This document shows positions 1-64,000 of a stretch of DNA of 64,000 bases, piece by piece. A program made the position numbers and the translations under genes. The DNA lies in NCBI GenBank assembly GCA_016795365.1, contig JAEUHN010000001.1, positions 62,001 through 126,000 on the forward strand, read 5' to 3'. This DNA is from Verrucomicrobiaceae bacterium (GTDB lineage Bacteria; Verrucomicrobiota; Verrucomicrobiia; Verrucomicrobiales; Verrucomicrobiaceae). Every line of letters starts with the position of its first letter. Within the stretch, counting starts at the first letter, position 1. Under the pieces are notes generated by a model, which was not told where the DNA came from, searched no databases, and saw nothing but the letters and a program-made list of their open reading frames with translations.

Positions 1-657
1 GCCGAGGGTCTGCCAGTGGTAGCCTTTGAAACCAAGACCGCAGCGCAAGGCGAGCCCGCTGCCTACCTTTCGACCGGCGTGCATGGCGATGAAGCCGCGC
101 CACCGTGGGGACTGCTGACGTGGGCGGAGCAGAACATCGAGCGCCTCCGCACCGAGCCCTTCCTGATCGCTCCGTGTCTGAACCCCGTGGGCCTCATTCG
201 CAACACGCGCGTCGATCAGCGCGGCATCGATCTCAACCGTCGCTTTCATCTCACACGCGATCCGCTGATCAAAGCTTGGCAGCAGTGGATCAAGCCGAAG
301 ACCTTGCGCTTTGGCCTCTGCCTGCATGAGGACTACGATGCGCAGGGTTGCTACCTCTACGAGCTAAGTCATCAAAAGCGCCCACTTAGCGAGCCCGTGA
401 TGGAAGCTGTCGCCGCCATCATCCCACCAGACCTGCGTGGCACCATCGAAGGCAGCAAAGCCAAGCGTGGCATCATCCGTCGCAAGGTGCTGCCGGAAGG
501 CTTGCTCGGACCCGAGGCCATCGTGCTGCACAAGCTCGGTTGCCCTGTCACCTTCACGTTTGAAACGCCGTCCGAGTTCGCGCTCGACCACCGCATCCAC
601 GCCCAGCGCACCTGCATTGAAGCTACCACCGAACATCTCGCGATCCTTCGCTCTTAG
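1..657 (+). CDS. M14-family zinc peptidase / succinylglutamate desuccinylase-like protein (5' partial)
   Basis: The reading frame is already open at base 1, so the true start probably lies outside the window; 218 codons are visible. Visible residues fit an M14 / aspartoacylase-type metallopeptidase: an HxxE zinc motif (GVHGDEAAP, H28 and E31 of the visible part), the DLNRRF segment typical of the family, a third candidate zinc ligand in LHEDYD (about residue 109) and a candidate catalytic glutamate in FTFETPSE (about residue 188). Such enzymes remove C-terminal residues from peptides or cleave acyl-amino acids; closest in feel are murein-peptide amidase-like carboxypeptidases. The substrate cannot be deduced. 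The 3' end overlaps the probable start of the next gene by 41 bases, suggesting cotranscription. Family call fairly secure, exact activity open. Confidence 0.8.
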   Translation, partial: AEGLPVVAFETKTAAQGEPAAYLSTGVHGDEAAPPWGLLTWAEQNIERLRTEPFLIAPCLNPVGLIRNTRVDQRGIDLNRRFHLTRDPLIKAWQQWIKPKTLRFGLCLHEDYDAQGCYLYELSHQKRPLSEPVMEAVAAIIPPDLRGTIEGSKAKRGIIRRKVLPEGLLGPEAIVLHKLGCPVTFTFETPSEFALDHRIHAQRTCIEATTEHLAILRS

Positions 658-1582
658 CGCCCTCGCGTTGCTGCTGGCCTCGTGCAACACGTTGAAGCGT
701 GAGCACGCGAAGCCCGGACTCGGTCCCACCGCCTGGACCACCTTCGATGGCAAGCAGATGCCGTGGAAGGAATGGAAGGTGCCCAGCGGCATCGAGACCA
801 AGACCGTGGTGATCGCCATCCATGGTCTCAGCGGTGCAGCCTCGGACTTCTGGCTGCTCGGTGAACGACTGCCACCCCAAGGCATCGCCGTGTATGGCTA
901 CGAGCTGCGCGGCCAGGGCAATGATCCCGACACGGCCCGGCGCGGCGACATCGACAGCGCGAGTCTCTGGCTCCGCGACTTGCTCACCTTCCATCGTCTG
1001 GTGAGGGCGCGACATCCCAAGACGCCCATCGTCTGGTATGGCGAAAGCCTCGGCTCCCTCATCGCGCTGCACACCGCGGCCAAGGATTATCGGCACACGC
1101 CGGACGCGCTCATCCTTGCCTCACCGGTCGCTGGCTTGCGCCAAAAACTCAGCGACATCGAACGCTGGCTCCTGCTCGGTGCCTCACACGCGCTGCCCAC
1201 CATGCGGCTTAAGCTCGGCGACCTGGCAGGTGTCGATGAAAGCAAGATGCGCGTCACCAGCACCAGCACGCACGGCGATCAGATGCAGAAGACCCCTCAT
1301 CACGTTGGGAGCTTCACCTTGCGCACGCTGCGCGAGATCGACGAGCTGCTGCAGGAGAACGCGCGAGCCGCCCATCGCATCGACGTGCCCGTGCTCATCG
1401 TCGCCTCGCCGCACGACATCGTCAGCACCCCGGATCAGGTGCAGCAGTTGTTCGAGGAACTCGGCACCGAGGACAAGCTCATGCACTGGTATTCCCGCAG
1501 CTACCACCTCCTGCTGCACGACGTGCAACGCGAGAAGGTGCTCGACGATGTGACACGCTGGATTCGGAAGCGTGCGTTGTAG
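617..1582 (+). CDS. Lipoprotein alpha/beta hydrolase (monoacylglycerol lipase / serine aminopeptidase S33-like)
   Basis: The proposed start is a TTG inside the preceding gene because it gives a lipoprotein signal: a hydrophobic stretch ending in LLLASC (lipobox, Cys about residue 23). The mature part is a single alpha/beta hydrolase domain: oxyanion-type IHGLSG near residue 68, nucleophile elbow GESLGS with Ser about 144, acidic segment SPHDIV, and a C-terminal SYHLLLHD that supplies the catalytic His. This is the Hydrolase_4 / lysophospholipase arrangement, so the likely role is hydrolysis of a lipid or ester at the envelope. It overlaps the upstream peptidase gene, so the two are probably cotranscribed. 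The frame stays open further upstream, but that extension only mirrors the peptidase gene. Fold call strong, substrate unknown. Confidence 0.8.
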   Translation: MKLPPNISRSFALSALALLLASCNTLKREHAKPGLGPTAWTTFDGKQMPWKEWKVPSGIETKTVVIAIHGLSGAASDFWLLGERLPPQGIAVYGYELRGQGNDPDTARRGDIDSASLWLRDLLTFHRLVRARHPKTPIVWYGESLGSLIALHTAAKDYRHTPDALILASPVAGLRQKLSDIERWLLLGASHALPTMRLKLGDLAGVDESKMRVTSTSTHGDQMQKTPHHVGSFTLRTLREIDELLQENARAAHRIDVPVLIVASPHDIVSTPDQVQQLFEELGTEDKLMHWYSRSYHLLLHDVQREKVLDDVTRWIRKRAL

Positions 1583-1595
1583 CGTTCGAATGGAA

Positions 1596-1616
1596 TCCAG
1601 TTGCGGCGCAACTGGA
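1596..1616. repeat. Perfect 9-bp palindrome with 3-base loop
   Basis: TCCAGTTGC and GCAACTGGA flank a GGC loop, just after the hydrolase stop codon and before the uracil-DNA glycosylase start. It lacks a T-tract directly after the stem, so it is a weak terminator candidate or a REP-like unit. It covers a possible TTG start at 1601, which favours the ATG at 1634 as the glycosylase start. Confidence 0.6.
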
Positions 1617-1633
1617 CTACTTTACCGCACCCC

Positions 1634-2356
1634 ATGCCCGCTCCCGATCAGATCCTCGCCGCCGTCGATACACTTTGCGATGCCTTGCGCCCGCTGACGT
1701 TTGGCGCGCCGATCACGCACGTCTATAACCCGCTCGAATACGCGCGCGCCGCGCATGAGCAATACGTGCGACGCTTTGGCAATGGCAAGAAGCGCGTCGT
1801 CTTCCTCGGCATGAATCCGGGGCCGTGGGGCATGGCGCAGACGGGCGTGCCCTTCGGCGAGATCAACGCGGTGCGTGACTGGATGGGCATCAGTGCGCCA
1901 GTGCTGCACCCGACCAACGAGCATCCGAAGCGGCCCATCGTCGGCTTTGACTGCACGCAGTCGGAGGTCAGCGGCCGCCGTCTTTGGGGCCTCTTCTCGG
2001 GACGCTACCCGAAACCTGAGGACTTCTTCGCGGAACACTTCGTGGCGAACTACTGCCCGCTCGTCTTCATGATTGCGAGCGGTGCCAACTTCACGCCTGA
2101 CAAGCTGCCCGTCGCCGAGGCCGCACGCATCGAAGCCGCCTGCGACGAGCATCTGCGCGCGGTGCTCGCCGCCTTGAAACCGGAATGGTTGATCGGCGTC
2201 GGCGGCTTTGCTGAAGCCCAGGCACAGAAGCAAACGACGCACTTTCCCAAGCTCAAGATTGGCCGCGTGCTGCACCCCAGCCCCGCCAGTCCCGCAGCGA
2301 ACCGTGACTGGGCCGGTGCGGCCTCGAAGCAACTCAGCGCTTTCGGCTTGTGGTAG
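1634..2356 (+). CDS. SMUG1-type uracil-DNA glycosylase
   Basis: The protein carries the signature of the single-strand-selective monofunctional uracil-DNA glycosylase family: GMNPGPWGMAQTGVPFGE starting near residue 58 (uracil-binding pocket and water-activating motif) and the C-terminal HPSPASPAANRDW near residue 214 (minor-groove intercalation motif). Length (240 aa) fits the family. The enzyme excises uracil and oxidised pyrimidines such as 5-hydroxymethyluracil from DNA in base-excision repair, in the cytoplasm. ATG 1634 is preferred over an in-frame TTG at 1601 that lies in a hairpin. It has no repair genes adjacent. Bacterial SMUG1 genes are patchily distributed and this type is known from GC-rich groups, so earlier horizontal transfer is possible but not visible here. 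Confidence 0.88.
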   Translation: MPAPDQILAAVDTLCDALRPLTFGAPITHVYNPLEYARAAHEQYVRRFGNGKKRVVFLGMNPGPWGMAQTGVPFGEINAVRDWMGISAPVLHPTNEHPKRPIVGFDCTQSEVSGRRLWGLFSGRYPKPEDFFAEHFVANYCPLVFMIASGANFTPDKLPVAEAARIEAACDEHLRAVLAALKPEWLIGVGGFAEAQAQKQTTHFPKLKIGRVLHPSPASPAANRDWAGAASKQLSAFGLW

Positions 2357-2372
2357 GTGGTCGCCGTTTGAC

Positions 2373-2388
2373 TGGCACGCAGCTTGCG
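2373..2388 (+). promoter_or_regulatory. Candidate sigma-54 (-24/-12) promoter of opgG
   Basis: The string TGGCACGCAGCTTGCG matches the sigma-54 consensus TGGCACG-N4-TTGCW at every fixed position except the last (G for A/T). The invariant GG (2374-2375) and GC (2386-2387) have the required 10-base separation. Transcription would start near 2399, about 19 bases before the opgG ATG at 2418. A weak sigma-70 alternative (TTGACT at 2368) overlaps it. No enhancer-binding regulator is encoded next door. Confidence 0.5.
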
Positions 2389-2417
2389 GCATGATCCGGC
2401 GCTCCTTTTGAGCCCCC

Positions 2418-3953
2418 ATGCACAAGCTGTTCCTCACCCCCGCCCGGCTGATCGCCGCGGTTTCTCTCACGAGCATCGGTCTGGCCTTCGCGGCTGACCT
2501 TGATGTATCGTCCGTCAAAGACCTCACCTCCCTGCAGGCGCTAGCGGCCAAACTCGCGCACGAGCCCTACACGGCACCGCAGAAGCCGCTCGATCCCTTC
2601 TTCGACCAGCTCAAATACGACGGCCATCGCCAGATCCGTTTCAAAGAGGATGCCGCGCACTACGGGGAGCTGGGCAACACCTTCCGCGTCGAGTTCTTCC
2701 ATCCCGGCTGGACCGCGAAGAAGACCGTCGGCATGTATGATCTCTCCGGTGGCGCCGCCACGCCGATCAAGTATGACGAGAAGCTCTTCGACTGGGGTCA
2801 GCTCAAGGTGCCCGAAGGCACGAAGTATCCCGATGGTTTCGCCGGCTTCCGCGTGCTCGCACCGGACTCGTTCTTGAACCGCCGCTTTGAGTTCCTCGTG
2901 TTCATGGGCGCGAGCTACTTCCGCTCCGTCACCACAGATCTCGGCTACGGCCTCAGCGCCCGCGGCTTGTCGGTCAATACCATCGGCGGCGAGCCCGAGG
3001 AATTTCCGGACTTCACGCACTTCTGGTTCGAGAAGCCGGAGCCCGGCGCGCGCTTCTTCAAGTGCCTCGCGTTGCTGAACGGTCCGAGTGTCGTTGGTGC
3101 TTACAGCTTTGAAGCCATGCCGGGCAAGACAACCGAGATGTTCGTGAAGGGCATGATCTGGCTGCGCAAGCCGGTGAAGTCGCTCGGCATCTCGCCGTTT
3201 AGCAGCATGTTCTGGTTCGGTGAGAACACGCACCCCAAGCCCTATGACTTCCGCCCCGAGGTGCATGACAGCGACGGTCTGCAAATCGAACTCGCCAACG
3301 GCACGCACATCTGGCGTCCGCTCGACAACACGCCCGGCCAGCTTCGCCTCAGCCTTTTTGAAGCCGTGGGCATGAAGGGTTTCGGCCTCGCTGAGCGCGA
3401 TCGTGAGTTCAAGAACTTCGAAGACCTCGAAGCCAACTACCATCGCCGCCCCGCCGTGTGGGTGGAGCCGATCACTGGCTTCGAGGCAGGCAATGTCACG
3501 CTCGTCGAGATCCCCACCGGCGAAGAAACCTGGGACAACATCGTCGCCTTCTACCAGCCCGCGATCATGCCCACGGCGGACAAGCCACTAAGCTTCAGCT
3601 ACCGCCTGCAATGGCTTGATCAGCACGAACCTGCGAAGCTCGCGAAGGTCCTACACACACGTCGCGGGTTCGTCATGAAGAGCGACGATCACGAGTATGT
3701 GATCGACTTCAGCAAAGGCGAAGCCCAAGGTGCCAAGCCCACCGACTGGCTGCCCGAAGTGTCCCTCAAGATCACCACCGGAGAAGTTAAGATCCTCGAC
3801 CAGCGCGTGATGAAGAACAACGAGACCGGCGGCTGGCGCGCCTTCTTCAAGCTCGACGTCCCCGAGAAGACGAACCTCCTCGAGATGAACTGCGAGCTGA
3901 TGGACAAGGACAAGCCCATCTCCGAACGCTGGATGTATCAGTGGCGGAAGTAG
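2418..3953 (+). CDS. opgG: Periplasmic glucan biosynthesis protein, OpgG/MdoG family
   Basis: A 511-residue protein with a cleavable signal peptide (residues 1 to about 25, ending SIGLAFA). From there it follows the MdoG/OpgG layout: DPFFDQLKYDGHRQIRF, then the HPGW and MYDL segments of the first beta-sandwich, the GASYFR...YGLSARGLS central motif, and a C-terminal Ig-like half ending in ISERWMYQWR. OpgG acts in the periplasm on the linear beta-glucan backbone made by OpgH, producing osmoregulated periplasmic glucans. No opgH glucosyltransferase or other opg gene is near, so here it stands alone. A sigma-54-like promoter lies directly upstream. OpgD, the paralogue, has a Tat leader; the Sec-like leader seen here favours OpgG, but the paralogue assignment is not certain. 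Confidence 0.88.
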   Translation: MHKLFLTPARLIAAVSLTSIGLAFAADLDVSSVKDLTSLQALAAKLAHEPYTAPQKPLDPFFDQLKYDGHRQIRFKEDAAHYGELGNTFRVEFFHPGWTAKKTVGMYDLSGGAATPIKYDEKLFDWGQLKVPEGTKYPDGFAGFRVLAPDSFLNRRFEFLVFMGASYFRSVTTDLGYGLSARGLSVNTIGGEPEEFPDFTHFWFEKPEPGARFFKCLALLNGPSVVGAYSFEAMPGKTTEMFVKGMIWLRKPVKSLGISPFSSMFWFGENTHPKPYDFRPEVHDSDGLQIELANGTHIWRPLDNTPGQLRLSLFEAVGMKGFGLAERDREFKNFEDLEANYHRRPAVWVEPITGFEAGNVTLVEIPTGEETWDNIVAFYQPAIMPTADKPLSFSYRLQWLDQHEPAKLAKVLHTRRGFVMKSDDHEYVIDFSKGEAQGAKPTDWLPEVSLKITTGEVKILDQRVMKNNETGGWRAFFKLDVPEKTNLLEMNCELMDKDKPISERWMYQWRK

Positions 3954-4046
3954 CGGTGCGTGTGGATCGAGTTCGGCTTCTTGCCGATTTCGACACAGCA
4001 TTTGCTGAGATGTCTGGCCATCAGGTCGCGTTACTCGCGGCCTGCC

Positions 4047-5948
4047 ATGCGCTCATTCTTCCTCGGTCTCATTTTCGCTCTCAGCACGTCACTGTTCGCT
4101 GCCTCTCAGCCCAATGTGATCGTCATCCTCGCGGACGATCTGGGCTGGAGCGACACGACGCTCTACGGCACGACCACGTTCTACAAGACACCGAACGTGG
4201 AGCGGCTCGCGAAGCGTGGCATGACCTTCACGCGAGCGTATTCGGCGAGTCCGTTGTGCTCGCCCACGAGGTCCGCTTTGCTAACGGGCCAAAGCCCGGC
4301 GCGCACGGGCATCACGGTGCCGAATTGCCATGTGCCGCAGGTGGTGCTGGAGGCCACGGTGCCGAAGTCGGGACCACCGGACCAGAAGGCCATCATGCCG
4401 AATCCGGTGACGCGATTGAAGACCGAGTATCGCACCATCGCGGAGACGATGAAGGACGCTGGCTACGCGACGGCGCACTTCGGTAAGTGGCACCTCGGGC
4501 CCGAGCCGTATTCGCCGTTGCAGCAGGGATTCGATGTTGATCTACCACATCATCCAGGACCGGGGCCTGCGGGCAGCTACGTGGCTCCGTGGAAGTTCGC
4601 GAACTTCACCGAGCGCAAGCCCGGCGAGCACATCGAGGACCGCATGGCGGACGAAGCCGTCGCGTGGATGGAGAAGCAGCAGGGCAAACCGTTCTACCTG
4701 AACTACTGGATGTTCAGCGTCCACGCGCCCTTCGATGCGAAGAAGGACTTCATCGAGGGCAGCCGCCCGCGTGTGAACCCGAAGGATGCTCAACGCAGCC
4801 CCACGTATGCTGCGATGGTGCAGAGCATGGACGACGCGATCGGCACGTTGCTCGATGCACTCGACCGCCTCAAGCTCGCGGACAACACAATCATCATCTT
4901 CACCGCCGACAACGGTGGCAACATGTATAACGAAATCGACGGCACCACGCCCACCAGCAACCGCCCGCTGCGTGGTGGCAAGGCGACGATGTTCGAAGGC
5001 GGCACGCGCGTGCCCGGTGTGATTGTTTGGCCTGGAATCACCATCGCAGGCAGCCGCAGCGACGCCGTCATCCAGAGCGAGGACTACTATCCGACGTTGC
5101 TCGCTGGCCTGGGCTTGAAGGCGACGGAAGGCCAGCACTTCGATGGCGCGAGCATCCTTCCGGCACTCAAGGGCGACGCACTCGCAGGCAAGGCCGTGTT
5201 TCAATACTTCCCACACAATCCTGGCGTGCCTGACTGGCTGCCACCTGCGGTGTCCGTGCATCGCGACGAGTGGAAGCTCATCCGACTCTTCCACGGCGGC
5301 GACAATGGCGCGCATCGATATCTCCTTTTCAATCTGAAGGACGACCTCAGCGAGAAGACGGAACTCGCTGCGCAGAAGCCGGAACTCGTGCGCGAACTCG
5401 ATGCGCTGATCGAGAAGTTCCTGACGGACACGCACGCTGTGGTGCCGCTGCCGAATCCAAAGTTCGACCCCGCGAAGTATCATCCTGAACTCGAAGGCAA
5501 GCAGCAACCCAAGGGCAAGGACAAGCCCAAGGCCGCCCCGAAAGCCAAAGGCAAAGACGATGGTGATCCCGCGTTGCAAGGTTGGAAGGCACGCGATTGC
5601 AGAGCATCGGTGAAGGATGGCATCCTCCGCATCACCAACATCGGTGACGCCTGTTTCCTCGGCTTCGGTGCCAGCAAGCACAGCGGCCCGACGATGGCCA
5701 CCTTCCGCATCAAGGCGAAGGCGGGCAGTTCACACTTCGACTGGCTGGCGAATGGAGTCGAAGGCAAGGCTCAACGCATGACCTTCACGCTCAAAGGCGG
5801 CGACTGGGAGGACGTCAGCGTGTCACTCCCAGCCGAAGGGCCGCTCGGCATCGTGCGGCTCTACCTGCCGATGCAGGAGCAGCCCGTGGAGATCGACTGG
5901 ATCGAACTCAAGTCGAACGGCGGCAAGGTGACGCGCACGACGTTTTGA
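4047..5948 (+). CDS. Secreted Cys-type sulfatase with C-terminal accessory domain
   Basis: A 633-residue protein starting at ATG 4047 with a Sec signal ([20 protein letters not shown]). The alkaline-phosphatase-superfamily sulfatase core shows metal ligands in ILADDLGW (D30, D31), the formylglycine motif CSPTR (C71) followed by LLTGQSP, GKWHLG, and FTADNGG near residue 290. The Cys must be converted to formylglycine by an FGE or anaerobic maturase; neither is encoded in this window. After about residue 480 a Lys/Pro/Ala-rich linker leads to a C-terminal beta-rich domain of about 110 residues that resembles the tail of the sulfatase at 6714. Likely removes sulfate esters from polysaccharide in the periplasm or outside; the exact substrate is not readable. 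It converges tail-to-tail with the PIN toxin gene, the stops abutting. Confidence 0.93.
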
Positions 5949-6371
5949 TCACGATGGAGAGATCACCGGAATCATCTGCCGACCGTGGCGACGGTAAATC
6001 TTGAAGTCAGAATCCAGTGTGACGAGCGGCAGTTTCGGATGCAACTCCGAGAGTCGCACCAGACAGGCATCCGCCAGCGACATGGGCACATCGTCGTAGC
6101 GATCCATCAATGCGCTGATGCTGGCCGCCTCGTCCTCCAGATGGAATGAAAGGTCAAAGATACCGTCGGCCAGCATGGCGCGTAGCTTGGCGAGGTGACG
6201 TGGCAGATGACGCAGCAGGAACCAAGACTCGCTCACCACGGCCTCGCAGGTGATGAGCGGACCGTCATGACGCATGAACTGCTCGGTGGCCCAGCGATGA
6301 TGCTGCTCGTCGGCAACCAGATAGGCGACCAGCGGGCCAGTGTCCAAAAGGATGCCCTGGCTAGCGGCCAT
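5949..6371 (-). CDS. PIN-domain ribonuclease toxin (VapC-like)
   Basis: A 140-residue PIN-domain protein. The acidic residues expected at the metal site are visible: D10 in LLDTGPLVAYL, E43 in CEAVVSES, D101 in SLADACLVRL, and D120/D122 in TLDSDFKIYRR. VapC-type toxins are Mg-dependent RNases that cut tRNA or rRNA when released from their antitoxin. The start overlaps the end of the antitoxin gene by 11 bases, the usual antitoxin-first operon. The pair sits between two sulfatase genes with no other mobile-element signs. Toxin activity is inferred from family and context. Confidence 0.85.
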   Translation of the reverse strand: MAASQGILLDTGPLVAYLVADEQHHRWATEQFMRHDGPLITCEAVVSESWFLLRHLPRHLAKLRAMLADGIFDLSFHLEDEAASISALMDRYDDVPMSLADACLVRLSELHPKLPLVTLDSDFKIYRRHGRQMIPVISPS

Positions 6372-6618
6372 AGCCAGCGAGGTGCTTGGGGTTCGATGCC
6401 AGATCAGGCACTCCGGCAGCTCCGGCGTCTTGATACTTCTTCAGCCTGTCATGCAGCGATGGCTTCGCTGCTTTGCGCGTCTTGCTCTTCTCCGCCGGTG
6501 GCAGAGCATTCAGCAAGAGATCCCTCACGACGCCCGACTTCGACTGCTTCATCGCCGCAGCAGCAGCGTCGAGCTTGGCGTTCAGAAAGTCGGGAACTTT
6601 GATCGTGATCGTCTTCAT
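6361..6618 (-). CDS. Ribbon-helix-helix antitoxin (CopG-like), partner of the PIN toxin
   Basis: 85 residues from the ATG at 6618. The N-terminus MKTITIKVPDFLNAKLD followed by a helix with SKSGVVRDLLLNAL is the ribbon-helix-helix pattern: a short DNA-reading strand (residues 3-9) and two helices. The C-terminal half, Lys-rich then YQDAGAAGVPDL, would wrap the toxin. It lies immediately upstream of, and overlaps, the PIN-domain gene, so it very likely neutralises that toxin and represses the operon. The frame is open upstream to 6678 but the ATG at 6618 begins exactly at the conserved strand. Confidence 0.8.
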   Translation of the reverse strand: MKTITIKVPDFLNAKLDAAAAAMKQSKSGVVRDLLLNALPPAEKSKTRKAAKPSLHDRLKKYQDAGAAGVPDLASNPKHLAGYGR

Positions 6619-6713
6619 GTCGTGAAAGTAATACCGTTGACTGGACTGGCAATACGATTCCCCATGAGCGCATCTCACGATAAACCCACACAGTCCCTGC
6701 GTTGAAGTGCGCC

Positions 6714-8603
6714 ATGCTTCGCCTCATCGCTGTCCTTCTTTCGTTCGCCAGTCTGTGCCTCGCCGCGCCCAAACCGAACATCCTGGTCATTTACTCCGAT
6801 GATCACGGCTGGGCCGATCTCGGGGCGCAAGGCGTGAACGCGGACATCCGCACGCCGAACCTCGATCAACTCGCGCGCGATGGCGTTCGCTTTGCGCGTG
6901 GGTATGTGAGTGCGCCGCAATGTGTGCCGTCGCGTGCCGGTGTGATCACCGGTCGCTACCAGCAGCGCTTCGGCGTCGAGGACAACAACAAGGGTCCGCT
7001 GCCGCTGGAGGAACTCACCATCGCCGAGCGACTGAAGCCGGCGGGTTATCTCACCGGCATGGTGGGCAAGTGGCATCTCGATCTCGGAGGCGACAAGAAG
7101 GACAAGGGCGAAGGCAAGGCGGCGCGTGCGATGCTGGAGCACATGCCGCATCGCCAGGGCTTCGATGAATACTGGCGCGGCGAGCTGCGGCAGTTCTTCG
7201 CGTCACATGACCTTCAAGGCAAGCCGTTCGCTGATGCGCCGCATCTCGTGACGGACAATCGCTTCCGCGTGGTCGTGCAGACGGAGGCGGCGTTGTCGTT
7301 CCTCGATCGTCGCGCAGTGAAGCCCGAGCAGCCGTGGTTCCTCTACCTCGCGTGGTTCGCGCCGCATGTGCCACTGGAGTCGCCGGAGCCGTGGTTCAGC
7401 AAGGTGCCAGCGAATCTGCCGATGGAGCGTCGTCAGGCACTCGCGATGATCGCGGCGATGGATGATGGGCTCGGTCGTGTGCGCACCAAACTTCGCGAGA
7501 TGAACGCAGAGAAGAACACGCTGATTTTCTTCGTCGGTGACAACGGTGCGCCTGTGAAACCTGGGCACTGGGATGGCTCGCTGAACGTGCCTTTGATCGG
7601 AGAGAAAGGCATGCTGACGGATGGAGGCATTCGCACGCCTTTCCTCGCTGCGTGGCCGGGCACGCTGCCCGCAGGCACGGTGTATCCGCATCCGGTGATC
7701 AATCTCGACATTGCAGCAACAGCGGTCGCGCTTGCCTACGGCAGCGAAGAGCCAAGGGCGAAGAGCGAAGAGGTGCGTGACGACACCTCGAAGTCTCCAG
7801 ACCTTTCTACGCTCTCTGCTCTCAGCTCTAAGCCCTTGGATGGCGTGAACTTGATGCCGTTCGTCACAGGCAAGAACCAAGCCGCGCCGCATGACTGCCT
7901 TTACTGGCGCTGGCGCTCGCAGGCGGCGGTGCTGGAGTTTCCGTGGAAGCTAATTCGGCTGGGGCCGGAGGAGCAGTTCCTCTTCGATGTCACTACACCG
8001 GAAGGCGAGACCAAGAACCTGCTCGCGCAGCATCCCGACATCGTCGCGCGATTGAATGCAAAGCTCAAAACCTGGAGCGATGGCCTCAAGCCACCGGGTT
8101 TGCCGACGGACATTCATCCGCAAGACGCGGTCTTCTTTGCCGATCACATCGACAAGAGGTTCGCGGCACTCGAAGAGAAGAAGCTGGCGGCTGAGCCCGG
8201 CACTGTGCGCGGCTGGATGTGCCGTGGCGGAAGTCTCGCGATCAAAGACGGCGCGCTAGTGGTCACGGCGGAAGAAGGTGGCAAGGGTAACACCTTCATC
8301 ACGAATTCACGTCTCGATCTCACGGGGCCGGTGACGCTGACAATACGCGCACGCTCGAAGCAAGGCGGCGCAGGCTTTGCGAGCTGGCGCACGAAGCAGC
8401 AGCCGGACTTCGATCCGAAAGCAAAGACCGCGTTCACCTGGCCCACGGATGGCGAGGTGAAGGTGGAACTCCCCGTCACCGGCAAGGTCATTCACGTTCG
8501 CATCGGTGTGCCGAAGAATGCGGCGTCGATCGACGTGTTGTCCATCACGCTCAGCCACGGTGCGGACAAGTCTCAGACCTGGGACTTCAGCAAGGCCGAG
8601 TGA
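6714..8603 (+). CDS. Secreted Cys-type sulfatase carrying an in-frame repeat insertion
   Basis: A 629-residue sulfatase from ATG 6714 (a TTG four codons earlier is possible) with signal peptide MLRLIAVLLSFASLCLA. Core motifs: YSDDHGW (D29, D30), formylglycine motif CVPSR (C70) with GRYQQRFG, GKWHLD, and FFVGDNGAP near residue 275. Just before the conserved LDGVNLMPF segment is a polar stretch of roughly 28 residues (SEEPRAKSEEVRDDTS...) that corresponds to a palindromic DNA repeat at 7752-7839 and is not expected in the family. The last 130 residues form a beta-rich domain similar to that of the sulfatase at 4047. Followed after 21 bases by a secreted hydrolase gene, so an operon is likely. 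Whether the insertion leaves activity intact is unknown; the frame is kept and the core motifs are whole. Confidence 0.92.
   Translation: MLRLIAVLLSFASLCLAAPKPNILVIYSDDHGWADLGAQGVNADIRTPNLDQLARDGVRFARGYVSAPQCVPSRAGVITGRYQQRFGVEDNNKGPLPLEELTIAERLKPAGYLTGMVGKWHLDLGGDKKDKGEGKAARAMLEHMPHRQGFDEYWRGELRQFFASHDLQGKPFADAPHLVTDNRFRVVVQTEAALSFLDRRAVKPEQPWFLYLAWFAPHVPLESPEPWFSKVPANLPMERRQALAMIAAMDDGLGRVRTKLREMNAEKNTLIFFVGDNGAPVKPGHWDGSLNVPLIGEKGMLTDGGIRTPFLAAWPGTLPAGTVYPHPVINLDIAATAVALAYGSEEPRAKSEEVRDDTSKSPDLSTLSALSSKPLDGVNLMPFVTGKNQAAPHDCLYWRWRSQAAVLEFPWKLIRLGPEEQFLFDVTTPEGETKNLLAQHPDIVARLNAKLKTWSDGLKPPGLPTDIHPQDAVFFADHIDKRFAALEEKKLAAEPGTVRGWMCRGGSLAIKDGALVVTAEEGGKGNTFITNSRLDLTGPVTLTIRARSKQGGAGFASWRTKQQPDFDPKAKTAFTWPTDGEVKVELPVTGKVIHVRIGVPKNAASIDVLSITLSHGADKSQTWDFSKAE
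7752..7839. repeat. 88-bp palindromic repeat inserted in frame in a sulfatase gene
   Basis: The ends are exact inverted copies, CCAAGGGC (7752-7759) and GCCCTTGG (7832-7839), each continuing into purine-rich GAAGAGC-type sequence (left GCGAAGAGCGAAGAG, right arm complement TTAGAGCTGAGAGCAGAG). Translated it gives the Ser/Glu/Lys-rich segment of the sulfatase. Related GAAGAGC arms occur at 16003-16180. Confidence 0.65.
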
Positions 8604-8624
8604 TATTCCTTTTCCATCCCACTC

Positions 8625-9872
8625 ATGAAACGTCTCTTTCTTCTTCTCGCTGCCTTCACGATGGCTCATGCCGATGACATCGTTGGCCCGTGGAATCTCA
8701 CCAAGCTGAAGTCCACTGTGCCCGTAATGAAGTGGGTGGATCAGTCGCATCCCGTTCATGCGCTGACTTACGCGGGAGAAAAGTATCTCGGCAAAGACAC
8801 GGAAGTCTTCGCCTTCTATGCCTCGCCGATCACGATTGGTGCGGCGAAGCCGGGTGCGAAGTTTCCCGGCGTGGTGCTCATCCACGGCGGTGGCGGCACC
8901 GCCTTCGCCGAGTGGGCGCAGCTCTGGGCCAAGCGCGGCTACGCGGCCATCGCGATGGATCTCAACGGCTCGCGTCCGCCGGAGCCGGAGTATGACGACA
9001 AGGGCATGGCGAAGAGCAATGCACACGATCAGAAGACCCGCACGCGCTTGCCGAATGGCGGCCCAGCGCATGGCCATCCCGAGAAGTTTGATTCCATCGG
9101 TGGCGACACCAGCGATGACTGGCCTTTCCACGCCGCCGCGAGTGTGATGCGTGCGCACTCGTTGCTGCGCAGTTTCGCTGAGGTCGATGCGGAGCACACG
9201 GCGGTCACGGGCATCAGCTGGGGTGGCTACACGACGTGTCTCGTCGCTTCACTCGACGATCGCTTCAAGGCTGCCGTGCCGGTGTATGGTTGCGGCTTTC
9301 TCCATCAAGGCGAGTCCGTGCAAAAGCCGAGCATCGACAAGCTCGGTGATCGCGCGGCGCTGTGGGTGAAGGAATACGATCAGGGCAGCCTGCTGCCGCG
9401 CTGCCATGTGCCGATCCTCTTCGTGAACGGCACCAATGACGTGCACTACGTGCTAGACAGCTACATGAAGAGCTACAGTGTGGTGCCCGGCGAAAAGCAC
9501 ATCCGCATCCAGATCAACATGCCACACGGTCATCCACCCGGCTGGGCACCGCAGGAGATCGGCTTGTTCATCGACACCTATTGCCGCGCCGGCACGCCGT
9601 TGCTTGAGCCATCAGCGCCGGTGATCGAAGGCGATCAGGTAAAGGTCTCGGTCAAGGCTTCGACGAAGATCAAAGAGGCGAAGCTGAACTACACGATCGA
9701 CACGGGCCTGCGCTCGAAACGAACCTGGAAGTCGGTGCCCGCCACTGTTACCGGCAACACCATCACCGCGCCCAAGCCACCAGCCGAGGCGAACACCTGG
9801 TATGTCGAAGTCACCGATGAACGCGGCGCGATGGTCAGCACACCGGTGCAGTTCACCAAACCTTCCTACTAG
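8625..9872 (+). CDS. Secreted alpha/beta hydrolase (acetyl-xylan-esterase / dienelactone-hydrolase-like)
   Basis: 415 residues with a short Sec signal (MKRLFLLLAAFTMAHA). The hydrolase core shows VVLIHGGGGT (oxyanion region, about residue 85), nucleophile elbow GISWGGY with Ser about residue 198, an FVNGTNDVHY acid region and MPHGHPPGW supplying the His. The last 85 residues form a beta-rich domain resembling the tail of PhoPQ-activated / CocE-like hydrolases. Families of this type deacetylate polysaccharides or hydrolyse esters; the position 21 bases behind a sulfatase gene suggests shared transcription and a role in the same substrate pathway. Exact substrate is unknown. Confidence 0.82.
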   Translation: MKRLFLLLAAFTMAHADDIVGPWNLTKLKSTVPVMKWVDQSHPVHALTYAGEKYLGKDTEVFAFYASPITIGAAKPGAKFPGVVLIHGGGGTAFAEWAQLWAKRGYAAIAMDLNGSRPPEPEYDDKGMAKSNAHDQKTRTRLPNGGPAHGHPEKFDSIGGDTSDDWPFHAAASVMRAHSLLRSFAEVDAEHTAVTGISWGGYTTCLVASLDDRFKAAVPVYGCGFLHQGESVQKPSIDKLGDRAALWVKEYDQGSLLPRCHVPILFVNGTNDVHYVLDSYMKSYSVVPGEKHIRIQINMPHGHPPGWAPQEIGLFIDTYCRAGTPLLEPSAPVIEGDQVKVSVKASTKIKEAKLNYTIDTGLRSKRTWKSVPATVTGNTITAPKPPAEANTWYVEVTDERGAMVSTPVQFTKPSY

Positions 9873-9877
9873 ACCAC

Positions 9878-11167
9878 TCAAACAAGTCCGCCCACAGTTC
9901 CTGTGCTTGATCCGAAGGTTTCGGTTTCAACGCCGAGGTGCTGCAAAAGCGTGACGAAGAGATTGCAGAGCGGAGCATTGTTGTCGGTCTTGAAGGCGTG
10001 ATGCCGGCCGTGCTTCAGGCCACCACCCGCGAGGAGGATGGGGAGGTTCGTGTTATCGTGCTTGTTCGCATCGCCCATGTTGCTGCCGAAGAGCACCATG
10101 GTGCGATCCAGCAAACGCACGCCGTCTTCATGCTTGGCAGCGAGGCTTTGGATGAGCTTGCGCAGGATCACCATCTGTTCGCGATCAGCGTGCTCGAGCT
10201 GCTTCACCTTTTCAGGAGCCTGTCCGTGGTGGCTGAGGCCGTGGTAGCCTTCGGTGGTATTCTCCTCGCCCTGAATCGTGAAGGCTGGTGTGGCGAACGC
10301 ATCGACCATCAACGTGATAACGCGGGTCGAGTCGGACTCGAAGGCGAGCTGTGACATGCGGAGCATGAGATCGAGCTTTTCAAAGATGAGCTTCTTATCC
10401 TGGATGTCGGTGGGCTCAGGCAAGCTCGTGACGGGCTTTGGCTTCAGTTCCCACTCGCGTGCGGTGACGAGTCGTTCCTCCACCTCGCGCACCGCGGTGA
10501 GGTATTGATCAAGCCGCGAGCGATCATCGCTGCCGAGGTCGCGGCTAAGCTTCTTTGTGTGATCCATCAGCGTGTCGAGGATGCTGCCGCGCTCATCGAG
10601 TCGGTTGAGCTGCTTCTTCACTGCCTCGGAATCGCCTTGCACGAACATGCGCCGGAACAAGGCCGGTGCGCTGTCCTCCGCTGGCAGCAGCACGCCATCT
10701 CGCGTCCATGAGAGGCTGCGGTTCGCCTTGTCGATGTTCACGCCGAGATTCAGCGTCGAGAAGCGCGTGGGCTGTCCGAGTTTCTCCGCCGCAAATTGAT
10801 CGAGCGAGATCTGATTGCGGAAGCCACTCTTCGTTGGTCCGCGTGCAGCGGTGAGGAAACAATTCTCCGCGCTGTGTCCGCCATTCACATCTGGATGCGA
10901 CATGCCGCTGAAGATGCTCAGCTCGCTGCGCACATCAGCCAAGGGCGAGAGCGTCTGCGTGAGTTCGTAATCACGCCCGGCAGTCTTCGGGAAGAACGGC
11001 TTCGGCAAGAAGCCAAGGTTGTTGGAGATGATGAGCAGGCGGCGTGGTGCCTTGGGTGATGCGCCACGTGCAATGGATTGCTCGAAGAAGGGCAATCCGA
11101 GCAACACTCCAACTCCACGCAGAAACCGACGGCGAGGAAGTGGCTTTGAGATGTGGGGGAAGTTCAT
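9878..11167 (-). CDS. DUF1552 family Tat-exported protein
   Basis: 429 residues with a twin-arginine-type leader (PRRRFLRGVGVLLGLPFF, about residues 11-28) followed by the conserved DUF1552 body: LLIISNNLGFLPKPFFP, the SGMSHPDVNGGHSAENCFLT segment, and MVLFGSNMGDANKHDNTNLP near the C-terminus. DUF1552 proteins have no settled biochemical function; they resemble the alkaline-phosphatase-like DUF1501 proteins and are typically encoded with DUF1587/1588/1592 cytochromes. That is the arrangement here: the cytochrome gene lies directly upstream on the same strand, separated by an 88-base gap that holds a palindrome. Function beyond export is not claimed. Confidence 0.9.
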   Translation of the reverse strand: MNFPHISKPLPRRRFLRGVGVLLGLPFFEQSIARGASPKAPRRLLIISNNLGFLPKPFFPKTAGRDYELTQTLSPLADVRSELSIFSGMSHPDVNGGHSAENCFLTAARGPTKSGFRNQISLDQFAAEKLGQPTRFSTLNLGVNIDKANRSLSWTRDGVLLPAEDSAPALFRRMFVQGDSEAVKKQLNRLDERGSILDTLMDHTKKLSRDLGSDDRSRLDQYLTAVREVEERLVTAREWELKPKPVTSLPEPTDIQDKKLIFEKLDLMLRMSQLAFESDSTRVITLMVDAFATPAFTIQGEENTTEGYHGLSHHGQAPEKVKQLEHADREQMVILRKLIQSLAAKHEDGVRLLDRTMVLFGSNMGDANKHDNTNLPILLAGGGLKHGRHHAFKTDNNAPLCNLFVTLLQHLGVETETFGSSTGTVGGLV

Positions 11168-11179
11168 AGTGAAGTTGTT

Positions 11180-11249
11180 CCCGCAGATTCAGAGAACCCG
11201 CAGATTGGGCTGATCTAAATTCGATCTGTGGGTTTTCTGAATCTGTGGG
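11180..11249. repeat. Imperfect palindrome between cytochrome and DUF1552 genes
   Basis: Two 26-base arms (11180-11205 and 11224-11249) pair at 23 of 26 positions; each arm holds two copies of CCCGCAGAT / CCCACAGAT separated by TCAGAGAA. The loop is 18 bases. On transcription from the cytochrome gene it would form a strong hairpin, possibly an intercistronic attenuator or mRNA-stabilising element; no U-tract follows. The CAGAT units suggest a dispersed family. Confidence 0.75.
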
Positions 11250-11255
11250 AAGTCA

Positions 11256-13751
11256 TCATCGGCCAAGAAAAATCTCACTCCCCACCAACGCCAGCATCAA
11301 ATCCCGCACGCAATACCCGTCCTTCGCGCACGCATCGAGTATCGACTCGATCTCGCGGCGATCTGAATAGCGCACGGGCGTGCCTGTCGCATAAACGATG
11401 AACTGGTGAAGGAGGTTTCGCGCTAGCTGGCGAGGGTCGGCGGCGAGGATGGCCTTCAGGTCGTTGATGTTGTCGAACTCGCTACCGTCGATGAGCTTGC
11501 CGCGTGGATCGACGTTGGCGGCAAGCGTGTAGCTGAAGTCGTGTCCGGCACGGTCGATGCCGGTGATGCGGTCGCCTTCTTCGATGCCGCGATAGCGGGT
11601 GCGCCAGCCGCCGAGGATGTCGAAGCTCTCCAAGGCGAGCCCCACCGGATCAAACTTCGCGTGGCAGCCTGCGCAGGACTTTTCCTTCGTGTGCAGCGCG
11701 AGCAGATCACGGATGGTTTTCGCGCCACGAATGTCCGGCTCAACGGCTGGCACGCTCGCGGGAGGTGGCGGCGGTGGCTTGCCGATGAGTCGCTCCATGA
11801 CCCAAGCTCCACGCACGACGGGAGAGGTGTTCGTGCCGTTCGCACTGACCTTGAGAATCGCACCCTGCGTGAGCAAGCCGCCGAACGGACTGCCCGCAGG
11901 CAACGCGACCTTACGCATCGCTGAGCCGGTGATGGGCGAGAGGTTGTAGTGCTTGGCGAGGCGATCGTTGGCGAAGACGAAGTCCGACTTTACGAGCACG
12001 CTCGCGGGCAGATTCTCTCGAATCATCGCGGTGAAGAAGGTGCGCGTTTCGAGCTCCATGCTTTCCACCAGATACTCATCGAAGCGATACTCGGGGAAGA
12101 GCCGGATGTCAGGATCATCGCGGCGGATGTGCCGCAGGCTGAGCCAGCAGTCCGTGAAGTTCTTCACGAAGCGATCAAAGCCGTTGCCAGCGATCAGCCG
12201 CAGCGTCTCGTCGCGCAGCGTCTTCGGATCGCGCAGTTGCTTACGTTGAGCGAGATCGAGCAAGCGCGCATCAGGTCGCGAGTTCGTGAGGAAGTGCGAC
12301 AAGCGCGAGGCGATGGCGAAGGGATCATCGGCGGACTCGGGCTCGCGCAGGTAAATGAAATCACCGGAGGCGAGGAAGGCCTTGTAGCCTGCAAGCATCG
12401 CCTCGCTGAATGGCGCGCCTTGGTTGAGACGCTGCTGGATGAGCGCGTCGAACATCTGCAAATCATCGTCCGAAACCGGCTCACGCGCGGCGAGCTTCAC
12501 AAAGCGTCGCAGCAGTCGTTTCGCATCGTCCTTCGCATTTGCAGGCTTCACATCGATGCCGAGATCATCGAAGAGCACCCGATGCGAAGGCGGCGGCCAG
12601 CTCTCTGGCGGCAGCGGGCCTTCGACTTCCAGCCACTGCACGGCCACGCCGGGCTGACCACCTTCGGGGAAAGGTGGGTAGCGATACGTCGGCGCGGAGC
12701 CGTTGGGATTCATCGCGAGCGGCATGGGCAGGCCGAGCACGCTGTATTCAAAAGACTCACCCGCGCGCAGTCGCAACGTGGTCTCATAGACTTGCTGCTC
12801 TGGCTGGATGTCGATCACGCCGCCGTCGGCGCGCACCTCGTTGATGATGTCCACGCCCGCCGGCTTGCGAGTGCGGAAGGTCATGGGCACGGACTGCTTC
12901 GCTGGGAGCAGGGTGAAGCCCGGCTGTTGCAGCACTGCGCGCGCGGAGAAGCGCACTTTGTAGCGACCCGCTTGCTTCGCGACCACATCGCGCGGCGTGC
13001 CGAGGTAAGGCCAGCTCGCGGAGCGAAACAATGCCATCTCGATGCCTTCGTCCTTCGCTGCCGCCTTGATCGCGTCTTTGTCTTTCTTCTTATCCCAATC
13101 AATCGCCTTGTTGTCATGAGCGAAGAACATCGCCTCACGATTGCCGAAGGTGCCAGTGCCAGGGAACAAGTCTGTGCCAACGCGCCGCCGTTTCGTCACC
13201 GGTGGCGGAGCAGGCTCCGTCGCCATCGCGGCACGCAGCGCCGCCTCAGCCGCCTCCAGATACGCCGTGAGCTGCACACGCGACATGTCCAACATGCCGG
13301 TCGTCTTGTTGAACCGAAAGCCCTCACGATCCTCTGGCAGGATGTCGCGGATGTCGAGATCCGGCAGGTGCAGGATATCGCGGAGGTTCTGCTCATACTC
13401 ATCGCGATTCAGCCGACGCAGCGGCCCGCGACCATTCACCAGCACATCCGCGTGATCCGCAGCGTAGAGCCCGGCATCGAGCGTCTTCAGCAGGGCGGCA
13501 CGATCCGCCGCCGTCATGTCCTCGGCCTTCGGCGGCATCTCACCTTTCTCCACACGATCATACACGCGCACCCAGCGCTCGCGTGTGGAGCTATCGATGA
13601 GATCATACTTCAGCGCGGTCAAATCGAGCCCGCCCTTGTGCGTGTCGGCATCGTGGCAGTCGATGCAGCTCTGCTCGATCTGCGGTGGCATGCTCTGAGC
13701 ATGCGCAGTGGCAAAAACAAGACAGCACAACAAACCGGGGATTCGAGACAT
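11256..13751 (-). CDS. Secreted c-type cytochrome of the DUF1587/1592/1588/1585 family
   Basis: 831 residues with signal peptide (MSRIPGLLCCLVFATAHAQS). An N-terminal heme motif CIDCH (C29, C32, H33) and a second CAGCH near residue 692 bracket the DUF set: DUF1587 (PLRRLNRDEYEQNLRDIL), DUF1592 (FALASRLSHFL-like region near residue 480), DUF1588 (GLLTQGAILKVSANGTNTSPV) and DUF1585 at the C-terminus (LARNLLHQFIVYATG). These proteins belong to the planctomycete/verrucomicrobial cytochrome group and are thought to act in periplasmic oxidation, but no substrate is known. It precedes the DUF1552 gene on the same strand, the standard pairing. Complete by length. Confidence 0.9.
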   Translation of the reverse strand: MSRIPGLLCCLVFATAHAQSMPPQIEQSCIDCHDADTHKGGLDLTALKYDLIDSSTRERWVRVYDRVEKGEMPPKAEDMTAADRAALLKTLDAGLYAADHADVLVNGRGPLRRLNRDEYEQNLRDILHLPDLDIRDILPEDREGFRFNKTTGMLDMSRVQLTAYLEAAEAALRAAMATEPAPPPVTKRRRVGTDLFPGTGTFGNREAMFFAHDNKAIDWDKKKDKDAIKAAAKDEGIEMALFRSASWPYLGTPRDVVAKQAGRYKVRFSARAVLQQPGFTLLPAKQSVPMTFRTRKPAGVDIINEVRADGGVIDIQPEQQVYETTLRLRAGESFEYSVLGLPMPLAMNPNGSAPTYRYPPFPEGGQPGVAVQWLEVEGPLPPESWPPPSHRVLFDDLGIDVKPANAKDDAKRLLRRFVKLAAREPVSDDDLQMFDALIQQRLNQGAPFSEAMLAGYKAFLASGDFIYLREPESADDPFAIASRLSHFLTNSRPDARLLDLAQRKQLRDPKTLRDETLRLIAGNGFDRFVKNFTDCWLSLRHIRRDDPDIRLFPEYRFDEYLVESMELETRTFFTAMIRENLPASVLVKSDFVFANDRLAKHYNLSPITGSAMRKVALPAGSPFGGLLTQGAILKVSANGTNTSPVVRGAWVMERLIGKPPPPPPASVPAVEPDIRGAKTIRDLLALHTKEKSCAGCHAKFDPVGLALESFDILGGWRTRYRGIEEGDRITGIDRAGHDFSYTLAANVDPRGKLIDGSEFDNINDLKAILAADPRQLARNLLHQFIVYATGTPVRYSDRREIESILDACAKDGYCVRDLMLALVGSEIFLGR

Positions 13752-13822
13752 TACTCCTCACTACGCTGTGGCACTCACCCTCCTTCAAAGACCTTGCCGT
13801 GAGAGTTCGGCTTGGATGCCAC

Positions 13823-15946
13823 TCACGACCGCAACACCACACGCGCATCGAGCGCGATCACGCCTTCGGGTGAAGCGAGCAGCGGGTTGATGTCGAGTTC
13901 GCTGATCTCGGGATGCAGCAGCACGAGGTCGGCGAGTTGGATCAAGGCTTGGTTTAGCGCGGATATGTTCACCGGCGCCGCTCCTCGGATGCCTTGCAAT
14001 GCACGGTGAATCTTGGTCTGCGAAATCCAATCCTCCACAAGCGGAGCGGAGAGTGGTGGCAGGGCGAGAGCGCGATCTTGGAAGACTTCGACCATCGTGC
14101 CGCCCGCACCGAAGAGCAGCACCGGACCGAATTGCGCATCAGTGCTGGAGCCGACGATCAGCTCGATGCCGCGTTGCTTGATCATGCGCTGCACGCTGAC
14201 GCCATGGAAGTCGGCAGCCGGCACGCCGGATTGAATGCGCTGCCAGGCTTCGCGAACGGCAGTCGCGTCACGCAGGTTGAGTTGCACACCGCCCACGTCG
14301 GTTTTGTGAGTGATGGTGCTGGAGTGAAGTTTCAGCACGACCGGATAGCCGAGCGACTCGGCTGCATCGACCGCTGCGTCTTCACTCAATGCGAGCACGG
14401 TCTGCACCACAGGAATGCCTGCGGCGGCGAGCAGTGTCTTCGCTTCGAACTCGCTGAGCAAGGTCTTGCCAGCGGTGAGGTGCGTCGCGATTTGCTGTGT
14501 GACTTCAGGCATCGCCGCACGTGCTTCGCAGGCGAGGCGATTCGTTTCATCGAGCAGCTTCAGGCGACGATGGCGCTGCCACATGAACTGGAAGGCGCGC
14601 GCTGCCTCATCGGGATAATCATACGTCGGCAAGCCCTCGCGATTCATGAGGTCGCGCGCCTCGGCGACGGCATCGCCACCCATCCAGCTCGCGAGGATCG
14701 GCTTCGTTGTGTGTTTTGCAGCAGCGCACAAAGCCTCGGCTGCTTGCGTGGGATGCGTCATCGCTTGTGGCGTGAGCACGACGAGCAAGCCATCGACGTT
14801 CGCATCGCTCGCGGTGGCTTTGAGCGCATCGTGGTAACGCGTCGCATCTGCATCGCCGAGCACGTCCACCGGATTGCCGTGGCTCCAGTGCGATGGCAGG
14901 CAGGCATCGAGTTGATGCAGGGTGTCGTCCGTCAACTCTGCCACGGTGCCACCTGCGCGAACGATCGCATCGGTGGCGAGCGCTCCAGGGCCGCCCGCAT
15001 TGGTGACGATGGCGAGCCGTGGTCCTTGTGGCAGCGGTTGCTTGCTGAGCACTTCGGCCATGTCGAACAACTCCTCGATCGTATCCACGCGCAGCACGCC
15101 CGCGCGGCGGAAGGCGGTGTCGAGCACATCGTCGCTGCCCGTCATCGCGCCCGTGTGCGAGGCGGCGGCTTTCGCGGCGGCGGCGGTGCGACCGACCTTG
15201 ATCACGACGATCGGTTTCTTCGCCGACACGAGTCGCGCTGCTTCCATGAAGCTCGCCGCGTCGCCCACCGATTCCATGTAAATGACGATGCTGCTCGTGT
15301 GCGGATCATCGCCGAAGTAGCGAATCAAATCGCCCCACCCGACATCGAGCATCGAGCCGACCGACACGAAGGCGCTGAAGCCCACGTTTTGCGCGAAGCT
15401 CCAGTCGAGGATCGCGGTGCACAGCGCGCCGCTTTGGCTGAGAAACGCGACCTTGCCCTGCCTCGTCATCGCGGTGGCGAAAGTCGCATTCAGCCCCGCG
15501 TGCGAGGCCATCACGCCGAGGCAGTTCGGGCCGATGATGCGCAGACCGTTGCGGCGCGCTTCAGCCATGATTTGCCGTTCGAGCGCCGCGCCTTCAGGTC
15601 CGATTTCTTTGAAGCCCGCCGAGATGATGATCACCGCCTTCACGCCCTTGGTGACGCATTCGCCGATCAACGCGGGCACACCCGGCGCTGGCGTGACGAT
15701 GACCGCGAGATCGACGTGCCCATCAATCGCCGCGAGCGATGCATACGCCTTAAGCCCGAGCACGTCGGCGCGCTTCGGATTCACCGGATACACATCTCCA
15801 GGGAAGCTGCGCAAGTTCTCCAGCAAGGCGCGGCCCACGCTGCCCTCGCGATCCGTCGCACCGATCAGAGCGACACTGCGCGGCGCAAACATGGCATTGA
15901 GGTCAACATGGCTGGGCAACTGGCAGGTGGTGAGAGCGGAGGACAT
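13823..15946 (-). CDS. Acetate/acyl-CoA ligase, ADP-forming (fused alpha-beta subunits)
   Basis: 707 residues in the order CoA-binding Rossmann domain ([15 protein letters not shown] from about residue 23), succinyl-CoA-ligase-like flavodoxin domain ([10 protein letters not shown] near 140, phospho-His segment [10 protein letters not shown] near 260), and a C-terminal ATP-grasp domain ([21 protein letters not shown] near 530). This is the fused ADP-forming acetyl-CoA synthetase type, which interconverts acyl-CoA + ADP + Pi and free acid + CoA + ATP, in the cytoplasm. The C-terminal GNAT acetyltransferase domain of the Pat/PatZ protein-acetylase relatives is absent, so it is more likely metabolic than regulatory. 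It is divergent from the FAD oxidoreductase gene across a 238-base gap holding an inverted repeat. Confidence 0.87.
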
Positions 15947-16002
15947 GCGAAGACTGAAACGTAGCCAACTGCGAAGAGCTGGCTCCGCGTTTGTTGTGCA
16001 AC

Positions 16003-16180
16003 TTCAAGCGAAGAGCAGGGGGCTAAGAGCGAAGAGGAGCTGCGAGGTGAAAGGAAGTTGGCCACCCAACGCAACACCAATTCTGAAGCGACAGGACGAG
16101 ACCATCGACTCCAGCCACAAATCCTGAAATTGTCGCTCGCTCCCCGCCCTCTTCGCTCTTTGCTCTTCGCCCTACGCTTT
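16003..16180. repeat. Inverted purine-rich repeat (GAAGAGC family) in a divergent intergenic region
   Basis: The left arm (about 16006-16040) contains GCGAAGAGC and GGGGCTAAGAGCGAAGAGG; the right arm (about 16143-16175) carries the complement, CCCTCTTCGCTCTTTGCTC followed by TTCGCCCT. The arms resemble those of the repeat inside the sulfatase at 7752-7839, so both likely belong to one dispersed family. The right arm ends about 10 bases before the ATG of the FAD enzyme gene, leaving little room for a normal ribosome-binding site. Confidence 0.55.
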
Positions 16181-16184
16181 CCCC

Positions 16185-17606
16185 ATGCCCGACTTCGACG
16201 CTGTCATCATTGGTTCTGGTCCCAACGGACTCGCTGCGGCCATCCGGCTGGCGCAGCAGGGGTGGAAGACGTTGGTCGTCGAAGCAGCTGACACGCCGGG
16301 TGGTGGGATGCGCACGAAGGAACTCACGCTTCCGGGGTTTCATCACGATGTGTGCTCGGCGGTGCATCCGACCGGTGTGGCTTCGCCTTTTTTCCAGTCG
16401 CTGAAGCTGGAGGAGCACGGCCTGCGCTGGGTGCATCCCGAGGTGGCGTTGGCGCATCCGTTGGAAGGTGGTCGCGCGGCGGTGCTGCATCACAATCTCG
16501 ACGCTACGGCGCAGGGGCTGGGTCGCGATGAGGTCGCGTATCGGTTCCTGTTCGAGTGGATCGCGGAGCATGCGCGCGACTTGTATCCCGATGTCTTCAC
16601 GCCGCTGGCGCTGCCGAAGCACCCGCTCGTGATGGCGCGCTTCGGCACGGCAGCGATGTTGCCGGCGTCGCTGCTGGCGAATGCGATGTTCCGCACGAAG
16701 GAAGCGCGTGCGTTGTTCGCTGGCAATGCCGCGCACAGCGTGCTGCCACTGGAGCATGTCTTCACCTCGGCCATTGCAGTGATGCTGCAGATGAGCGCGC
16801 ACGCTGTCGGCTGGCCGGTTGCGGCCGGTGGCTCGCAGAGCATCGCGAACGCACTCGTGAGCAAGCTGCGGTCGCTGGGCGGCGAGGTGCGCTGTGGTTG
16901 GAATGTGAAGTCGATGAGCGAGCTGCCGAGTGCTCGCGCGTATGTGTTCGACACGTCGCCGCGCGTGATGACTCGAGTGGCGGGTGAAGCCTTGCCCTCG
17001 GGCTACGCGAATCGTTTGCAGCGCTATGAACATGGGCCGGGTGTGTTCAAGATCGACTACGCGCTGAGCGGTCCGGTGCCGTGGACGAACGAGGCTTGTC
17101 GCAAAGCGGGCACGGTGCATGTGGGCGGCACGCTGGAGGAGATTCGCGCCTCTGAACTTGATGCCTACGAGGGCCGACACTCGGAGCGGCCCTTCGTGCT
17201 CGTTGCGCAGCAGTCGGTCTGCGATGCTAGCCGCGCGCCCGCAGGTCAGCACACGCTCTGGGCCTACTGCCATGTGCCTGCGGGGAGCACGCGCGACATG
17301 AGCGCGATCATCGAGTCGCAGATTGAACGATTCGCGCCGGGGTTCCGTGATACCATCCTCGCGCGGCACTCAATGAACTGCGCGCAGATGGAAGGCTACA
17401 ACCAGAACTACATCGGCGGCGATGTGGTGGGTGGCATGGCGAACTGGAAGCAGCTCATGACACGCCCTGTGGTCAGCCTTTGCCCGTATGCGACGCCGAA
17501 CAAGTCCATCTACCTGTGCTCCGCGAGCACGCCGCCCGCCGGTGGTGTGCATGGCATGTGCGGCTGGAATGCGGCGAACGTGGTGCTGAAGCGCGTGCGA
17601 CGTTAG
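16185..17606 (+). CDS. FAD-dependent oxidoreductase, phytoene-dehydrogenase-like
   Basis: 473 residues beginning directly with the dinucleotide-binding Rossmann motif: DAVIIGSGPNGLAAAIRLA (residues 5-23) and VVEAADTPGGGMRTKE. The C-terminal ATPPAGGVHGMCGWNAA matches the FAD-binding closing motif of the phytoene dehydrogenase / CrtI-like superfamily. These enzymes desaturate or isomerise polyenes and related hydrophobic substrates; no carotenoid genes (crtB, crtE) are nearby, so a role in carotenoid synthesis is not supported. Its stop overlaps the stop of the convergent PH-domain gene by four bases. Family is clear, substrate unknown. Confidence 0.88.
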   Translation: MPDFDAVIIGSGPNGLAAAIRLAQQGWKTLVVEAADTPGGGMRTKELTLPGFHHDVCSAVHPTGVASPFFQSLKLEEHGLRWVHPEVALAHPLEGGRAAVLHHNLDATAQGLGRDEVAYRFLFEWIAEHARDLYPDVFTPLALPKHPLVMARFGTAAMLPASLLANAMFRTKEARALFAGNAAHSVLPLEHVFTSAIAVMLQMSAHAVGWPVAAGGSQSIANALVSKLRSLGGEVRCGWNVKSMSELPSARAYVFDTSPRVMTRVAGEALPSGYANRLQRYEHGPGVFKIDYALSGPVPWTNEACRKAGTVHVGGTLEEIRASELDAYEGRHSERPFVLVAQQSVCDASRAPAGQHTLWAYCHVPAGSTRDMSAIIESQIERFAPGFRDTILARHSMNCAQMEGYNQNYIGGDVVGGMANWKQLMTRPVVSLCPYATPNKSIYLCSASTPPAGGVHGMCGWNAANVVLKRVRR

Positions 17607-18103
17607 TGTGGCGAGTTGTCCGAGTCCGTCTCGGTGAACTCGACATCGCGCACACGCTTGCGATCACGCTCGGCCTCCACGGCAGCGCGAAGCTTTTCAC
17701 GAGCCTCGTAGGCGGCAGGAACGGCGCTCATGACGAGCATGGGCAAGGTGGCGTCCGACGAGATGACCGTGATATTCCCCAGGCCGAACATGCGCAGCAG
17801 AACCGGCTGCTCCAAGGTGCTGTCCTTTACGCGGTAGAGTTCGAGTTCGTCGAGCTTCTTGCTGAGGATGCCGGAGGTCTTGCGCAGGCGTTGCGTGGTC
17901 AATTCATAGGCGGTGGATCGGGTCACCAGCCAGCGGGCCACGATACCGATGAAGGGCACGATGAGGGCGGCGTAGATCAGCGGATTGAGCGCGAGCGTGG
18001 CACCGACGGCGATACCGCCCGCCATGAGGAGCCAGAGGAGGTAGGTCCAAAAATAGACCAGCTGCGAGGTGCGACCTTTCCAGAGAGTAGTTTCTTCAGG
18101 CAT
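17603..18103 (-). CDS. PH-domain (bPH_2 / YdbS-like) membrane protein
   Basis: 166 residues: a short polar N-terminus, two adjacent membrane segments (about residues 15-60, YFWTYLLWLLMAGGIAVG and LIYAALIVPFIGIVA), then a bacterial PH domain recognisable from YELTTQRLRKTSGILSKKLDELELYRV, VKDSTLEQPVLLRMFGLGNI and TVISSD. Such proteins sit in the inner membrane; family roles are poorly known, possibly stress or envelope related. The charged C-terminal tail is likely cytoplasmic. Convergent with the FAD enzyme gene, sharing four bases at the stops. Confidence 0.85.
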   Translation of the reverse strand: MPEETTLWKGRTSQLVYFWTYLLWLLMAGGIAVGATLALNPLIYAALIVPFIGIVARWLVTRSTAYELTTQRLRKTSGILSKKLDELELYRVKDSTLEQPVLLRMFGLGNITVISSDATLPMLVMSAVPAAYEAREKLRAAVEAERDRKRVRDVEFTETDSDNSPH

Positions 18104-18190
18104 AAGATTTGGGAGTGAGTTGAGGGGCGGAGGCTAGACAGCAATGACTTCGACGCAGCTACCAAACGAAACCAATCTTGGAACGCTTGC

Positions 18191-19816
18191 TCACCACGGC
18201 GTGCCTTTCTTGTCGCGGGTGCCGCAGACGTTGACGGTGATGCCGAGTTCGCGGGCAAAAGCCGCCTTGGTCAGCATGCACTCATCGGCTCCGGCGGCGT
18301 CGTTCGCATAGGCAACCTGGATGTGATTGGCTTGGTGCTTGGCCATCAGCTGATCGCGGCTCACGCCATACGTGACCGCGTGCATGATCGGCCACTGCGG
18401 TGTCGTGGCATTCCAGCGACGCTCGGTTTCCTCGCGCGGAAGCTCCACCACACCGGCGCGACCGATGTCCATGTGCAGCGCTTCGTTTTGCACATAGATA
18501 CGCGACCACACGATCTCGCCCGGCTTGCTGATGCCGCGCAACGTGCTGCCGCCGCTGGGGAAATACATCGCTGGCTGACGGAAGCCCTCGGCTCCCTTCC
18601 AGCCTTCGATGAAGTGCGCGGGCGGCGCGGCTCCGCTAATCAGCAGCACCCAGACATAGTCCTTCCCATACATCTCGCCCCAGCGCACATCGTGCAGCGT
18701 GCTCTCCACCGGTTGCTGCAGTGCGCGATGCACACGCTTGGTGATGATGCCATCGAGACCGGCGCACTCATCGACTTCATTGAAGTGAACCATGTTGTCC
18801 AGATCGAAGAGCAGGCGCTTGCCATCGCGCGACTTCACCGGCGGGCGGTCCACGTTGTTGAGCATGCCTTCCACCAGATCGCTGGCGGGCAGCAAGTCCT
18901 TCAGCCCCTGCTGATACTGGATGCCAATGGCCTCGCAGCCGAAGTCATCCGCAATGCGCAGCGCGGCTGCATACATCTTGCACTGCAGGCGCACCTGATC
19001 GCGCGTGAGCGTGGTGGCGTGGTCTTCGCCGAGGTTAAACTTCATGCCGCGCTTCACCACCCAGCTGTGAATGCTGAAGGCTTCGTTGTCCGAGGCCTGC
19101 ATGGTCTCGTGATACAGCGCGGACTGGCTGAGGCGCTCTTTGAACACACCGCAGGCGTGCAGCGCGTGGTCAGGGATGATGGCGTTGAACATGCCCATGC
19201 AGCCCTCATCGAAGATGCCCATGATCGCCTTGTTCGTCTTCAGATCGGTGGCGAGTTCCGCACCCAGCTTCGCGAGCTTGGTGGGCAGCTTCACCTTCTC
19301 CAGCGGACGGACGTGCTTCATCTCGTGCGTGATCTTGCCCGTCTTCAGCCACTGCTGGAGCTTGGTCTTGAAGAAGTCGTCTTTGAAGTCCTCGCTCCAC
19401 AGCGTGGAATACTTCACGCCCGCCTTGGTCAGCGAGCCATTGAGGTTCAGCATCCCGACCAAGCCCGGCCACTGGCCGCTCCAGTTCGCCACGGTCAAGA
19501 TGGGACCCTGATGCGTGGTGAGTCCTGCCAGGACGTGGTGCGAGTATTGCCACACGGCCTCGGCCACGATCAGCGGCGACTTCGGATCGATGTGGCGGAA
19601 GACCTCCATGCCCATCTTCTGCGAGTCGATGAAGCCGTGCTTCTTGGTCTCATCGACCGGGTGCGCGCGCTCGATCTTCCAGCCTTCCTTCTTCAGGGCG
19701 GCTGCGAGCGCCGTCTCCATCGCCTGCTGGGCGGGCCAGCAGGTCTGATTGGCCGAGAGGCGAAGGTCGCCGCTGGCGACGAGGACAACAGTTTTGGACG
19801 TGGACTTGGCAGGCAT
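18191..19816 (-). CDS. L-fucose/L-arabinose isomerase-fold protein
   Basis: About 541 residues from the ATG at 19816 (a TTG six codons upstream is possible). Segments such as [38 protein letters not shown], a metal-ligand-like [14 protein letters not shown] region and [11 protein letters not shown] suit the fucose isomerase fold, which converts aldose to ketose sugars with a Mn-type metal in the cytoplasm. The sequence is not close enough to FucI or AraA for me to assign the sugar. Location next to two sulfatases and a GH99-like protein makes deoxy- or sulfated-sugar metabolism plausible. Could be a non-catalytic relative. Confidence 0.65.
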
Positions 19817-19889
19817 GGGCAAGTCCGCAGTCAATCAGTGGCCGGGCGAAGTGTCGAGCACGGAGAAGGCCGAAACGATCTTTCGGTGA

Positions 19890-21224
19890 TTATTTTTTGC
19901 CCTTCTTGCCGCGCTTGGCCTTCTTCTGGTCCTTGCGCTGCGCGTCTCCATTCCAGCGCAGGTCTTCCCAGCGAGGCGCTTGCATGGAGGCGTTCCACTT
20001 TTCGAAGAGCGCTGACAACTCGGCCTTCTTCGCGGGATTCTCGGCGCTGAGGTCCTTCTGCTCGCCAGGGTCCGTGCTTAGATTCACCAGCATGGGCTCC
20101 ATGTCCTTCGCAGCCTTCACCAGCTTCCAGTCGCCCTGCCGAACGGCATGTTGCACACCAAAGCGGAAGTAAAGTTCGCGCGGAGCCAGCTTGTCCGCCG
20201 TGCCTTCGAGCAGCGGGAGCAGGTTCGCGCCATCGAGTTCGACCTCAGGCTTCGCAGCCTCCGCCGCAGCGAGTGCCGTGGGCAGCACATCGAGCTGGAT
20301 CACCGGATCGTTGAGCACCCTTCCGCCGGGCACATGCCCCTTCCACTGCGCCATCCAGGTCACACGGACCCCGCCTTCCCACACGAACCACTTTGATCCA
20401 CGAAGGCCCATCTGCTCAGCAATCGGTGAGGCTCCGCCGTTGTCGCTGATGCAAAAGATGAGCGTGTTCTCCTCCAGCTTGAGGTCGCGCAGCTTGGTCA
20501 TCACCGTGCCGATGGCCTCGTCCGCCTCGCCCACGAGCGCAGCGTAGGCTTGCTCGCGTTTGTCGAGGTGCTTGAACTTCTCCAGCCACTCGGGGGAGGC
20601 GACGATCGGGGAGTGCACCGCATTGAAGGACAGGTAGAGGAAGAAGGGCTTGTCCTTGTTCGACTCGATGAACCCACAGGCCTCACGAGCATAGACGGGC
20701 GAGGTCACTGGCGCGCCTTCGAGTTCAGGGATCAAGTCGTTGCCGCGATAGAAGGACGGGCCTTTTCCTTCACCGAGATTGCCCACCGTGCCCATGGCGA
20801 AATCGAACCCACGCGAGAGCGGCATGAACTGCGGCCCCGTGTCGCCCAGGTGCCACTTGCCCACGATGCCCGTTGTGTAGCCTGCGGGCTTCAGGTGCTG
20901 GGCCATGGTCTTCTCGCTCAGCAGCAGCTCGCGCCCTTCCTTGGTGGGGTTCGCATCGTGCCCTGTGCGCGCCTGATAACGTCCCGTCATCAATCCCACA
21001 CGCCCCGGCGAGCACACGCAACCACTCGAATAGCCATTCGTGAAGCGCACCCCGTTGGCCGCGATGCTGTCCATGTTCGGCGTGGGAGCCAGCTTGCCAC
21101 CGTAGGTGCCCGGCTGTGCCCAGCCCATGTCATCGAGGTAAAAGATGACGATGTTCGGCTTCGTCGCCGCGCAGAGCGGAGAGATCACGGCCACCACCAG
21201 AGAGAGAAGCAAAAGCGCACGCAT
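19890..21224 (-). CDS. Secreted Cys-type sulfatase
   Basis: 444 residues with a Sec signal (MRALLLLSLVVAVISPLCAA). Core motifs: FYLDDMGW (D31, D32), formylglycine motif CSPGR (C71) followed by GLMTGRYQARTGHD, GKWHLGD, and FCISDNGGA near residue 270. The length is that of a bare sulfatase domain without the accessory C-terminal domain of the first two sulfatases; the tail is Lys-rich (KKAKRGKKGKK) and probably surface- or polyanion-associated. Lies downstream of another sulfatase gene on the same strand (45-base gap), so the two may be cotranscribed. Activation by formylglycine is inferred from the Cys motif. Confidence 0.92.
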   Translation of the reverse strand: MRALLLLSLVVAVISPLCAATKPNIVIFYLDDMGWAQPGTYGGKLAPTPNMDSIAANGVRFTNGYSSGCVCSPGRVGLMTGRYQARTGHDANPTKEGRELLLSEKTMAQHLKPAGYTTGIVGKWHLGDTGPQFMPLSRGFDFAMGTVGNLGEGKGPSFYRGNDLIPELEGAPVTSPVYAREACGFIESNKDKPFFLYLSFNAVHSPIVASPEWLEKFKHLDKREQAYAALVGEADEAIGTVMTKLRDLKLEENTLIFCISDNGGASPIAEQMGLRGSKWFVWEGGVRVTWMAQWKGHVPGGRVLNDPVIQLDVLPTALAAAEAAKPEVELDGANLLPLLEGTADKLAPRELYFRFGVQHAVRQGDWKLVKAAKDMEPMLVNLSTDPGEQKDLSAENPAKKAELSALFEKWNASMQAPRWEDLRWNGDAQRKDQKKAKRGKKGKK

Positions 21225-21269
21225 AGGGTCGCCGTGAACGTTGCGCCCCTGCGAAGATTTCGCGTCTTT

Positions 21270-22676
21270 TCACTTCTTGTAGGGCGCTCGCTTCACCTCC
21301 TCCACCACAGGCACGTCGCGGTTCATCGCATCATACGCCGCCTTCAGGCGCTGCACCTCTGCCGGATGCGCCGCCGCCACGTCCGACTGCTCACTAGGAT
21401 CGGTCTTCAAATCGAAGAGCTGCATCTTGCCAGGCTCCACCCCCGTGGTCAGACCGGGGTGCGCGTCGATGTTGTATTGCTCGAACGGAGCCAGGATCGT
21501 CACCCCATCGGGCAGCCGGGGATCCAGCCACTTGCCATCCGGTCCTGGCTTCATCTTCATCTGGTTGGCCGGGAGCACATGCAGCTTCCAGCGCGCATCG
21601 CGAATCGTCGCCAGCTTCGAGTTCTGATGGCCAAAGATGAACTCGTGCGGCGACTTCGCATCTCCCGTGAGCATCGGCATCAGATCGCGACCATCCAGCA
21701 CGCGATCATCGGACATCTTCGCACCCGTCACCTTCAGCACCGTGGCGAACAAATCCATCATCACCGCCAGCTCGTCGCTCACATGCCCGGCAGGGATCTT
21801 GCCCGGCCAGCGCGCGATCATCGGCACCCGATAGCCGCCCTCGTAATTCGTTCCCTTCATGCCCCGCAACCCGCCGCAACTGCCCCCAAACCACGCCCCA
21901 TTGTCACTGCTGAAAAGCACCAGCGTCCGCTCATCCACACCCTGCGTCTTCAGCTCATCCAGCACCGCACCCACGCTGTCGTCCAGGTCTGCCAATGCAT
22001 CGCCATAGAGCCCCGCGCCACTCTTGCGGTAGTGCTTCTCGGGAGCGGCCAGCGGCTTGTGCGGCATCGCCTCCGCGAAGTAGAGGAAGAACGGCTTGTC
22101 CTTGTGCCGCTGGATGAAGTCCGTCGCACGCTTCGTGTAGCGCGTCGTCAGCGTCGCCTGCACCACCGGATACTCCACCACCTGCGTGCCCTCCAGCACC
22201 TGCACCGGACGCATGTCGTTCGAATACGGAATGCCCAGGTATTCATCGAACCCCCGCTCCGTGGGCAGCGTCCCCGGCTTGTGCCCCAGGTGCCACTTGC
22301 CCACCATGCCCGTCGCGTAGCCCGCCGCCTTCAGCACCTGCGCCAGCGTGATCTCCTTCGGCGGCAGCGCCAGAGCATCCGCCGCCTCGCCACCATCGGG
22401 AGCCGGATTCTGCGTCATGCCACAGCGAAACGGATACCGCCCCGTCATCAGTGAAGCCCTCGTCGGCGCACAAAACGGAGCCGGGGTGTTGAACTGCATC
22501 AGCCTTGCCCCCTCGGCCGCCATGCGATCTATGTGCGGCGTCTTGAACTTCGGATGCCCATAGCACCCCAGATCGCCGTAACCCAGATCGTCCGCCAGAA
22601 TGATAACCACGTTCGGTTGTTCGGCCGCCACCACCGCCGCACCCACGAGACTCAGAAAACCCATCAAAAACTTCAT
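21270..22676 (-). CDS. Secreted Cys-type sulfatase
   Basis: 468 residues from the ATG at 22676, chosen because it opens a typical Sec signal (MKFLMGFLSLVGAAVVAAEQ); the frame continues upstream but without a leader. Motifs: IILADDLGYGDLGCYG (D29, D30), formylglycine CAPTR (C69) followed by SLMTGRYPFRCG, GKWHLGHKPG, and FSSDNGAWFGG near 260. The DLGCYG/CAPTR combination is the common arylsulfatase A / N-acetylgalactosamine-6-sulfatase-like type. Followed by a second sulfatase gene on the same strand. Likely acts outside the cytoplasm on sulfated glycans; linkage specificity is not readable. Confidence 0.93.
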   Translation of the reverse strand: MKFLMGFLSLVGAAVVAAEQPNVVIILADDLGYGDLGCYGHPKFKTPHIDRMAAEGARLMQFNTPAPFCAPTRASLMTGRYPFRCGMTQNPAPDGGEAADALALPPKEITLAQVLKAAGYATGMVGKWHLGHKPGTLPTERGFDEYLGIPYSNDMRPVQVLEGTQVVEYPVVQATLTTRYTKRATDFIQRHKDKPFFLYFAEAMPHKPLAAPEKHYRKSGAGLYGDALADLDDSVGAVLDELKTQGVDERTLVLFSSDNGAWFGGSCGGLRGMKGTNYEGGYRVPMIARWPGKIPAGHVSDELAVMMDLFATVLKVTGAKMSDDRVLDGRDLMPMLTGDAKSPHEFIFGHQNSKLATIRDARWKLHVLPANQMKMKPGPDGKWLDPRLPDGVTILAPFEQYNIDAHPGLTTGVEPGKMQLFDLKTDPSEQSDVAAAHPAEVQRLKAAYDAMNRDVPVVEEVKRAPYKK

Positions 22677-22961
22677 GCCCTGGTTAACGCGACCCCGCGA
22701 GGATGCTTGCGAGCGGAATCGGGCACCGGCACGAACGCATTGAGCTAGCCTTGGAGGGAGGCGTTTTGCTTCTTTGCTCCGCTTGCCTTTGCCGTTCTGC
22801 TCAGCACACGCGTGCTCAAACACCAAGCACATCGTTGACCTGAAAAAATCGAAGGTTCGGCATAAGAAGTGAGACCTTGAGTGCATGAATGCTGGAAGTG
22901 AGCTGCTGACTGCCGGTCCAGGTGGCCGCGATCACTTGTTAACCTCACGATTCATCCACCC

Positions 22962-24077
22962 ATGAAACTGCTCGCCTCTTCCACTATCATCGTGCTTGGC
23001 TTCATAGCCCAGCTCTCCGTGGCCAGCGAACCTGGCCCCTACATGCTGCCTACAACCACAAACTTCGCGGGAAGTTCTTACAGCAGTGGAGGTCGAATCG
23101 TTGGCACTTACAACTTCGCAACGTTCTACGATGTTTATACTGGCACTCACACCAACGGCTCGAAAGACCGGCACACGGATCATCCGCCAAATCTCATTCC
23201 CGCCCCAGGTCTGCCCAATACGCGACCACCAGCAACCGTCGTTGGACCACCCTACTTCAGCTGGCGAGACATTGGCTGGTTGAAGAAGGACATCAGCCAG
23301 ATGAAATCGGCAGGCATCGACTTCTCGGCCTTCCTCTGGGGGCGTTGGCTTGAAATTGATGCCGGCAAAAGTCAGGCAAACCGCAACGGAGAGAACACGG
23401 TCAACAACATCAATAGTGCCCTGATGTCCCTGGAGTCCGAAGGACAGCCGGTGCCAAAGGTGGCCTGTTTTCTCGGCACGCTGGAGATCGGCATCCAAAA
23501 AATCAATCTCGCCTCTGTCGATGGCAAACATTACCTCTGGTGGGCCGTGCGTGACTTCTACTCCCGATTGCAACCACGCTTCTGGATGCGCATCGACAGA
23601 AAAGTCCCCGTCGTTTTGTGGGTCGAGGATGGCATTGGCACCTCGAGTCCAGCAGGAGGGCTTGCTCAGACCTTTGAGTATGTGAAGACCAATTTCAAAC
23701 AACGCTTCGGCGGCGTCGAACTGATGTTCATTGGCTCCAAAGACTGGCGCACCAAGTATCGAGCACCCATTGATCTGACCTATGGCTGGGGAGCCGCAAG
23801 GCACCAGGACGGTGCCCTCATCGGCTCCAATGACATTGCGGAGATTGGCCCTGGATTCGACTATCTCGGTTCACCACGGCTCTATAACTCACGACGGGAC
23901 GGTGCCACCTATCGTGCAGGATGGTCAGCGGCAATGAATTCTGGAAAGCGCATCGTGATGATCGAGACATGGAATGAGTTCTATGAAGCAACCGACATTG
24001 CAGAATCTTATGAATACGGGACCAAGTATGTGGACATCACGCGCCAGATGACTGGCACATTCCACCGCTTGCGCTGA
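22962..24077 (+). CDS. Secreted GH99-like / DUF5010-type protein
   Basis: 371 residues with a signal peptide (about residues 1-21, ending AQLSVAS). The body has the hallmarks of the GH99-like TIM-barrel group often labelled DUF5010: GTYNFATFYDVYTG, an AGIDFSAFLWGRW strand, RKVPVVLWVEDGIG, and a C-terminal MIETWNEFYEATDIAES in which the WNE glutamate is the expected catalytic-type acid. Such proteins are thought to cleave mannan-like or other glycans, but activity is inferred. It is divergent from the sulfatase gene across a 285-base gap in which I see no clear promoter. It fits a sulfated-glycan utilisation context. Confidence 0.72.
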   Translation: MKLLASSTIIVLGFIAQLSVASEPGPYMLPTTTNFAGSSYSSGGRIVGTYNFATFYDVYTGTHTNGSKDRHTDHPPNLIPAPGLPNTRPPATVVGPPYFSWRDIGWLKKDISQMKSAGIDFSAFLWGRWLEIDAGKSQANRNGENTVNNINSALMSLESEGQPVPKVACFLGTLEIGIQKINLASVDGKHYLWWAVRDFYSRLQPRFWMRIDRKVPVVLWVEDGIGTSSPAGGLAQTFEYVKTNFKQRFGGVELMFIGSKDWRTKYRAPIDLTYGWGAARHQDGALIGSNDIAEIGPGFDYLGSPRLYNSRRDGATYRAGWSAAMNSGKRIVMIETWNEFYEATDIAESYEYGTKYVDITRQMTGTFHRLR

Positions 24078-24188
24078 ACGCACCGCGAGAAGCTCGCCAT
24101 GCCTTGAACAAATCAACCATTCATGCCAGGCATTTTACTTTCTTTTGCCAGAGCTTGAACTGAGACTCTCAAAATCCTTCTGATCGCA

Positions 24189-24599
24189 ATGACCACACCA
24201 AGCTCTGTTTCGCCTGTCAGCACACCGCTCCGATACTTGGCCACATGCTGTGTTCATGCCTATCAGCGTCATCTTTCACCGCACAAGGGTTACTGTTGCT
24301 CATATAGCTATCGGACCGGACGAGCTTCCTGTTCTGCTCATTGTGTGCGCCTTCTTGAGCGGTTCGGATTGATCGACACTTTACTGCTAATGCGTCGGCG
24401 ATTCAAAGCATGTCAGAACGCGTATGCCATGAATCGTGAGGATGAGCGACTGGGACGAAAGCCGCCGCGATGGACAGACGACAAATTGTTTTGTGATCCA
24501 TGCCTTGTAGGTGGCACCGCCGCAGCGTTAGGCGCGAACGCAGCTTCAAGTGCGAGGAACGATCGTATCTGCGGAGATGATGGATGTGGATGCAAGTAA
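24189..24599 (+). CDS. YidD-like membrane-protein insertion factor, Cys-rich variant
   Basis: 136 residues. The central segment YQRHLSPHKGYCCSYSYRTG, followed by ASCSAHCVRLLERFG and LLMRRRFKAC, follows the YidD/DUF37 layout (YQ..SP..G..C...P(T)CS..A....G), though the usual PTCS is replaced by RASCS. The C-terminus adds a run with more cysteines (CDPC... and ICGDDGCGCK). YidD proteins are small amphipathic helpers at the inner face of the membrane near YidC; they are usually beside rpmH/rnpA/yidC, which is not the case here. The stray location and extra cysteines point to a divergent paralogue, perhaps metal-binding. Converges on addA with a 39-base gap. Confidence 0.62.
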   Translation: MTTPSSVSPVSTPLRYLATCCVHAYQRHLSPHKGYCCSYSYRTGRASCSAHCVRLLERFGLIDTLLLMRRRFKACQNAYAMNREDERLGRKPPRWTDDKLFCDPCLVGGTAAALGANAASSARNDRICGDDGCGCK

Positions 24600-24638
24600 C
24601 ATGTCTGGCACTGACCTAACTTCTGTCTGCACACTCCC

Positions 24639-27600
24639 TCACACCTCCACCACTTCGCAGCGGTGGGTGAAGATGAGTTGGCAGCGAATGGCGGTGAGGG
24701 GCAGGCCGGTCATGCGGTGGATGACTTCTCGGTAGGTGAGGAGCTGCGGACGATAGCCATCGACGCGTTCGGCGAAGTCCTCGGGGGTGGTGACCTTGTC
24801 GGTCTTGAAGTCGATGATGGTGGCCTGGTGGGGCTCGATCACCACGCGGTCGAAGGTGCCGGAGAGCCACTCGTTGCCGAGGAGGATCTCGAAGCGTTTC
24901 TCGCGCCAGAGTTCGGCCTGGGCTGAGGGGCGGCTCATGGCGGTGCGGACGGGGGCGGCGGTGAGGCAGCGACGCACCTCGTCCTCGACGCGGGCACGAA
25001 GCACTTCATCAGGGCACACGACGGCGGCCCATTGAGAGGCCAGCGCGGCCTCGTCCATTTCATCAAGCCACTCGATCTGCTCGAACCAAGCGTGAACCAG
25101 GGTGCCGAAGGCGCGGGCGAAGCGTCCGCCTCGGGAGAACAATTGCCGGGCCGTGACCACGGAGGTCTCGGAGCCGCTCGGGGTGCGGCGCACGGGACGC
25201 ACTCGCGCGGGGGCCTCGACGACCGTGGGGCTGATGGGTGTGACCTCGGGCGGCGGTGGTGCCTTGGCCTTCACGGACTCAAACCAGGTGCGCTGGGTGG
25301 CCTGCGTGTCACTGGCATACTTGAGGTCGGCCTGCACACCGCCAAACACCGCGCCCTCAGACTTGCCCGAGGCGGCCAGGGTGAGGTCGAGGAGCTTGAT
25401 GAAGTTGTTGGACGTGGACTTCTTCGATCGCGGCGAGGTAATGAGGTAGTTCGCATGGCGCGCACGCGTGAGCGCCACGTAGAACTTGCACAGCTCCTCG
25501 TAAGCCGCCTCGGCCTCGCGTTCCTCCCGATACTCGGCGAGCACGGGATCGGCCTTCACGATGTCTGAGGGCGGCAGATCGAAGACCCATTCAATGTGGT
25601 TCCGTGCCGCGCGTTTGACGCCGATGCCGCGACGCACGGTGCTCATCGAGTTGCCCTCCAAATCGGGCAGGATCACGCAATCGAAGGTGAGTCCCTTCGA
25701 CTTGTGAATCGTCATCACCTGCACCGCGCTGCGCGTGTCTGGCTCACGAACGGTGTAGCCGCGCACGAAGGCGAGGAAGTCATCCACATCGCGTCCGCCG
25801 TCCTGATCGAAGAGCCGGGCTGCCAGCGCGAGATCATCCACCCGGCGACGACTGAATTCATCAAGGGCGAAGGCTTGCGCCTCAAGTAGCCGGACCCAAT
25901 GCCGCAGCGTGGCCTCAAAGCCCTGATCAAAGATCATGCGCAGGACCTCGATGGCGTGCGCTCCAGGTGTGGTGCCCGCGTCGTGGATCAGTGTGCGGAA
26001 GGGCGTCATGCGCAGGTGCTCCCAGGCAAAGGTATCGCCAGGGTGCGTCGCGCATTGGAACACGCTGAGCAGGGCAAGCGTGACTGGATTGTCCGTGGCC
26101 ACGGCGATCTCGGATTCGCACATCACGGAGATCTTCGAGGGCGAGTGGGCTCGAATGTAGTCCACCAGTTCGCGACCGGTGTCGTTTGCCTGCACAAGGA
26201 TGGCGCAGCTCAGCCCACGAGCGACGGGCTGGATCTCTTCGAGCACGCCGACCACGAGGGCGAAGCGATCTTCCTCCTCCACCTTCTCACCATTCGCGGG
26301 CTTGGGGTTGAGCAGCACGGCGTAGCCCGGCAGCGCGTCGTTCACGCCCGCGACCTTGTGTTCCTTCCACGGCCAGCGCTGGCGTGCATCGACGGGCAGC
26401 TCCATCTCGCCGAAGGCCTTGTCATTGCCAAAGACGCGATTGACCATGGCGATCACATCGTGCCCGGAGCGCCACGAGACATTGAGCGGACGCTCTTTGA
26501 TGCGTGGCTGATCCCCTGCGCTGTAGCGCTCGAAGACCTCATGGAAGAGCCGCGTGTCACCGCCGCGCCAGGCATAGATCGCCTGCTTCACATCGCCCAC
26601 CTGGAAGAGCGTGCGCTGATCGGAAGCATCCTGCACCACTTCGTCGATGAGGTTCTCAATGACGGACCACTGGACATGGTTGGTGTCCTGGAACTCATCG
26701 AGCAGCCAATGATCGTAGCGGGCATCGAGTCGATAGTCGATGCGCAGGCGCTCGTCCTCACCGGGCACCTGGGAGAGCACGGGCTTGGGTAGATCGTGCG
26801 CAAACTCATGGCCCGCGAGGATGAGTTCCATGTCCTGGAAAGTCAGCCGTCCGCGACGACGCACTTGGTTAGACCAGTTCTCCTCGAACAACTTCAGCAC
26901 CTGCCAGACGCCCCGTGTGCGCTCCAGCCGAACGACCAGCTCGCCACCAACAAGGGTGGTGACAATGCCATCGAGCAACCTGCACGCCGAGCCGCCGAGC
27001 TTCTGCTTGCCGCGATTGACGGTGAGTTCACAGCCGCCGGACTCCACCTCGCCCCACACGGCGAGGAGCTTCTCGACGAAGAACTTCACGCGATTGGGCA
27101 AGGCATTGCCGGGCACATGAGCGATGGCTTGATCGCGGAACTCGGCCCAGAACTCGCGCTGACCATCGGTGAGATCCTCGGTGGCGAAGAGCTTGAGCAG
27201 CTTGTCGAATTCATCGCTGAGGTTCACGCACGGGCGCAACCAACGGCAGCCCTGTGGCCAGATCGTGCGAGCCTCGCCCCAGAGTTCCTCGCGTCCAGCG
27301 TGGAGCATGATTTCATGCTGACCCTCGATGAACTGATCCAGCACCGACCGGATGCTGGCCTCTTCCTTGCCAAAGGTGGCACGACGAAAGGCCTCCAGGA
27401 AATCCTGCTGCGCGGCCAGGCTCTCCTTGCCCGCGCGCCCGCCGGGCAGGCTGCGGCGGAAGACCATGCGATAGACACGCTCACGCTCCTCGGTGGCCAA
27501 GTGCTCGCTGAGAATCTCGAAGTCGCCCGCGAGACCGAACTCCGCCGGGAAGCTGCGCAGGATAGACGAGAAAAAGCTGTCCAGCGTGCCCAGGAACAGG

Positions 27601-27962
27601 CGTGGCATGCGAGTGATGAACACGCGCAGCAGGTGCCGATAATCCTGAGGCGTGAGCTGCCGCAGAATGGGTGGCAGCGGATCATTCTTCACCTCGGGGT
27701 CGATGGATTCGTCGCCTGCGAGATCGGCCGCATACTTAGCACTCGAAGCCGCACGAGCGAGCTTCTCCAGGATGGCTTCAAAGAACTCGCCTGCGGCCTT
27801 GCGGGTGAAGGTGACGGCCACAATGCGCTCCGGGGTCACGTCTTGCTTCGCCAGCAACTGCTGCCCCATGAGGGCGATGAAGCGATTGGTGAGCTGCCAC
27901 GTCTTGCCCGAGCCTGCCGAGGCCAGGATCATCTCATTCGGAATGGAAAGTGGAGCACTCAC
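24639..27962 (-). CDS. addA: AddA/RecB-like UvrD-type helicase with C-terminal nuclease
   Basis: 1107 residues, GTG start sharing four bases with the end of the addB-like gene. Superfamily I helicase motifs: Walker A ASAGSGKTWQ (about 13-22), VAVTFTRKAAGEF, DEFQDTNHVQW near 422, VMTIHKSKGLTFDCVILPD near 740 and VALTRARH. The C-terminus has a PD-(D/E)XK nuclease: GTFDRVV near 1035, IIDFKTD near 1049 and a YRPQLLTYREV helix. Together with its partner it should process double-strand breaks to 3' overhangs for RecA. A gene order of B before A with GTGA coupling is typical of AddAB operons. The symbol follows family resemblance; chi recognition is not inferred. Confidence 0.85.
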   Translation of the reverse strand: MSAPLSIPNEMILASAGSGKTWQLTNRFIALMGQQLLAKQDVTPERIVAVTFTRKAAGEFFEAILEKLARAASSAKYAADLAGDESIDPEVKNDPLPPILRQLTPQDYRHLLRVFITRMPRLFLGTLDSFFSSILRSFPAEFGLAGDFEILSEHLATEERERVYRMVFRRSLPGGRAGKESLAAQQDFLEAFRRATFGKEEASIRSVLDQFIEGQHEIMLHAGREELWGEARTIWPQGCRWLRPCVNLSDEFDKLLKLFATEDLTDGQREFWAEFRDQAIAHVPGNALPNRVKFFVEKLLAVWGEVESGGCELTVNRGKQKLGGSACRLLDGIVTTLVGGELVVRLERTRGVWQVLKLFEENWSNQVRRRGRLTFQDMELILAGHEFAHDLPKPVLSQVPGEDERLRIDYRLDARYDHWLLDEFQDTNHVQWSVIENLIDEVVQDASDQRTLFQVGDVKQAIYAWRGGDTRLFHEVFERYSAGDQPRIKERPLNVSWRSGHDVIAMVNRVFGNDKAFGEMELPVDARQRWPWKEHKVAGVNDALPGYAVLLNPKPANGEKVEEEDRFALVVGVLEEIQPVARGLSCAILVQANDTGRELVDYIRAHSPSKISVMCESEIAVATDNPVTLALLSVFQCATHPGDTFAWEHLRMTPFRTLIHDAGTTPGAHAIEVLRMIFDQGFEATLRHWVRLLEAQAFALDEFSRRRVDDLALAARLFDQDGGRDVDDFLAFVRGYTVREPDTRSAVQVMTIHKSKGLTFDCVILPDLEGNSMSTVRRGIGVKRAARNHIEWVFDLPPSDIVKADPVLAEYREEREAEAAYEELCKFYVALTRARHANYLITSPRSKKSTSNNFIKLLDLTLAASGKSEGAVFGGVQADLKYASDTQATQRTWFESVKAKAPPPPEVTPISPTVVEAPARVRPVRRTPSGSETSVVTARQLFSRGGRFARAFGTLVHAWFEQIEWLDEMDEAALASQWAAVVCPDEVLRARVEDEVRRCLTAAPVRTAMSRPSAQAELWREKRFEILLGNEWLSGTFDRVVIEPHQATIIDFKTDKVTTPEDFAERVDGYRPQLLTYREVIHRMTGLPLTAIRCQLIFTHRCEVVEV

Positions 27963-30943
27963 GCAGAGGCCTCCTTGGTGGTGGGTTGAATCAAACTCGG
28001 ATCGACCGCTGTGCGCGGATCGCCGAAGAACAAGTCACCAAAGTCATCGGCATACGTGGTCTTCTCCGCAGGCGGCCAGAAGGTGCGCTCTCGGACGGCG
28101 GCGATCACGCCCTCCGCACAGGCTTTGGCACTGGTGAGCAGCTCGCCAGCAAGCCCCGGCCAGGGATCGAGGCCGATGTCGATCTTGGTCTTTCCCAGCG
28201 TGGCATAGGCCACCTGGATCGTCTCGTCAGGGTAGCGCCGCTGCATCGCCAGGCGGTAGAGCGGCAGTTGCAGGTCGGTCCATCGAGAGGTTTGGCCCGC
28301 ACTGTTGGTGGTCAGCGCCCAGTTAGGAAAGTCCGTCGCACTTTCGGTGCGCTTGATCGGCGTGAGGTGATACTCCTCCACGGTGCGTCGCTCGCGTTTC
28401 ACCGAGTTGTAGGGCGAGTAGGTTTTGAAGTCGATGAGACGCACACCCAAGTCGGGGTGTCGCTCCACGCGATCGACCACGCCGCTCACGATCATGCCAT
28501 CGAGTGTCCATGGATCATCCGAGGGGCTCAGCCGCGTCTCGGCGGCAATGATCTGCCAGCCTTTGCTCCGCTCCTCCGCCTCATACTCCGCCCACCAGGC
28601 GAGGCGTTGCCTCAAGGACTCGCGCTGGATGATCACGGGCACAGTCAGACGTGCGCCGTAGTCGTGGTGAATGTGTCGGTCGAGCAGCGCATGGAACTCC
28701 TTCCGAATCTCATCGGCATCGGTCGAGGTGCGCGCTTCGCCTTCCTTCGCAAAACTCTCCAACACGCGGTGCAGCAGACTGCCAAACTCCATGGCGTCCA
28801 TCTCCGTGCGCGAGGCATCGACTTCCGACATCCTCAGCCCGTGGCGCAGGTAAAACCGGAAGGGACACATCAAGTAGTCACGGAACTGCGTGACGCTCAG
28901 CTTGTGCAGCACGGGTGCGTCTTCAGGCAAGGGCTCGGGCTTCAACTGCCAGGCGAGCCGCCAGGGCATCGGGTCCGTGTGGCGCTCGGTTTTCTTCGAG
29001 AAGAACTGCAAGGTGCGTGCGGGCAGGTCAGCGTCCGGGCACTGGAACAGCAAGCGCGAAGGACGCAGCGGCTCCTCGCCAGCACCGATGCGGCCGAAGA
29101 TGAAATCAACACGCCCCGCCGTGCATCGCCGCATCTCGATGGTCGTCGTCATGAGACAGGCATCGCGAGTGAACCGCGTGTCGTTGTTGCGCAACCCAAG
29201 CGCGCGGCGTGCCGAGTCGGGCAGGAACTGATGCCCCAGGATCGCCTCGGGCACCTTGCCATCGTTCATGCCCGTGATGATGAGATGTGGCGCATCCTCC
29301 CAGAGCAATTCGAGCCAGCCTTGAAGGTCGATGGCACGCGGAGCGCGCTCGGGATAAAACACCTCGGCCTCGATCACGCGCAGCAGCAGGTCCAGTCGCG
29401 CAGCGGGGGACAGCTCTTCGGGAAACGATTGTGCCGCCGGGCCGTCGAGCGCATCAAGCACCTCGGCGATCTGATCGGCAATCGCCGCAAACACGGCATC
29501 CTCGGGATTGTTCGAATGGAACTTCCGATCCTCGAACACGTCGCCAAGAAACCCGGTCAACGCGGCACCGAAGTTGTCTCCGGCGAAGGCCTTCAATTGT
29601 TCGTCGATCCAGTGCAATCCGACACGCAGCGGACTGTCGTCGCCGAGCACACGGGCCGCGAGTTCGATGGCATCATCGAGCGTGTCAGGCAGCGCCTCGA
29701 CGGCGAGCGTGTCCATCTCATTGAGCAAACGCTGCACGCCTGGACGGGCTCCCGTTTGCGCCTCGCACAGGCGTCGAATCGTGTCGAGCATGTCGGGACA
29801 ACGCAACAACGTGGCGACCGCCGCAAAGGAGCGCGAGCCCATCACCTCGCCCATCGTGCGCAGCAGATGAAACACGCCATGCGTGCCCATCGGACGACCG
29901 GAGGGATCATAGGAAACGATGCCTCGCTCGCTCATCACTTTCTCCAGCGGCGCACTCACCGTGGCATCCGCCAGACCAATCGCTGCCACGGACCCTGGGT
30001 GCTCGTAGTCCTTCAGAAGCTCCGCTGCCAGCTCCGCCTGCTCGGTGGGAGTCGTGCCCTGGTGAATCCTTTGGGTCGGATCAGCAATATCAATCGGCAT
30101 GGTGAGCCAACGCTCCGTCACCGGCCTGCCCCAGGCATCAAAAGCGTCAGCGTGAGAGCCCTGCGGTGCAAAGATCAGCACCTCCGTGGGAAGGGTGCGC
30201 GACCAACGTTGAAGCGCCTGCACCGCCAGCGCCGAAGGATCAAGCACGCCCGCCATCACGATGCGGCTGACGTTCTCCGGCGGATGCCCGGATGTGGCAG
30301 AACGCCGACGCATCACCTGCCAGTCGATGAGTCCCTGGGACTCCGTGACTCGCAGACACGCACGCTCCAGCGCCGCGAGATCGCGCCAGCGCTCGGGCTC
30401 CATCTCGGTGTGCTCCAGCATCCGCGCCGCATCTGCAAAGCTGAGTCCGCTTTCGTTCAAGGTGTCGCGCACCTTCAGCAGATCGCCCGCCATCTTCAGC
30501 GCCCAGGTGAAGTGACGCTCCACCGGGTCCACCGGAAACAAATGGCGATACTCCTCCAGATTGATCCGCAGCAATTCCCCCGCCCAGATCAACAAGGTCT
30601 CCACCGTGCCTGCGGCCTCGCCTTCGCTCAGTCGATCAGGAGCGGTGAGGAAGTCCGGCGTCACCGTCATCGGCGGCAGCACCGCCGCCTGATGCTTCGC
30701 CGCCATGATGGCCAGTGCCTCGCGCAGTCGGCGGCTCACATTGCGAGTCGGCACCACCACCAGCACCCCGCTCAAGTCCAGTGCGCCTTCGCCCTTCCAA
30801 TCCTTCGCGAGATGGTCCGCCACGGCAGACACCAAAGGCTTGTCCCATCCGAGGAATCGCCGCGCCACGTTCGGCTCGCTGCGAGCCGCATCAAAGAGAT
30901 CAGGCGCAGCGCCTTCGGAAGAGGGAATGGACTTTTTCGGCAT
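27959..30943 (-). CDS. addB: AddB-like helicase-nuclease subunit lacking the C-terminal Fe-S cysteines
   Basis: 994 residues from the ATG at 30943, with a long unused upstream frame rejected. The N-terminal part has a degenerate helicase-like fold (VLVVVPTRNVSRRLREAL near residue 60). The C-terminal nuclease shows FRDYLMCPFRFYLRHGL, the GSLLHRVLESF helix, GVVDRVE and LIDFKTYSPYN near 830-845 as the PD-(D/E)XK core. The Cys in YLMCPFRFYL matches the first iron-sulfur ligand of AddB, but no CxxCxxxxxC cluster follows at the C-terminus, so the 4Fe-4S staple appears lost. Translation is coupled to addA by a four-base overlap. Function in break resection with AddA is inferred from family and context. 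Confidence 0.82.
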   Translation of the reverse strand: MPKKSIPSSEGAAPDLFDAARSEPNVARRFLGWDKPLVSAVADHLAKDWKGEGALDLSGVLVVVPTRNVSRRLREALAIMAAKHQAAVLPPMTVTPDFLTAPDRLSEGEAAGTVETLLIWAGELLRINLEEYRHLFPVDPVERHFTWALKMAGDLLKVRDTLNESGLSFADAARMLEHTEMEPERWRDLAALERACLRVTESQGLIDWQVMRRRSATSGHPPENVSRIVMAGVLDPSALAVQALQRWSRTLPTEVLIFAPQGSHADAFDAWGRPVTERWLTMPIDIADPTQRIHQGTTPTEQAELAAELLKDYEHPGSVAAIGLADATVSAPLEKVMSERGIVSYDPSGRPMGTHGVFHLLRTMGEVMGSRSFAAVATLLRCPDMLDTIRRLCEAQTGARPGVQRLLNEMDTLAVEALPDTLDDAIELAARVLGDDSPLRVGLHWIDEQLKAFAGDNFGAALTGFLGDVFEDRKFHSNNPEDAVFAAIADQIAEVLDALDGPAAQSFPEELSPAARLDLLLRVIEAEVFYPERAPRAIDLQGWLELLWEDAPHLIITGMNDGKVPEAILGHQFLPDSARRALGLRNNDTRFTRDACLMTTTIEMRRCTAGRVDFIFGRIGAGEEPLRPSRLLFQCPDADLPARTLQFFSKKTERHTDPMPWRLAWQLKPEPLPEDAPVLHKLSVTQFRDYLMCPFRFYLRHGLRMSEVDASRTEMDAMEFGSLLHRVLESFAKEGEARTSTDADEIRKEFHALLDRHIHHDYGARLTVPVIIQRESLRQRLAWWAEYEAEERSKGWQIIAAETRLSPSDDPWTLDGMIVSGVVDRVERHPDLGVRLIDFKTYSPYNSVKRERRTVEEYHLTPIKRTESATDFPNWALTTNSAGQTSRWTDLQLPLYRLAMQRRYPDETIQVAYATLGKTKIDIGLDPWPGLAGELLTSAKACAEGVIAAVRERTFWPPAEKTTYADDFGDLFFGDPRTAVDPSLIQPTTKEASA

Positions 30944-31061
30944 GAGCAAGTCGCGCAGCCTAGGCTGGGTTCGTGAACCTTCAAAGGCTGTGTGTGGTCG
31001 CTGCCTTCGATGGATGACAAAATCCTGAACCATCGTGCTTCGGACTGCGTTTGGGAGAGTC

Positions 31062-32240
31062 ATGCTCTTCCGTTTGATTCTTCCGCTCGTTTTCCTCTCG
31101 CTCACCACTAGCGCGCGTGAGCCCGTCAAAGCTGATGCTTCCAAGCTCGCAGCGATCCATGAGGCCATGGACAAGGCCATCGCGCAGAAGCAGGCCGCTG
31201 GGATTGTCACTCTGGCGATCAAGGACGGACAGGTGATCCACCTGGATGCGGCGGGTTCTGCCAACGTGGCGAAGCAACGGGCGATGAAGACGGATGACCT
31301 CTTCTGGATCGCGAGCATGACGAAGTCCGTGAGCGTCACCACCATCATGACGCTGGTGGATGAAGGGAAACTCTCGCTCGATGAACCGGCCTCGAAGTGG
31401 ATGCCCGACCTGGGCAAGGTGAAGCTGCAAAACGGCCAGCCTCCGGCTCGTCCGATCACCCTCCGCGATTTGATGTCGCACACCGCCGGCATCACCTTCC
31501 CCAAGCGTGCGCCCAGCGACGGAGCGATCTCACTGAAGGCCTACGCGGCGAGCTTGGTGAAGACTCCGCTCAGTTTTGAACCCGGCAGTGCCTATGAGTA
31601 TGGCTTTGGCATCACCATTGCCGGACGCATCGCCGAGATCGCCAGCGGCAAGCCCTTCGACGAGTTGCTCGACGAGCGCATCTGCCAGCCCCTTGGCATG
31701 AAGGACACCACCTTCCACCCTGATGAAGCTCATCGGGCTCGCATCGCTCAGACCTACAAGATGGATGACGAAACCCACGAACTGGTCCCTGGCTACAATC
31801 CGTTCGTCACCAGCGACGTGAGCGTAACGCACATGACCGAGCCCGCAGGTGGCCTGTTCAGCACGGCGGAGGACATGGGCAAGTTTTACCAGATGATCCT
31901 GGATGGCGGCGTGTGGCAGGGGAAGCGCATCGTGAGCGAGAAGAGTATCGCTGAGATGACCAAGCCCCACCACGCCGGAGGCAAAGAGTTGAGCTATGGC
32001 CTGTGCTGGTTCGTCAATATCGACGGCACGCGCCCCACGCCGATGATGCCGGTCGGCAGCTATGGTCACGGGGGTGCTTTCGCGACGAACGGCTGGGTGG
32101 ACCCGAAGAACAAACTGGTCACCGTTTTCATGGTGCAGAACGTGCTCGTGCCCAACAGCAATCAACCGCGCGACACCTTCCATCGTCTGGTGAATGAAGC
32201 TCTCGGCATCGAACTGCCGAAGTTGCCCGCGAAGAAGTAG
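31062..32240 (+). CDS. Secreted serine hydrolase of the beta-lactamase / PBP class C family
   Basis: 392 residues from the ATG at 31062, which follows a GGGAGAG ribosome-binding-like sequence; an upstream GTG at 31035 is less likely. Signal peptide MLFRLILPLVFLSLTTSAR. Class C-like motifs: SMTK (Ser85, Lys88), YEYGFG in the place of the YxN motif, and GHGG near residue 335 for the KTG box. The Y-x-Y variant is seen in esterase EstB-like relatives, so an esterase or D-amino-peptidase role is as likely as beta-lactam hydrolysis. Head-to-head with addB across about 118 bases. Resistance should not be assumed. Confidence 0.87.
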   Translation: MLFRLILPLVFLSLTTSAREPVKADASKLAAIHEAMDKAIAQKQAAGIVTLAIKDGQVIHLDAAGSANVAKQRAMKTDDLFWIASMTKSVSVTTIMTLVDEGKLSLDEPASKWMPDLGKVKLQNGQPPARPITLRDLMSHTAGITFPKRAPSDGAISLKAYAASLVKTPLSFEPGSAYEYGFGITIAGRIAEIASGKPFDELLDERICQPLGMKDTTFHPDEAHRARIAQTYKMDDETHELVPGYNPFVTSDVSVTHMTEPAGGLFSTAEDMGKFYQMILDGGVWQGKRIVSEKSIAEMTKPHHAGGKELSYGLCWFVNIDGTRPTPMMPVGSYGHGGAFATNGWVDPKNKLVTVFMVQNVLVPNSNQPRDTFHRLVNEALGIELPKLPAKK

Positions 32241-32242
32241 CC

Positions 32243-34249
32243 TCAGCTCACAATCTCCACCGGGCAGTCCGGCATCGCGGCGAGGAAGCTGCGGCCGTAT
32301 TGCTTGGTGAGGACGCGGTTGTCGAGGATGACACAGATGCCTTTGTCCTTCTTGCTGCGGATGAGACGGCCTACGCCTTGGCGGAGTTTGAGGATCGCCT
32401 CGGGCACGCTGTATTCCATGAAGCTGTTGCCGCCGCGCTCCTCGATGCGTTCGAGTCGTGAGGCCGTCACGGGATGATCGGGCATCGCGAAGGGCAGCTT
32501 GGTGATGATCACATTGCTCAGCGATTCGCCGGGCACATCGACGCCAGTCCAGAAGCTGTCCGTGCCAAAGAGCACACTGTGCAAGTCGTCCTTGAACTCA
32601 GCGAGCAACTGATGCCTCGGCTTGCCCGCGCCTTGCACCAGCAGGTTCCAGCCGCGCTCGTCGAAGTAGTCCTCCATCGCCTCGGCAGTTTGCTTCATGG
32701 AGGTGTAGTTGGTGAAGAGCACGAATGCCTTGCCACGCGATAGGTCGAGGAAGTGGGCGATCCACTTGCGCAGCGCTTCGTCATAGGTCGGCGTCGCGGG
32801 TGCGGGCATCGACTTCACGAGGTAAAGGCGCATCTGCTTGCTGAAGTCGAACGGGCTGTCGATCATCGCGGCCGAGGCACGATTCGCGCCGACACGCTTG
32901 CGGAAGTAGCCGAGCTGCTCGTCGCTGCCGATGCCGAGCGTAGCGCTGGTGAAGACGCAGGGCTTGCCACCGCCGAAGAAGATCTCCTCCAGCTTCGGTG
33001 CCACATCAATCGGCGCACTGTGCAGCGACATCGTGCGTTGATCGCTGCCGCCTTTCTCCACCCAGTAAACGTGATCGTCCTCGCTCTGCTCCAGGAAGGC
33101 TTCCACTGTCGCGCGATGCGAGACGATGCGCTTGGCGAGGTCGTTCAGCTCGGTCTTGGTGCTCTCCTTGTCCGCTTTGTCGCTGGCCTTCAGCACGGCG
33201 TCGGCCACGCGTTTCAGCGGCAGCGAGAGGCTGTTGTCCACAAGGTCGGGCTCGCGCACGCGGAACTCTTTGGCCCAGCCTTGGAAGTTGCTGCTGCCTT
33301 CGATGGCACGGAAGAAGTTCTCCACCTCCTCCAGGCACTGCTGCACCTCGCGGATGCCGTTATCGTCCTTCACGTAGGCGAGGAATCCTTTGCGCGTCTT
33401 CGGGTTGTAGAGTCGGCCAAGGTCAAAGCGGATACTGCTCTCGCTCACGTGCAGGCCGAGTTGTTTGGCCGCGATGCTCTCGATGGTGTGCGCTTCATCG
33501 ACGATCACGAAGTCGCGTGGGAAGAGGAAGTTCGCGTCGTCGGGCAGCAGCTCTTCATCGACGCTGTTGAGCAGCGTGAAGAACAGCGTGTGATTCAGAA
33601 TCACCACGTCGGCCTCGGCCATGCGACGACGCGCGGCTTGATAGAAGCAACCGCTGCCGGGGCCGCACTTGCGCGGCGTGCAGGCGTGCGCTTCGCTGCA
33701 CACGAGCGACCACACCTTCATCGACGGTGTGAAGTCCATGTCGCTGAGCGTGCCGTCCTTCGTCTTACCCGCCCAATCGAGGATCAGCTTCATGTCCGCG
33801 ACTTCCGTGCTGGTGAAGAGGTCGGGCGTGTCGTGAAACGCGCGCTGCAATCGCGTGGGGCACAGGTAGTTGCCACGGCCCTTGAGCAGCTCGGCTTTGA
33901 ACTCGCCGACGATCTTCTTCACGATCGGGATGTCCTTGTTGATGAGCTGCTCCTGCAAATTGATCGTGTGGGTGCAGATGATCGCCTTGCGCTCGGCTTC
34001 CAGCGCGTGCGTCACCGCAGGCAGCAGGTAGGCCAGCGACTTGCCGACTCCAGTCGCGGCTTCGACGACGAGCGGTCGCTTCTTCTCCAGCGCCTCCGCC
34101 ACCAACTCCGCCATGCGCTGCTGCTGCGGACGAAACTCAAAGTCCTTCGACTTCGCGAACGGGCCGCGCTCCGAGAACGCCTCGTGCATGCGCTCGGCCA
34201 ACGGCGGCTGGCCGGTGGATTCGAGAACGGAGTCGAGGACGTTGATCAT
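32243..34249 (-). CDS. DinG-like ATP-dependent helicase (XPD family)
   Basis: 668 residues from the ATG at 34249; the longer upstream frame runs into repeat DNA and is not used. Motifs: Q-like FRPQQQRMAE, Walker A EAATGVGKS (63-71), a cysteine group between about 180 and 204 (C, C, C and C in the SLVCSEAHACTPRKCG and GSGCFY segments) consistent with an iron-sulfur cluster, VDEAHTIES near 251 (DEAH), and SFWTGVDVPGESLSNVII and GVGRLIRSKKD at the C-terminal helicase half. DinG/YoaA helicases unwind 5'-3' forked and R-loop structures during repair and stalled replication. The TGA stop is two bases after the beta-lactamase-family stop, so the two genes converge. The start lies 12 bases from repeat DNA at 34261. 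Confidence 0.88.
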   Translation of the reverse strand: MINVLDSVLESTGQPPLAERMHEAFSERGPFAKSKDFEFRPQQQRMAELVAEALEKKRPLVVEAATGVGKSLAYLLPAVTHALEAERKAIICTHTINLQEQLINKDIPIVKKIVGEFKAELLKGRGNYLCPTRLQRAFHDTPDLFTSTEVADMKLILDWAGKTKDGTLSDMDFTPSMKVWSLVCSEAHACTPRKCGPGSGCFYQAARRRMAEADVVILNHTLFFTLLNSVDEELLPDDANFLFPRDFVIVDEAHTIESIAAKQLGLHVSESSIRFDLGRLYNPKTRKGFLAYVKDDNGIREVQQCLEEVENFFRAIEGSSNFQGWAKEFRVREPDLVDNSLSLPLKRVADAVLKASDKADKESTKTELNDLAKRIVSHRATVEAFLEQSEDDHVYWVEKGGSDQRTMSLHSAPIDVAPKLEEIFFGGGKPCVFTSATLGIGSDEQLGYFRKRVGANRASAAMIDSPFDFSKQMRLYLVKSMPAPATPTYDEALRKWIAHFLDLSRGKAFVLFTNYTSMKQTAEAMEDYFDERGWNLLVQGAGKPRHQLLAEFKDDLHSVLFGTDSFWTGVDVPGESLSNVIITKLPFAMPDHPVTASRLERIEERGGNSFMEYSVPEAILKLRQGVGRLIRSKKDKGICVILDNRVLTKQYGRSFLAAMPDCPVEIVS

Positions 34250-34260
34250 TGATGGAGGGG

Positions 34261-34288
34261 AACCACGGAATACACGGAAGACACGGAA
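34261..34288 (+). repeat. CACGGAA repeat, single arm
   Basis: Three tandem copies of a 9-base unit, CACGGAA plus two variable bases, preceded by AACC. No opposite arm is visible nearby, unlike the two palindromes downstream. It sits between the dinG-like start codon and the Uma2 gene and matches the left arms at 34952 and 35423. Confidence 0.8.
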
Positions 34289-34346
34289 AGCAGAACGATT
34301 TTCTGAGTTGTTGCGACTGAATCGGAGGGTTGCGCTGGTCCGAGCG

Positions 34347-34952
34347 ATGACGCAAACTAGCCCCATGGGAACGCCTGCCGAAAAGATTGAGTCCACCTCT
34401 CGCTTCGCCGCCTATCTGGAGATCGAGCGCGAGACGGGCATCAAGCATGAATACCATGCGGGAAAGATCGTTGCGATGGCTGGAGGCACGCCGGTGCATA
34501 GCGCGGTCGCATCCACTATCCTCGTCGAATTGGGCAAACAACTCACCGGCAAGCCCTGCCAGCCGCACGGCTCCGACTTCCGCATTCGAGCCGAGGGTTC
34601 GGCCTTTTATCCCGACGTGATGGTGGTCTGTCCGCCGCCCAAGCTCGACCCCGAACTACCGAACACGCTGCTGAATCCTCGCGTGATTGTGGAAGTGATT
34701 TCGCCCAGCACCGAGAGCTATGACCGCAGCTTCAAGTGGTTCCATTACCAGCAGATTCCCGAGCTGATGGACTTCATTCTGGTCAGCACGGACACCCGAA
34801 CGGTGGAGCACTATCGCCGTCAGGATGATTCGTCGTGGCTGTATCAAAAGCTCGGCGAGGGCGACACGCTAGCGCTGACCAGCGTCGAATGCTCGCTGCC
34901 GGTCTCGACTTGCTTCAGCCGAGTCGATATGTGGGAGGGAGAGCAAGGGTGA
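34347..34952 (+). CDS. Uma2-family PD-(D/E)XK endonuclease-like protein
   Basis: 201 residues from the ATG at 34347 (the ATG at 34365 is an equal alternative). The Uma2 signature is intact: KHEYHAGKIVAMAGGT, HSAVASTILVELGKQL, FYPDVMVVC supplying the first acidic residue, VIVEVISPSTESYDR for the ExI/K pair, and KWFHYQQIPELMDFILVS. Uma2 proteins adopt a restriction-endonuclease fold; their biological function is not established, and they occur in many copies in GC-rich and cyanobacterial genomes. The gene's stop codon TGA is the first part of the palindromic repeat that follows, and a single repeat arm lies before it, so the gene is repeat-bordered. Confidence 0.85.
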   Translation: MTQTSPMGTPAEKIESTSRFAAYLEIERETGIKHEYHAGKIVAMAGGTPVHSAVASTILVELGKQLTGKPCQPHGSDFRIRAEGSAFYPDVMVVCPPPKLDPELPNTLLNPRVIVEVISPSTESYDRSFKWFHYQQIPELMDFILVSTDTRTVEHYRRQDDSSWLYQKLGEGDTLALTSVECSLPVSTCFSRVDMWEGEQG

Positions 34953-35026
34953 ACCACGGAATGCACGGAAGACACGGAACGATATTCAGGACTCAGCCCT
35001 TCCGCGTTTTCCGTGAATTCGGTGGT
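34952..35026. repeat. Palindromic CACGGAA element between Uma2 and GxxExxY genes
   Basis: The left arm (34952-34979) carries three 9-base CACGGAA units; the right arm (35000-35026) is its complement, matching about 24 of 28 positions. A roughly 20-base loop contains CTCAGCC, complementary to the loop of the element at 35423. The element begins in the TGA stop of the Uma2 gene and ends 13 bases before the next gene's ATG. Confidence 0.85.
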
Positions 35027-35039
35027 AGAAAACTGGGCC

Positions 35040-35423
35040 ATGAGTGACGACAAGCTGATCTATCGTTCGGAGAGCTACTTGATTCGTGGGGCTTGCTTCG
35101 AGGTCTATAAGGACAAGGGCTGCGGCTTTCTGGAAGCCGTTTATCAGGAGTGTCTGGAGATCGAGTTTGAAAAGGCGGGCGTGACATTCATTGCCCAACC
35201 AAAGCTGGAATTGGAATACAAGGGCCAGAAGCTCAAGACCCACTACTTCCCAGACTTCATGTGCTTTGGCCGGATCATCGTGGAAATCAAAGCCGTGAGT
35301 GAACTGACTGACGAGCATCGAGCCCAACTCCACAACTACCTGAAGGCGACCGGAATGAGACTGGGCTTTCTGGTGAACTTCGGCAAACCAGACGGCGTCC
35401 AAATCGAGCGTATTGCTAGATGA
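35040..35423 (+). CDS. GxxExxY family protein (PDDEXK_3 nuclease fold)
   Basis: 127 residues from the ATG at 35040. It has the family name motif as GFLEAVYQECL near residue 28, then LELEYKGQKL, HYFPDFMCF and IIVEIKAVSEL (the acidic pair expected of a restriction-endonuclease-like fold), and QLHNYLKATG...GFLVNFG. GxxExxY proteins have no proven function; they are often found near dispersed DNA repeats. That is so here: a palindromic element precedes it and another begins at its TGA stop codon (35421-35423). The next gene upstream, Uma2, is another small PD-(D/E)XK protein. Possibly a repeat-processing or host-defence nuclease, but that is inference. Confidence 0.88.
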   Translation: MSDDKLIYRSESYLIRGACFEVYKDKGCGFLEAVYQECLEIEFEKAGVTFIAQPKLELEYKGQKLKTHYFPDFMCFGRIIVEIKAVSELTDEHRAQLHNYLKATGMRLGFLVNFGKPDGVQIERIAR

Positions 35424-35500
35424 ACCACGGAATGCACGGAAGACACCGAATGGCTGAGCATCAGAACTCAATTCCGTGTTTTCCGTGCATTCCGTGGTTT
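35423..35500. repeat. Palindromic CACGGAA element between GxxExxY and L,D-transpeptidase genes
   Basis: The left arm (35423-35450) and right arm (35472-35500) match at about 26 of 28 positions and consist of CACGGAA units. It fills the entire space between two convergent genes: it starts in the stop codon of the GxxExxY gene and ends at the stop codon of the minus-strand gene (TCA at 35500-35502). It may act as a two-way terminator, though no T-tract is present on either side. Confidence 0.85.
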
Positions 35501-35952
35501 CACTCACCGATCCACACCTCGGTCCCTTCAGGCACTAGGTCGTAGAGTTCGATCATCTCGGCGTTCTTCAGTCGCACGCAGCCGTGGCTGGCGGGCTGGC
35601 CGACCTTGGGTTCGTCGTTGGTGCCGTGGATATAGATGTAGCGGGCGAAGGTGTTGGCGTTGTGCGGCTCCAGGCCGTCGAGGCGTAGGATGCGGGTGAG
35701 CACGAGGTCGTCGATCAGCTTCTCGCCTTGCCATTGGCCTACGGGGACGCGCGCCTTGAAGATGGTGCCGCTGGGGTGGCCGGTGCCGTGTTTCTCCTTC
35801 ACGACGAAGCGGCCCAGCGGAGTCTTGTTGCTGCCCTCGACGAAGCCGATGCCGAACTTCGACGTGGAGCACGGCCACTCCTTGACCAGCTGGAAGCCGT
35901 CCCAGAGCTGGAGACGCTGGGTGGCGATAGAGACTTCGATGCGCAGGGACAT
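35500..35952 (-). CDS. L,D-transpeptidase (YkuD domain)
   Basis: 150 residues from the ATG at 35952. One compact YkuD domain with no obvious leader: VSIATQRLQLWDG at the N-terminus, STSKFGIGFVEGSNKTPLG, and the catalytic motif IHGTND...SHGCVRLKN near residues 108-130 with the catalytic Cys in SHGC. These enzymes form 3-3 peptidoglycan cross-links or anchor proteins using the Cys nucleophile, normally in the periplasm; the missing signal peptide is odd, and either the start lies further upstream (frame open to 36048, no clear leader) or the protein is exported otherwise. Its TGA stop lies on the edge of a palindromic repeat. Confidence 0.88.
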   Translation of the reverse strand: MSLRIEVSIATQRLQLWDGFQLVKEWPCSTSKFGIGFVEGSNKTPLGRFVVKEKHGTGHPSGTIFKARVPVGQWQGEKLIDDLVLTRILRLDGLEPHNANTFARYIYIHGTNDEPKVGQPASHGCVRLKNAEMIELYDLVPEGTEVWIGE

Positions 35953-36056
35953 GGGCTGCCTTTTGCCATGCTTTACGCTTCGCAACAAGTCCAAGGCACC
36001 GGTTGCATCTGGGGCCGGGGGCTCTAGACTGCGCGCCCTTTTACCCAACCCTAACC

Positions 36057-37079
36057 ATGAGCAACGCCAAGCATGTCGCCATCGTCGGAGCCACCGGCGC
36101 GGTCGGCGCGGAGATGATCCGCTGCCTCGAAGAACGCAATTTTCCCGTGAGCCAGCTCACCCTGCTGGCCTCGGCCCGCAGCGCTGGCAAAAAGCTCAAG
36201 TTCAAGGGCCAGGACATCACCATTCAGGAACTCACACAGGATTCGTTCAAGGGCATCGACATCGCGCTCTTCAGCGCCGGCGGCGGCATCTCGCGTGACT
36301 TCGCGCCGCACGCGGTGAAAGCCGGTGCCGTGGTGGTGGACAATTCGTCCTACTTCCGCCAGGACCCGAACACGCCGCTCGTCGTGCCTGAAATCAATGC
36401 CGCCGATGTGAAGAGCCACAAGGGCATCATCGCGAACCCGAACTGCACCACCGCGATCTCACTGATGGCGCTGTATCCGCTGCATCAGGCCTTTGGCGTG
36501 AAGCGCATCTTTGCCTCCAGCTACCAAGCTGTGTCCGGCACCGGCGCGCAGGCCATCGAAGAGCTTGCCAATCAGTCTCGCGAGTGGGCCAGCCAAAACC
36601 GCGCCTGGGACGCTGCCAAGCTCGACAGCAAGCCGCACGTCTATCCGCATCAGATTGCCTTCAATGCGATCCCACACGTCGATTCCTTCCTCGACACCGG
36701 TTACACGAAGGAGGAGATGAAGATGGAAAACGAAGGCCGCAAGATCATGCATCACCCGGACTTCCGCGCCTCCGTGACCTGCGTGCGCATCCCGGTCTTC
36801 CGCGCGCACAGCATCGCCATCAGCGCGGAGTTTGAAAAGCCCGTCACAGTCGAAGCTGCCCGCGAGGTGCTGCTGAAGGCCCCTGGCCTCGACGTGCTCG
36901 ACGATCCCGCGAACAAGCAGTATCCGCTCGCGCTCGACATCGCGGGCCGCGACAACTGCGCCGTGGGCCGCCTCCGCAAGGACTGCGCGCTGGACAACGG
37001 CCTCGCCTTCTGGGTCGTGGGCGACCAGCTCCTCAAGGGCGCCGCGCTCAACGCGGTGCAGATCGCGGAGTGCCTGTAA
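36057..37079 (+). CDS. asd: Aspartate-semialdehyde dehydrogenase
   Basis: 340 residues, full length. NADP-binding motif VAIVGATGAVGAEMIRCL (residues 6-23), GGGISRD, DNSSYFR, and the active-site NPNCTT with Cys about residue 129; EDP-type tail ends near LKGAALNAVQIAE. The enzyme reduces aspartyl phosphate to aspartate semialdehyde, feeding lysine, diaminopimelate, methionine and threonine synthesis in the cytoplasm. It is divergent from the L,D-transpeptidase gene, a nice functional coincidence (DAP is a peptidoglycan precursor) but no shared operon. Followed by a strong Rho-independent terminator, so it is transcribed alone. Confidence 0.95.
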   Translation: MSNAKHVAIVGATGAVGAEMIRCLEERNFPVSQLTLLASARSAGKKLKFKGQDITIQELTQDSFKGIDIALFSAGGGISRDFAPHAVKAGAVVVDNSSYFRQDPNTPLVVPEINAADVKSHKGIIANPNCTTAISLMALYPLHQAFGVKRIFASSYQAVSGTGAQAIEELANQSREWASQNRAWDAAKLDSKPHVYPHQIAFNAIPHVDSFLDTGYTKEEMKMENEGRKIMHHPDFRASVTCVRIPVFRAHSIAISAEFEKPVTVEAAREVLLKAPGLDVLDDPANKQYPLALDIAGRDNCAVGRLRKDCALDNGLAFWVVGDQLLKGAALNAVQIAECL

Positions 37080-37099
37080 ACGGCCTGACAAATCTGACG

Positions 37100-37132
37100 A
37101 AGGGCGATGCGATGAGCATCGCCCTTTTGTTT
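37100..37132 (+). terminator. Rho-independent terminator after asd
   Basis: A perfect 10-base stem, AGGGCGATGC / GCATCGCCCT, with a GATGA loop, followed directly by TTTGTTT. Confidence 0.9.
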
Positions 37133-37218
37133 GGGGAGCGCGGAAAAGACATGCCCTCAGGCGCAATTTCGGGCGCGCCCTGGGTGTATCGTAGGGCCAA
37201 CGTTCCTGCTCTCACGCC

Positions 37219-40200
37219 ATGCCCACGATTCATCGCCTTGCCCTTGCCAGCTTGCTCCTCGCTTCGCCTGCGCTTGCAGCGGTCGATTTTGCCAAGCAGA
37301 TCGTGCCGCTCTTCGACAAGCACTGCGTGGACTGCCACAGCGCGAGCGATGCAGACGGCGACTTCGCCTTGGACACGATCGAAGCCTTGTTCGCGGGCGG
37401 CAAGACGGGCAAAGCACTGGTGCCAGGGAAGGCGCAGGACTCGCTCATGGTAAAATTCCTGGAAGGCCGCAGCGGCAAGACGGGCAAGAATCAGTTCATG
37501 CCACCGGGCAAGCGCGACCATCTGGGCGATAGCGAGATCGCACTGGTGCGGCAGTGGATTGATGAAGGCGCGCAAGCCAAGGCCACGGCTCCGGTCGATC
37601 CGCTGGCGAACCTGCCGAAGATCGCGAGCCAGACGAAGATGAAGCCCGTTCATGCCATCGCGGCCTCGGCCAAGCTGATCGCGCTTGGTCGCTTCGGCAG
37701 CGTGGAGCTGATCGACAACGCCACGCGCCAGAGCGTGCGCATGCTGAGCGGCATCGCGGGCAAGGCCTCGGCCATCGTCTTCAGCGCGGATGGTGCGAGC
37801 GTGTTCGTGGCAGCGGGCGACGCGGGCGTGAGTGGCATCGCGTATCAATTCAACGCGACCGATGGCAAGCTCGGGCGCAAGCTCACGGGCCACACCGATG
37901 CACTTTATGCGCTCGCGCTTTCGCCCGATGGCAAGCAGTTGGCGACCGGTGGCTACGACCAGAAGATCAAGCTGTGGGACGTGGCCACGGGCAAGGAAGT
38001 GCGAACGATCAAAGGCCACAACGGTGGCATCAATGCGCTGACGTATCGACCCGATGGCAAGGTGCTCGCGAGCGCGAGTTCGGATCGCACGGTGAAGCTG
38101 TGGGACGCGGCGACGGGCAATCGATTGGAGACGTTCTCGCAACCACTCAAGGAACAGCTCACGATCGCCTTCAGCGCCGATGGCAAGACGCTGATCGCAG
38201 GCGGAGGCGACAGTCGCATTCGCCAGTGGCGCATCAGCGACAAGACCACCGAAGGCTCCAACCCGATCCTCGAAACGAAGTTCGCGCATGAAGGCAGCAT
38301 CCTGCAGCTCGTCATGTCGCCGGACGGCAAGTCGTTCGCGTCGTCGGCTTCCGATCGCACGCTCAAGGTCTGGAAAGCCACCGACATCACGCCGCTCAAG
38401 CAACTCGATGCACAGAGCGACTGGGCCAGCGCGGTCGCATGGATCGACAGCACACGACTTGTCGCGGCTCGCCAAGACGGCACCGCAGCGGTGTATGAGA
38501 TCGCCACGGGCAAGGCTCAACCTTTGATCGCGGCGAAGCCCGCAGCAGCACCAGCGATGAAGAGGTCCGCCGCGAAGCCGGAGCTGACACGTCTTTTCCC
38601 ACGCGGCTTCCAGAGCGGTGTGGAGACGATCATCACCGCGACGGGCAAGGGCTTGACCGGCGTGAAGCAAATCAAGACGAGCGATCCGCGTGTGGTCGCG
38701 ACCAAGCTCGATGCGAAGGGCGCGACGGCGACCTTCAAGATCACGTCACCGAAGGATCTGCCGCGCGGAAACTACGAAGTCAGCATCGTCGCCGCAGGTG
38801 GCGAGACCGCGAAGCTGCCGTTGCTCGCGGATGAGTTGCCGCAGTTCACGCAGCCCACGATGATCGATCTGACGAAGAGTGCCGCGAATCTGTGGGGCAC
38901 GCTGACGGCGACGGGTCAGCGCGATGAGCATCGCTTCAAGGCGCAGGCCGGGAAGACCTTCGTGCTCGATCTTGCAGCGAAGCGCGTGGGCTCGAAGGCG
39001 GAGACGATTCAGCTCGAACTGCTTGATGCGAGCGGCAAGCAACTCGTCATCAATCACGGCCTCGACAGCGGCAGCGATCCGTTGATTGCCTTCCTGCCGA
39101 AGCAAGATGGTGAGTTCATTGCGCGCGTCAGTGAGACCACGCTCGAAGGCTCCGCCGATCACGCGTATCGGCTCACGATCACCACGCAGGCCTACATCAC
39201 CGGCTGGTGGCCGCTGTCCGTGCCGGTGAACAAGGACACGATGGTTGAGCTCGTCGGTCACGAGTTGCACGGCGCGAAGGTGAAGGTGCATCCGACCACG
39301 ACAGGCAAGTTGACGTTGCCCGAGATCGCAGCCGCCACACGCTTCCGCGAAGTGCCTGCGGTGCTCGCGACGGAGATGAACGAGCAGATCGAGCACGAAC
39401 CGAACGACGAACCTGCGCAAGCGAAGCCGATCACGGTGCCGACCTCGATCAACGGTCGCCTCTTTGTCCCTGGCAAAGCCAATGCTGCCGACAGCGACGT
39501 GTATGCTTTCGATGCGAAGGCGGGCGAGGAGTGGATGATCGAGACGATGGCCGCGCAGTCGATGGCACCCACGGACACGCGACTTGAAGTGCTCAACACC
39601 GATGGCTCGCCCGTCGAGCGTCTGCGTGTGCAGGCGATTCGCAGCTCGTGGAACAACTTCCGCAGCGTGGATGCCGACAACCAAGACATCCGTCTGGAGA
39701 ACTACACGGAGACCGGGCTCAACGAGTTCGTCTATTTCAATGGCGACATCATGAAGACTTTCCGCCTGCCACGCGGACCGGATGGCGGCTTCTTCTTCTA
39801 CACGAGCAACGGCAAGCGCCGCGCTTACTTCGACACCACAGCGACCGCGCATCCGCTGGAGGAACCGTGCTACGTGGTCGAGCCGCTGAAGGCTGGCGAA
39901 GCGCCGCTGCCGAATGGTTTGCCGGTGATCTCGATTCCATTCGCCAACGACGACGATGGACTGCGCAAGCTCGGTCGCGACTCACGTCTGCACTTCACGG
40001 CTCCGGCTTCGGCGAAGTATCTGATTCGCGTCACCGACTCGCGCGGCTGGAGCGGCGAGCGCTTCGCGTATCGGCTCGTCGTGCGCAAGCCGGTGCCCGA
40101 TTTCGCGGTGAAGCTCAGCGGTGAAAACATGAGCATCGGCGCGGGCAGCGCGATGGGCTTCTCGCTGCGCGCGGATCGCCTGGATGACTTCGAGGAGCCA

Positions 40201-40788
40201 ATCACGGTGACGATCGAAGGCTTGCCGCAAGGCTGGATCGCATCGTCACCGATCGTGATCGAGCGCGGTCACACGCTCGCGAGCGGTTCACTCTACGCCG
40301 AACCGAATGCCACGGCGGGTGATTGGAGCAAGGTGAAGATCACTGCCGCCAGCGGCGAACTCAGGCACGAGGTGAATGGCTTTGGCAAAGTGATGCTCGC
40401 GCCGAAACCGAAGTTCATCGCGAACCTCGAACCCGCCGTGAACGATCAACCCGTCGCCCGCACGAACTCGCAGCCACAGGTCATCACGATCACGCCTGGG
40501 CAACTCGTCAACGCCTTCATCCGCGTGGAGCGCAATGGCAACGATGGCATCCTCAACTTCGACATTCACGGCCTGCCACACGGCATCATCGTCGATGACA
40601 TCGGCCTCAACGGCATCCAGGTGCGCGAGAAGGAGAACGATCGCGAGATTCGCTTCGCCTGCGCGAAGTGGGTGCAACCGCAGGAGCGACTGATCCACGC
40701 CGCCGTGAGTTCCGCGCGCAACGAAGCCGACAGCGCCAACCTCGCGACGAGCTTCCCGGTGCTGCTGCGTGTGGTGGCGGCGAAGTGA
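37219..40788 (+). CDS. Secreted PSCyt1 cytochrome fused to WD40 propeller
   Basis: 1189 residues with a signal peptide (about 1-21). A PSCyt1-type heme domain follows at once: CVDCH (C36, C39, H40), with GKALVPGKAQDSLMVKFL and MPPGKRDHLGDSEIALVRQWIDEG. Residues about 150-450 hold six or so WD40 repeats, including LTGHTDALYALALSPDGKQL and IKLWDVATGKEV. The rest comprises prepeptidase-C-terminal-like beta domains (HRFKAQAGKTFVLDLAAKRV). This cytochrome-propeller layout is characteristic of planctomycetes and Verrucomicrobia; a substrate-binding platform coupled to electron transfer is likely, but no activity is proven. Separated from asd by a terminator; single gene. Confidence 0.88.
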   Translation: MPTIHRLALASLLLASPALAAVDFAKQIVPLFDKHCVDCHSASDADGDFALDTIEALFAGGKTGKALVPGKAQDSLMVKFLEGRSGKTGKNQFMPPGKRDHLGDSEIALVRQWIDEGAQAKATAPVDPLANLPKIASQTKMKPVHAIAASAKLIALGRFGSVELIDNATRQSVRMLSGIAGKASAIVFSADGASVFVAAGDAGVSGIAYQFNATDGKLGRKLTGHTDALYALALSPDGKQLATGGYDQKIKLWDVATGKEVRTIKGHNGGINALTYRPDGKVLASASSDRTVKLWDAATGNRLETFSQPLKEQLTIAFSADGKTLIAGGGDSRIRQWRISDKTTEGSNPILETKFAHEGSILQLVMSPDGKSFASSASDRTLKVWKATDITPLKQLDAQSDWASAVAWIDSTRLVAARQDGTAAVYEIATGKAQPLIAAKPAAAPAMKRSAAKPELTRLFPRGFQSGVETIITATGKGLTGVKQIKTSDPRVVATKLDAKGATATFKITSPKDLPRGNYEVSIVAAGGETAKLPLLADELPQFTQPTMIDLTKSAANLWGTLTATGQRDEHRFKAQAGKTFVLDLAAKRVGSKAETIQLELLDASGKQLVINHGLDSGSDPLIAFLPKQDGEFIARVSETTLEGSADHAYRLTITTQAYITGWWPLSVPVNKDTMVELVGHELHGAKVKVHPTTTGKLTLPEIAAATRFREVPAVLATEMNEQIEHEPNDEPAQAKPITVPTSINGRLFVPGKANAADSDVYAFDAKAGEEWMIETMAAQSMAPTDTRLEVLNTDGSPVERLRVQAIRSSWNNFRSVDADNQDIRLENYTETGLNEFVYFNGDIMKTFRLPRGPDGGFFFYTSNGKRRAYFDTTATAHPLEEPCYVVEPLKAGEAPLPNGLPVISIPFANDDDGLRKLGRDSRLHFTAPASAKYLIRVTDSRGWSGERFAYRLVVRKPVPDFAVKLSGENMSIGAGSAMGFSLRADRLDDFEEPITVTIEGLPQGWIASSPIVIERGHTLASGSLYAEPNATAGDWSKVKITAASGELRHEVNGFGKVMLAPKPKFIANLEPAVNDQPVARTNSQPQVITITPGQLVNAFIRVERNGNDGILNFDIHGLPHGIIVDDIGLNGIQVREKENDREIRFACAKWVQPQERLIHAAVSSARNEADSANLATSFPVLLRVVAAK

Positions 40789-40799
40789 TCACTTCACCC

Positions 40800-43700
40800 T
40801 CAGTGAGGCGAGATGGTAACGGGCCCGCTGAGGCTGTTGTCCTTTTCTGGCACCGGCGGGGTCGCCGCTGGTTGAGGCATGTTGGACAGCAGAAAGTAGC
40901 CGTATCCTCTGGAACGATGCGAGAGCAAAATCCCGTAGTAGCTGACACTGCGTAATACCGCAGCACCTCCCGAAGGGTTCGGGTCGCTCAGGCTGAAGCT
41001 GCCGCCGAACAAGCCTGTGGTGCTCGTGATCGTCATGCCCAGCTTGCACGGATTCGCCAGAGATCCCGCCGTGGGGAACTGGGCGACGTTCGCGGTGGTG
41101 ACGCGGAACAACGTGGGCAGCTGCGCATACTGGCTGGCGCTAGTTACGCCTGCCTGGGTGAAGACCACCGAAGCGTTGTCAGGCTTATCGGTGAGCCCGA
41201 TCACGATCGGACTGGTGACAGGCACTGGCTTCACCCACTTCGAACCATCCAGGTCCACGCTCACCACACTGAAGCCTGCCTTGTGAATCTTGTCCGTGGT
41301 CGCCGACGGCCCTTTCTTCAGCCATGAAAGGGAGCCCGTGACTCGATTGTCAACAAACGCGGGAGCTGCGCCACCCAGCGACAGTGCACCCAACCCCTGA
41401 AGCACACCTTGATTTACATAAAGCAAGACGGACTCCGGCATCCGGCCATCGGGCCAAAGCACCCCACTGAGAGTGTAGGCAGCGCCATCGGCCGTTCGTC
41501 CTGAACCTGAGAAGGTGCCTGCCTTCAATACAGAGAGCTGCTGCCAGCCCGCCCCCAGAGGACGTGGGCGCAAGGGCTCATTCTCCACAAACGATGATTG
41601 AAGCATCACGCTCGAATTGTAGCTGCCGACATAACTGTCCGCGTCATTCAGCCATGTGTTACGCCTTGCATCAATGCTGGCTGAAGCGGCGCCAATGCTG
41701 GCCGTTCCAGTCATGCTGCTGGCTCCCCCATCGAATACCAAAGCGAGCACCAGAGGGGACAAGGTGCCACCACGGGGGATATTCATGGTCACCGTGGGAT
41801 TGCCTGTCACGGGTGCATTCACACGGTCTGAGTAGCGATAGGTGAGAGTCCCAAGTCTGACCACGACTGACAAGGTTCCTGTCGATGCAACAGTGGCGTT
41901 GATGGTGCCGCCCAAGCTTTGATTGACGTCGTTGCTGATGGCTACCAGTCCATTGAAGACTCCAGCTGTGCCATTGGGCATGGCTGCAATCGTGAGCGGC
42001 ACATCGACGGTAGGACTGGCTCCCGCTGCATTGTAGGCCGTGACTTTGAGCTTGAGATTCGTCACGTTCAAATTGGGGATGCCATAGATGAGCCCGGTGG
42101 TGGCATTGTAGGTCAATCCTGAGGGCAGGCTGACGATCGAGAACCGGGTGGGAAACTCAGTCGCTCCCAACTGCCAGCTGAAAGGACCGCTCACGATCGC
42201 CGGTGGCTGCGCGGGGGCCACGACGGTGGGCTTGCTGAGCACATAGAGGTTGTAGGGTCCCATCGGAATGGTCGTGCCATGCCCGATGACATCGCAATAG
42301 TAGTCGCCGCTGTCGGAGAGAGCCAGGGTGCGAATCGTGAGCGATGCCGTGTTGTTGCCAGGATACTTGACCGGATCGGTCAGTGATGACGACCCTTTTC
42401 GCCATTGGAAGGTCATGCCGGTGCCGCCGGTCGGCAGCTTGAAGTTCGCACTGCTGCCTATGGGTAGCTTCTGGGAAACAGCGTCTCCCACCACCGCCAG
42501 CGAAGCCGACGAGGAAGGCGTGACTCCGCCCACCAGGACCGAATACAGACCTCCATCGGCAATGGTGGTCGAGAGAATCGTGAGCTGCGGAAGCGTCGCT
42601 CCCACGATGCTGGCGGTTGCCTTTCGCCACTGATAGGTCGTTGGCAGTCCCGATGTCACCACTTGGAAAGAGGCGGGTGATCCGGCCTTCACGAGCAGGC
42701 TCTGGGGTGGTGATTCGATCCTGAAAGGCGGTCCTGAGGTGATGCTGTCCACGTAGGCCGCATCGGCTCCAGCCTGTCCCGAAGCGTCCTTCTCATAGGA
42801 CCACATGACCTCATGAGTGCCGCTACTGATAATCGTGGAATACAACTCCCATCCAACCTCGCCACTGACCGATGAAACGAGTGCGCCATCGACGTAAAGA
42901 CGCAGCGCGTCGTGCCCAGCCTCGGACGATACTTTGCGCCAGAAGCTGATCGTTGCGGGCCCCTGGAAGACGCCCAGCAAGCTCGACGCCTGCCCATCGA
43001 GAATCGAGCCGCTGCGCATGGCATCCACGCCATCGTGAGTCACCGCTGTCTGCGAATACCAGAAGGCGTGGCCGCGTGAGGTCCACTTCCGAGCCACGTC
43101 GTCCAAGGCGGTTCCTGCACCCGAGATCAAGGCCAGGGTCGCACCATTGGACGTGACCGAGCCAAGGGTATTGGAAACCACACAGGTATAGACACCCGCA
43201 TTCGCCGCCGCGAAGCTCGGGATGCTCAGGGTGCGGAGAGTCTGACCTGGAACGTTCACATTGTTTCGCCGCCATTGGAACTTGAGGCTGCCACCGGTCG
43301 CGCGGACGTCCATGGTGACGGCAGCACCGGCTTCAGCTCCGAGAGTGGCCGGGTGCTGCACGATCACAGGCGAGGCATCGGGTGATCCGAGGAAAACCAC
43401 GCCATCGATCCATGCGGTGTCACTGCCCATCGCGTCCATGCTGTCCTTCTCGTAAGTCCAGTCCACGGTGTGAACGCCGCTCGCAAGCGTGGTGGAGAAA
43501 GACTGCCAATCGACATTGCCACTGATCTGTGACACGCGGACGCCATCGACATAAACGCGGAGGAAATCGAAGTCCTGCTCCGAGGAGACTTTCTGCCAAA
43601 ATGTGAGCGTGCCAGGGCCCGTCAGAGTGGCGCTCACCGTGGACTTGCCGAGGTCGGCGACCTTGCCACTCGCGAGCGCGGAGAGGCCCACCTTCTTCAC

Positions 43701-45293
43701 CACGCTCTGTCCCTTCCAGGGCGCATAACCTGATGAAGTCCAGTCCCCATCGTTCGCATCAGCTGGAGCCCCGATGTTGGCGAGGGTGATGACCGCCGCA
43801 TTACTGACGGCTGTCGCCAGGGAGTTCGTCGCTTCGCAGGTGTAGCTTCCGACGTTCGCTGCCGTGACATTCGCAAGGGTCAGTGAGGATTGAGTTTCAC
43901 CCGGAATGAGCGTGCCATTCTTCTTCCATCGATAGGTGATCGAAGCAGCGCCTCCTGCCACCGTGTTGAGCGTCACCGTTGATCCCGGATCCACCACACG
44001 GCTTTCCGGGTGTTCGACGATGATGGCCACACCTTGATCAAGTGGAGTGAAGCTGAACTGATCGATCAGCAGAGTGTCGCTGGTGGGATTGGTGCCCGCA
44101 GGCAGGAGGTTCCATTCGATGTTCGCACCCGTGCTCTCGGTCACAATAATCGTTTCCTGTTTCCAATCGCTGCCACCTGTCAGCTCCAGGCTTTGTGACC
44201 GATCCGAATCATCATTCCAAGCGATGAAACGAGCCATGGTTCCCTTGCCAGGCCCCGAGTGCTTCCACCAAAACCGAATGGTTCCCGCTGAGGGAATGCG
44301 TCCCCGTAGATCGCCAGGAGCCGCCGTCGAATTGCTAATCGCCACTGCATCGACCCCATCGTGCGAGTTCGTCGTCGTGATACTGGCGATGCTCCCGCCC
44401 GATTTGTAAGCATAGCTGCTCCAGCCGGTGGTGCTCGTATCGAGAGCCCCTTCGTAGGCCACGATGGAGAGGCTGGAAGCGCGGCTGAAATAATCCGTCC
44501 CGTTCAAATTGCCGGCGACTCGATAACTGCCAGCATCACCCGCAGACAACGCAGGCACGTCGATCGTGGTGATGACATAACTGCCCACGTATCTTGCAGA
44601 GATGTTGGAAGAGCTGAGGTCAACGCCTCCCTTCTGCCAGCGCACCTCGAGATCGGTGCCCGGAAAGGCGATGGCCACCATCGACACCGCAGTGCCATTG
44701 CTGGCACCAATCATGGCTGGAGAATCGGGGAACAGCGGGGTCGTCAGTGACTCAGGGGTAAAGCGGAATCCATCCACCCACAGGCGATCCACAGCCGTTC
44801 CGCCCTGGACATTCTGACGCAGGCCAATGCGCACGATCTGACTGCCTGCATTGGGAATGATGACTGCCACCTCCTGCCAGTCGAAGACACTGCTGGTGTC
44901 GTTCTGCAGCTGGTCATCATAACTGTTGAGGTGAGATTCATCCGTCACCCACGCTTCCAGTCCGGCATCAACGTAAGCCGTGGCGTCCGCTTCATCGCCT
45001 GAGCGCTTCCACCAGAACTTCACCACCCCAGGCCCCGTGACCGTGGTTTGAAGATAGGACTCCTTACCCGCCACCAAAGTGGGGCTCTGCGCTGCATCGA
45101 TGGCGTCATGAGACACCAGAGTTTGCGCGACAAAAGCACCACCAGTGCCCGCTGTCGTCCACACAGGGGCGTAAGCATCCGCATCGACCGCCTGGGCAAT
45201 CGTAAGGGCATGAGCCGCCGTTGAGAGTTTGCAGGCAAAAATCAAAAGCAACAGCCGAGCCAAGGCGTGCCGTGAGGCGAGGTTCAGGTGCAT
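40800..45293 (-). CDS. Giant secreted protein with alternating Ig-like and jelly-roll modules
   Basis: 1497 residues from the ATG at 45293, which precedes a hydrophobic leader (ALARLLLLIFACKLSTAAHA); a TTG at 45332 overlaps the neighbouring gene. Two module types alternate: four units with a GPG...FWWK or FWRKVSSE core ending DxxxF (for example VSSEQDFDFLRVYVDG), and five Ig-like units with a WRK/WKK strand and a YTC-type cysteine. A putative-Ig (PSLPSGLTYNATTG-like) unit follows, then two ~180-residue C-terminal repeats ending in YYGILLSHRSRGYGYFLL, a motif I associate with verrucomicrobial surface proteins. Likely an adhesin or surface polymer binder; no enzyme motif seen. Lies directly behind the small secreted gene at 46296. 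Confidence 0.85.
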   Translation of the reverse strand: MHLNLASRHALARLLLLIFACKLSTAAHALTIAQAVDADAYAPVWTTAGTGGAFVAQTLVSHDAIDAAQSPTLVAGKESYLQTTVTGPGVVKFWWKRSGDEADATAYVDAGLEAWVTDESHLNSYDDQLQNDTSSVFDWQEVAVIIPNAGSQIVRIGLRQNVQGGTAVDRLWVDGFRFTPESLTTPLFPDSPAMIGASNGTAVSMVAIAFPGTDLEVRWQKGGVDLSSSNISARYVGSYVITTIDVPALSAGDAGSYRVAGNLNGTDYFSRASSLSIVAYEGALDTSTTGWSSYAYKSGGSIASITTTNSHDGVDAVAISNSTAAPGDLRGRIPSAGTIRFWWKHSGPGKGTMARFIAWNDDSDRSQSLELTGGSDWKQETIIVTESTGANIEWNLLPAGTNPTSDTLLIDQFSFTPLDQGVAIIVEHPESRVVDPGSTVTLNTVAGGAASITYRWKKNGTLIPGETQSSLTLANVTAANVGSYTCEATNSLATAVSNAAVITLANIGAPADANDGDWTSSGYAPWKGQSVVKKVGLSALASGKVADLGKSTVSATLTGPGTLTFWQKVSSEQDFDFLRVYVDGVRVSQISGNVDWQSFSTTLASGVHTVDWTYEKDSMDAMGSDTAWIDGVVFLGSPDASPVIVQHPATLGAEAGAAVTMDVRATGGSLKFQWRRNNVNVPGQTLRTLSIPSFAAANAGVYTCVVSNTLGSVTSNGATLALISGAGTALDDVARKWTSRGHAFWYSQTAVTHDGVDAMRSGSILDGQASSLLGVFQGPATISFWRKVSSEAGHDALRLYVDGALVSSVSGEVGWELYSTIISSGTHEVMWSYEKDASGQAGADAAYVDSITSGPPFRIESPPQSLLVKAGSPASFQVVTSGLPTTYQWRKATASIVGATLPQLTILSTTIADGGLYSVLVGGVTPSSSASLAVVGDAVSQKLPIGSSANFKLPTGGTGMTFQWRKGSSSLTDPVKYPGNNTASLTIRTLALSDSGDYYCDVIGHGTTIPMGPYNLYVLSKPTVVAPAQPPAIVSGPFSWQLGATEFPTRFSIVSLPSGLTYNATTGLIYGIPNLNVTNLKLKVTAYNAAGASPTVDVPLTIAAMPNGTAGVFNGLVAISNDVNQSLGGTINATVASTGTLSVVVRLGTLTYRYSDRVNAPVTGNPTVTMNIPRGGTLSPLVLALVFDGGASSMTGTASIGAASASIDARRNTWLNDADSYVGSYNSSVMLQSSFVENEPLRPRPLGAGWQQLSVLKAGTFSGSGRTADGAAYTLSGVLWPDGRMPESVLLYVNQGVLQGLGALSLGGAAPAFVDNRVTGSLSWLKKGPSATTDKIHKAGFSVVSVDLDGSKWVKPVPVTSPIVIGLTDKPDNASVVFTQAGVTSASQYAQLPTLFRVTTANVAQFPTAGSLANPCKLGMTITSTTGLFGGSFSLSDPNPSGGAAVLRSVSYYGILLSHRSRGYGYFLLSNMPQPAATPPVPEKDNSLSGPVTISPH

Positions 45294-45324
45294 GACCGTG
45301 TGTCGCGGGTTTCGTTCCGTGGAT

Positions 45325-46296
45325 TCATTCAACGGTCAGAGCCGCCGTCGCACTGGCGGTCTGTAGTTGGGACAAATTCGACCCTGTCTGCGCTAGAACG
45401 ACATAGTAGTAACCCGTGCTCGGAGCGACACATGAGATGGAAACGCCAGAACTGACTGAACTAAAGCCGCTTACTTCCACACCGTCCTCACCGATGATGC
45501 GACAATCCGGCCCACCATTAGCAGATGGGAACGTGACCGTTAGTTTCTGAGCCACTTTCAGGTAAATCTTTCGCTTCACGTATGTGCGATAGTCTGAACT
45601 GAAGCTGGCCGAAAATGACTGTCCCGACGTCAGCACAGAAGTAGGCGAAACATTCTCGTTACCTATCTTGAGGTAGAGCGACACCGACGACGCGCCACCC
45701 GATGGAATCACCCAAAGACTATGGGTTCCAGCCCTGAGAATCGGCACCTTATGAAGGAAAATCCCGCCCGATCCAGCGCCTACTGCATTCGGAAAACTGG
45801 TAGGCTTGGGTTCACCTGGATTGGTTAAGGCAAAAGAAAATGCGCCACTGGGATTGTAGAACCAGATCGTGAGACTTGATCCTGCGGTGAGGTTGTTCAG
45901 CACAATGGGCACGCTGCCATTGGAGTTGATGGACACTGTTGAGGACAAGTTCGACGTGTAAGACGATCCAGTTGGTGCCTTCCATGTGAACGTGGCCGGA
46001 ACATCTTTGAGCAGCAGACCTCGCTCGTAGTTGTAGATGCCCACTCCTTTGAAAACCGTCACCTTCGCGGGCTTGAGCTGCAGCGTTGCCGGATCAGCCT
46101 TGTAGTCGATCTCCAGGTAGTCATCCAAAGTCGTCGTGCTGGACCGGGCACGAACGTTCTTGAAGGTGACGCTCCGGGGACCGGTCGCTGCGGAAGTCGC
46201 AGCCTGAAAGCGCAGTTCGGTCACACCGCTCAACAGCTGGGCCTGGGATTGGGACGCCAGCCCCAAGGCCAGAGCCACCGTCCATCGCATCATCAT
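45325..46296 (-). CDS. Secreted protein of unknown function
   Basis: 323 residues from the ATG at 46296 (first of three consecutive Met codons); the longer start at 46380 adds a tail without a leader before it. The leader is MMMRWTVALALGLASQSQA, followed by a beta-rich body with many Ser/Thr/Gly residues and a GPDCRIIGEDGVEV segment with a lone Cys; residues near the end (GYYYVVLAQTG) resemble a prepeptidase C-terminal domain. I do not recognise a family. The stop lies 32 bases upstream of the ATG of the Ig-module giant gene on the same strand, so cotranscription and joint surface function are likely. Confidence 0.6.
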   Translation of the reverse strand: MMMRWTVALALGLASQSQAQLLSGVTELRFQAATSAATGPRSVTFKNVRARSSTTTLDDYLEIDYKADPATLQLKPAKVTVFKGVGIYNYERGLLLKDVPATFTWKAPTGSSYTSNLSSTVSINSNGSVPIVLNNLTAGSSLTIWFYNPSGAFSFALTNPGEPKPTSFPNAVGAGSGGIFLHKVPILRAGTHSLWVIPSGGASSVSLYLKIGNENVSPTSVLTSGQSFSASFSSDYRTYVKRKIYLKVAQKLTVTFPSANGGPDCRIIGEDGVEVSGFSSVSSGVSISCVAPSTGYYYVVLAQTGSNLSQLQTASATAALTVE

Positions 46297-46418
46297 ACGA
46301 AGTCTAGAACACCGTGCACCAATGGTCTTCACGGGTTGAGATGGTGTGGCGGGATTTGCAAAGGGAGGCACAAGTTTCATGACGCGGGCGAACGACTTGG
46401 ATCAACAGGGGTTCAGGC

Positions 46419-46499
46419 CGGCAAAAACCTGGCAGTGAATGGACTTCTCAATCGTCGTTTCGTGCCTTCTTCAATCACGAGTTTCCACGGTTTTTGCCG
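46419..46499. repeat. Exact 11-base inverted repeat in an intergenic gap
   Basis: CGGCAAAAACC (46419-46429) and GGTTTTTGCCG (46489-46499) are perfect inverted copies 59 bases apart, in the 160-base gap between the ABC exporter gene and the secreted-protein gene, both on the minus strand. The space between shows no hairpin of its own. Could be a regulatory loop or an old insertion footprint. Confidence 0.6.
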
Positions 46500-46541
46500 T
46501 CGCCCTGCGTCAAACGCTTCGGAGTGCAAATCGAGAAGTGG

Positions 46542-49500
46542 TCACACCTTGGTGAGCTGCCTCTTCAACGAGAACTGAACAGCCGCGACGATGAGGATAA
46601 GGGAGAAGAGAATCACGAACGCGTTGAGGTTCACCGTCCTCACCTCGTAGGGCTCGATGTAAAAGCCAAGCCAGGACGCGTGGTTGCGTAGCTTCTCGGC
46701 ATCCGATGTCCACTTGATAAAAGGATACTGCCGGGTGGTGCCAAAGAACACATTCGGACTGCGCTCGCGACGATAGTCCTCGCGTTCCATTTCGGCTTTG
46801 GTGACGAGGTCGAGCACCTTCCGATTCACATAAAGCTCCTCCGCGCTCGTGGCTTTGCGTTCGCGTTGCACATAGTCGAGCATCTCCTGGGTGAGCGTGC
46901 CGCGAATAGCGTTCTCGCGGATGTTTTCGAGGTGCTTGGGCACATCGTCAGGCTCCTTTGACTGGAGCCCTGACACCACCGCCAAGGCTTGTTTGGTGAG
47001 GTCCAGCGTGTGGCGCTCCTGCTCGGTGAGTTCGCCGGGTTTTTCCACGATCTGCTGGATGCGGGACTCCAGCAGATCCTGGCTCCGCGTGAGCGGATTG
47101 AGGCGTGCCTGAGAGATGAGCATCGCTTCGTAACTCCACCGCAGGGGCATGAACTGACAGATGAAGGGCACCTTGAGCTTGCTAACCGAGTCTCCACCTT
47201 GCTCATCAGTCTTCACGAACCTGCTGATCGAATAGACGAGATCGAGGTTCTTGTTCATCTCCTCGTATTTGATCAGCGCACCGCCAAGGATGATCTGGGG
47301 AATGAGGAGCAGCGGGATGATATTGAGCGCCGTGCGGCTGTCGTGCACAAGACTGCTGATAAATAGCCCGAGAATAGCCCCTGTAAGCGCGGTGGCGAAC
47401 ATCCACCAGAGATGGATGAAGAACATGTCTCGCAGCTCGAGCATCCAGTTGCCAATGAGGAGGTAAATCACGCACTGCACGAGGGCGAAGGTGCCGAGCG
47501 CCATGACCTTGCCGGTGATGTAGTAAAAGGTGCGGAGATTGTGATTGCGCTCGCGGTTGAGCATAGCGCGATCACGGATGATCTCGTCCGCACTGTTGGT
47601 GAGACCGAGGAACATGGCCACCACCAGGCTCATGAAGAGATAGGTGGGGATATGGAAGGCGGAGGCGAAGGTGTAGTGGTCCTCTTCCGAGTAGCGCAGC
47701 ACCATGCTGATGAGCAGCGCGAGCATGGGTGCCTCGAGCAAGGTGGTGAGCAGGTTGGCGCGATTGCGAAGCTTGCTCAGAAAGGCGCGTCGGAGCATGG
47801 TGCCAAAGAGAATCGATTCCTCTCGGAAGCGATGCTTGGGCACCTGGGGGACCTTTTTCTGGCGGTTCTCCAGATCGCTCCGCCGGTCGTCGCGCGGAAT
47901 GTAGATGGCGGTGGTGGAAGGATTGTGATTGTCCGATGCCGCCATGCTTTGGAGCAGGCGGTGCGTCTGGTAGCGGTCGCGCCAGAAGTTCGGGGGGAAT
48001 CGGCGGGCATGCACGAGGTGCCCTTCAGCATTCTGTTCGAGAATAATGTCGCCACTAATGTCGCGCAGCGGGGTCTCCAGCACGTCGAAAACGAAGTCGG
48101 GCGTCACATTGCCCATGATCTCATTGCCGTCGGCCTGGCCGGTCTCCTCGTGATACACCCGCCAGAAGTATTCCAGCATCGCCTGCGGCGTGCCGAAGAA
48201 CGCCATCTTGCCACCCTTGTCGAGCAGCAGCGCCTTGTCGAACATCTGCAGCAATCGCATCGACGGCTGATGGATCGAGGCGAAGACGATCTTATTGCTG
48301 GCCAGTGAACGAATAATCTCCAGGACGTGCTCGCTGTCCTTCGATGACAGGCCGGAGGTCGGTTCATCAAAGAGGTAGATGTCCGAGATGCCGATCATGT
48401 CGAGACCGGCGTTGAGGCGCTTGCGTTCGCCACCGCTAAGAAATTTCTGCTGCGGTGTGCCAGCCAGGCGATTGCGCAGTTCGGCGAGGCCAAGTTCAGC
48501 CAGCTTGGCTTCGACGCGCTTGCGCCGGTCCTCAACGCGCAGGTGCGGACAACGAACCGCCACGGAAAAATCGAGGTTCTCCTGCACCTTGAGCAAGGGA
48601 TCAAAGGCATCCTCTTGAGGAATGTAGGCGATGTAGGGCTGGAGGCTCTCGAGGTGCTCGTAGAGCGGGAGTCCATTCATGAGCACTTCTCCGCCCTTGG
48701 GCTGGAGCTGCCCGCCAAGCACTCGAAGGAGTGTGCTCTTGCCACAGCCGCTGGGACCCATGACGCAGATCATCTCCCCGCGCCGCGCACTGAGGCTGAT
48801 GCCATCGAGAGCGGTGTCGCGTTGATCAAAACGGTGCACCAGTTCGCGCACGTCGATCTGGCGAACGGTGTTGCGCTCTTCCTCAATGATGCGGTCGGCA
48901 AAATGACAGCGCAGGAACTGTCCGTCCCCGAGAGTGATGGTGTCGCCGTCTTTTAGCGGCATGACGTCGTTCACCACCGTGGAGCCCACATACACGGGCC
49001 TTGATCGGCGTAGCACCTCGACGGTGCCAGTTTTTTCCGCGTAATCGCACTCGATGCGGAGGAGAACTTCGCCCTCGGTCTCCTCGGACAGCAGGATGTC
49101 CCCTTCTTCCAGGAGGTCAGGATTGTTGGAGACGAGGTAGGTATTGCGACTGCCCTCCAGCCTAAACTGGCCGCCAAACTCGCGTGCCCGACGGCGAAGG
49201 TCGAGCAGGGAAATCTCGACCTCTCCGTGCGCCACGATCGCGTCTTCAATGGAGGCCTCCACGACCGTGCCTGCGGTGAGCGACTTGCCATTGAGCTTGG
49301 CGTCCGTGTCTCGCAGGGCCTCGACGGTCACACTGAGGCCAAAGCTCACGCGCAGGTTCGTGCCACGCGCTCGCTGCGGTGCGATCTCTGCATCGCCCTC
49401 GTCGGTCAAGGTGAGGTAGAGCTGCGTGCCGGTCAGTGTCTTCTTGGCATTGAAGTAAGAAACGAGGTCGTTGTAATCCAGGGCCACGTCCTCGAGCACC

Positions 49501-50228
49501 ACGCGCTCACCAGGGTAAAGGCGACTGAAATCGCCCGGCGGCTGGCGACGGCTGCGCACCAGGATCGGCACTTTGCCTGTGTTCTTCAGCAGGATCAGGT
49601 TTTGGTAACGATAGGCCGTCACCACGCAGTCTGCGGAAAGGGAGCGCAGCAGGACATCGCAAGGGTTCGCCCCGGCGATGCGCAGGGTGTCCAGAGGCTG
49701 GGCGCCCTTAGGATGGCTGGCATCCTCACTCCCATCAGGCTCCCCCGCTTTGAGCTGATAGACAATATCAATGGCCTGGGCTGCGATGCCCAGGTTGGTC
49801 ATGAACAGGTAGAACTCGACCATCTGCCGCCGGTTCTGAATCGTCCGGTTGATCAAAAGGTAGAGCTGCACACCGAGCAAAATCTTCTGCTCCATCGTCA
49901 GTGTGCGGCTGAGTTCCTTGGCTCTGAGCGTGAGGTCCTGAGTCTTCTGCAGAGCCTCGAAGTAGAGGCGGCGAAGCTCGGCGTAGATGGCGTCCGGATA
50001 ATCGTAGCGAAGATAGCCGAGTGAGGAATCGATCTCGTCCTCCTCCACGTCCCCATCCAGCTTGCTAAAACCGGCGAACACCTCGATAAGGACCGGCAGG
50101 ATGCTGTTGCCCGAAGTCGATGGGCCGGCCGGGCGCTGCCCTGGCAACCATCGCCGCCACCACGATCCGCCACCCGACGATGACTCCGCCTTGCGAAGCT
50201 GGGAGTTTTCGGAATTGGGCTGGCTCAT
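46542..50228 (-). CDS. ABCG-type ABC exporter with N-terminal TerB-like and FHA-like regions
   Basis: 1228 residues from the ATG at 50228. Residues about 40-150 resemble the TerB-like helical domain (VFAGFSKLDGDVEEDEID), and 250-470 contain beta-rich segments with the FHA-like end VMPLKDGDTITLGDGQFL. Then an ATP-binding domain with Walker A GPSGCGKST (about 489), signature LSGGERKRLN (about 596) and DEPTSGL (about 619), and an ABCG-style hydrophobic permease half (about 860-1220) with six predicted membrane segments. This FHA-ABC-permease order recalls mycobacterial Rv1747. The substrate is unknown; the FHA part suggests control by Ser/Thr phosphorylation. Single gene, divergent from the PEP-CTERM gene. 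Confidence 0.85.
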   Translation of the reverse strand: MSQPNSENSQLRKAESSSGGGSWWRRWLPGQRPAGPSTSGNSILPVLIEVFAGFSKLDGDVEEDEIDSSLGYLRYDYPDAIYAELRRLYFEALQKTQDLTLRAKELSRTLTMEQKILLGVQLYLLINRTIQNRRQMVEFYLFMTNLGIAAQAIDIVYQLKAGEPDGSEDASHPKGAQPLDTLRIAGANPCDVLLRSLSADCVVTAYRYQNLILLKNTGKVPILVRSRRQPPGDFSRLYPGERVVLEDVALDYNDLVSYFNAKKTLTGTQLYLTLTDEGDAEIAPQRARGTNLRVSFGLSVTVEALRDTDAKLNGKSLTAGTVVEASIEDAIVAHGEVEISLLDLRRRAREFGGQFRLEGSRNTYLVSNNPDLLEEGDILLSEETEGEVLLRIECDYAEKTGTVEVLRRSRPVYVGSTVVNDVMPLKDGDTITLGDGQFLRCHFADRIIEEERNTVRQIDVRELVHRFDQRDTALDGISLSARRGEMICVMGPSGCGKSTLLRVLGGQLQPKGGEVLMNGLPLYEHLESLQPYIAYIPQEDAFDPLLKVQENLDFSVAVRCPHLRVEDRRKRVEAKLAELGLAELRNRLAGTPQQKFLSGGERKRLNAGLDMIGISDIYLFDEPTSGLSSKDSEHVLEIIRSLASNKIVFASIHQPSMRLLQMFDKALLLDKGGKMAFFGTPQAMLEYFWRVYHEETGQADGNEIMGNVTPDFVFDVLETPLRDISGDIILEQNAEGHLVHARRFPPNFWRDRYQTHRLLQSMAASDNHNPSTTAIYIPRDDRRSDLENRQKKVPQVPKHRFREESILFGTMLRRAFLSKLRNRANLLTTLLEAPMLALLISMVLRYSEEDHYTFASAFHIPTYLFMSLVVAMFLGLTNSADEIIRDRAMLNRERNHNLRTFYYITGKVMALGTFALVQCVIYLLIGNWMLELRDMFFIHLWWMFATALTGAILGLFISSLVHDSRTALNIIPLLLIPQIILGGALIKYEEMNKNLDLVYSISRFVKTDEQGGDSVSKLKVPFICQFMPLRWSYEAMLISQARLNPLTRSQDLLESRIQQIVEKPGELTEQERHTLDLTKQALAVVSGLQSKEPDDVPKHLENIRENAIRGTLTQEMLDYVQRERKATSAEELYVNRKVLDLVTKAEMEREDYRRERSPNVFFGTTRQYPFIKWTSDAEKLRNHASWLGFYIEPYEVRTVNLNAFVILFSLILIVAAVQFSLKRQLTKV

Positions 50229-50341
50229 GAAAAATGGATGGGGCGGGAGGCGCAACTATGGCAGGCGGGCGGGCGGTGACAACCGGCGACCCATCGAAGA
50301 TAATGCCGTCCTGGTCAATTAACCAAGGCTCGACAAATGTA

Positions 50342-50369
50342 TTGACGTCAGAAATGCAACCCCTAGCAT
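50342..50369 (+). promoter_or_regulatory. Weak sigma-70-like promoter of the PEP-CTERM gene
   Basis: TTGACG (50342-50347), a 16-base spacer and TAGCAT (50364-50369), 25 bases before the start codon at 50394. The -10 element is only a moderate match and the spacer is one base short. Confidence 0.25.
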
Positions 50370-50393
50370 CGGCGATCCAATCCATCCGCTCAT

Positions 50394-51011
50394 ATGAAGG
50401 TTCTGGCACTCGCACTTCTGCTTCTGACCCCTGGTCTGGCCACCGCAGCCACCGGCATGTTCGGCAGCTACATTCAGATCAACACGGGGACCAATGTGGT
50501 TTATGATCTGCAGTCGTATGGCACGACCAACAATCCCGACTTCAACGGCCTGGATTTTGGCGACTACACAACCAACTTCAACAGCCTGAGCATCACCAAC
50601 ACCTCGGGCCTGACTTTCAAGAATATCGGGAATGGTGACAATGTTACCGGCGTGGAACTTCAGTATCGCGTTTACAAGGTGGGCAGCACTCCGGGATCAT
50701 TTTCCACCATGGCTCTGAACTTCGGTTCCAACTCCACCGCCACTGATCTGGGCGGAAACACATTCACAGGCAGCGGTGATCAGGAATGGCGGGGCCTGAG
50801 TGGCGGCAGCATTGATCTGCTCTCACTCGCCAATGCTGGCGATGGCGACTACAAGGTCGAAGTGTTTCTCCGTGCCTTCACCAATCTGGGCGATCGCTAC
50901 AGCAACAATGGTGGCTCGAACTTCATTGCGGTGTTCACCATTCCCGAACCGAGCCGCGCCATGTTCCTGATCATGGGCCTGATGGTTCCGTTGTTGAGAA
51001 GACGTCGTTAG
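50394..51011 (+). CDS. PEP-CTERM-sorted secreted protein
   Basis: 205 residues: Sec leader (MKVLALALLLLTPGLATAA), a beta-rich Gly/Asn/Thr-rich middle (SNSTATDLGGNTFTGSGDQ), and a C-terminal sorting tail of IPEPSRA, a transmembrane helix (MFLIMGLMVPLL) and an RRRR end. This is the PEP-CTERM signal recognised by exosortase, which cleaves or anchors proteins destined for the envelope or the exopolysaccharide matrix. Exosortase and export genes are not in the window. Followed by a hairpin terminator. The middle matches no domain I know; it may be a surface structural protein. Confidence 0.85.
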   Translation: MKVLALALLLLTPGLATAATGMFGSYIQINTGTNVVYDLQSYGTTNNPDFNGLDFGDYTTNFNSLSITNTSGLTFKNIGNGDNVTGVELQYRVYKVGSTPGSFSTMALNFGSNSTATDLGGNTFTGSGDQEWRGLSGGSIDLLSLANAGDGDYKVEVFLRAFTNLGDRYSNNGGSNFIAVFTIPEPSRAMFLIMGLMVPLLRRRR

Positions 51012-51046
51012 GGCCTCCGAGGCATTGGATTCGTTAGCAACTTTTG

Positions 51047-51080
51047 AAACCCTGCTTCGAAAGGAGTCAGGGTTTTTATT
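51047..51080 (+). terminator. Rho-independent terminator after the PEP-CTERM gene
   Basis: AAACCCTG (51047-51054) pairs with CAGGGTTT (51068-51075), with a 13-base loop and a T-rich run (TTTTTATT) in and behind the right arm. Confidence 0.75.
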
Positions 51081-51086
51081 TGGCTG

Positions 51087-51224
51087 ATGCTCATGGTCGC
51101 TGCGATTCCCGAGCCTGGCACTGCACTGCTGATAGCGATGCTCGCCACCGCCTGGGGACAACGGCGGCAAAGGAACAAAAACCTCCTAAGATTGCTGAAT
51201 CTGACTCGTTCAACGAAGTCATGA
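51087..51224 (+). pseudogene. Orphan PEP-CTERM tail fragment (45 codons)
   Basis: A short open frame from the ATG at 51087 gives MLMVAAIPEPGTALLIAM and then LATAWGQRRQRNK: a textbook PEP-CTERM signal (PEP motif, hydrophobic helix, Arg-rich end) with no signal peptide and no passenger. The frame is closed by a TGA 13 codons upstream of the ATG. It ends in a TGA that overlaps the thioredoxin ATG (ATGA). It is most simply the tail of a PEP-CTERM gene whose front was deleted; a small functional protein, or a translational-coupling leader for the thioredoxin, cannot be excluded. Confidence 0.6.
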
Positions 51225-51679
51225 ACACGCTCCATCTGATCCTCGCAGGCTGTTTGATTGTTTCATCTTCATGCTTCGCCGGTAGCAAGGCAGGATGGGA
51301 CGACGACTACGAAAAGACGTTGGCAAAAGCCAAGACCGAAGGTCGATCCGTCCTGCTCGATTTCACCGGCTCTGACTGGTGCGGTTGGTGTATCAAGCTG
51401 GACAACGAAGTGTTCACGAAGCCTGCCTTCAAACGCTTTGCCAAGGAGCGCTTGCTGCTGGTGGAACTCGATTACCCTCAAGGTAAACGCCTGTCCCGAA
51501 AGACTCAGGAGCAGAACGACGAGCTCAAGACCAAGTATGGCGTCAGCGGTTTTCCGACGATTGTTCTCCTCAGTCCTGAGGGCAAGGAAGTGAAACGATG
51601 GAGTGGATACAGCGCCAAGTTTTTTGACGAACTAAAAGCCGCCGTGCCAGCGGAGCCAAAAGCGACTGCGGCCAAGTAA
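51221..51679 (+). CDS. Secreted thioredoxin-like disulfide reductase
   Basis: 152 residues: leader MNTLHLILAGCLIVSSSCFA, then a thioredoxin fold with WCGWC (C54, C57), LVELDYPQGK and the cis-Pro region VSGFPTIVLL near residue 117. Proteins of this type act in the periplasm on cysteines of exported proteins (for example cytochrome maturation). Its ATG overlaps the TGA of the PEP-CTERM fragment by four bases, a coupling arrangement. It ends four bases before the stop of the convergent GT-C-like gene. Start chosen because it precedes a leader; a longer open frame reaches 51044 but has none. Confidence 0.88.
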   Translation: MNTLHLILAGCLIVSSSCFAGSKAGWDDDYEKTLAKAKTEGRSVLLDFTGSDWCGWCIKLDNEVFTKPAFKRFAKERLLLVELDYPQGKRLSRKTQEQNDELKTKYGVSGFPTIVLLSPEGKEVKRWSGYSAKFFDELKAAVPAEPKATAAK

Positions 51680-51683
51680 GCCC

Positions 51684-53477
51684 TCAGGGCTTTTGAGCTT
51701 CCTTCAGAGCGGTCCAGCGATCCCGGTCTGAGAAGAAGTTCGATGGGAACACCGGCTTGCCATCCGGCATCAGCGCCCAACCCAAAGGCAGCATGTGCGG
51801 GTAGTCGCGAAGGCGTTCGACCGTTTGCGCTAAATCAACGCCAAGGCCACGAACCGGCCCGCGGGCAATCAGGTCCACCCACTCGGCATACGCGCCCGTA
51901 AACTGGGTGGCCAGGGTCTCGCCCTTCATACATAGGGAGGTAACCACAATGCCAGCCACCGGGTGCTTTTGCTTCTTGGCGAGATCGCGCAGGCGATCGA
52001 ACTGCTCACGATTCTTTGGCAGCCACATGGTGGGGCGGTCCGCATACCAAGCCACAGCCCAAGGCGCATCCGAGACCAGCGTTTCATCGTCCTCGACCAT
52101 CTCCGTCAGACGCGCCAGAGATGCTGCCCGGTAGTCCGGCTGCATGAGCTGGTTCTTCAAAAAAAGCCCAAGCCTCAAGTCACTGGAGAGCCCCACGATC
52201 ATGGGCCAGCCACCAATGACCAGAGCAAGAATAGCAAACCCATATCGCGTCCACACGCCGCCGTTGCCAGGGTTGAAACGCGCCCATAGAACGGCCAGCC
52301 CAGCCAAGCCCAGCACCGTGAGCGAAGGAACCATGATAGCGTGAAGCTGCCGGTCATCCTGGGGTCCGTCGGGCAGACCAAGCAGCGACATGCCCAAGAT
52401 CGAGCACCCCCACATGATGGCGATTCCCCATCGGAAGCGGTTCACATCGTCGCGACGGAAACGGTGGAGCAACGAGATGAAAAACAGCACGGCTGGCACC
52501 ACTAGCAAGACATGGCTGAAAATGTCTTCGATCTGACCACTGAAGTGCGCATTCACCCGCCGCATCAGCGCCGCCAGCACCAGTGGTGGAGTCGCACTCT
52601 CGTAATCGCGCATCTGCACAGAATCGGGATACGGCACGAGGATGCTTTGCAACGATGCCTTGGCAGTGCCGAGAGTCTCGCCACAAATCATCTGATTGCG
52701 TGCCAGCCAAGCTGCTGTGGCAAGTATTGGAATCAGGATCACCAGCACCAGCGTGCCCCGATTCCTCGGCAAGAGCACAGCCACTGAAATGATTACGCCC
52801 AGCACCAGCCAGGCAGCCATCCACTGCGTCATCACCATCGCCGTGCATGACAGCGCCAGGAGAAAAGGCATCATCCCCGCAGGCTCGCCCGACTCGGCCC
52901 TTTGCATCAGAATCATGAGGCACCAGGCGCTGGCAGTGGCACAAAAAAGAAGCAGCGCGTGATGGCCTCCGCTGGTCACCATCATCCACAACGGTCGGCT
53001 GAGCACCAGCGCGAGGACGGCAAATCCTGCCAGCGTGCGATCAAAAAGTCGCCTTGCGATGCCGTGCATGACCACCAGGGTGAGCAAGAACCAGCACGTG
53101 CTCATGCAAGCGATCACTCGATCCATCCGGTAGATCATGCCTGTGGTCTCGAATGGCCACCAGGATTCCAGCGCCTTGAAGACGGGTGCCCAAAGGACCG
53201 GCTGCAAAGGTGGATGCGACGTGTCTGGAAGACTCGCCACCAAGGCCTCGCGCTGGTGGTCTTGCATCATCCGCAGCGACGAAGGGCGCACCATCTGGGT
53301 GCTGAAGCCGTGGCCACGCGCGAGCTCTCGGGCAATCTGAGCCTGATCCATCGCAGCCGGGCTAGCGAGTCCTCGAAACGTAATGAAGACATGCAAGAAC
53401 GCCAGAGATGCGACGAACACCCAGAGAGCGAGCCTCAGCACCGGTTTGATCTGATCGGCAGGGTTGTTGGAATTCAT
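51684..53477 (-). CDS. Polytopic membrane protein, GT-C glycosyltransferase-like
   Basis: 597 residues with roughly ten hydrophobic segments, starting with LALWVFVASLAFLHVFITF and a following loop of FRGLASPAAMDQAQIARELARG, in which the acidic D of AMDQ sits where GT-C enzymes (ArnT/PMT, GT39) have their catalytic Asp. The C-terminal third is soluble-like, with a VSDAPWAVAWYADRPTMWLP segment often seen in GT39-like proteins. These enzymes transfer a sugar from a lipid carrier at the outer face of the inner membrane. Donor and acceptor unknown. Convergent with the thioredoxin gene and divergent from the Arg/Gly-rich gene. Confidence 0.68.
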   Translation of the reverse strand: MNSNNPADQIKPVLRLALWVFVASLAFLHVFITFRGLASPAAMDQAQIARELARGHGFSTQMVRPSSLRMMQDHQREALVASLPDTSHPPLQPVLWAPVFKALESWWPFETTGMIYRMDRVIACMSTCWFLLTLVVMHGIARRLFDRTLAGFAVLALVLSRPLWMMVTSGGHHALLLFCATASAWCLMILMQRAESGEPAGMMPFLLALSCTAMVMTQWMAAWLVLGVIISVAVLLPRNRGTLVLVILIPILATAAWLARNQMICGETLGTAKASLQSILVPYPDSVQMRDYESATPPLVLAALMRRVNAHFSGQIEDIFSHVLLVVPAVLFFISLLHRFRRDDVNRFRWGIAIMWGCSILGMSLLGLPDGPQDDRQLHAIMVPSLTVLGLAGLAVLWARFNPGNGGVWTRYGFAILALVIGGWPMIVGLSSDLRLGLFLKNQLMQPDYRAASLARLTEMVEDDETLVSDAPWAVAWYADRPTMWLPKNREQFDRLRDLAKKQKHPVAGIVVTSLCMKGETLATQFTGAYAEWVDLIARGPVRGLGVDLAQTVERLRDYPHMLPLGWALMPDGKPVFPSNFFSDRDRWTALKEAQKP

Positions 53478-53589
53478 CAGTGGCGCAGTGAACGCGTGGA
53501 GTGTCTGCTGGCAACACCTTTACCAAAGTGCATTCCTTGCTCGCCAAGTGGTTTTCATTCGAGCATAGTGCGTTTCCCCTCCTCACTGC

Positions 53590-55290
53590 ATGAGCGATCA
53601 ACCTCAGACTCCCTCCTCCGACTCTCTCGACCTTTCCGGCCTGCGCTTGATGCCAGACTGGGTGGCCAACTTCGGCTCGTCCTCTCCTGCCAAGTCCTAC
53701 GCTGATCGCGAAGACGATAGTCGTCCCGAACGTCGCGACCGCAACGCTCGAAGCGGAGGCGGCGGCAAACCATTTGATCGTGATCGCGCTGGTGGCGCGG
53801 GAGGTGCAGGCCCTCGTCGTGATCGACCCCAGGGCGCGGGCGGTGGCGATCGCCCACGCACCGGCAAGCCGGGTTTCGGACGTCGCGATGATCGTGCTCC
53901 ACGCCCCTCAATGCCTGAGGGTCCAGTGATTCCAACCGGTCTCAAAGTGTCAGTCGAACCAGAGGATAAAGCTCTCGAGATGCTCGCCCAGCATGTCAAG
54001 AGCCAGGGTCTGGCGTTCAGTTTGTTCGATGCTGCACGCCTCGTCCTCGCAGGACCGGAGCGCCATCGTGTGAAGGTGGAGTGCGAGCCAGAGCGCTTGG
54101 TCGGCCTGTTCCAGGTGACCGGCGATGGTGCCTTATTCGAAACTCGCGAGGAGGCTGTTCGCTATCTGCTCCGCAGCCCCGAGGCCGTCGCGCCATATTA
54201 TTCGATTGAGGAAGTCGAACTCGAAGAACCCAAAGGCGTCTTCACCAGTGTGGGCGTCTGTGGAATGAGCGGCGAGATCCTCGGCCCTACCAGCCATCAC
54301 AGTTATCAGACCACGCTGAAGCGCCTGCACTCCGAGCGTTTCGCTAATCTGCCCTTTGAAGAGTATCGTCGGCGCGTCCGCGTCGAGAACTCACCCGAGC
54401 TGATCGATAAGTGGAAAGAGCAGCAGAAGAAGGGCACCAAGTGGACATGGCTGAAAGGTGAGCCTGTGGAAGGTCAGGAACCTTTGAGCTTTACCAGCCG
54501 GAACGAGTTCGAAGCTCATTTCCGCCGCACGCACTCGGATGATGCAGTCGTCGAGACGCGCGAGGCGATCGTGCACGCCACGGCCAAGCGCGAGCAACTT
54601 TCCCCTGGACTTGGACGCCTGCTGCGCCGCCACATTGAGGAAGCGAAGAAACATCTCTTCGAGCTATCGCAAAAGATCGCCCATGGCCTGGATCGCCGAG
54701 GCTTGAAACTGTTCAAGCGCCGTGGTGGCAAGATGTTCGTTAGCCGTGTCAAACCGCGGCCGATCGAGCCTGGCATCGTCCTCAGCCCGCGCATTTCTAC
54801 CATCGTGGAGAGAATCAAGGCGGAGCCCGGCATCGCCAGCGCCAAGTTGCTTTCCGAACTCGCTCCCTCAGCACCCGCTGCCCTGACCGAAGCCGGAGCT
54901 GAAGAGCAGCCCAAGCAGCTCACCGAAGAGCAGAAAGGCCTCATTGTTGACCTTCATTGGCTCATTCATGAGGGCTACGTCATCTCTTACAGTGATGGCG
55001 TTCTTTTCCTGGGCGTCCAGGGCGAGCCTCCGCAGCACGCTCCGGGAACCAAAGCTGAAACCGCCAGCACCGAGCCCTTAGTCACCGAATCAAGCGCTCA
55101 TGAAGAGCCGGCTGCTGAGGCTCCAGCTCCCGAATCAGAAGCCACTGCCGAAGAGGCACCCAACGCCGAGGTAGAGGTTCAGACCCCAGCCGTGGATGAA
55201 CATCCCCTGCCCTCCGAAGAAGAGGAAGCGGCAGCTGCCGTCGCCGCCGAAGCCTCTGGAGCCGACTCTGACCCCAGCAGCGCCGACTAG
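53590..55290 (+). CDS. Arg/Gly-rich protein of unknown function
   Basis: 566 residues in three parts: an N-terminal 120 residues rich in Arg, Gly and Asp (RDRNARSGGGGKPFDRDR, GRRDDRAPRPS) resembling disordered RGG tails; a folded middle (residues about 125-450) with LKVSVEPEDKALEMLAQHV, VGVCGMSGEILGPTSHHSYQ, LPFEEYRRRVRVENSPELI and HFRRTHSDDAVVETREAIVHA; and an acidic Glu/Ala/Pro-rich tail. I do not recognise a family. No signal peptide, so cytoplasmic. The RGG-like and Arg-rich parts suggest RNA or nucleic-acid binding, but nothing in the sequence proves it. Upstream of trpC with an 80-base gap, same strand. Confidence 0.7.
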   Translation: MSDQPQTPSSDSLDLSGLRLMPDWVANFGSSSPAKSYADREDDSRPERRDRNARSGGGGKPFDRDRAGGAGGAGPRRDRPQGAGGGDRPRTGKPGFGRRDDRAPRPSMPEGPVIPTGLKVSVEPEDKALEMLAQHVKSQGLAFSLFDAARLVLAGPERHRVKVECEPERLVGLFQVTGDGALFETREEAVRYLLRSPEAVAPYYSIEEVELEEPKGVFTSVGVCGMSGEILGPTSHHSYQTTLKRLHSERFANLPFEEYRRRVRVENSPELIDKWKEQQKKGTKWTWLKGEPVEGQEPLSFTSRNEFEAHFRRTHSDDAVVETREAIVHATAKREQLSPGLGRLLRRHIEEAKKHLFELSQKIAHGLDRRGLKLFKRRGGKMFVSRVKPRPIEPGIVLSPRISTIVERIKAEPGIASAKLLSELAPSAPAALTEAGAEEQPKQLTEEQKGLIVDLHWLIHEGYVISYSDGVLFLGVQGEPPQHAPGTKAETASTEPLVTESSAHEEPAAEAPAPESEATAEEAPNAEVEVQTPAVDEHPLPSEEEEAAAAVAAEASGADSDPSSAD

Positions 55291-55370
55291 CCCCTTGATG
55301 TCCCCGTTCTGAGGACGCCACGGCTCCATACAGCCAGGCGCCTGCTACCCGTCTCTATCCCCGCCGTTTT

Positions 55371-56171
55371 ATGAACCGCCTGGACGAAATCATCGCCCAA
55401 AAACGCCTCGAAGTTGAAAAGCTCCTCCCCCGCGCAGCCAAATTGCAAGCCGCCGCTGGCGCACGCAACGAGTTCCGCTCCCTTGCCCGACACCTGACCA
55501 GCGATCCCCATCGCCTCGGCCTCATTGCCGAAGTGAAAAAGGCATCCCCGTCAGCCGGCGTGATCAATCAGGACTTCGATTACCTCACGATAGCCCGCAC
55601 CTACGAAAAGGCGGGTGCCAGCGGTATCAGCGTTCTCACCGACGAAAAATACTTCCAGGGTCGTCTCGACTATATGACGACCATTCGGCAGCAGGTGGAC
55701 ATCCCCGTGCTGCGCAAAGACTTCATTATCCACGAGGCGCAGATCTTCGAGGCCGTCGTCGCGGGAGCTGACGCGATCCTGCTGATCGTCGCTGCCCTGG
55801 ACCAAGCCAGTCTTGTTCACCTCCTGGACACTGCCCACGCCTATCAGCTGGAAGTGCTGATGGAAGTCCATGACCTGCCTGAACTGGAGCGCGCCCTGGA
55901 TACGGATGCCCGGATCATCGGCGTCAACAATCGCAACCTCAAGAGCTTCACCGTTGATCTCGCCACCACCGAGCAACTGGCCGAAGAAGTGCCCGACGAC
56001 ATCATCCTGGTCAGCGAGAGCGGCATCAAGACCGTGGATGACGCCGCCCGTGTCGCCGCCTGCGGCGCTGACGCCCTGCTGGTGGGAGAGACTCTCATGC
56101 GCAGCGGAAATCTGCTCATCGACCTGCCAGCCCTCATGGTCGAAAAACCGATCGATCGGCTCGCCGAATAG
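55371..56171 (+). CDS. trpC: Indole-3-glycerol phosphate synthase
   Basis: 266 residues, standard length. TrpC motifs in order: LDEIIAQKRLEVEKL, the AEVKKASPSAGVI phosphate/substrate loop with catalytic Lys, SVLTDEKYFQG, VLRKDFIIHEAQIFEAVVAGADAILLI, VNNRNLKSFTVD and VSESGIKTVDD. It converts carboxyphenylaminodeoxyribulose phosphate to indole glycerol phosphate in tryptophan synthesis, cytoplasm. No other trp gene is adjacent, so trp genes are dispersed in this organism. ATG 55371 gives the conserved N-terminus. Confidence 0.96.
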   Translation: MNRLDEIIAQKRLEVEKLLPRAAKLQAAAGARNEFRSLARHLTSDPHRLGLIAEVKKASPSAGVINQDFDYLTIARTYEKAGASGISVLTDEKYFQGRLDYMTTIRQQVDIPVLRKDFIIHEAQIFEAVVAGADAILLIVAALDQASLVHLLDTAHAYQLEVLMEVHDLPELERALDTDARIIGVNNRNLKSFTVDLATTEQLAEEVPDDIILVSESGIKTVDDAARVAACGADALLVGETLMRSGNLLIDLPALMVEKPIDRLAE

Positions 56172-56357
56172 TTTCCCCCTGCCTTCCGCCTTGGTAGGCC
56201 CCTGGGATGTTCACGCAAAGGCCCGCCGTTTGCCCAACTCCGGGCAATTGAACGCCAACTTGCGCCCTGGGAAAAAAGTTGCGAGAATTCTAAGAACGGT
56301 GGGCGGACTTCGTTCCATCGCCTGGAGTCAATCCATCTCAACTCTACTCATCAGCCT

Positions 56358-58592
56358 ATGAAACCATCCAAAGCACTGAAAATCGGGCTCGGCTGCCTTG
56401 CTCTCGCGACAGCGTCGAGCTTCGCGCAGGAAGCCGCTACCGCCACCAGCCGCATGTGGACGGACAGCAAAGGACGCCAAGTCAAAGCCACGTTCGTGGG
56501 CCTGGACGGAGACAAAATCTCCCTTCAGACCGACGCTGGTCAGATCTTCACGTTCGCCCTGACCAACCTCTCCGCGGAAGACCAAACCCTCGCCAAGACC
56601 CTTAAACCCGCCGCCGCTTATGTCGCGGTGAACGCGACCGTCGGACAGGCCGCTGCGGCCATCGACAAGCTAGTGGCTGAAGGTCTTGCTGTCGGGGCCG
56701 CCAAGGTCGCCAAGGACAACGCCGCCACCACAGACCCAAAACAGCAGCGCGTGGTGCCAAAGGCCAACAAGCTCATGTCCGACGAGCAGTTCGTTCGCCG
56801 TGTTTATCTCGACATCGTGGGCCGCATCCCGAGCCATGATGAGTCCAAGGCCTTCCTCGACAGCGCCAGCAAGACCAAGCGCGCTGAACTCATCGACAAG
56901 CTGCTCGACAGCCCAGGCTACGCCAGCCACACCTACAACTACTTCGCCGAAATGCTTCGCGTGAAGAGCCGCCTCGAGCAGGACAACATGCGCGGCGATC
57001 CTTACATCGGCTGGCTCCAGAAGCAGATCGAAGCCAACACCCCTTGGGACAAGATGGTGTATGAAATGGTGACCGCCGATGGCAAGATGTGGCACAACGG
57101 TGCCGCTGGTTACCTCCTCCGCGACATCGGCATGCCGCTGGACAACTTGGCCAATACGCTCGCCGTTTTCCTCGGCACTGACGTGGCCTGCGCCCAGTGC
57201 CATGACCATCCGTTCGCTGACTGGACACAGCACCAGTTCTATGAAATGGCCGCCTTCTTTGGTGCCACCACCACTGACCTCCGCACGGCTGCCAACCGCA
57301 AGAAGGGCAAGGATCAGATGGCCGTCGTGGACGTCCGCGACAAGCTGATGCCCGAAATCGAGAAGATGATCGAGTCCGCAGGCATGGATATCCGTCGCGA
57401 GCGCAATGGCATCCAGAATTACATCGGTGCCAACCGTTATGTGATCTCCGACATGGAGTCCAATACCCTGAAACTGCCTCACGACTACAAGTATAAGGAC
57501 GCCAAGCCCGGCGATCCTGTGGCCCCGAAGCTCATCACCTGGTCCAAGTCCGACGCCAGCAACCCTGCTTACAAGACGAGCAAGACCAAGAAGGAAGAAA
57601 AGCTTCGCGAAACCTTCGCTTCCTGGATGACCCATCCTGAGAATCCTCGCTTCGCCATGAGCATCGCCAACCGCATGTGGAAGCGTGCTTTCGGCGTAGC
57701 CGTGAATGAGCCTGTCACCAACATTGACGACCCTGAAAAATCCTACAACCCAGCTCTCCTAAAGCACCTCGCTGCTGAGATGAAGCGTGTGAAGTTCGAC
57801 CTCAAGGCGTTCATGCGCATCGTTTACAACACGCAGAGCTATCAGCGTGAAGCAACCAACGAAGAAGTGCCAATGGGCGAGCCTTACTACTTCCAGGGCC
57901 CCCTCCTCCGCCGCATGACGGCTGAGCAGGCCTGGGACAGCTACATGACCCTCGTCCTCGGCGACCCCGACAAGTATAAGCAGCCGCTGGAAGATCTCTA
58001 CAGCCGCTCCATCGACCTCGACCTCACTAATCCCAAGCTCGACGCCAAAACGGTGCTCATGAAGTATGGTGCCTTCCGTGGCATCGCTGCTAAGGAGCGT
58101 GCGCTCGAAGGAGGTGGTCTTGAAATGGCCGGTGAAGAAATGATGGCCAACAAGGGTGGCAAAAAAGCCGCAGCTGACGACACCATGATGGAAAACAAGT
58201 CCCTGTCCTACGGTGGCATGGTTCTCCGTCGTGCAGCCGAGATCGAGCAGCCTGCTCGCAGCGGTCACTTCCTCACCGAGTTCGGTCAATCTCAGCGCCT
58301 CGTCATCGACGGTGGCAACAAGGTTGGATCCGTTCCTCAGGTGCTCATGATGATGAACGGCAAGGCCCAGGAAATGCTCACCAACAAGGAAAGCTTGATC
58401 TTCCGCACCATGGACAAGGTCAACAGCCCTGCTGACAAGGTGGAAGCCGTGTTCCTGAGCATTCTCAGCCGCAAGCCCTCCCTGGGTGAAAAAGACATCG
58501 CTAAGCGCGGCATGGAAGCCGCTGGTGGTGATGGGTTCAGCAATCTGATCTGGGCGCTGATCAACACCCGCGAGTTCATGTTTGTCCAGTAA
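56358..58592 (+). CDS. Secreted DUF1549/DUF1553 cytochrome-type protein with SHD1 domain
   Basis: 744 residues: signal peptide (about 1-23), an SHD1-like beta domain (RMWTDSKGRQVKATFVGLDG, residues 31-80), DUF1549 (SDEQFVRRVYLDIVGRIPSHDES) and a CAQCH heme-type motif near residue 278 (GTDVACAQCHDHPFADW), then DUF1553 (LRETFASWMTHPENPRFAMSIAN-type, shorter pieces visible near 415-470) and the INTREFMFVQ end. The set is known mainly from planctomycetes and Verrucomicrobia, always with a DUF1501 gene downstream, as here (46-base gap). Role probably periplasmic electron transfer or polymer oxidation; no substrate known. There is no PSCyt1 domain, in contrast to the paralogue at 60178. Confidence 0.92.
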   Translation: MKPSKALKIGLGCLALATASSFAQEAATATSRMWTDSKGRQVKATFVGLDGDKISLQTDAGQIFTFALTNLSAEDQTLAKTLKPAAAYVAVNATVGQAAAAIDKLVAEGLAVGAAKVAKDNAATTDPKQQRVVPKANKLMSDEQFVRRVYLDIVGRIPSHDESKAFLDSASKTKRAELIDKLLDSPGYASHTYNYFAEMLRVKSRLEQDNMRGDPYIGWLQKQIEANTPWDKMVYEMVTADGKMWHNGAAGYLLRDIGMPLDNLANTLAVFLGTDVACAQCHDHPFADWTQHQFYEMAAFFGATTTDLRTAANRKKGKDQMAVVDVRDKLMPEIEKMIESAGMDIRRERNGIQNYIGANRYVISDMESNTLKLPHDYKYKDAKPGDPVAPKLITWSKSDASNPAYKTSKTKKEEKLRETFASWMTHPENPRFAMSIANRMWKRAFGVAVNEPVTNIDDPEKSYNPALLKHLAAEMKRVKFDLKAFMRIVYNTQSYQREATNEEVPMGEPYYFQGPLLRRMTAEQAWDSYMTLVLGDPDKYKQPLEDLYSRSIDLDLTNPKLDAKTVLMKYGAFRGIAAKERALEGGGLEMAGEEMMANKGGKKAAADDTMMENKSLSYGGMVLRRAAEIEQPARSGHFLTEFGQSQRLVIDGGNKVGSVPQVLMMMNGKAQEMLTNKESLIFRTMDKVNSPADKVEAVFLSILSRKPSLGEKDIAKRGMEAAGGDGFSNLIWALINTREFMFVQ

Positions 58593-58638
58593 GTCACTGA
58601 TCTCTCACCTTTAACTGAACCAAGACAACCCGAAAACC

Positions 58639-59919
58639 ATGATGCTGAAATCTGAACTCAACCGCTTCGACAGCGAAAGCCGTCGTGCCTTCATGCTCCG
58701 CACGGCCAAGACCGCGCTGGGCGTCACCATGCTCCCCGTGTCCTCCAAGCTCGCCCAAGCGGCGGCTGAAGGACGCGGCGGCGGCAAGGCCAAGCATGTC
58801 ATCTACCTCTACATGGCAGGTGGCATGTCCCACATTGACACCTTTGACCCGAAGACGGGTGAAACCAAGGGTGCCAAGGATCCCATCAAGACCAACGCCG
58901 AAGGCATGATGCTGGGTGGCTACATGGAACAGATGGCCAAGCAGGCGAACAAGATCGCGATCATTCGTTCCATGACCTCGAAGACCGGCGTGCATGATCA
59001 GGGCAACTACCTGATGCACACCGGCTATGAGCCTCGTGGCACCATCGTTCATCCGACGATGGGTGCCTGGGCCTCCCACTTCCTGGGTCGTGCCACGAAG
59101 TCCCTTCCAGACAGCGTCTCCATCAATGGTGGTGCCGCCAACGGAGCTGGCTTCTTCCCGCCTGCCCTCAGCCCGATCCCGATCTCCAATCCTGAGACCG
59201 GCCTCCAGAACATCCAGCCCACCACCTCCGAGAGCCTCTTCAAGAAGCGTATCGATCTCATGAACGAGTTCGATGCCGGCTTCCGCAAGAAGTTCCAAAG
59301 CTCGGAAGTGAAGGCCTACACCGAGTTCTACGACGAAACCCTCAACCTGATGAAGAGCGAAGACCTCAAGGCCTTCGATCTCAAGGCTGAAGACCAGGCC
59401 ACTCGTGCCAAGTATGGCATGAACAGCTTCGGCCAGGGCTGCCTCCTTGCCCGTCGCCTCGTCGAGCATGGGGTGCGCTTCATTGAAGTGCAGACCGGTG
59501 GTTGGGACATGCACAACTACATCGATGAAGCCATGGGTCGCACCGGTGGCTCCATGGACATCGCCTTCGCAGCTCTTCTGGAAGATCTCCAGAGCAAGGG
59601 CCTCCTGGAATCCACCCTCGTTGTTCTCGGATCTGAGTTCGGCCGCACGCCGAACATCAACGAAAACGAAGGTCGTGACCACTATCCCAAGGTGTTCTCC
59701 GCTGTCATGGCGGGTGGCGGCATCAAGGGTGGTTACGTCTATGGTGCCTCCGACAAGGATGGCCGCGAGGTTGCTGACAAGCAGGCGACTCCGCAGGACT
59801 TCCTCTCTACCATCGGCTACGCCATGGGCCTGCCAGTGGACGAAGTGGTCATGTCCCCCTCCAACCGTCCTTTCACCGTCGGTGACAAGGGCTCGGCGAT
59901 CACCGAACTGTTCGCTTAA
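58639..59919 (+). CDS. DUF1501 Tat-exported protein
   Basis: 426 residues. Twin-arginine leader SRRAFMLRTAKTALGV (about residues 14-29) followed by the DUF1501 body: VIYLYMAGGMSHIDTFDPK, HPTMGAWASHFLG, RRLVEHGVRFIEVQTGGWDMH and LGSEFGRTPNINE...GRDHYPKVF. DUF1501 is a member of the alkaline phosphatase-like clan that includes sulfatases, although the sulfatase Cys motif is absent. It follows the DUF1549/1553 gene directly and precedes a GAAA-loop terminator, so the two genes form an operon. Function unproven. Confidence 0.93.
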   Translation: MMLKSELNRFDSESRRAFMLRTAKTALGVTMLPVSSKLAQAAAEGRGGGKAKHVIYLYMAGGMSHIDTFDPKTGETKGAKDPIKTNAEGMMLGGYMEQMAKQANKIAIIRSMTSKTGVHDQGNYLMHTGYEPRGTIVHPTMGAWASHFLGRATKSLPDSVSINGGAANGAGFFPPALSPIPISNPETGLQNIQPTTSESLFKKRIDLMNEFDAGFRKKFQSSEVKAYTEFYDETLNLMKSEDLKAFDLKAEDQATRAKYGMNSFGQGCLLARRLVEHGVRFIEVQTGGWDMHNYIDEAMGRTGGSMDIAFAALLEDLQSKGLLESTLVVLGSEFGRTPNINENEGRDHYPKVFSAVMAGGGIKGGYVYGASDKDGREVADKQATPQDFLSTIGYAMGLPVDEVVMSPSNRPFTVGDKGSAITELFA

Positions 59920-59954
59920 TTAACAGGCTGCCTAGAGCAGACTCCATTGACTCC

Positions 59955-59990
59955 AAAGGCACCCGGTCGAAAGGCCGGGTGCCTTTTCGT
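59955..59990 (+). terminator. Rho-independent terminator after the DUF1501 gene
   Basis: A stem AAGGCACCCGGTC / GGCCGGGTGCCTT (one G-T wobble) closed by a GAAA tetraloop and followed by TTTTCGTT. It closes the DUF1549/DUF1501 operon. Confidence 0.92.
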
Positions 59991-60177
59991 TGGGGGGCCA
60001 GAGCTTGCCTCCAACCGCAAACTCCAAACGTAGGGGCTCCCAGACAAAGAATCGTCCACACTCTCGCAATCATCGTCTAAATCCTTGCCGTTCCCGCCTG
60101 TATTTGGCCGGATCACTGCTGATAGCTGCCTTGATCATCTTCCAGGTTCATCTACCCTAGAGCCTCTTCCCGAAGTC

Positions 60178-63100
60178 ATGCGGACCGCTACCCACGCCAT
60201 CATTCTCCTCGCTACGTCTGCCTTCGCAGGCAGTTGTTTTGCTGCTGTCCCCGACATGGCGAAAGAAATTCGCCCCATTCTTGCCAAGCGCTGCCTGAAT
60301 TGCCACGGCCCTGACGCCAAGAAGCGCAAAGGCGATCTCAGGCTGGACACGAAGGAAGGCCTCATGAATCCGGATGTTGTCACGCCAGGCAAGGCTTCTG
60401 AGAGCGGGCTGATCAAGCACATCCTGTCCAAGGACCCCGAAGAAGTCATGCCACCTCCTGGCAAAGGTGATCCGGTCACGCCCGAGGAACTGAAACTTCT
60501 CCAGGCCTGGATCGACGGCGGAGCAGCGTATGCAGAGCACTGGTCCTTCACTGCACCGATCAAGCCAGCCCCTCCATCTGATCCGAAGACCAAAGCTGTT
60601 CAGCGGAATAAAATTGATGCCTTCACCTTCAGCACGCTGACGGCCAAAGGGATGGAACCAGCCGAGGAAGCCAGCCGGGAAACGTGGTTGCGGCGAGTCA
60701 GCTTTGATCTCACGGGCCTTCCGCCCACGATTGAGGAGCAGGACAACTTCTTGAACGACACCTCAGCGCAAGCCTATGAGAACGTGGTGGACCGCCTGCT
60801 GAAGTCACCAGCCTACGGCGAACGCATGGCGATCGACTGGCTCGATGTGGCGCGCTACGCAGACACGTATGGACGCCACGAGGATGCTAACTGCATCACC
60901 TGGCCCTACCGCGACTGGGTGATCAAGGCCTTCAATCAGAACCTGCCTTTTGATCAGTTCATCACCTGGCAAACCGCTGGCGACCTTCTGCCCGATGCCA
61001 CGCAGGACCAGTTGGTGGCCACGTGCTTCAACCGACTGCCCCAGCAATCCAACGAAGCCGGCAGCAATGCTGAGGAGTTCCGCATTGAGCAAGTCGCCGA
61101 CCGAGTCCGCACCAACGGCGTCGCCTTCCTCGGTCTCGCATTGGACTGCTGCCGATGCCATGATCACAAGTATGATCCTGTGACCATGCGGGACTTCTAC
61201 AGCATGGCGAGCTTCTTCAATAACATTGATGAACTCGGCCTCTTCGCGGTTTACACGGGCGCGGTGCCGCCACCTTCGATTCTGATTTTCCCACCCGATC
61301 AGGAAGCGCAGCACAAGGCCCTGAAAGCGAAGATTGCCGACCTGGAAAAGCAGCAACAGGAGATGCTTCCGGAAGCCAAGGCGCGATTCGAAAAATGGGT
61401 TACCACCAAGCTTCCGCCCATGAAGATCCCAGAGAGCATGTGGCGCAGCTTCAAAGGCTGGTTCGTCGATGAGCTGCCCGTCGCACGGACCACCAAACCG
61501 CTTGCCTACTACGACTTCGAGAGCATCGCCGAAAAGGCCTTTCTCAATAAGATCAACGACAAGCGCACGGGCATGATCCGCGCCAATTCGAAGCCGGTGC
61601 CGGGCATCGTGGGTAATGCGCTCAACCTCCAGGGCGATAACTCGGTGAAGCTGGAAGACGTGCCCGAGATGAAGCGCAGCCAGCCGCTGAGCATGGCCAT
61701 GTGGCTCAAGCCGATGGAACACATGAAGCGCGCGGTCGTCGCCAGCCGCTCGCGTTCAGGCATCGACTCTGCAAGCAAGGGCTTCGAACTGATCCTCGAA
61801 GACGGCAAGCCCAGTTTCGCCCTCTGCCACTTCTCTCCAGGCAATGAGATCCGCATTCGTGCAAAGAAGCCCCTAGCCGTCAATGAGTGGACCCACGTGG
61901 CCTGCACCTACGACGGATCAAGCCGCGCCAAGGGCCTCGCCATGTATATCAATGGTGAGCGCATTGATGCCGAAGTGGTGCGTGATGATCTCTATCGCGA
62001 CATCATCTATCGCGCCGAGTGGGGCGATGAAGTCGGAAAGGATTCCGTGGAGCTGCGCTTTGCCCTGGGTGGTCGTTACAATGATGCCTCGTATCACAAT
62101 GGACTGCTTGACGAGTTCGTCTTCCACACCTGCCAGCTCACCGCGCCTGAGGTCGTCCAGCTTGCAGGCAAGCCTGACACCTCCAAGCCCGAAGACTGGT
62201 TTGCCTGGTATCTGCGCGAGCGTGACAAAGAGTGGCGTGCCGTTCAGAAGCGTCTGAACCGCGCCCGCGAAGAAGAAAACGCCCTCTCCGCCAAGGCCAC
62301 AGAACTGATGGTGATGAAGGAGTGGACCGGCCCCAAGCGCCCTACTCACATCCTCAATCGCGGCCAGTTCAACGAACCCAAAGAAGAAGTCGCGCCTACG
62401 ACCCCATCGAACTTTTTCAAGATGCCCGAGGACTGGCCTCGCAATCGCCTTGGCCTCGCGAAGTGGCTCACCGACAAACGTAATCCTCTCACTTCGCGCG
62501 TGGCCGTGAACCGCCTGTGGCAGCAATTCTTTGGCCGCGGACTTGTCTCCACTACGGAGGACTTCGGCACGCAAGGGCAGTTCCCCACGCATCCCGACCT
62601 GCTCGACTGGCTGGCCACTCATTTCGTGGATTCCGGCTGGGACGTGAAGGCGCTGTGCAAGACCATGGTGCTCTCCGCCACCTACCGGCAATCCTCCACG
62701 CCACGCAATCTCGCCTGGCTCAAGGACGATCCGGAGAATCGCTGGCTCAGCCGTGGTCCTCGCTACCGCCTGGGAGCCGAGCAGGTGCGTGACATGGCTT
62801 TGCACACCAGCGGATTGATGGTCAAGACCATCGGTGGTCCCAGCACCTTTCCCTATCAGCCCGAAGGCTTGTGGGAGGAGTCCGGCACCCAGCATGATTA
62901 CCGTCAGGATCATGGAGCCAATCTGTATCGCCGCAGCCTCTACACCTTCTGGCGCCGCACCATGCCGCCACCCACGATGACGATCTTCGATGCGCCCACA
63001 CGCGAGTTTTGCAAAGTCCGCCGCGAGCGCACCGCCACGCCGCTTCAGGCTTTGGTCCTGATGAATGATCCCCAGTTCATCGAAGCCGCCCGCGTGCTCG

Positions 63101-63387
63101 CCACCTCACTCGTGAAGAAGTATCCGCAGGCCGTCGAATCGCGAGTGACCGATGCCTTCCGCCTGCTCACCAGCCATCGCCCTTCCACCGAACAACATGC
63201 TACACTCACCAGCTTCCTGAAAGCCGAGCAGACGCGCTTCGCCCAGTCGCTTCCCGAAGCCAACGAGCTGCTCACCAAGAACGGCGAATGGCCGACTGAC
63301 AAAAACGTGCCCCCTGATGATGTGGCCGCGACCACGATGATGATCCGCATGTTGATGGGCTTCAGCGAAGCCACGATGAAACCCTGA
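60178..63387 (+). CDS. Secreted PSCyt1-DUF1549-LamG-DUF1553 cytochrome protein
   Basis: 1069 residues from the ATG at 60178 (the frame is open upstream, but only this ATG gives a leader: MRTATHAIILLATSAFAGS). Order: PSCyt1 heme domain with CLNCH (C39, C42, H43), DUF1549 (FDLTGLPPTIEEQDNFL near 170), a CCRCHDH motif near 320 (second heme candidate), a LamG/concanavalin-type domain (about 480-660, for example PLSMAMWLKPMEHM and WTHVACTYDGSS), and DUF1553 (WLTDKRNPLTSRVAVNRLW, TATPLQALVLMNDPQF). It is the fuller paralogue of the protein at 56358. The LamG domain suggests binding of a polysaccharide. A DUF1501 gene follows after 15 bases. Confidence 0.93.
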   Translation: MRTATHAIILLATSAFAGSCFAAVPDMAKEIRPILAKRCLNCHGPDAKKRKGDLRLDTKEGLMNPDVVTPGKASESGLIKHILSKDPEEVMPPPGKGDPVTPEELKLLQAWIDGGAAYAEHWSFTAPIKPAPPSDPKTKAVQRNKIDAFTFSTLTAKGMEPAEEASRETWLRRVSFDLTGLPPTIEEQDNFLNDTSAQAYENVVDRLLKSPAYGERMAIDWLDVARYADTYGRHEDANCITWPYRDWVIKAFNQNLPFDQFITWQTAGDLLPDATQDQLVATCFNRLPQQSNEAGSNAEEFRIEQVADRVRTNGVAFLGLALDCCRCHDHKYDPVTMRDFYSMASFFNNIDELGLFAVYTGAVPPPSILIFPPDQEAQHKALKAKIADLEKQQQEMLPEAKARFEKWVTTKLPPMKIPESMWRSFKGWFVDELPVARTTKPLAYYDFESIAEKAFLNKINDKRTGMIRANSKPVPGIVGNALNLQGDNSVKLEDVPEMKRSQPLSMAMWLKPMEHMKRAVVASRSRSGIDSASKGFELILEDGKPSFALCHFSPGNEIRIRAKKPLAVNEWTHVACTYDGSSRAKGLAMYINGERIDAEVVRDDLYRDIIYRAEWGDEVGKDSVELRFALGGRYNDASYHNGLLDEFVFHTCQLTAPEVVQLAGKPDTSKPEDWFAWYLRERDKEWRAVQKRLNRAREEENALSAKATELMVMKEWTGPKRPTHILNRGQFNEPKEEVAPTTPSNFFKMPEDWPRNRLGLAKWLTDKRNPLTSRVAVNRLWQQFFGRGLVSTTEDFGTQGQFPTHPDLLDWLATHFVDSGWDVKALCKTMVLSATYRQSSTPRNLAWLKDDPENRWLSRGPRYRLGAEQVRDMALHTSGLMVKTIGGPSTFPYQPEGLWEESGTQHDYRQDHGANLYRRSLYTFWRRTMPPPTMTIFDAPTREFCKVRRERTATPLQALVLMNDPQFIEAARVLATSLVKKYPQAVESRVTDAFRLLTSHRPSTEQHATLTSFLKAEQTRFAQSLPEANELLTKNGEWPTDKNVPPDDVAATTMMIRMLMGFSEATMKP

Positions 63388-63402
63388 TCCGCCGCTCACG
63401 TC

Positions 63403-64000
63403 ATGATCTCGACTCACTGCAATCGATACACTTCCACCCTCGGCTGGAACCGCCGTGACTGGCTGCGTGGCACTGGCATGGGCCTCGGGGCCATGGCTCT
63501 CGCCGACATGCTCGGATCACAGGCACGAGCCGAAGGCATCCCCGGGCTGCCCGGCCTGCCTCACTTCGCCCCGAAAGCGAAGCGTGTGATCTTCTTGTTC
63601 ATGAGCGGCGGCTTGTCGCAATTCGAGAGCTTCGATTACAAGCCGATGCTCAACAAGCACTCGGGCGAGGAAATGCCTGCGTCTCTGCGCAAGGGCAAGG
63701 AGATCCTCGGCATGTCGAAGAACCAGGCTTCGTTCAAGCTGGTGGGTTCGCCCTTCAAGTTCCAGCAGCATGGTCAGTCGGGTGCATGGTTGAGCGACTT
63801 GTATCCGCACACGGCAAAGGTGGTGGACGACCTGTGCTTTGTGAAGTCGATCGTCTCCGAGCCAGTCAATCACGACCCCGCGCTCACCTACTTGCACACG
63901 GGTGCTCCCCTGCCCGCCAGACCCAGCATGGGAGCCTGGCTCAGCTACGGCCTCGGCACCGAGAACAAGGACCTGCCCGCCTTCATCGTGATGGTCTCGA
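63403..64000 (+). CDS. DUF1501 Tat-exported protein (3' partial)
   Basis: The gene starts at ATG 63403 and is open to the window end (199 codons visible). Leader with twin arginine: WNRRDWLRGTGMGLGAMAL; then the DUF1501 start, RVIFLFMSGGLSQFESFDYK, HGQSGAWLSDLYPH and VKSIVSEPVNHDPA...MGAWLSYGLG. It follows the PSCyt1/DUF1549/DUF1553 gene by 15 bases, so the two are one operon and repeat the arrangement at 56358-59919. The sequence differs from the paralogue at 58639 (different leader and spacing), so this is not a recent duplication. Confidence 0.93.
   Translation, partial: MISTHCNRYTSTLGWNRRDWLRGTGMGLGAMALADMLGSQARAEGIPGLPGLPHFAPKAKRVIFLFMSGGLSQFESFDYKPMLNKHSGEEMPASLRKGKEILGMSKNQASFKLVGSPFKFQQHGQSGAWLSDLYPHTAKVVDDLCFVKSIVSEPVNHDPALTYLHTGAPLPARPSMGAWLSYGLGTENKDLPAFIVMVS

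Follow-up and report, generated by a model that had tools for sequence, protein, structure and literature searches.

Intervening sequences (IVSs) that carry an ORF for the protein S23p, or IVP, are known from the 23S rRNA genes of Coxiella and Leptospira and are cut out by RNase III. The protein family, PF05635, is named '23S rRNA-intervening sequence protein' and has no assigned function. Rickettsia palindromic elements (RPEs) measure about 150 bp and often lie in frame in unrelated genes; the members of an RPE family have a sequence and a conserved peptide in common. The terminal inverted repeats of IVS elements form a long stem around the IVP ORF within the 23S rRNA gene, and in the Coxiella IVS the ORF is preceded by heptameric GACAGAT repeats (PMC4990558). 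RPEs are described as palindromic and in frame (PMC10969869). The heptameric GGGAATC repeats of Xanthomonas consist mostly of four 7-bp units; two convergent arrays lie close together in 70 cases in Xcc and 75 in Xac, and the repeats have been read as G-quadruplex repeats (PMC4692102). The available text of that paper draws no link to IVP. A species with these repeats also has a solved IVP, XCC0516 (2gsc).

Here a window of 64,000 nucleotides was analyzed (contig C6, positions 62001-126000) from a Verrucomicrobiaceae genome, not a Rickettsia, of 6.74 Mb in 55 contigs (G000). A sulfatase gene in this window holds an insert that we regard, with a probability of about 0.75, as a miniature IVP element that lacks the ORF and is tolerated as a surface loop; IVP would read the arms of such miniatures and move them in trans. 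The design is that of the IVS in 23S rRNA, with inverted repeats around an IVP ORF, but the elements described here lie scattered both within protein genes and in intergenic DNA, and ORF-less copies keep the reading frame. As with RPEs, a palindromic element lies in frame in protein genes, in 8 of 18 copies. Unlike RPEs, the copies have in common only periodic arms, which are tied to IVP across phyla.

In the literature searched, with most subscription journals outside its scope, no paper connects IVP with dispersed heptad repeats or with inserts that code for protein. Apparently new, as far as that literature goes, are the arming of IVP genes outside rRNA as a rule, the dispersal of ORF-less copies and their in-frame entry into genes. 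The element may show the role of IVP and of the puzzling heptameric repeats of bacteria. It joins three loose ends: PF05635, solved twice and Avd-related in its fold; the excess of heptamers in bacteria, long noted and unexplained; and palindromes through which proteins gain peptides. Should the link prove right, PF05635 has a substrate, the IVS in rRNA is one instance within a much broader mobile class, and a second, independent system of selfish hairpins that build protein segments stands beside that of Rickettsia.

An inverted repeat of 7-bp units in a sulfatase gene

The ORF at 6714-8603 on the plus strand was identified as a sulfatase gene from its homologues and from matches to solved sulfatases, the best being 6prm (E = 1e-68). 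Its translation contains the motif CVPSR, which was also used in the identification. Within the gene, positions 7743-7839 form a 97-bp inverted repeat. The left arm, AGCGAAGAGCCAAGGGCGAAGAGCGAAGAG (7743-7772, plus strand), consists of four RGCNNAG units and 2 nt. It is followed by a core of 32 nt (7773-7804) and by an inverted right arm (about 7805-7839) that reads CCAAGGGCTTAGAGCTGAGAGCAGAGAGCGTAGA on the minus strand and holds about four such units. The core has no match among 17 other cores or in the other DNA compared.

The initial annotation had described a palindromic element of 88 bases with exact ends. The element is real: CCAAGGGC occupies 7752-7759 and GCCCTTGG 7832-7839, a span of 88 bases, although the full repeat is wider and begins at 7743. 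As the annotation also held, the frame is kept, the 639 codons staying open across the insert, which translates as SEEPRAKSEEVRDDTSKSPDLSTLSALSS.

The arms stand out from the rest of the window. Allowing one mismatch at most, GAAGAGCGAAGAG has five matches in it, against a mean of 0.17 in dinucleotide shuffles. A scan of nine period lengths (4-12) gave three strong runs of period 7, two of which are the arms of the insert; the third belongs to a second copy (16007-16178) and is one of its arms. Folded as RNA, the insert has z = -2.45. An Rfam search of positions 7000-9000 returned nothing relevant.

Empty sites in related sulfatase genes

The segment at 7743-7839 is an insertion. Homologues of the gene range downwards from the orthologue in a genome of the same genus (G001), which has 95% identity up to residue 341 and 81% from residue 374. 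Between these segments the orthologue has 33 bp where the gene here has 114, so that the net gain is 81 bp, or 27 codons, and the insert takes the place of a few native ones. The gain had been put at about 28 residues rich in Ser, Glu and Lys; it is 27, and Leu belongs to the list. Alignment with homologues, the check that had been proposed, agreed with an insertion: the segment is missing in nine of ten, and in the tenth (G004, 46% identity) that position is taken by an insert of unrelated sequence, which has a hairpin of its own. In 6prm, four residues (351-354) stand where the sulfatase here has 29; this is the loop preceding LDGVNL.

The loop insert of the G004 homologue (L084) holds a GTAG-type hairpin, AGTAGCCCTCTTGCTCCGCAAGAGGAGC, a REP-like repeat that is read as protein.

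Empty orthologous sites bear directly on the possibility that there is no element and that a fast-evolving, low-complexity loop has codons that look repetitive. This is true of a single arm in UvrA and possibly of single arms in signal peptides. For paired copies it is already contradicted, both by these empty sites and by the paired inverted arms in intergenic DNA and other phyla, and we find it barely credible.

The UvrA arm had been considered as an insertion and was rejected, the G001 loop being nearly as long without the arm. Other single arms (L066, L113, L116, L124, L131, L132 and L137) fall on signal peptides in sulfatases and further secreted proteins, encoding LFALCPSL on the other strand. 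Single arms in genes, those in signal peptides included, may be convergent.

Dispersed copies in the genome

Arm searches of the genome gave 40 loci, and these and the window were scanned for paired arms. Eighteen unique paired copies were found, eight of them in frame in genes. Conservation of the segment in homologues and the lack of a second copy had been named in the initial annotation as evidence against it; neither was observed. In all 18 copies the purine-rich AGRGC strand runs inward from both sides, and in none outward. Two more same-strand neighbours are parts of compound loci (L062 and L067). The same scan gave 18 single arms, one of them the left arm of an IVP element (L067).

The arms nearly always have four units. 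Comparison of the NN positions between the two arms of a copy gave identity in 8 of 64 cases, where shuffling predicts a fraction of 0.171, and at these positions neighbouring units within arms are identical in 10 of 100. Thus neither arm copies the other, templating of one arm by the other is not supported, and the units are not fresh tandem duplicates. The idea of a common core was also rejected: the cores, of 24 to 112 nt, are unrelated apart from short matches, such as a 14-mer common to the cores of L048 and L068 and also present in L227/L296.

The same observations weigh on an origin in place, by which replication slippage and template switching would have produced the heptad arrays as simple sequence repeats (SSRs) and chance or selection the hairpins. 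Such an origin would be in keeping with the over-representation of heptamers among SSRs in many bacteria (PMC4692102, PMC4679880) and with arms elsewhere that are long perfect arrays. It is at odds with the nearly constant four units, the low identity of adjacent units, the inward polarity of every copy, the recurrence of the AGAGC unit in many phyla and the clean empty sites (L058 and L046/L174, below). We consider it quite unlikely.

The second copy in the window (16007-16178) has the same arms around a core of 112 nt and lies in a gap 5' of an ORF with its ATG at about 16185. It sits exactly at a synteny break with G001: its flanks match two different G001 contigs and in G011 lie close together.

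Other heptads (AGAAGTG, AGCACCG and AGAACCG) form long direct arrays at L053, L065 and L074 of G000. At L053 the array continues from an AGAGC arm, as if the units change type along it. In Fibrella rubiginis (L258) and F. aquatilis (L269), AGAGC-type arms enclose one and the same perfect hairpin core, formed by GTGGCTGACGC and its complement.

Copies in frame and reuse of sites

The eight in-frame copies lie in the sulfatase gene and in seven PSD1 (DUF1553, PF07587) paralogues, in a genome with 70 PF07587 matches. All seven PSD1 copies occupy one loop, after 'TYRQ' or a similar motif and before 'RRLDAE..RD'. Among the PSD1 genes matched by a loop pattern, which leaves many unmatched, loops without the element mostly have 22-25 residues and those with it 35-47. 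In the noncoding copies 14 of 60 frames are open. That all eight coding copies are open, against about a quarter of frames, points to selection against the rest.

Six of the seven element-bearing PSD1 genes have a clear orthologue in G001. The orthologue of L046 (L174) has a short, empty loop and thus a clean empty site. Four others (L161, L170, L173 and L186) hold period-7 repeats of other sequence, in L161 an inverted GATTTAC-type pair, while L185, on contig C228, has two perfect short hairpins in frame, GGCGCTTTCGAAGCGCC and GGGCGGTTGAAAACCGCCC. Runs of the GGAGCAN type are present in several G001 PSD1 loops. The PSD1 loop accepts several kinds of repeat.

Nine noncoding copies were traced in G001 with queries made of the joined flanks, and eight sites were found. 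The site of L058 is clean and empty, with 4 bp against 141. Those of L060, L063, L056 and L050 hold repeats of other units, as judged by eye for L063 and by a run test as well for the rest. The site of L059 has 44 bp and no repeats, and those of L042 and L062 hold, by eye, apparent decayed remains of the AGAGC type. Between the sister genomes, other repeat types reuse the sites. At the sites compared the flanks are not sharp and the loops have diverged, so that a target-site duplication is not readable there.

The initial annotation had likened the element to RPEs. The likeness stands insofar as a palindrome is dispersed, lies in frame and works alike. Nevertheless, it is not an RPE: there is no common core or peptide, the 7-bp arms are degenerate, arm types swap between sister genomes, and IVP (PF05635) elements in many phyla have these arms.

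A PSD1 loop at C3:61914-62980 (L331) of the window's genome contains a short perfect hairpin, GCGGACACTCCTGTCCGC, in frame.

IVP genes between arms of the same kind

The G001 site of L050 holds a 557-bp element in which GGAGCAN arms surround a PF05635 ORF (E = 8e-23); GGAGCAN arms flank the G001 IVP gene on contig C349. The resident IVP gene of the window's genome (C49:45763-46077; L396/L067) lies between AGAGC arms of 4 and 4 RGCNNAG units, the same design as the sulfatase insert. In five genomes of the family, inverted flanks with a score of at least 15 were found at 26 of 29 IVP loci; the controls gave 0 of 26 for sulfatase, 1 of 11 for UvrA and 1 of 25 for PSD1 loci.

RAYT (Y1) transposases, which would move the copies if they were REP/BIME elements, were compared in the same way. 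REP/BIME elements are likewise dispersed hairpins, and REP-like hairpins occur in the same kinds of loops; they differ in having no periodic arms and another partner protein. The genome has 10 Y1_Tnp matches, and 5 of 10 RAYT loci have large inverted flanks, as expected of BIMEs. These flanks are aperiodic, however, with a best lag identity of 0.28-0.36, and all 20 genomes tested have RAYTs, whether or not they carry AGAGC repeats. No RAYT partner was found beside the copies, the places of arms and of Y1_Tnp in the genome not being adjacent. The RAYT link was rejected on these grounds, and movement by RAYT is very improbable.

Terminal inverted repeats that beat all 60 shuffles are present at 98 of 112 IVP loci, or 97 of 111 distinct ones, L433 and L386 being one locus; the other 14 of the 112 have no significant terminal inverted repeat. 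The set comprises loci from five genomes of the family, from 31 genomes to which named loci led (one being identical with G011) and from five further relatives. Its relatives mark the window's genome as verrucomicrobial; among them, G011, of the same family, yields IVP hits identical to those of G062, the Verrucomicrobiaceae MAG in which L195 lies. It leaves out L384 because of its coordinates, L408 and L412 as below the Pfam cut-off, and L421, L422, L425, L431 and L435, at contig ends and with uncertain starts. The arm unit in the 98 loci is 7 bp in 67, 8 bp in 15 and 6, 9, 10 or 12 bp in 7; the remaining 9 are weakly periodic. In addition, eight of nine IVP genes in named records of cyanobacterial plasmids (nine examined of 15 records found; Geminocystis, Nostoc, Pseudanabaena, Calothrix, Stanieria and Anabaena) have inverted 7-bp arrays, the exception being Nostoc HK-01.

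An IVP element thus looks like a hairpin with terminal inverted repeats of degenerate short units, usually of 7 bp, the full form of which encodes PF05635. The sulfatase insert has stem-forming terminal inverted repeats, as IVP and IVS elements do, and its arms are of the same kind as those of the resident IVP gene. With 97 bp it has no room for IVP and is accordingly a miniature and not a full element, and it lies in a sulfatase gene, not an rRNA gene.

In Pseudanabaena galeata pPg_01 (L507) and Anabaena sp. 90 pANA02 (L510), heptad-armed genes annotated as encoding a four-helix-bundle protein (IVP) lie between cas6 and cas4.

AGAGC arms across phyla and co-variation with the protein

In the GTDB genome collection at least 117 stretches contain the paired AGAGC unit; for uniform bases, we estimate that chance would give about 0.03 matches. 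Verrucomicrobiota, Planctomycetota, Bacteroidota, Campylobacterota, Nitrospirota, Acidobacteriota, Elusimicrobiota and others are among the matches listed. IVP is encoded in 32 of 33 AGAGC-bearing genomes checked and in none of 14 control genomes; the single miss (L199/G065) looks like a chance AGAGC match. As IVP is also encoded in 10 of 12 relatives without the exact AGAGC pattern, its presence alone does not discriminate, and it was set aside as a weak marker of AGAGC-bearing genomes.

In G000, G058, G071, G073, G075 and G087, IVP genes are flanked on each side by an AGAGC arm of three units or more; IVP genes between AGAGC arms were also recognized by eye at L211 (Acidobacteria) and L212 (Nitrospirae). 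The arms were usable at 93 IVP loci, and among these the similarity of the arms rises with the identity of the proteins (Mantel r = 0.313 at p = 0.0005, the lowest value that 1999 permutations can give); a control with one arm reversed gave r = -0.099. Among distant pairs, that is, from different genomes and not both in the window's family, IVPs of at least 65% identity have a mean arm similarity of 20.2 (19 pairs). The mean is 6.4 for IVP pairs below 35% identity (2927 pairs) and 7.2 for pairs in the same genome. After those of G001, the IVPs closest to that of the window's genome are AGAGC-armed and come from a Nitrospirae MAG and an Elusimicrobia MAG. Such co-variation is what specific recognition of the arms would predict, though it is not proof, as linked inheritance of one element would also give it.

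Short copies with inverted ends that lie in frame would also fit an ordinary MITE, or an RPE-like element, that owes its movement to an unrelated transposase and has IVP as a mere passenger in some copies. Like a MITE, the insert is short, inverted-ended and non-autonomous, and its ends are common with a longer coding element; the longer relative of a MITE encodes a transposase, whereas here it encodes IVP, a helical bundle. That IVP has no catalytic fold, and that the genome has other transposases (the Y1_Tnp matches), speak for the passenger role. It sits poorly with IVP being inside such ends at 98 of 112 loci, with arms that follow IVP and not the genome (7.2 within genomes against 20.2 for similar IVPs of distant genomes) and with the lack of a common internal sequence. 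We hold it to be unlikely.

Fold of IVP and proposed mechanism

A model of the Nitrospirae IVP (mean pLDDT 91.9) matches the solved IVPs, which have five chains each (2gsc, Z = 19.5; 2rld, Z = 18.2). It also matches Avd, alone (4dwl; Z = 15.4, 1.6 Å) and in the reverse-transcriptase particle of a diversity-generating retroelement (8ub7; Z = 15.5, 1.7 Å), an entry whose title names a ribonucleoprotein. The rows after Avd in the structure search are clearly lower, with Z = 12.2 at 7.5 Å. As modeled, IVP therefore folds like Avd of diversity-generating retroelements, with a common four-helix bundle at 12% identity. Avd binds RNA and reverse transcriptase. IVP has no nuclease or recombinase fold and so cannot be the whole machinery.

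In the preferred reading, the miniature in the sulfatase gene would have arrived as follows. IVP, an Avd-like bundle with five-chain solved relatives, probably recognizes its own arms, and would bind their 7-nt-periodic stem as RNA or single-stranded DNA. It would help to copy arm-bearing segments to new places, so that miniatures are moved in trans. The intermediate would be a copy in RNA or single-stranded DNA, carried by IVP, and the polymerase or reverse transcriptase would be borrowed. In genes, the survivors would be frame-keeping copies in surface loops, in the sulfatase the loop before LDGVNL, where the insert would simply be translated and act only as a loop of 27 residues. Against reading the insert as a miniature, the arms within one copy are unlike, which ordinary transposition does not predict.

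A wider version of this mechanism is put forward tentatively, as a possibility that we rate well below the miniature reading itself. IVP elements would be mobile hairpins across phyla, in which a ring of Avd-type, RNA-binding IVP reads the 7-nt-periodic stem, each unit of it with about 5 paired and 2 free bases, and recruits a reverse transcriptase or replication enzyme. Arms and protein would co-evolve, and miniatures would seed intergenic hairpins and new protein loops, explain orphan heptameric repeats and reuse sites with changing arms.

As a separate observation, a 37-kb contig of a viral collection, IMGVR_UViG_3300044960_000747 (L365, L366 and L368-L370), holds at least seven paired AGAGC elements, an unusually dense set.

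Follow-up and report, generated by a model that had tools for sequence, protein, structure and literature searches.

An orphan PEP-CTERM tail ahead of a thioredoxin-like gene in a Verrucomicrobiaceae genome, probably the fossil of a lost gene

Remnants of bacterial genes take the form of pseudogene fragments. The PEP-CTERM/exosortase system (modelled by TIGR02595 for the sorting tail and TIGR02602 for the exosortase) is recognised by a PEP motif followed by a hydrophobic stretch and a basic cluster, in proteins that also carry an N-terminal signal peptide (PMC3237569). Termination-reinitiation coupling between neighbouring frames, for which the ATGA overlap is a recognised geometry, occurs in archaea and bacteria (PMC6728339). 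The locus described here, in a 64,000-nucleotide stretch of DNA (the window) that is part of contig 6 in a 6.7 Mb Verrucomicrobiaceae genome, resembles each of these and departs from each. It shares with the PEP-CTERM system the three-part tail and an exosortase in the same genome (TIGR02602 127.9 bits, cut-off 105.55), but this tail stands without a protein in front, lacks a signal peptide and runs on for 18 residues past its last RR pair. With coupled frames (PMC6728339) it shares a 4-base stop/start overlap, but the upstream frame sits behind a terminator-like hairpin, consists of a tail only and is absent in G001, which is the only other genome of the same genus among those searched. What it has in common with gene remnants is a 3' end on its own, a stop codon apparently lost and nothing at the syntenic place in G001; it differs from them in that no parent gene is identified and no other piece of one is seen.

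The tail-only frame and its neighbours

The features on which the argument turns, in order along the window, are as follows.

46542-50255, minus strand: ABC-type protein gene, named from its translation
50394-51011, plus strand: intact PEP-CTERM-type protein gene, 205 aa, with a signal peptide-like start and an IPEPS...RRRR end, from its translation and its G001 ortholog
about 51046-51077, plus strand: terminator-like hairpin with U-run, downstream of the PEP-CTERM gene (-17.3 kcal/mol, z = -3.5)
51087-51224, plus strand: open frame with the orphan PEP-CTERM tail, ATG start, 45 codons plus TGA, probably untranslated
51105-51176 (G000:C6:113105-113176), plus strand: PEP-CTERM match proper by TIGR02595, codons 7-30, IPEPGTALLIAMLATAWGQRRQRN
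51177-51224, plus strand: apparent read-on beyond the usual tail stop, ending in the TGA that overlaps the thioredoxin ATG, judged from RR-pair distance and codon-position GC
51221-51679, plus strand: thioredoxin-like protein gene (Thioredoxin_7/Thioredoxin_2, CGWC), 152 aa, with a signal peptide-like start
51684-53477, minus strand: membrane protein gene, named from its translation

The intact gene at 50394-51011 ends in IPEPSRAMFLIMGLMVPLLRRRR, a tail whose TIGR02595 score of 13.1 bits falls short of the cut-off; the gene is called PEP-CTERM because of its PEP-hydrophobic-RRRR pattern and because its same-genus ortholog (L079 in G001), which is 87% identical and in the same place, ends in VPEPSRAMFLALGMMMPLLRRRR. 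The thioredoxin-like protein is 77% identical to its own G001 ortholog, and the closest named match listed for it (67%) comes from a Prosthecobacter metagenome assembly. The 209-base spacer between these two genes contains the hairpin and the 45-codon frame minus its last four bases, the frame beginning 9 bases past the hairpin/U-run; the first-pass annotation had placed it just after a PEP-CTERM gene and its terminator. This hairpin is not among the matches of a simple terminator scan, presumably because its stem is interrupted. On the minus strand, within a 75-codon frame (51008-51235), a perfect AGGAGG at 51175-51187 is closely followed by a TTG, probably by chance.

The frame itself has only six residues ahead of the matched stretch, and an in-frame stop at the foot of the hairpin (51045-51047) closes it upstream, which bars any longer protein. 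There is no N-terminal signal peptide, so that even if the frame were translated its product would be no exosortase substrate in the usual way, and no piece of a gene body is seen in front of the tail. Among the 27 above-cut-off TIGR02595 matches listed for the genome, 26 lie in frames of at least 172 codons and the orphan tail in one of 58, which makes it the sole match in a frame shorter than 170 codons; in four relatives, the matches listed (E up to about 0.009) all lie in frames of at least 118 codons.

Origin of the orphan tail

That the frame carries a PEP-CTERM tail, as had been claimed from the sequence, is confirmed by TIGR02595 PEP_CTERM, with which residues 7-30 score 18.7 bits for a cut-off of 16 (E 0.0022 for one protein). 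In the whole-genome six-frame scan, however, the tail obtains 17.9 bits with an E of only 0.063, so this score alone would not exclude a chance resemblance of spacer DNA to a tail, a reading that also draws on a Pfam PF07589 score below its cut-off (18.9 bits vs 20.7) and on an above-cut-off TIGR02595 match at E up to 10 in 2 of 14 control genomes. Against chance, the orphan tail reaches 22.5 bits with a profile made from 27 other tails of the same genome, while dinucleotide shuffling of the 209-base spacer, repeated 5000 times, gives no more than 10.3 bits and never half the observed score, and the match sits 93 bases behind another PEP-CTERM gene (50394-51011) on the same strand. Codon-position GC points the same way, with rough values of 0.69/0.55/0.69 for the 29 codons of 51087-51173 and 0.31/0.38/0.50 for the 16 codons of 51174-51221, that is, third positions that seem coding-like in the tail part and less so in the read-on, small as these numbers are. 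The tail is real, and a chance resemblance very unlikely.

The end of the frame is abnormal for a sorting signal. The match stops at codon 30 and the final 15 codons are extra sequence, so the tail does not lie at the extreme C-terminus; the 18 residues after the last RR pair compare with 0-11 in 27 other tails of the genome. Apparently the orphan tail no longer has the stop codon that once ended it.

Comparison with the syntenic locus, which means comparison with one genome, shows that G001 has all four genes in the same order. DNA identity is 81% over 49663-51009 and 78% over 51273-53176 (the outer ends being set by the locus), with no alignment between the two. The G001 spacer, at 135 bases, contains no PEP-CTERM tail and nothing alignable; the equivalent stretch there also has a hairpin followed by a U-run, the stem being of another sequence (-23.2 kcal/mol over 56 bases). 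A 32-codon frame unrelated to the one in the window opens there with TTG and ends in ATGA at the thioredoxin start. Among the bases that fail to align are the first 52 of the thioredoxin gene, which means that the stretch changes fast and that the absence of the tail in G001 is weaker evidence than it appears. A comparison with a single same-genus genome does not distinguish a loss in G001 from a gain in the window. The proposed check on syntenic relatives turned up no intact gene: G001 has neither the tail nor the gene, and the intact parent, not found at this place in the one same-genus genome compared, has to be inferred.

The reading that we favour, and consider likely, takes the 45-codon frame to be a 3' fossil, left by a second PEP-CTERM gene formerly located ahead of the thioredoxin gene. 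A full gene would have lost its body by deletion, with a break just past the terminator-like hairpin of the surviving PEP-CTERM gene, and the remaining gene end, its own stop apparently gone, would read on to the next TGA. Since any gene that starts with ATGA supplies a TGA in that frame, such a fossil frame ends there. Parent genes of this kind are available, the genome having an exosortase and the 27 listed tail matches. Several points speak against a fossil: no piece of the body and no intact parent turned up, the genome showed no second copy of the tail DNA, read-through transcription across the frame may occur, and all 45 codons have stayed open, as a fossil would not require. A tail similarly separated from its body is found at L191 in G063 (349-1128), where a 217-codon open frame is followed by two in-frame stops and then by a detached PEP-CTERM tail above the TIGR02595 cut-off. 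It is one of four examined among the other short-frame tail matches listed, of which two (L192 and L194) end at contig edges and one (L193) has no match with the profile from this genome's tails. The listed papers on PEP-CTERM and pseudogenes have nothing on detached tails in the opening parts of their abstracts, and no literature pairing PEP-CTERM with 'small ORF' was found. The case cautions that where a sorting-signal model matches a tail and nothing else, the match can be to a gene fossil.

The tail might instead have come without a body, as a self-contained PEP-CTERM cassette that entered the spacer of the window lineage by insertion or recombination. The size of the spacer is in keeping with this, since it is 74 bases longer than that of G001 and the match covers 72 bases, but no donor is apparent: the closest of 28 other tails compared from the genome has 62% DNA identity, which is within the range of other-tail pairs (average 54%, maximum 67%), and the stretch 50900-51400 contains no direct or inverted repeats of at least 12 bases. 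The tail of the neighbouring gene, at 50% identity, ranks 23 of the 28 compared, which also disposes of a local duplication of that tail. A repeat or mobile element carrying the tail was rejected on similar grounds, given the lack of such repeats, the lack of a second copy of the tail DNA in the genome (the best other match being 25 bases, E 0.13) and only short matches in the family; in 68 family genomes, the window excluded, these align over no more than 56 bases at E up to 0.1 (up to 12 scored candidates per genome). Of 13 loci with short tail-DNA matches (four in the same genome and nine in family genomes), at least two are intact PEP-CTERM tails in their own right, L034 in the same genome and L076 in G003. 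We regard a cassette as unlikely. A mobile cassette, if that is what the tail was, would mark a halfway stage in the acquisition of sorting suffixes by proteins, although nothing here shows that.

The ATGA overlap and the thioredoxin-like gene

The overlap reported by the first-pass annotation is there, the TGA at 51222-51224 sharing bases with the thioredoxin ATG at 51221-51223 (ATGA at 51221-51224), which is the overlap of a coupling pair. In a leader ORF of this kind, ribosomes stopping at the TGA would restart at the overlapping ATG and thioredoxin output would depend on leader translation. Several features would suit such a leader besides its geometry, which is that of known coupled pairs (PMC6728339): in G001, too, an open frame runs into the ATGA of the thioredoxin gene, Shine-Dalgarno pairing at the thioredoxin start here is slight (-0.3 kcal/mol), and no promoter-like site is listed on the plus strand between the hairpin and the thioredoxin start, which makes read-through transcription across the frame possible, so that the frame may share the thioredoxin transcript. 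The G001 frame is unrelated, so that the overlap is independent of the tail and follows from the context of the start codon; as for Shine-Dalgarno pairing, it is weak at most long frames of the window and argues for neither side. What is more, ATGA opens 13 of the 30 long frames of the window (taking the first ATG as start), and the overlap is little proof where the downstream gene starts in that way; the frame lies in a spacer with no alignment to that of G001, the one genome compared, in which the tail is not kept with the downstream gene; over the last 47 bases, mononucleotide shuffles leave a frame open in 40% of cases; and with a hairpin just ahead, most transcripts from the upstream gene would be expected to stop short of the frame. 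We consider a translated leader very unlikely. A variant in which a leader of indifferent sequence couples thioredoxin synthesis to read-through of the PEP-CTERM terminator throughout the genus, with a leader made from a captured tail here and an unrelated frame serving in G001, strikes us as extremely improbable.

The first-pass annotation had left the choice between a remnant and a deliberate coupling leader. The former agrees with what is seen at the locus (a real tail sequence behind a hairpin, lacking a body, ending abnormally and missing from G001); the hairpin, the ATGA start and the unrelated G001 frame tell against the latter. As the fossil of a lost gene, the 45-codon frame would have no function and is probably no control device but common genomic debris.

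Shine-Dalgarno-like pairing upstream of the 30 long, non-overlapping frames of the window is itself weaker than background, with values of -6 kcal/mol or lower in 2/30 as against 20.6% of 2000 random places (a rough count, the first ATG being taken as start), as if the lineage avoided Shine-Dalgarno-like sites upstream of first ATGs.

The suggested link of thioredoxin output to the PEP-CTERM system did not hold up as a general one. A PEP-CTERM tail lies within 1500 bases upstream on the same strand at 3 of 107 sequence-distinct thioredoxin loci, two of which are the window locus and its G001 ortholog; the 107 result from grouping 115 scanned loci at 97% identity, some of which may be paralogs, and 23 of the 115 have less than 1500 bases of upstream flank. 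Seven remoter homologs of the PEP-CTERM gene (L080-L086) have no thioredoxin match at E 1e-3 in the 3.6 kb around them, and no second PEP-CTERM gene was seen by eye among the listed frames of more than 100 codons.

The sole other case among the 107 is in Luteolibacter marinus (L126), with a PEP-CTERM tail about 350 bases upstream of a related thioredoxin match. Among relatives, G007 shows a large expansion of PEP-CTERM tails, with 115 matches at E up to 0.2 vs 16, 24 and 31 in the three other genomes of that search.
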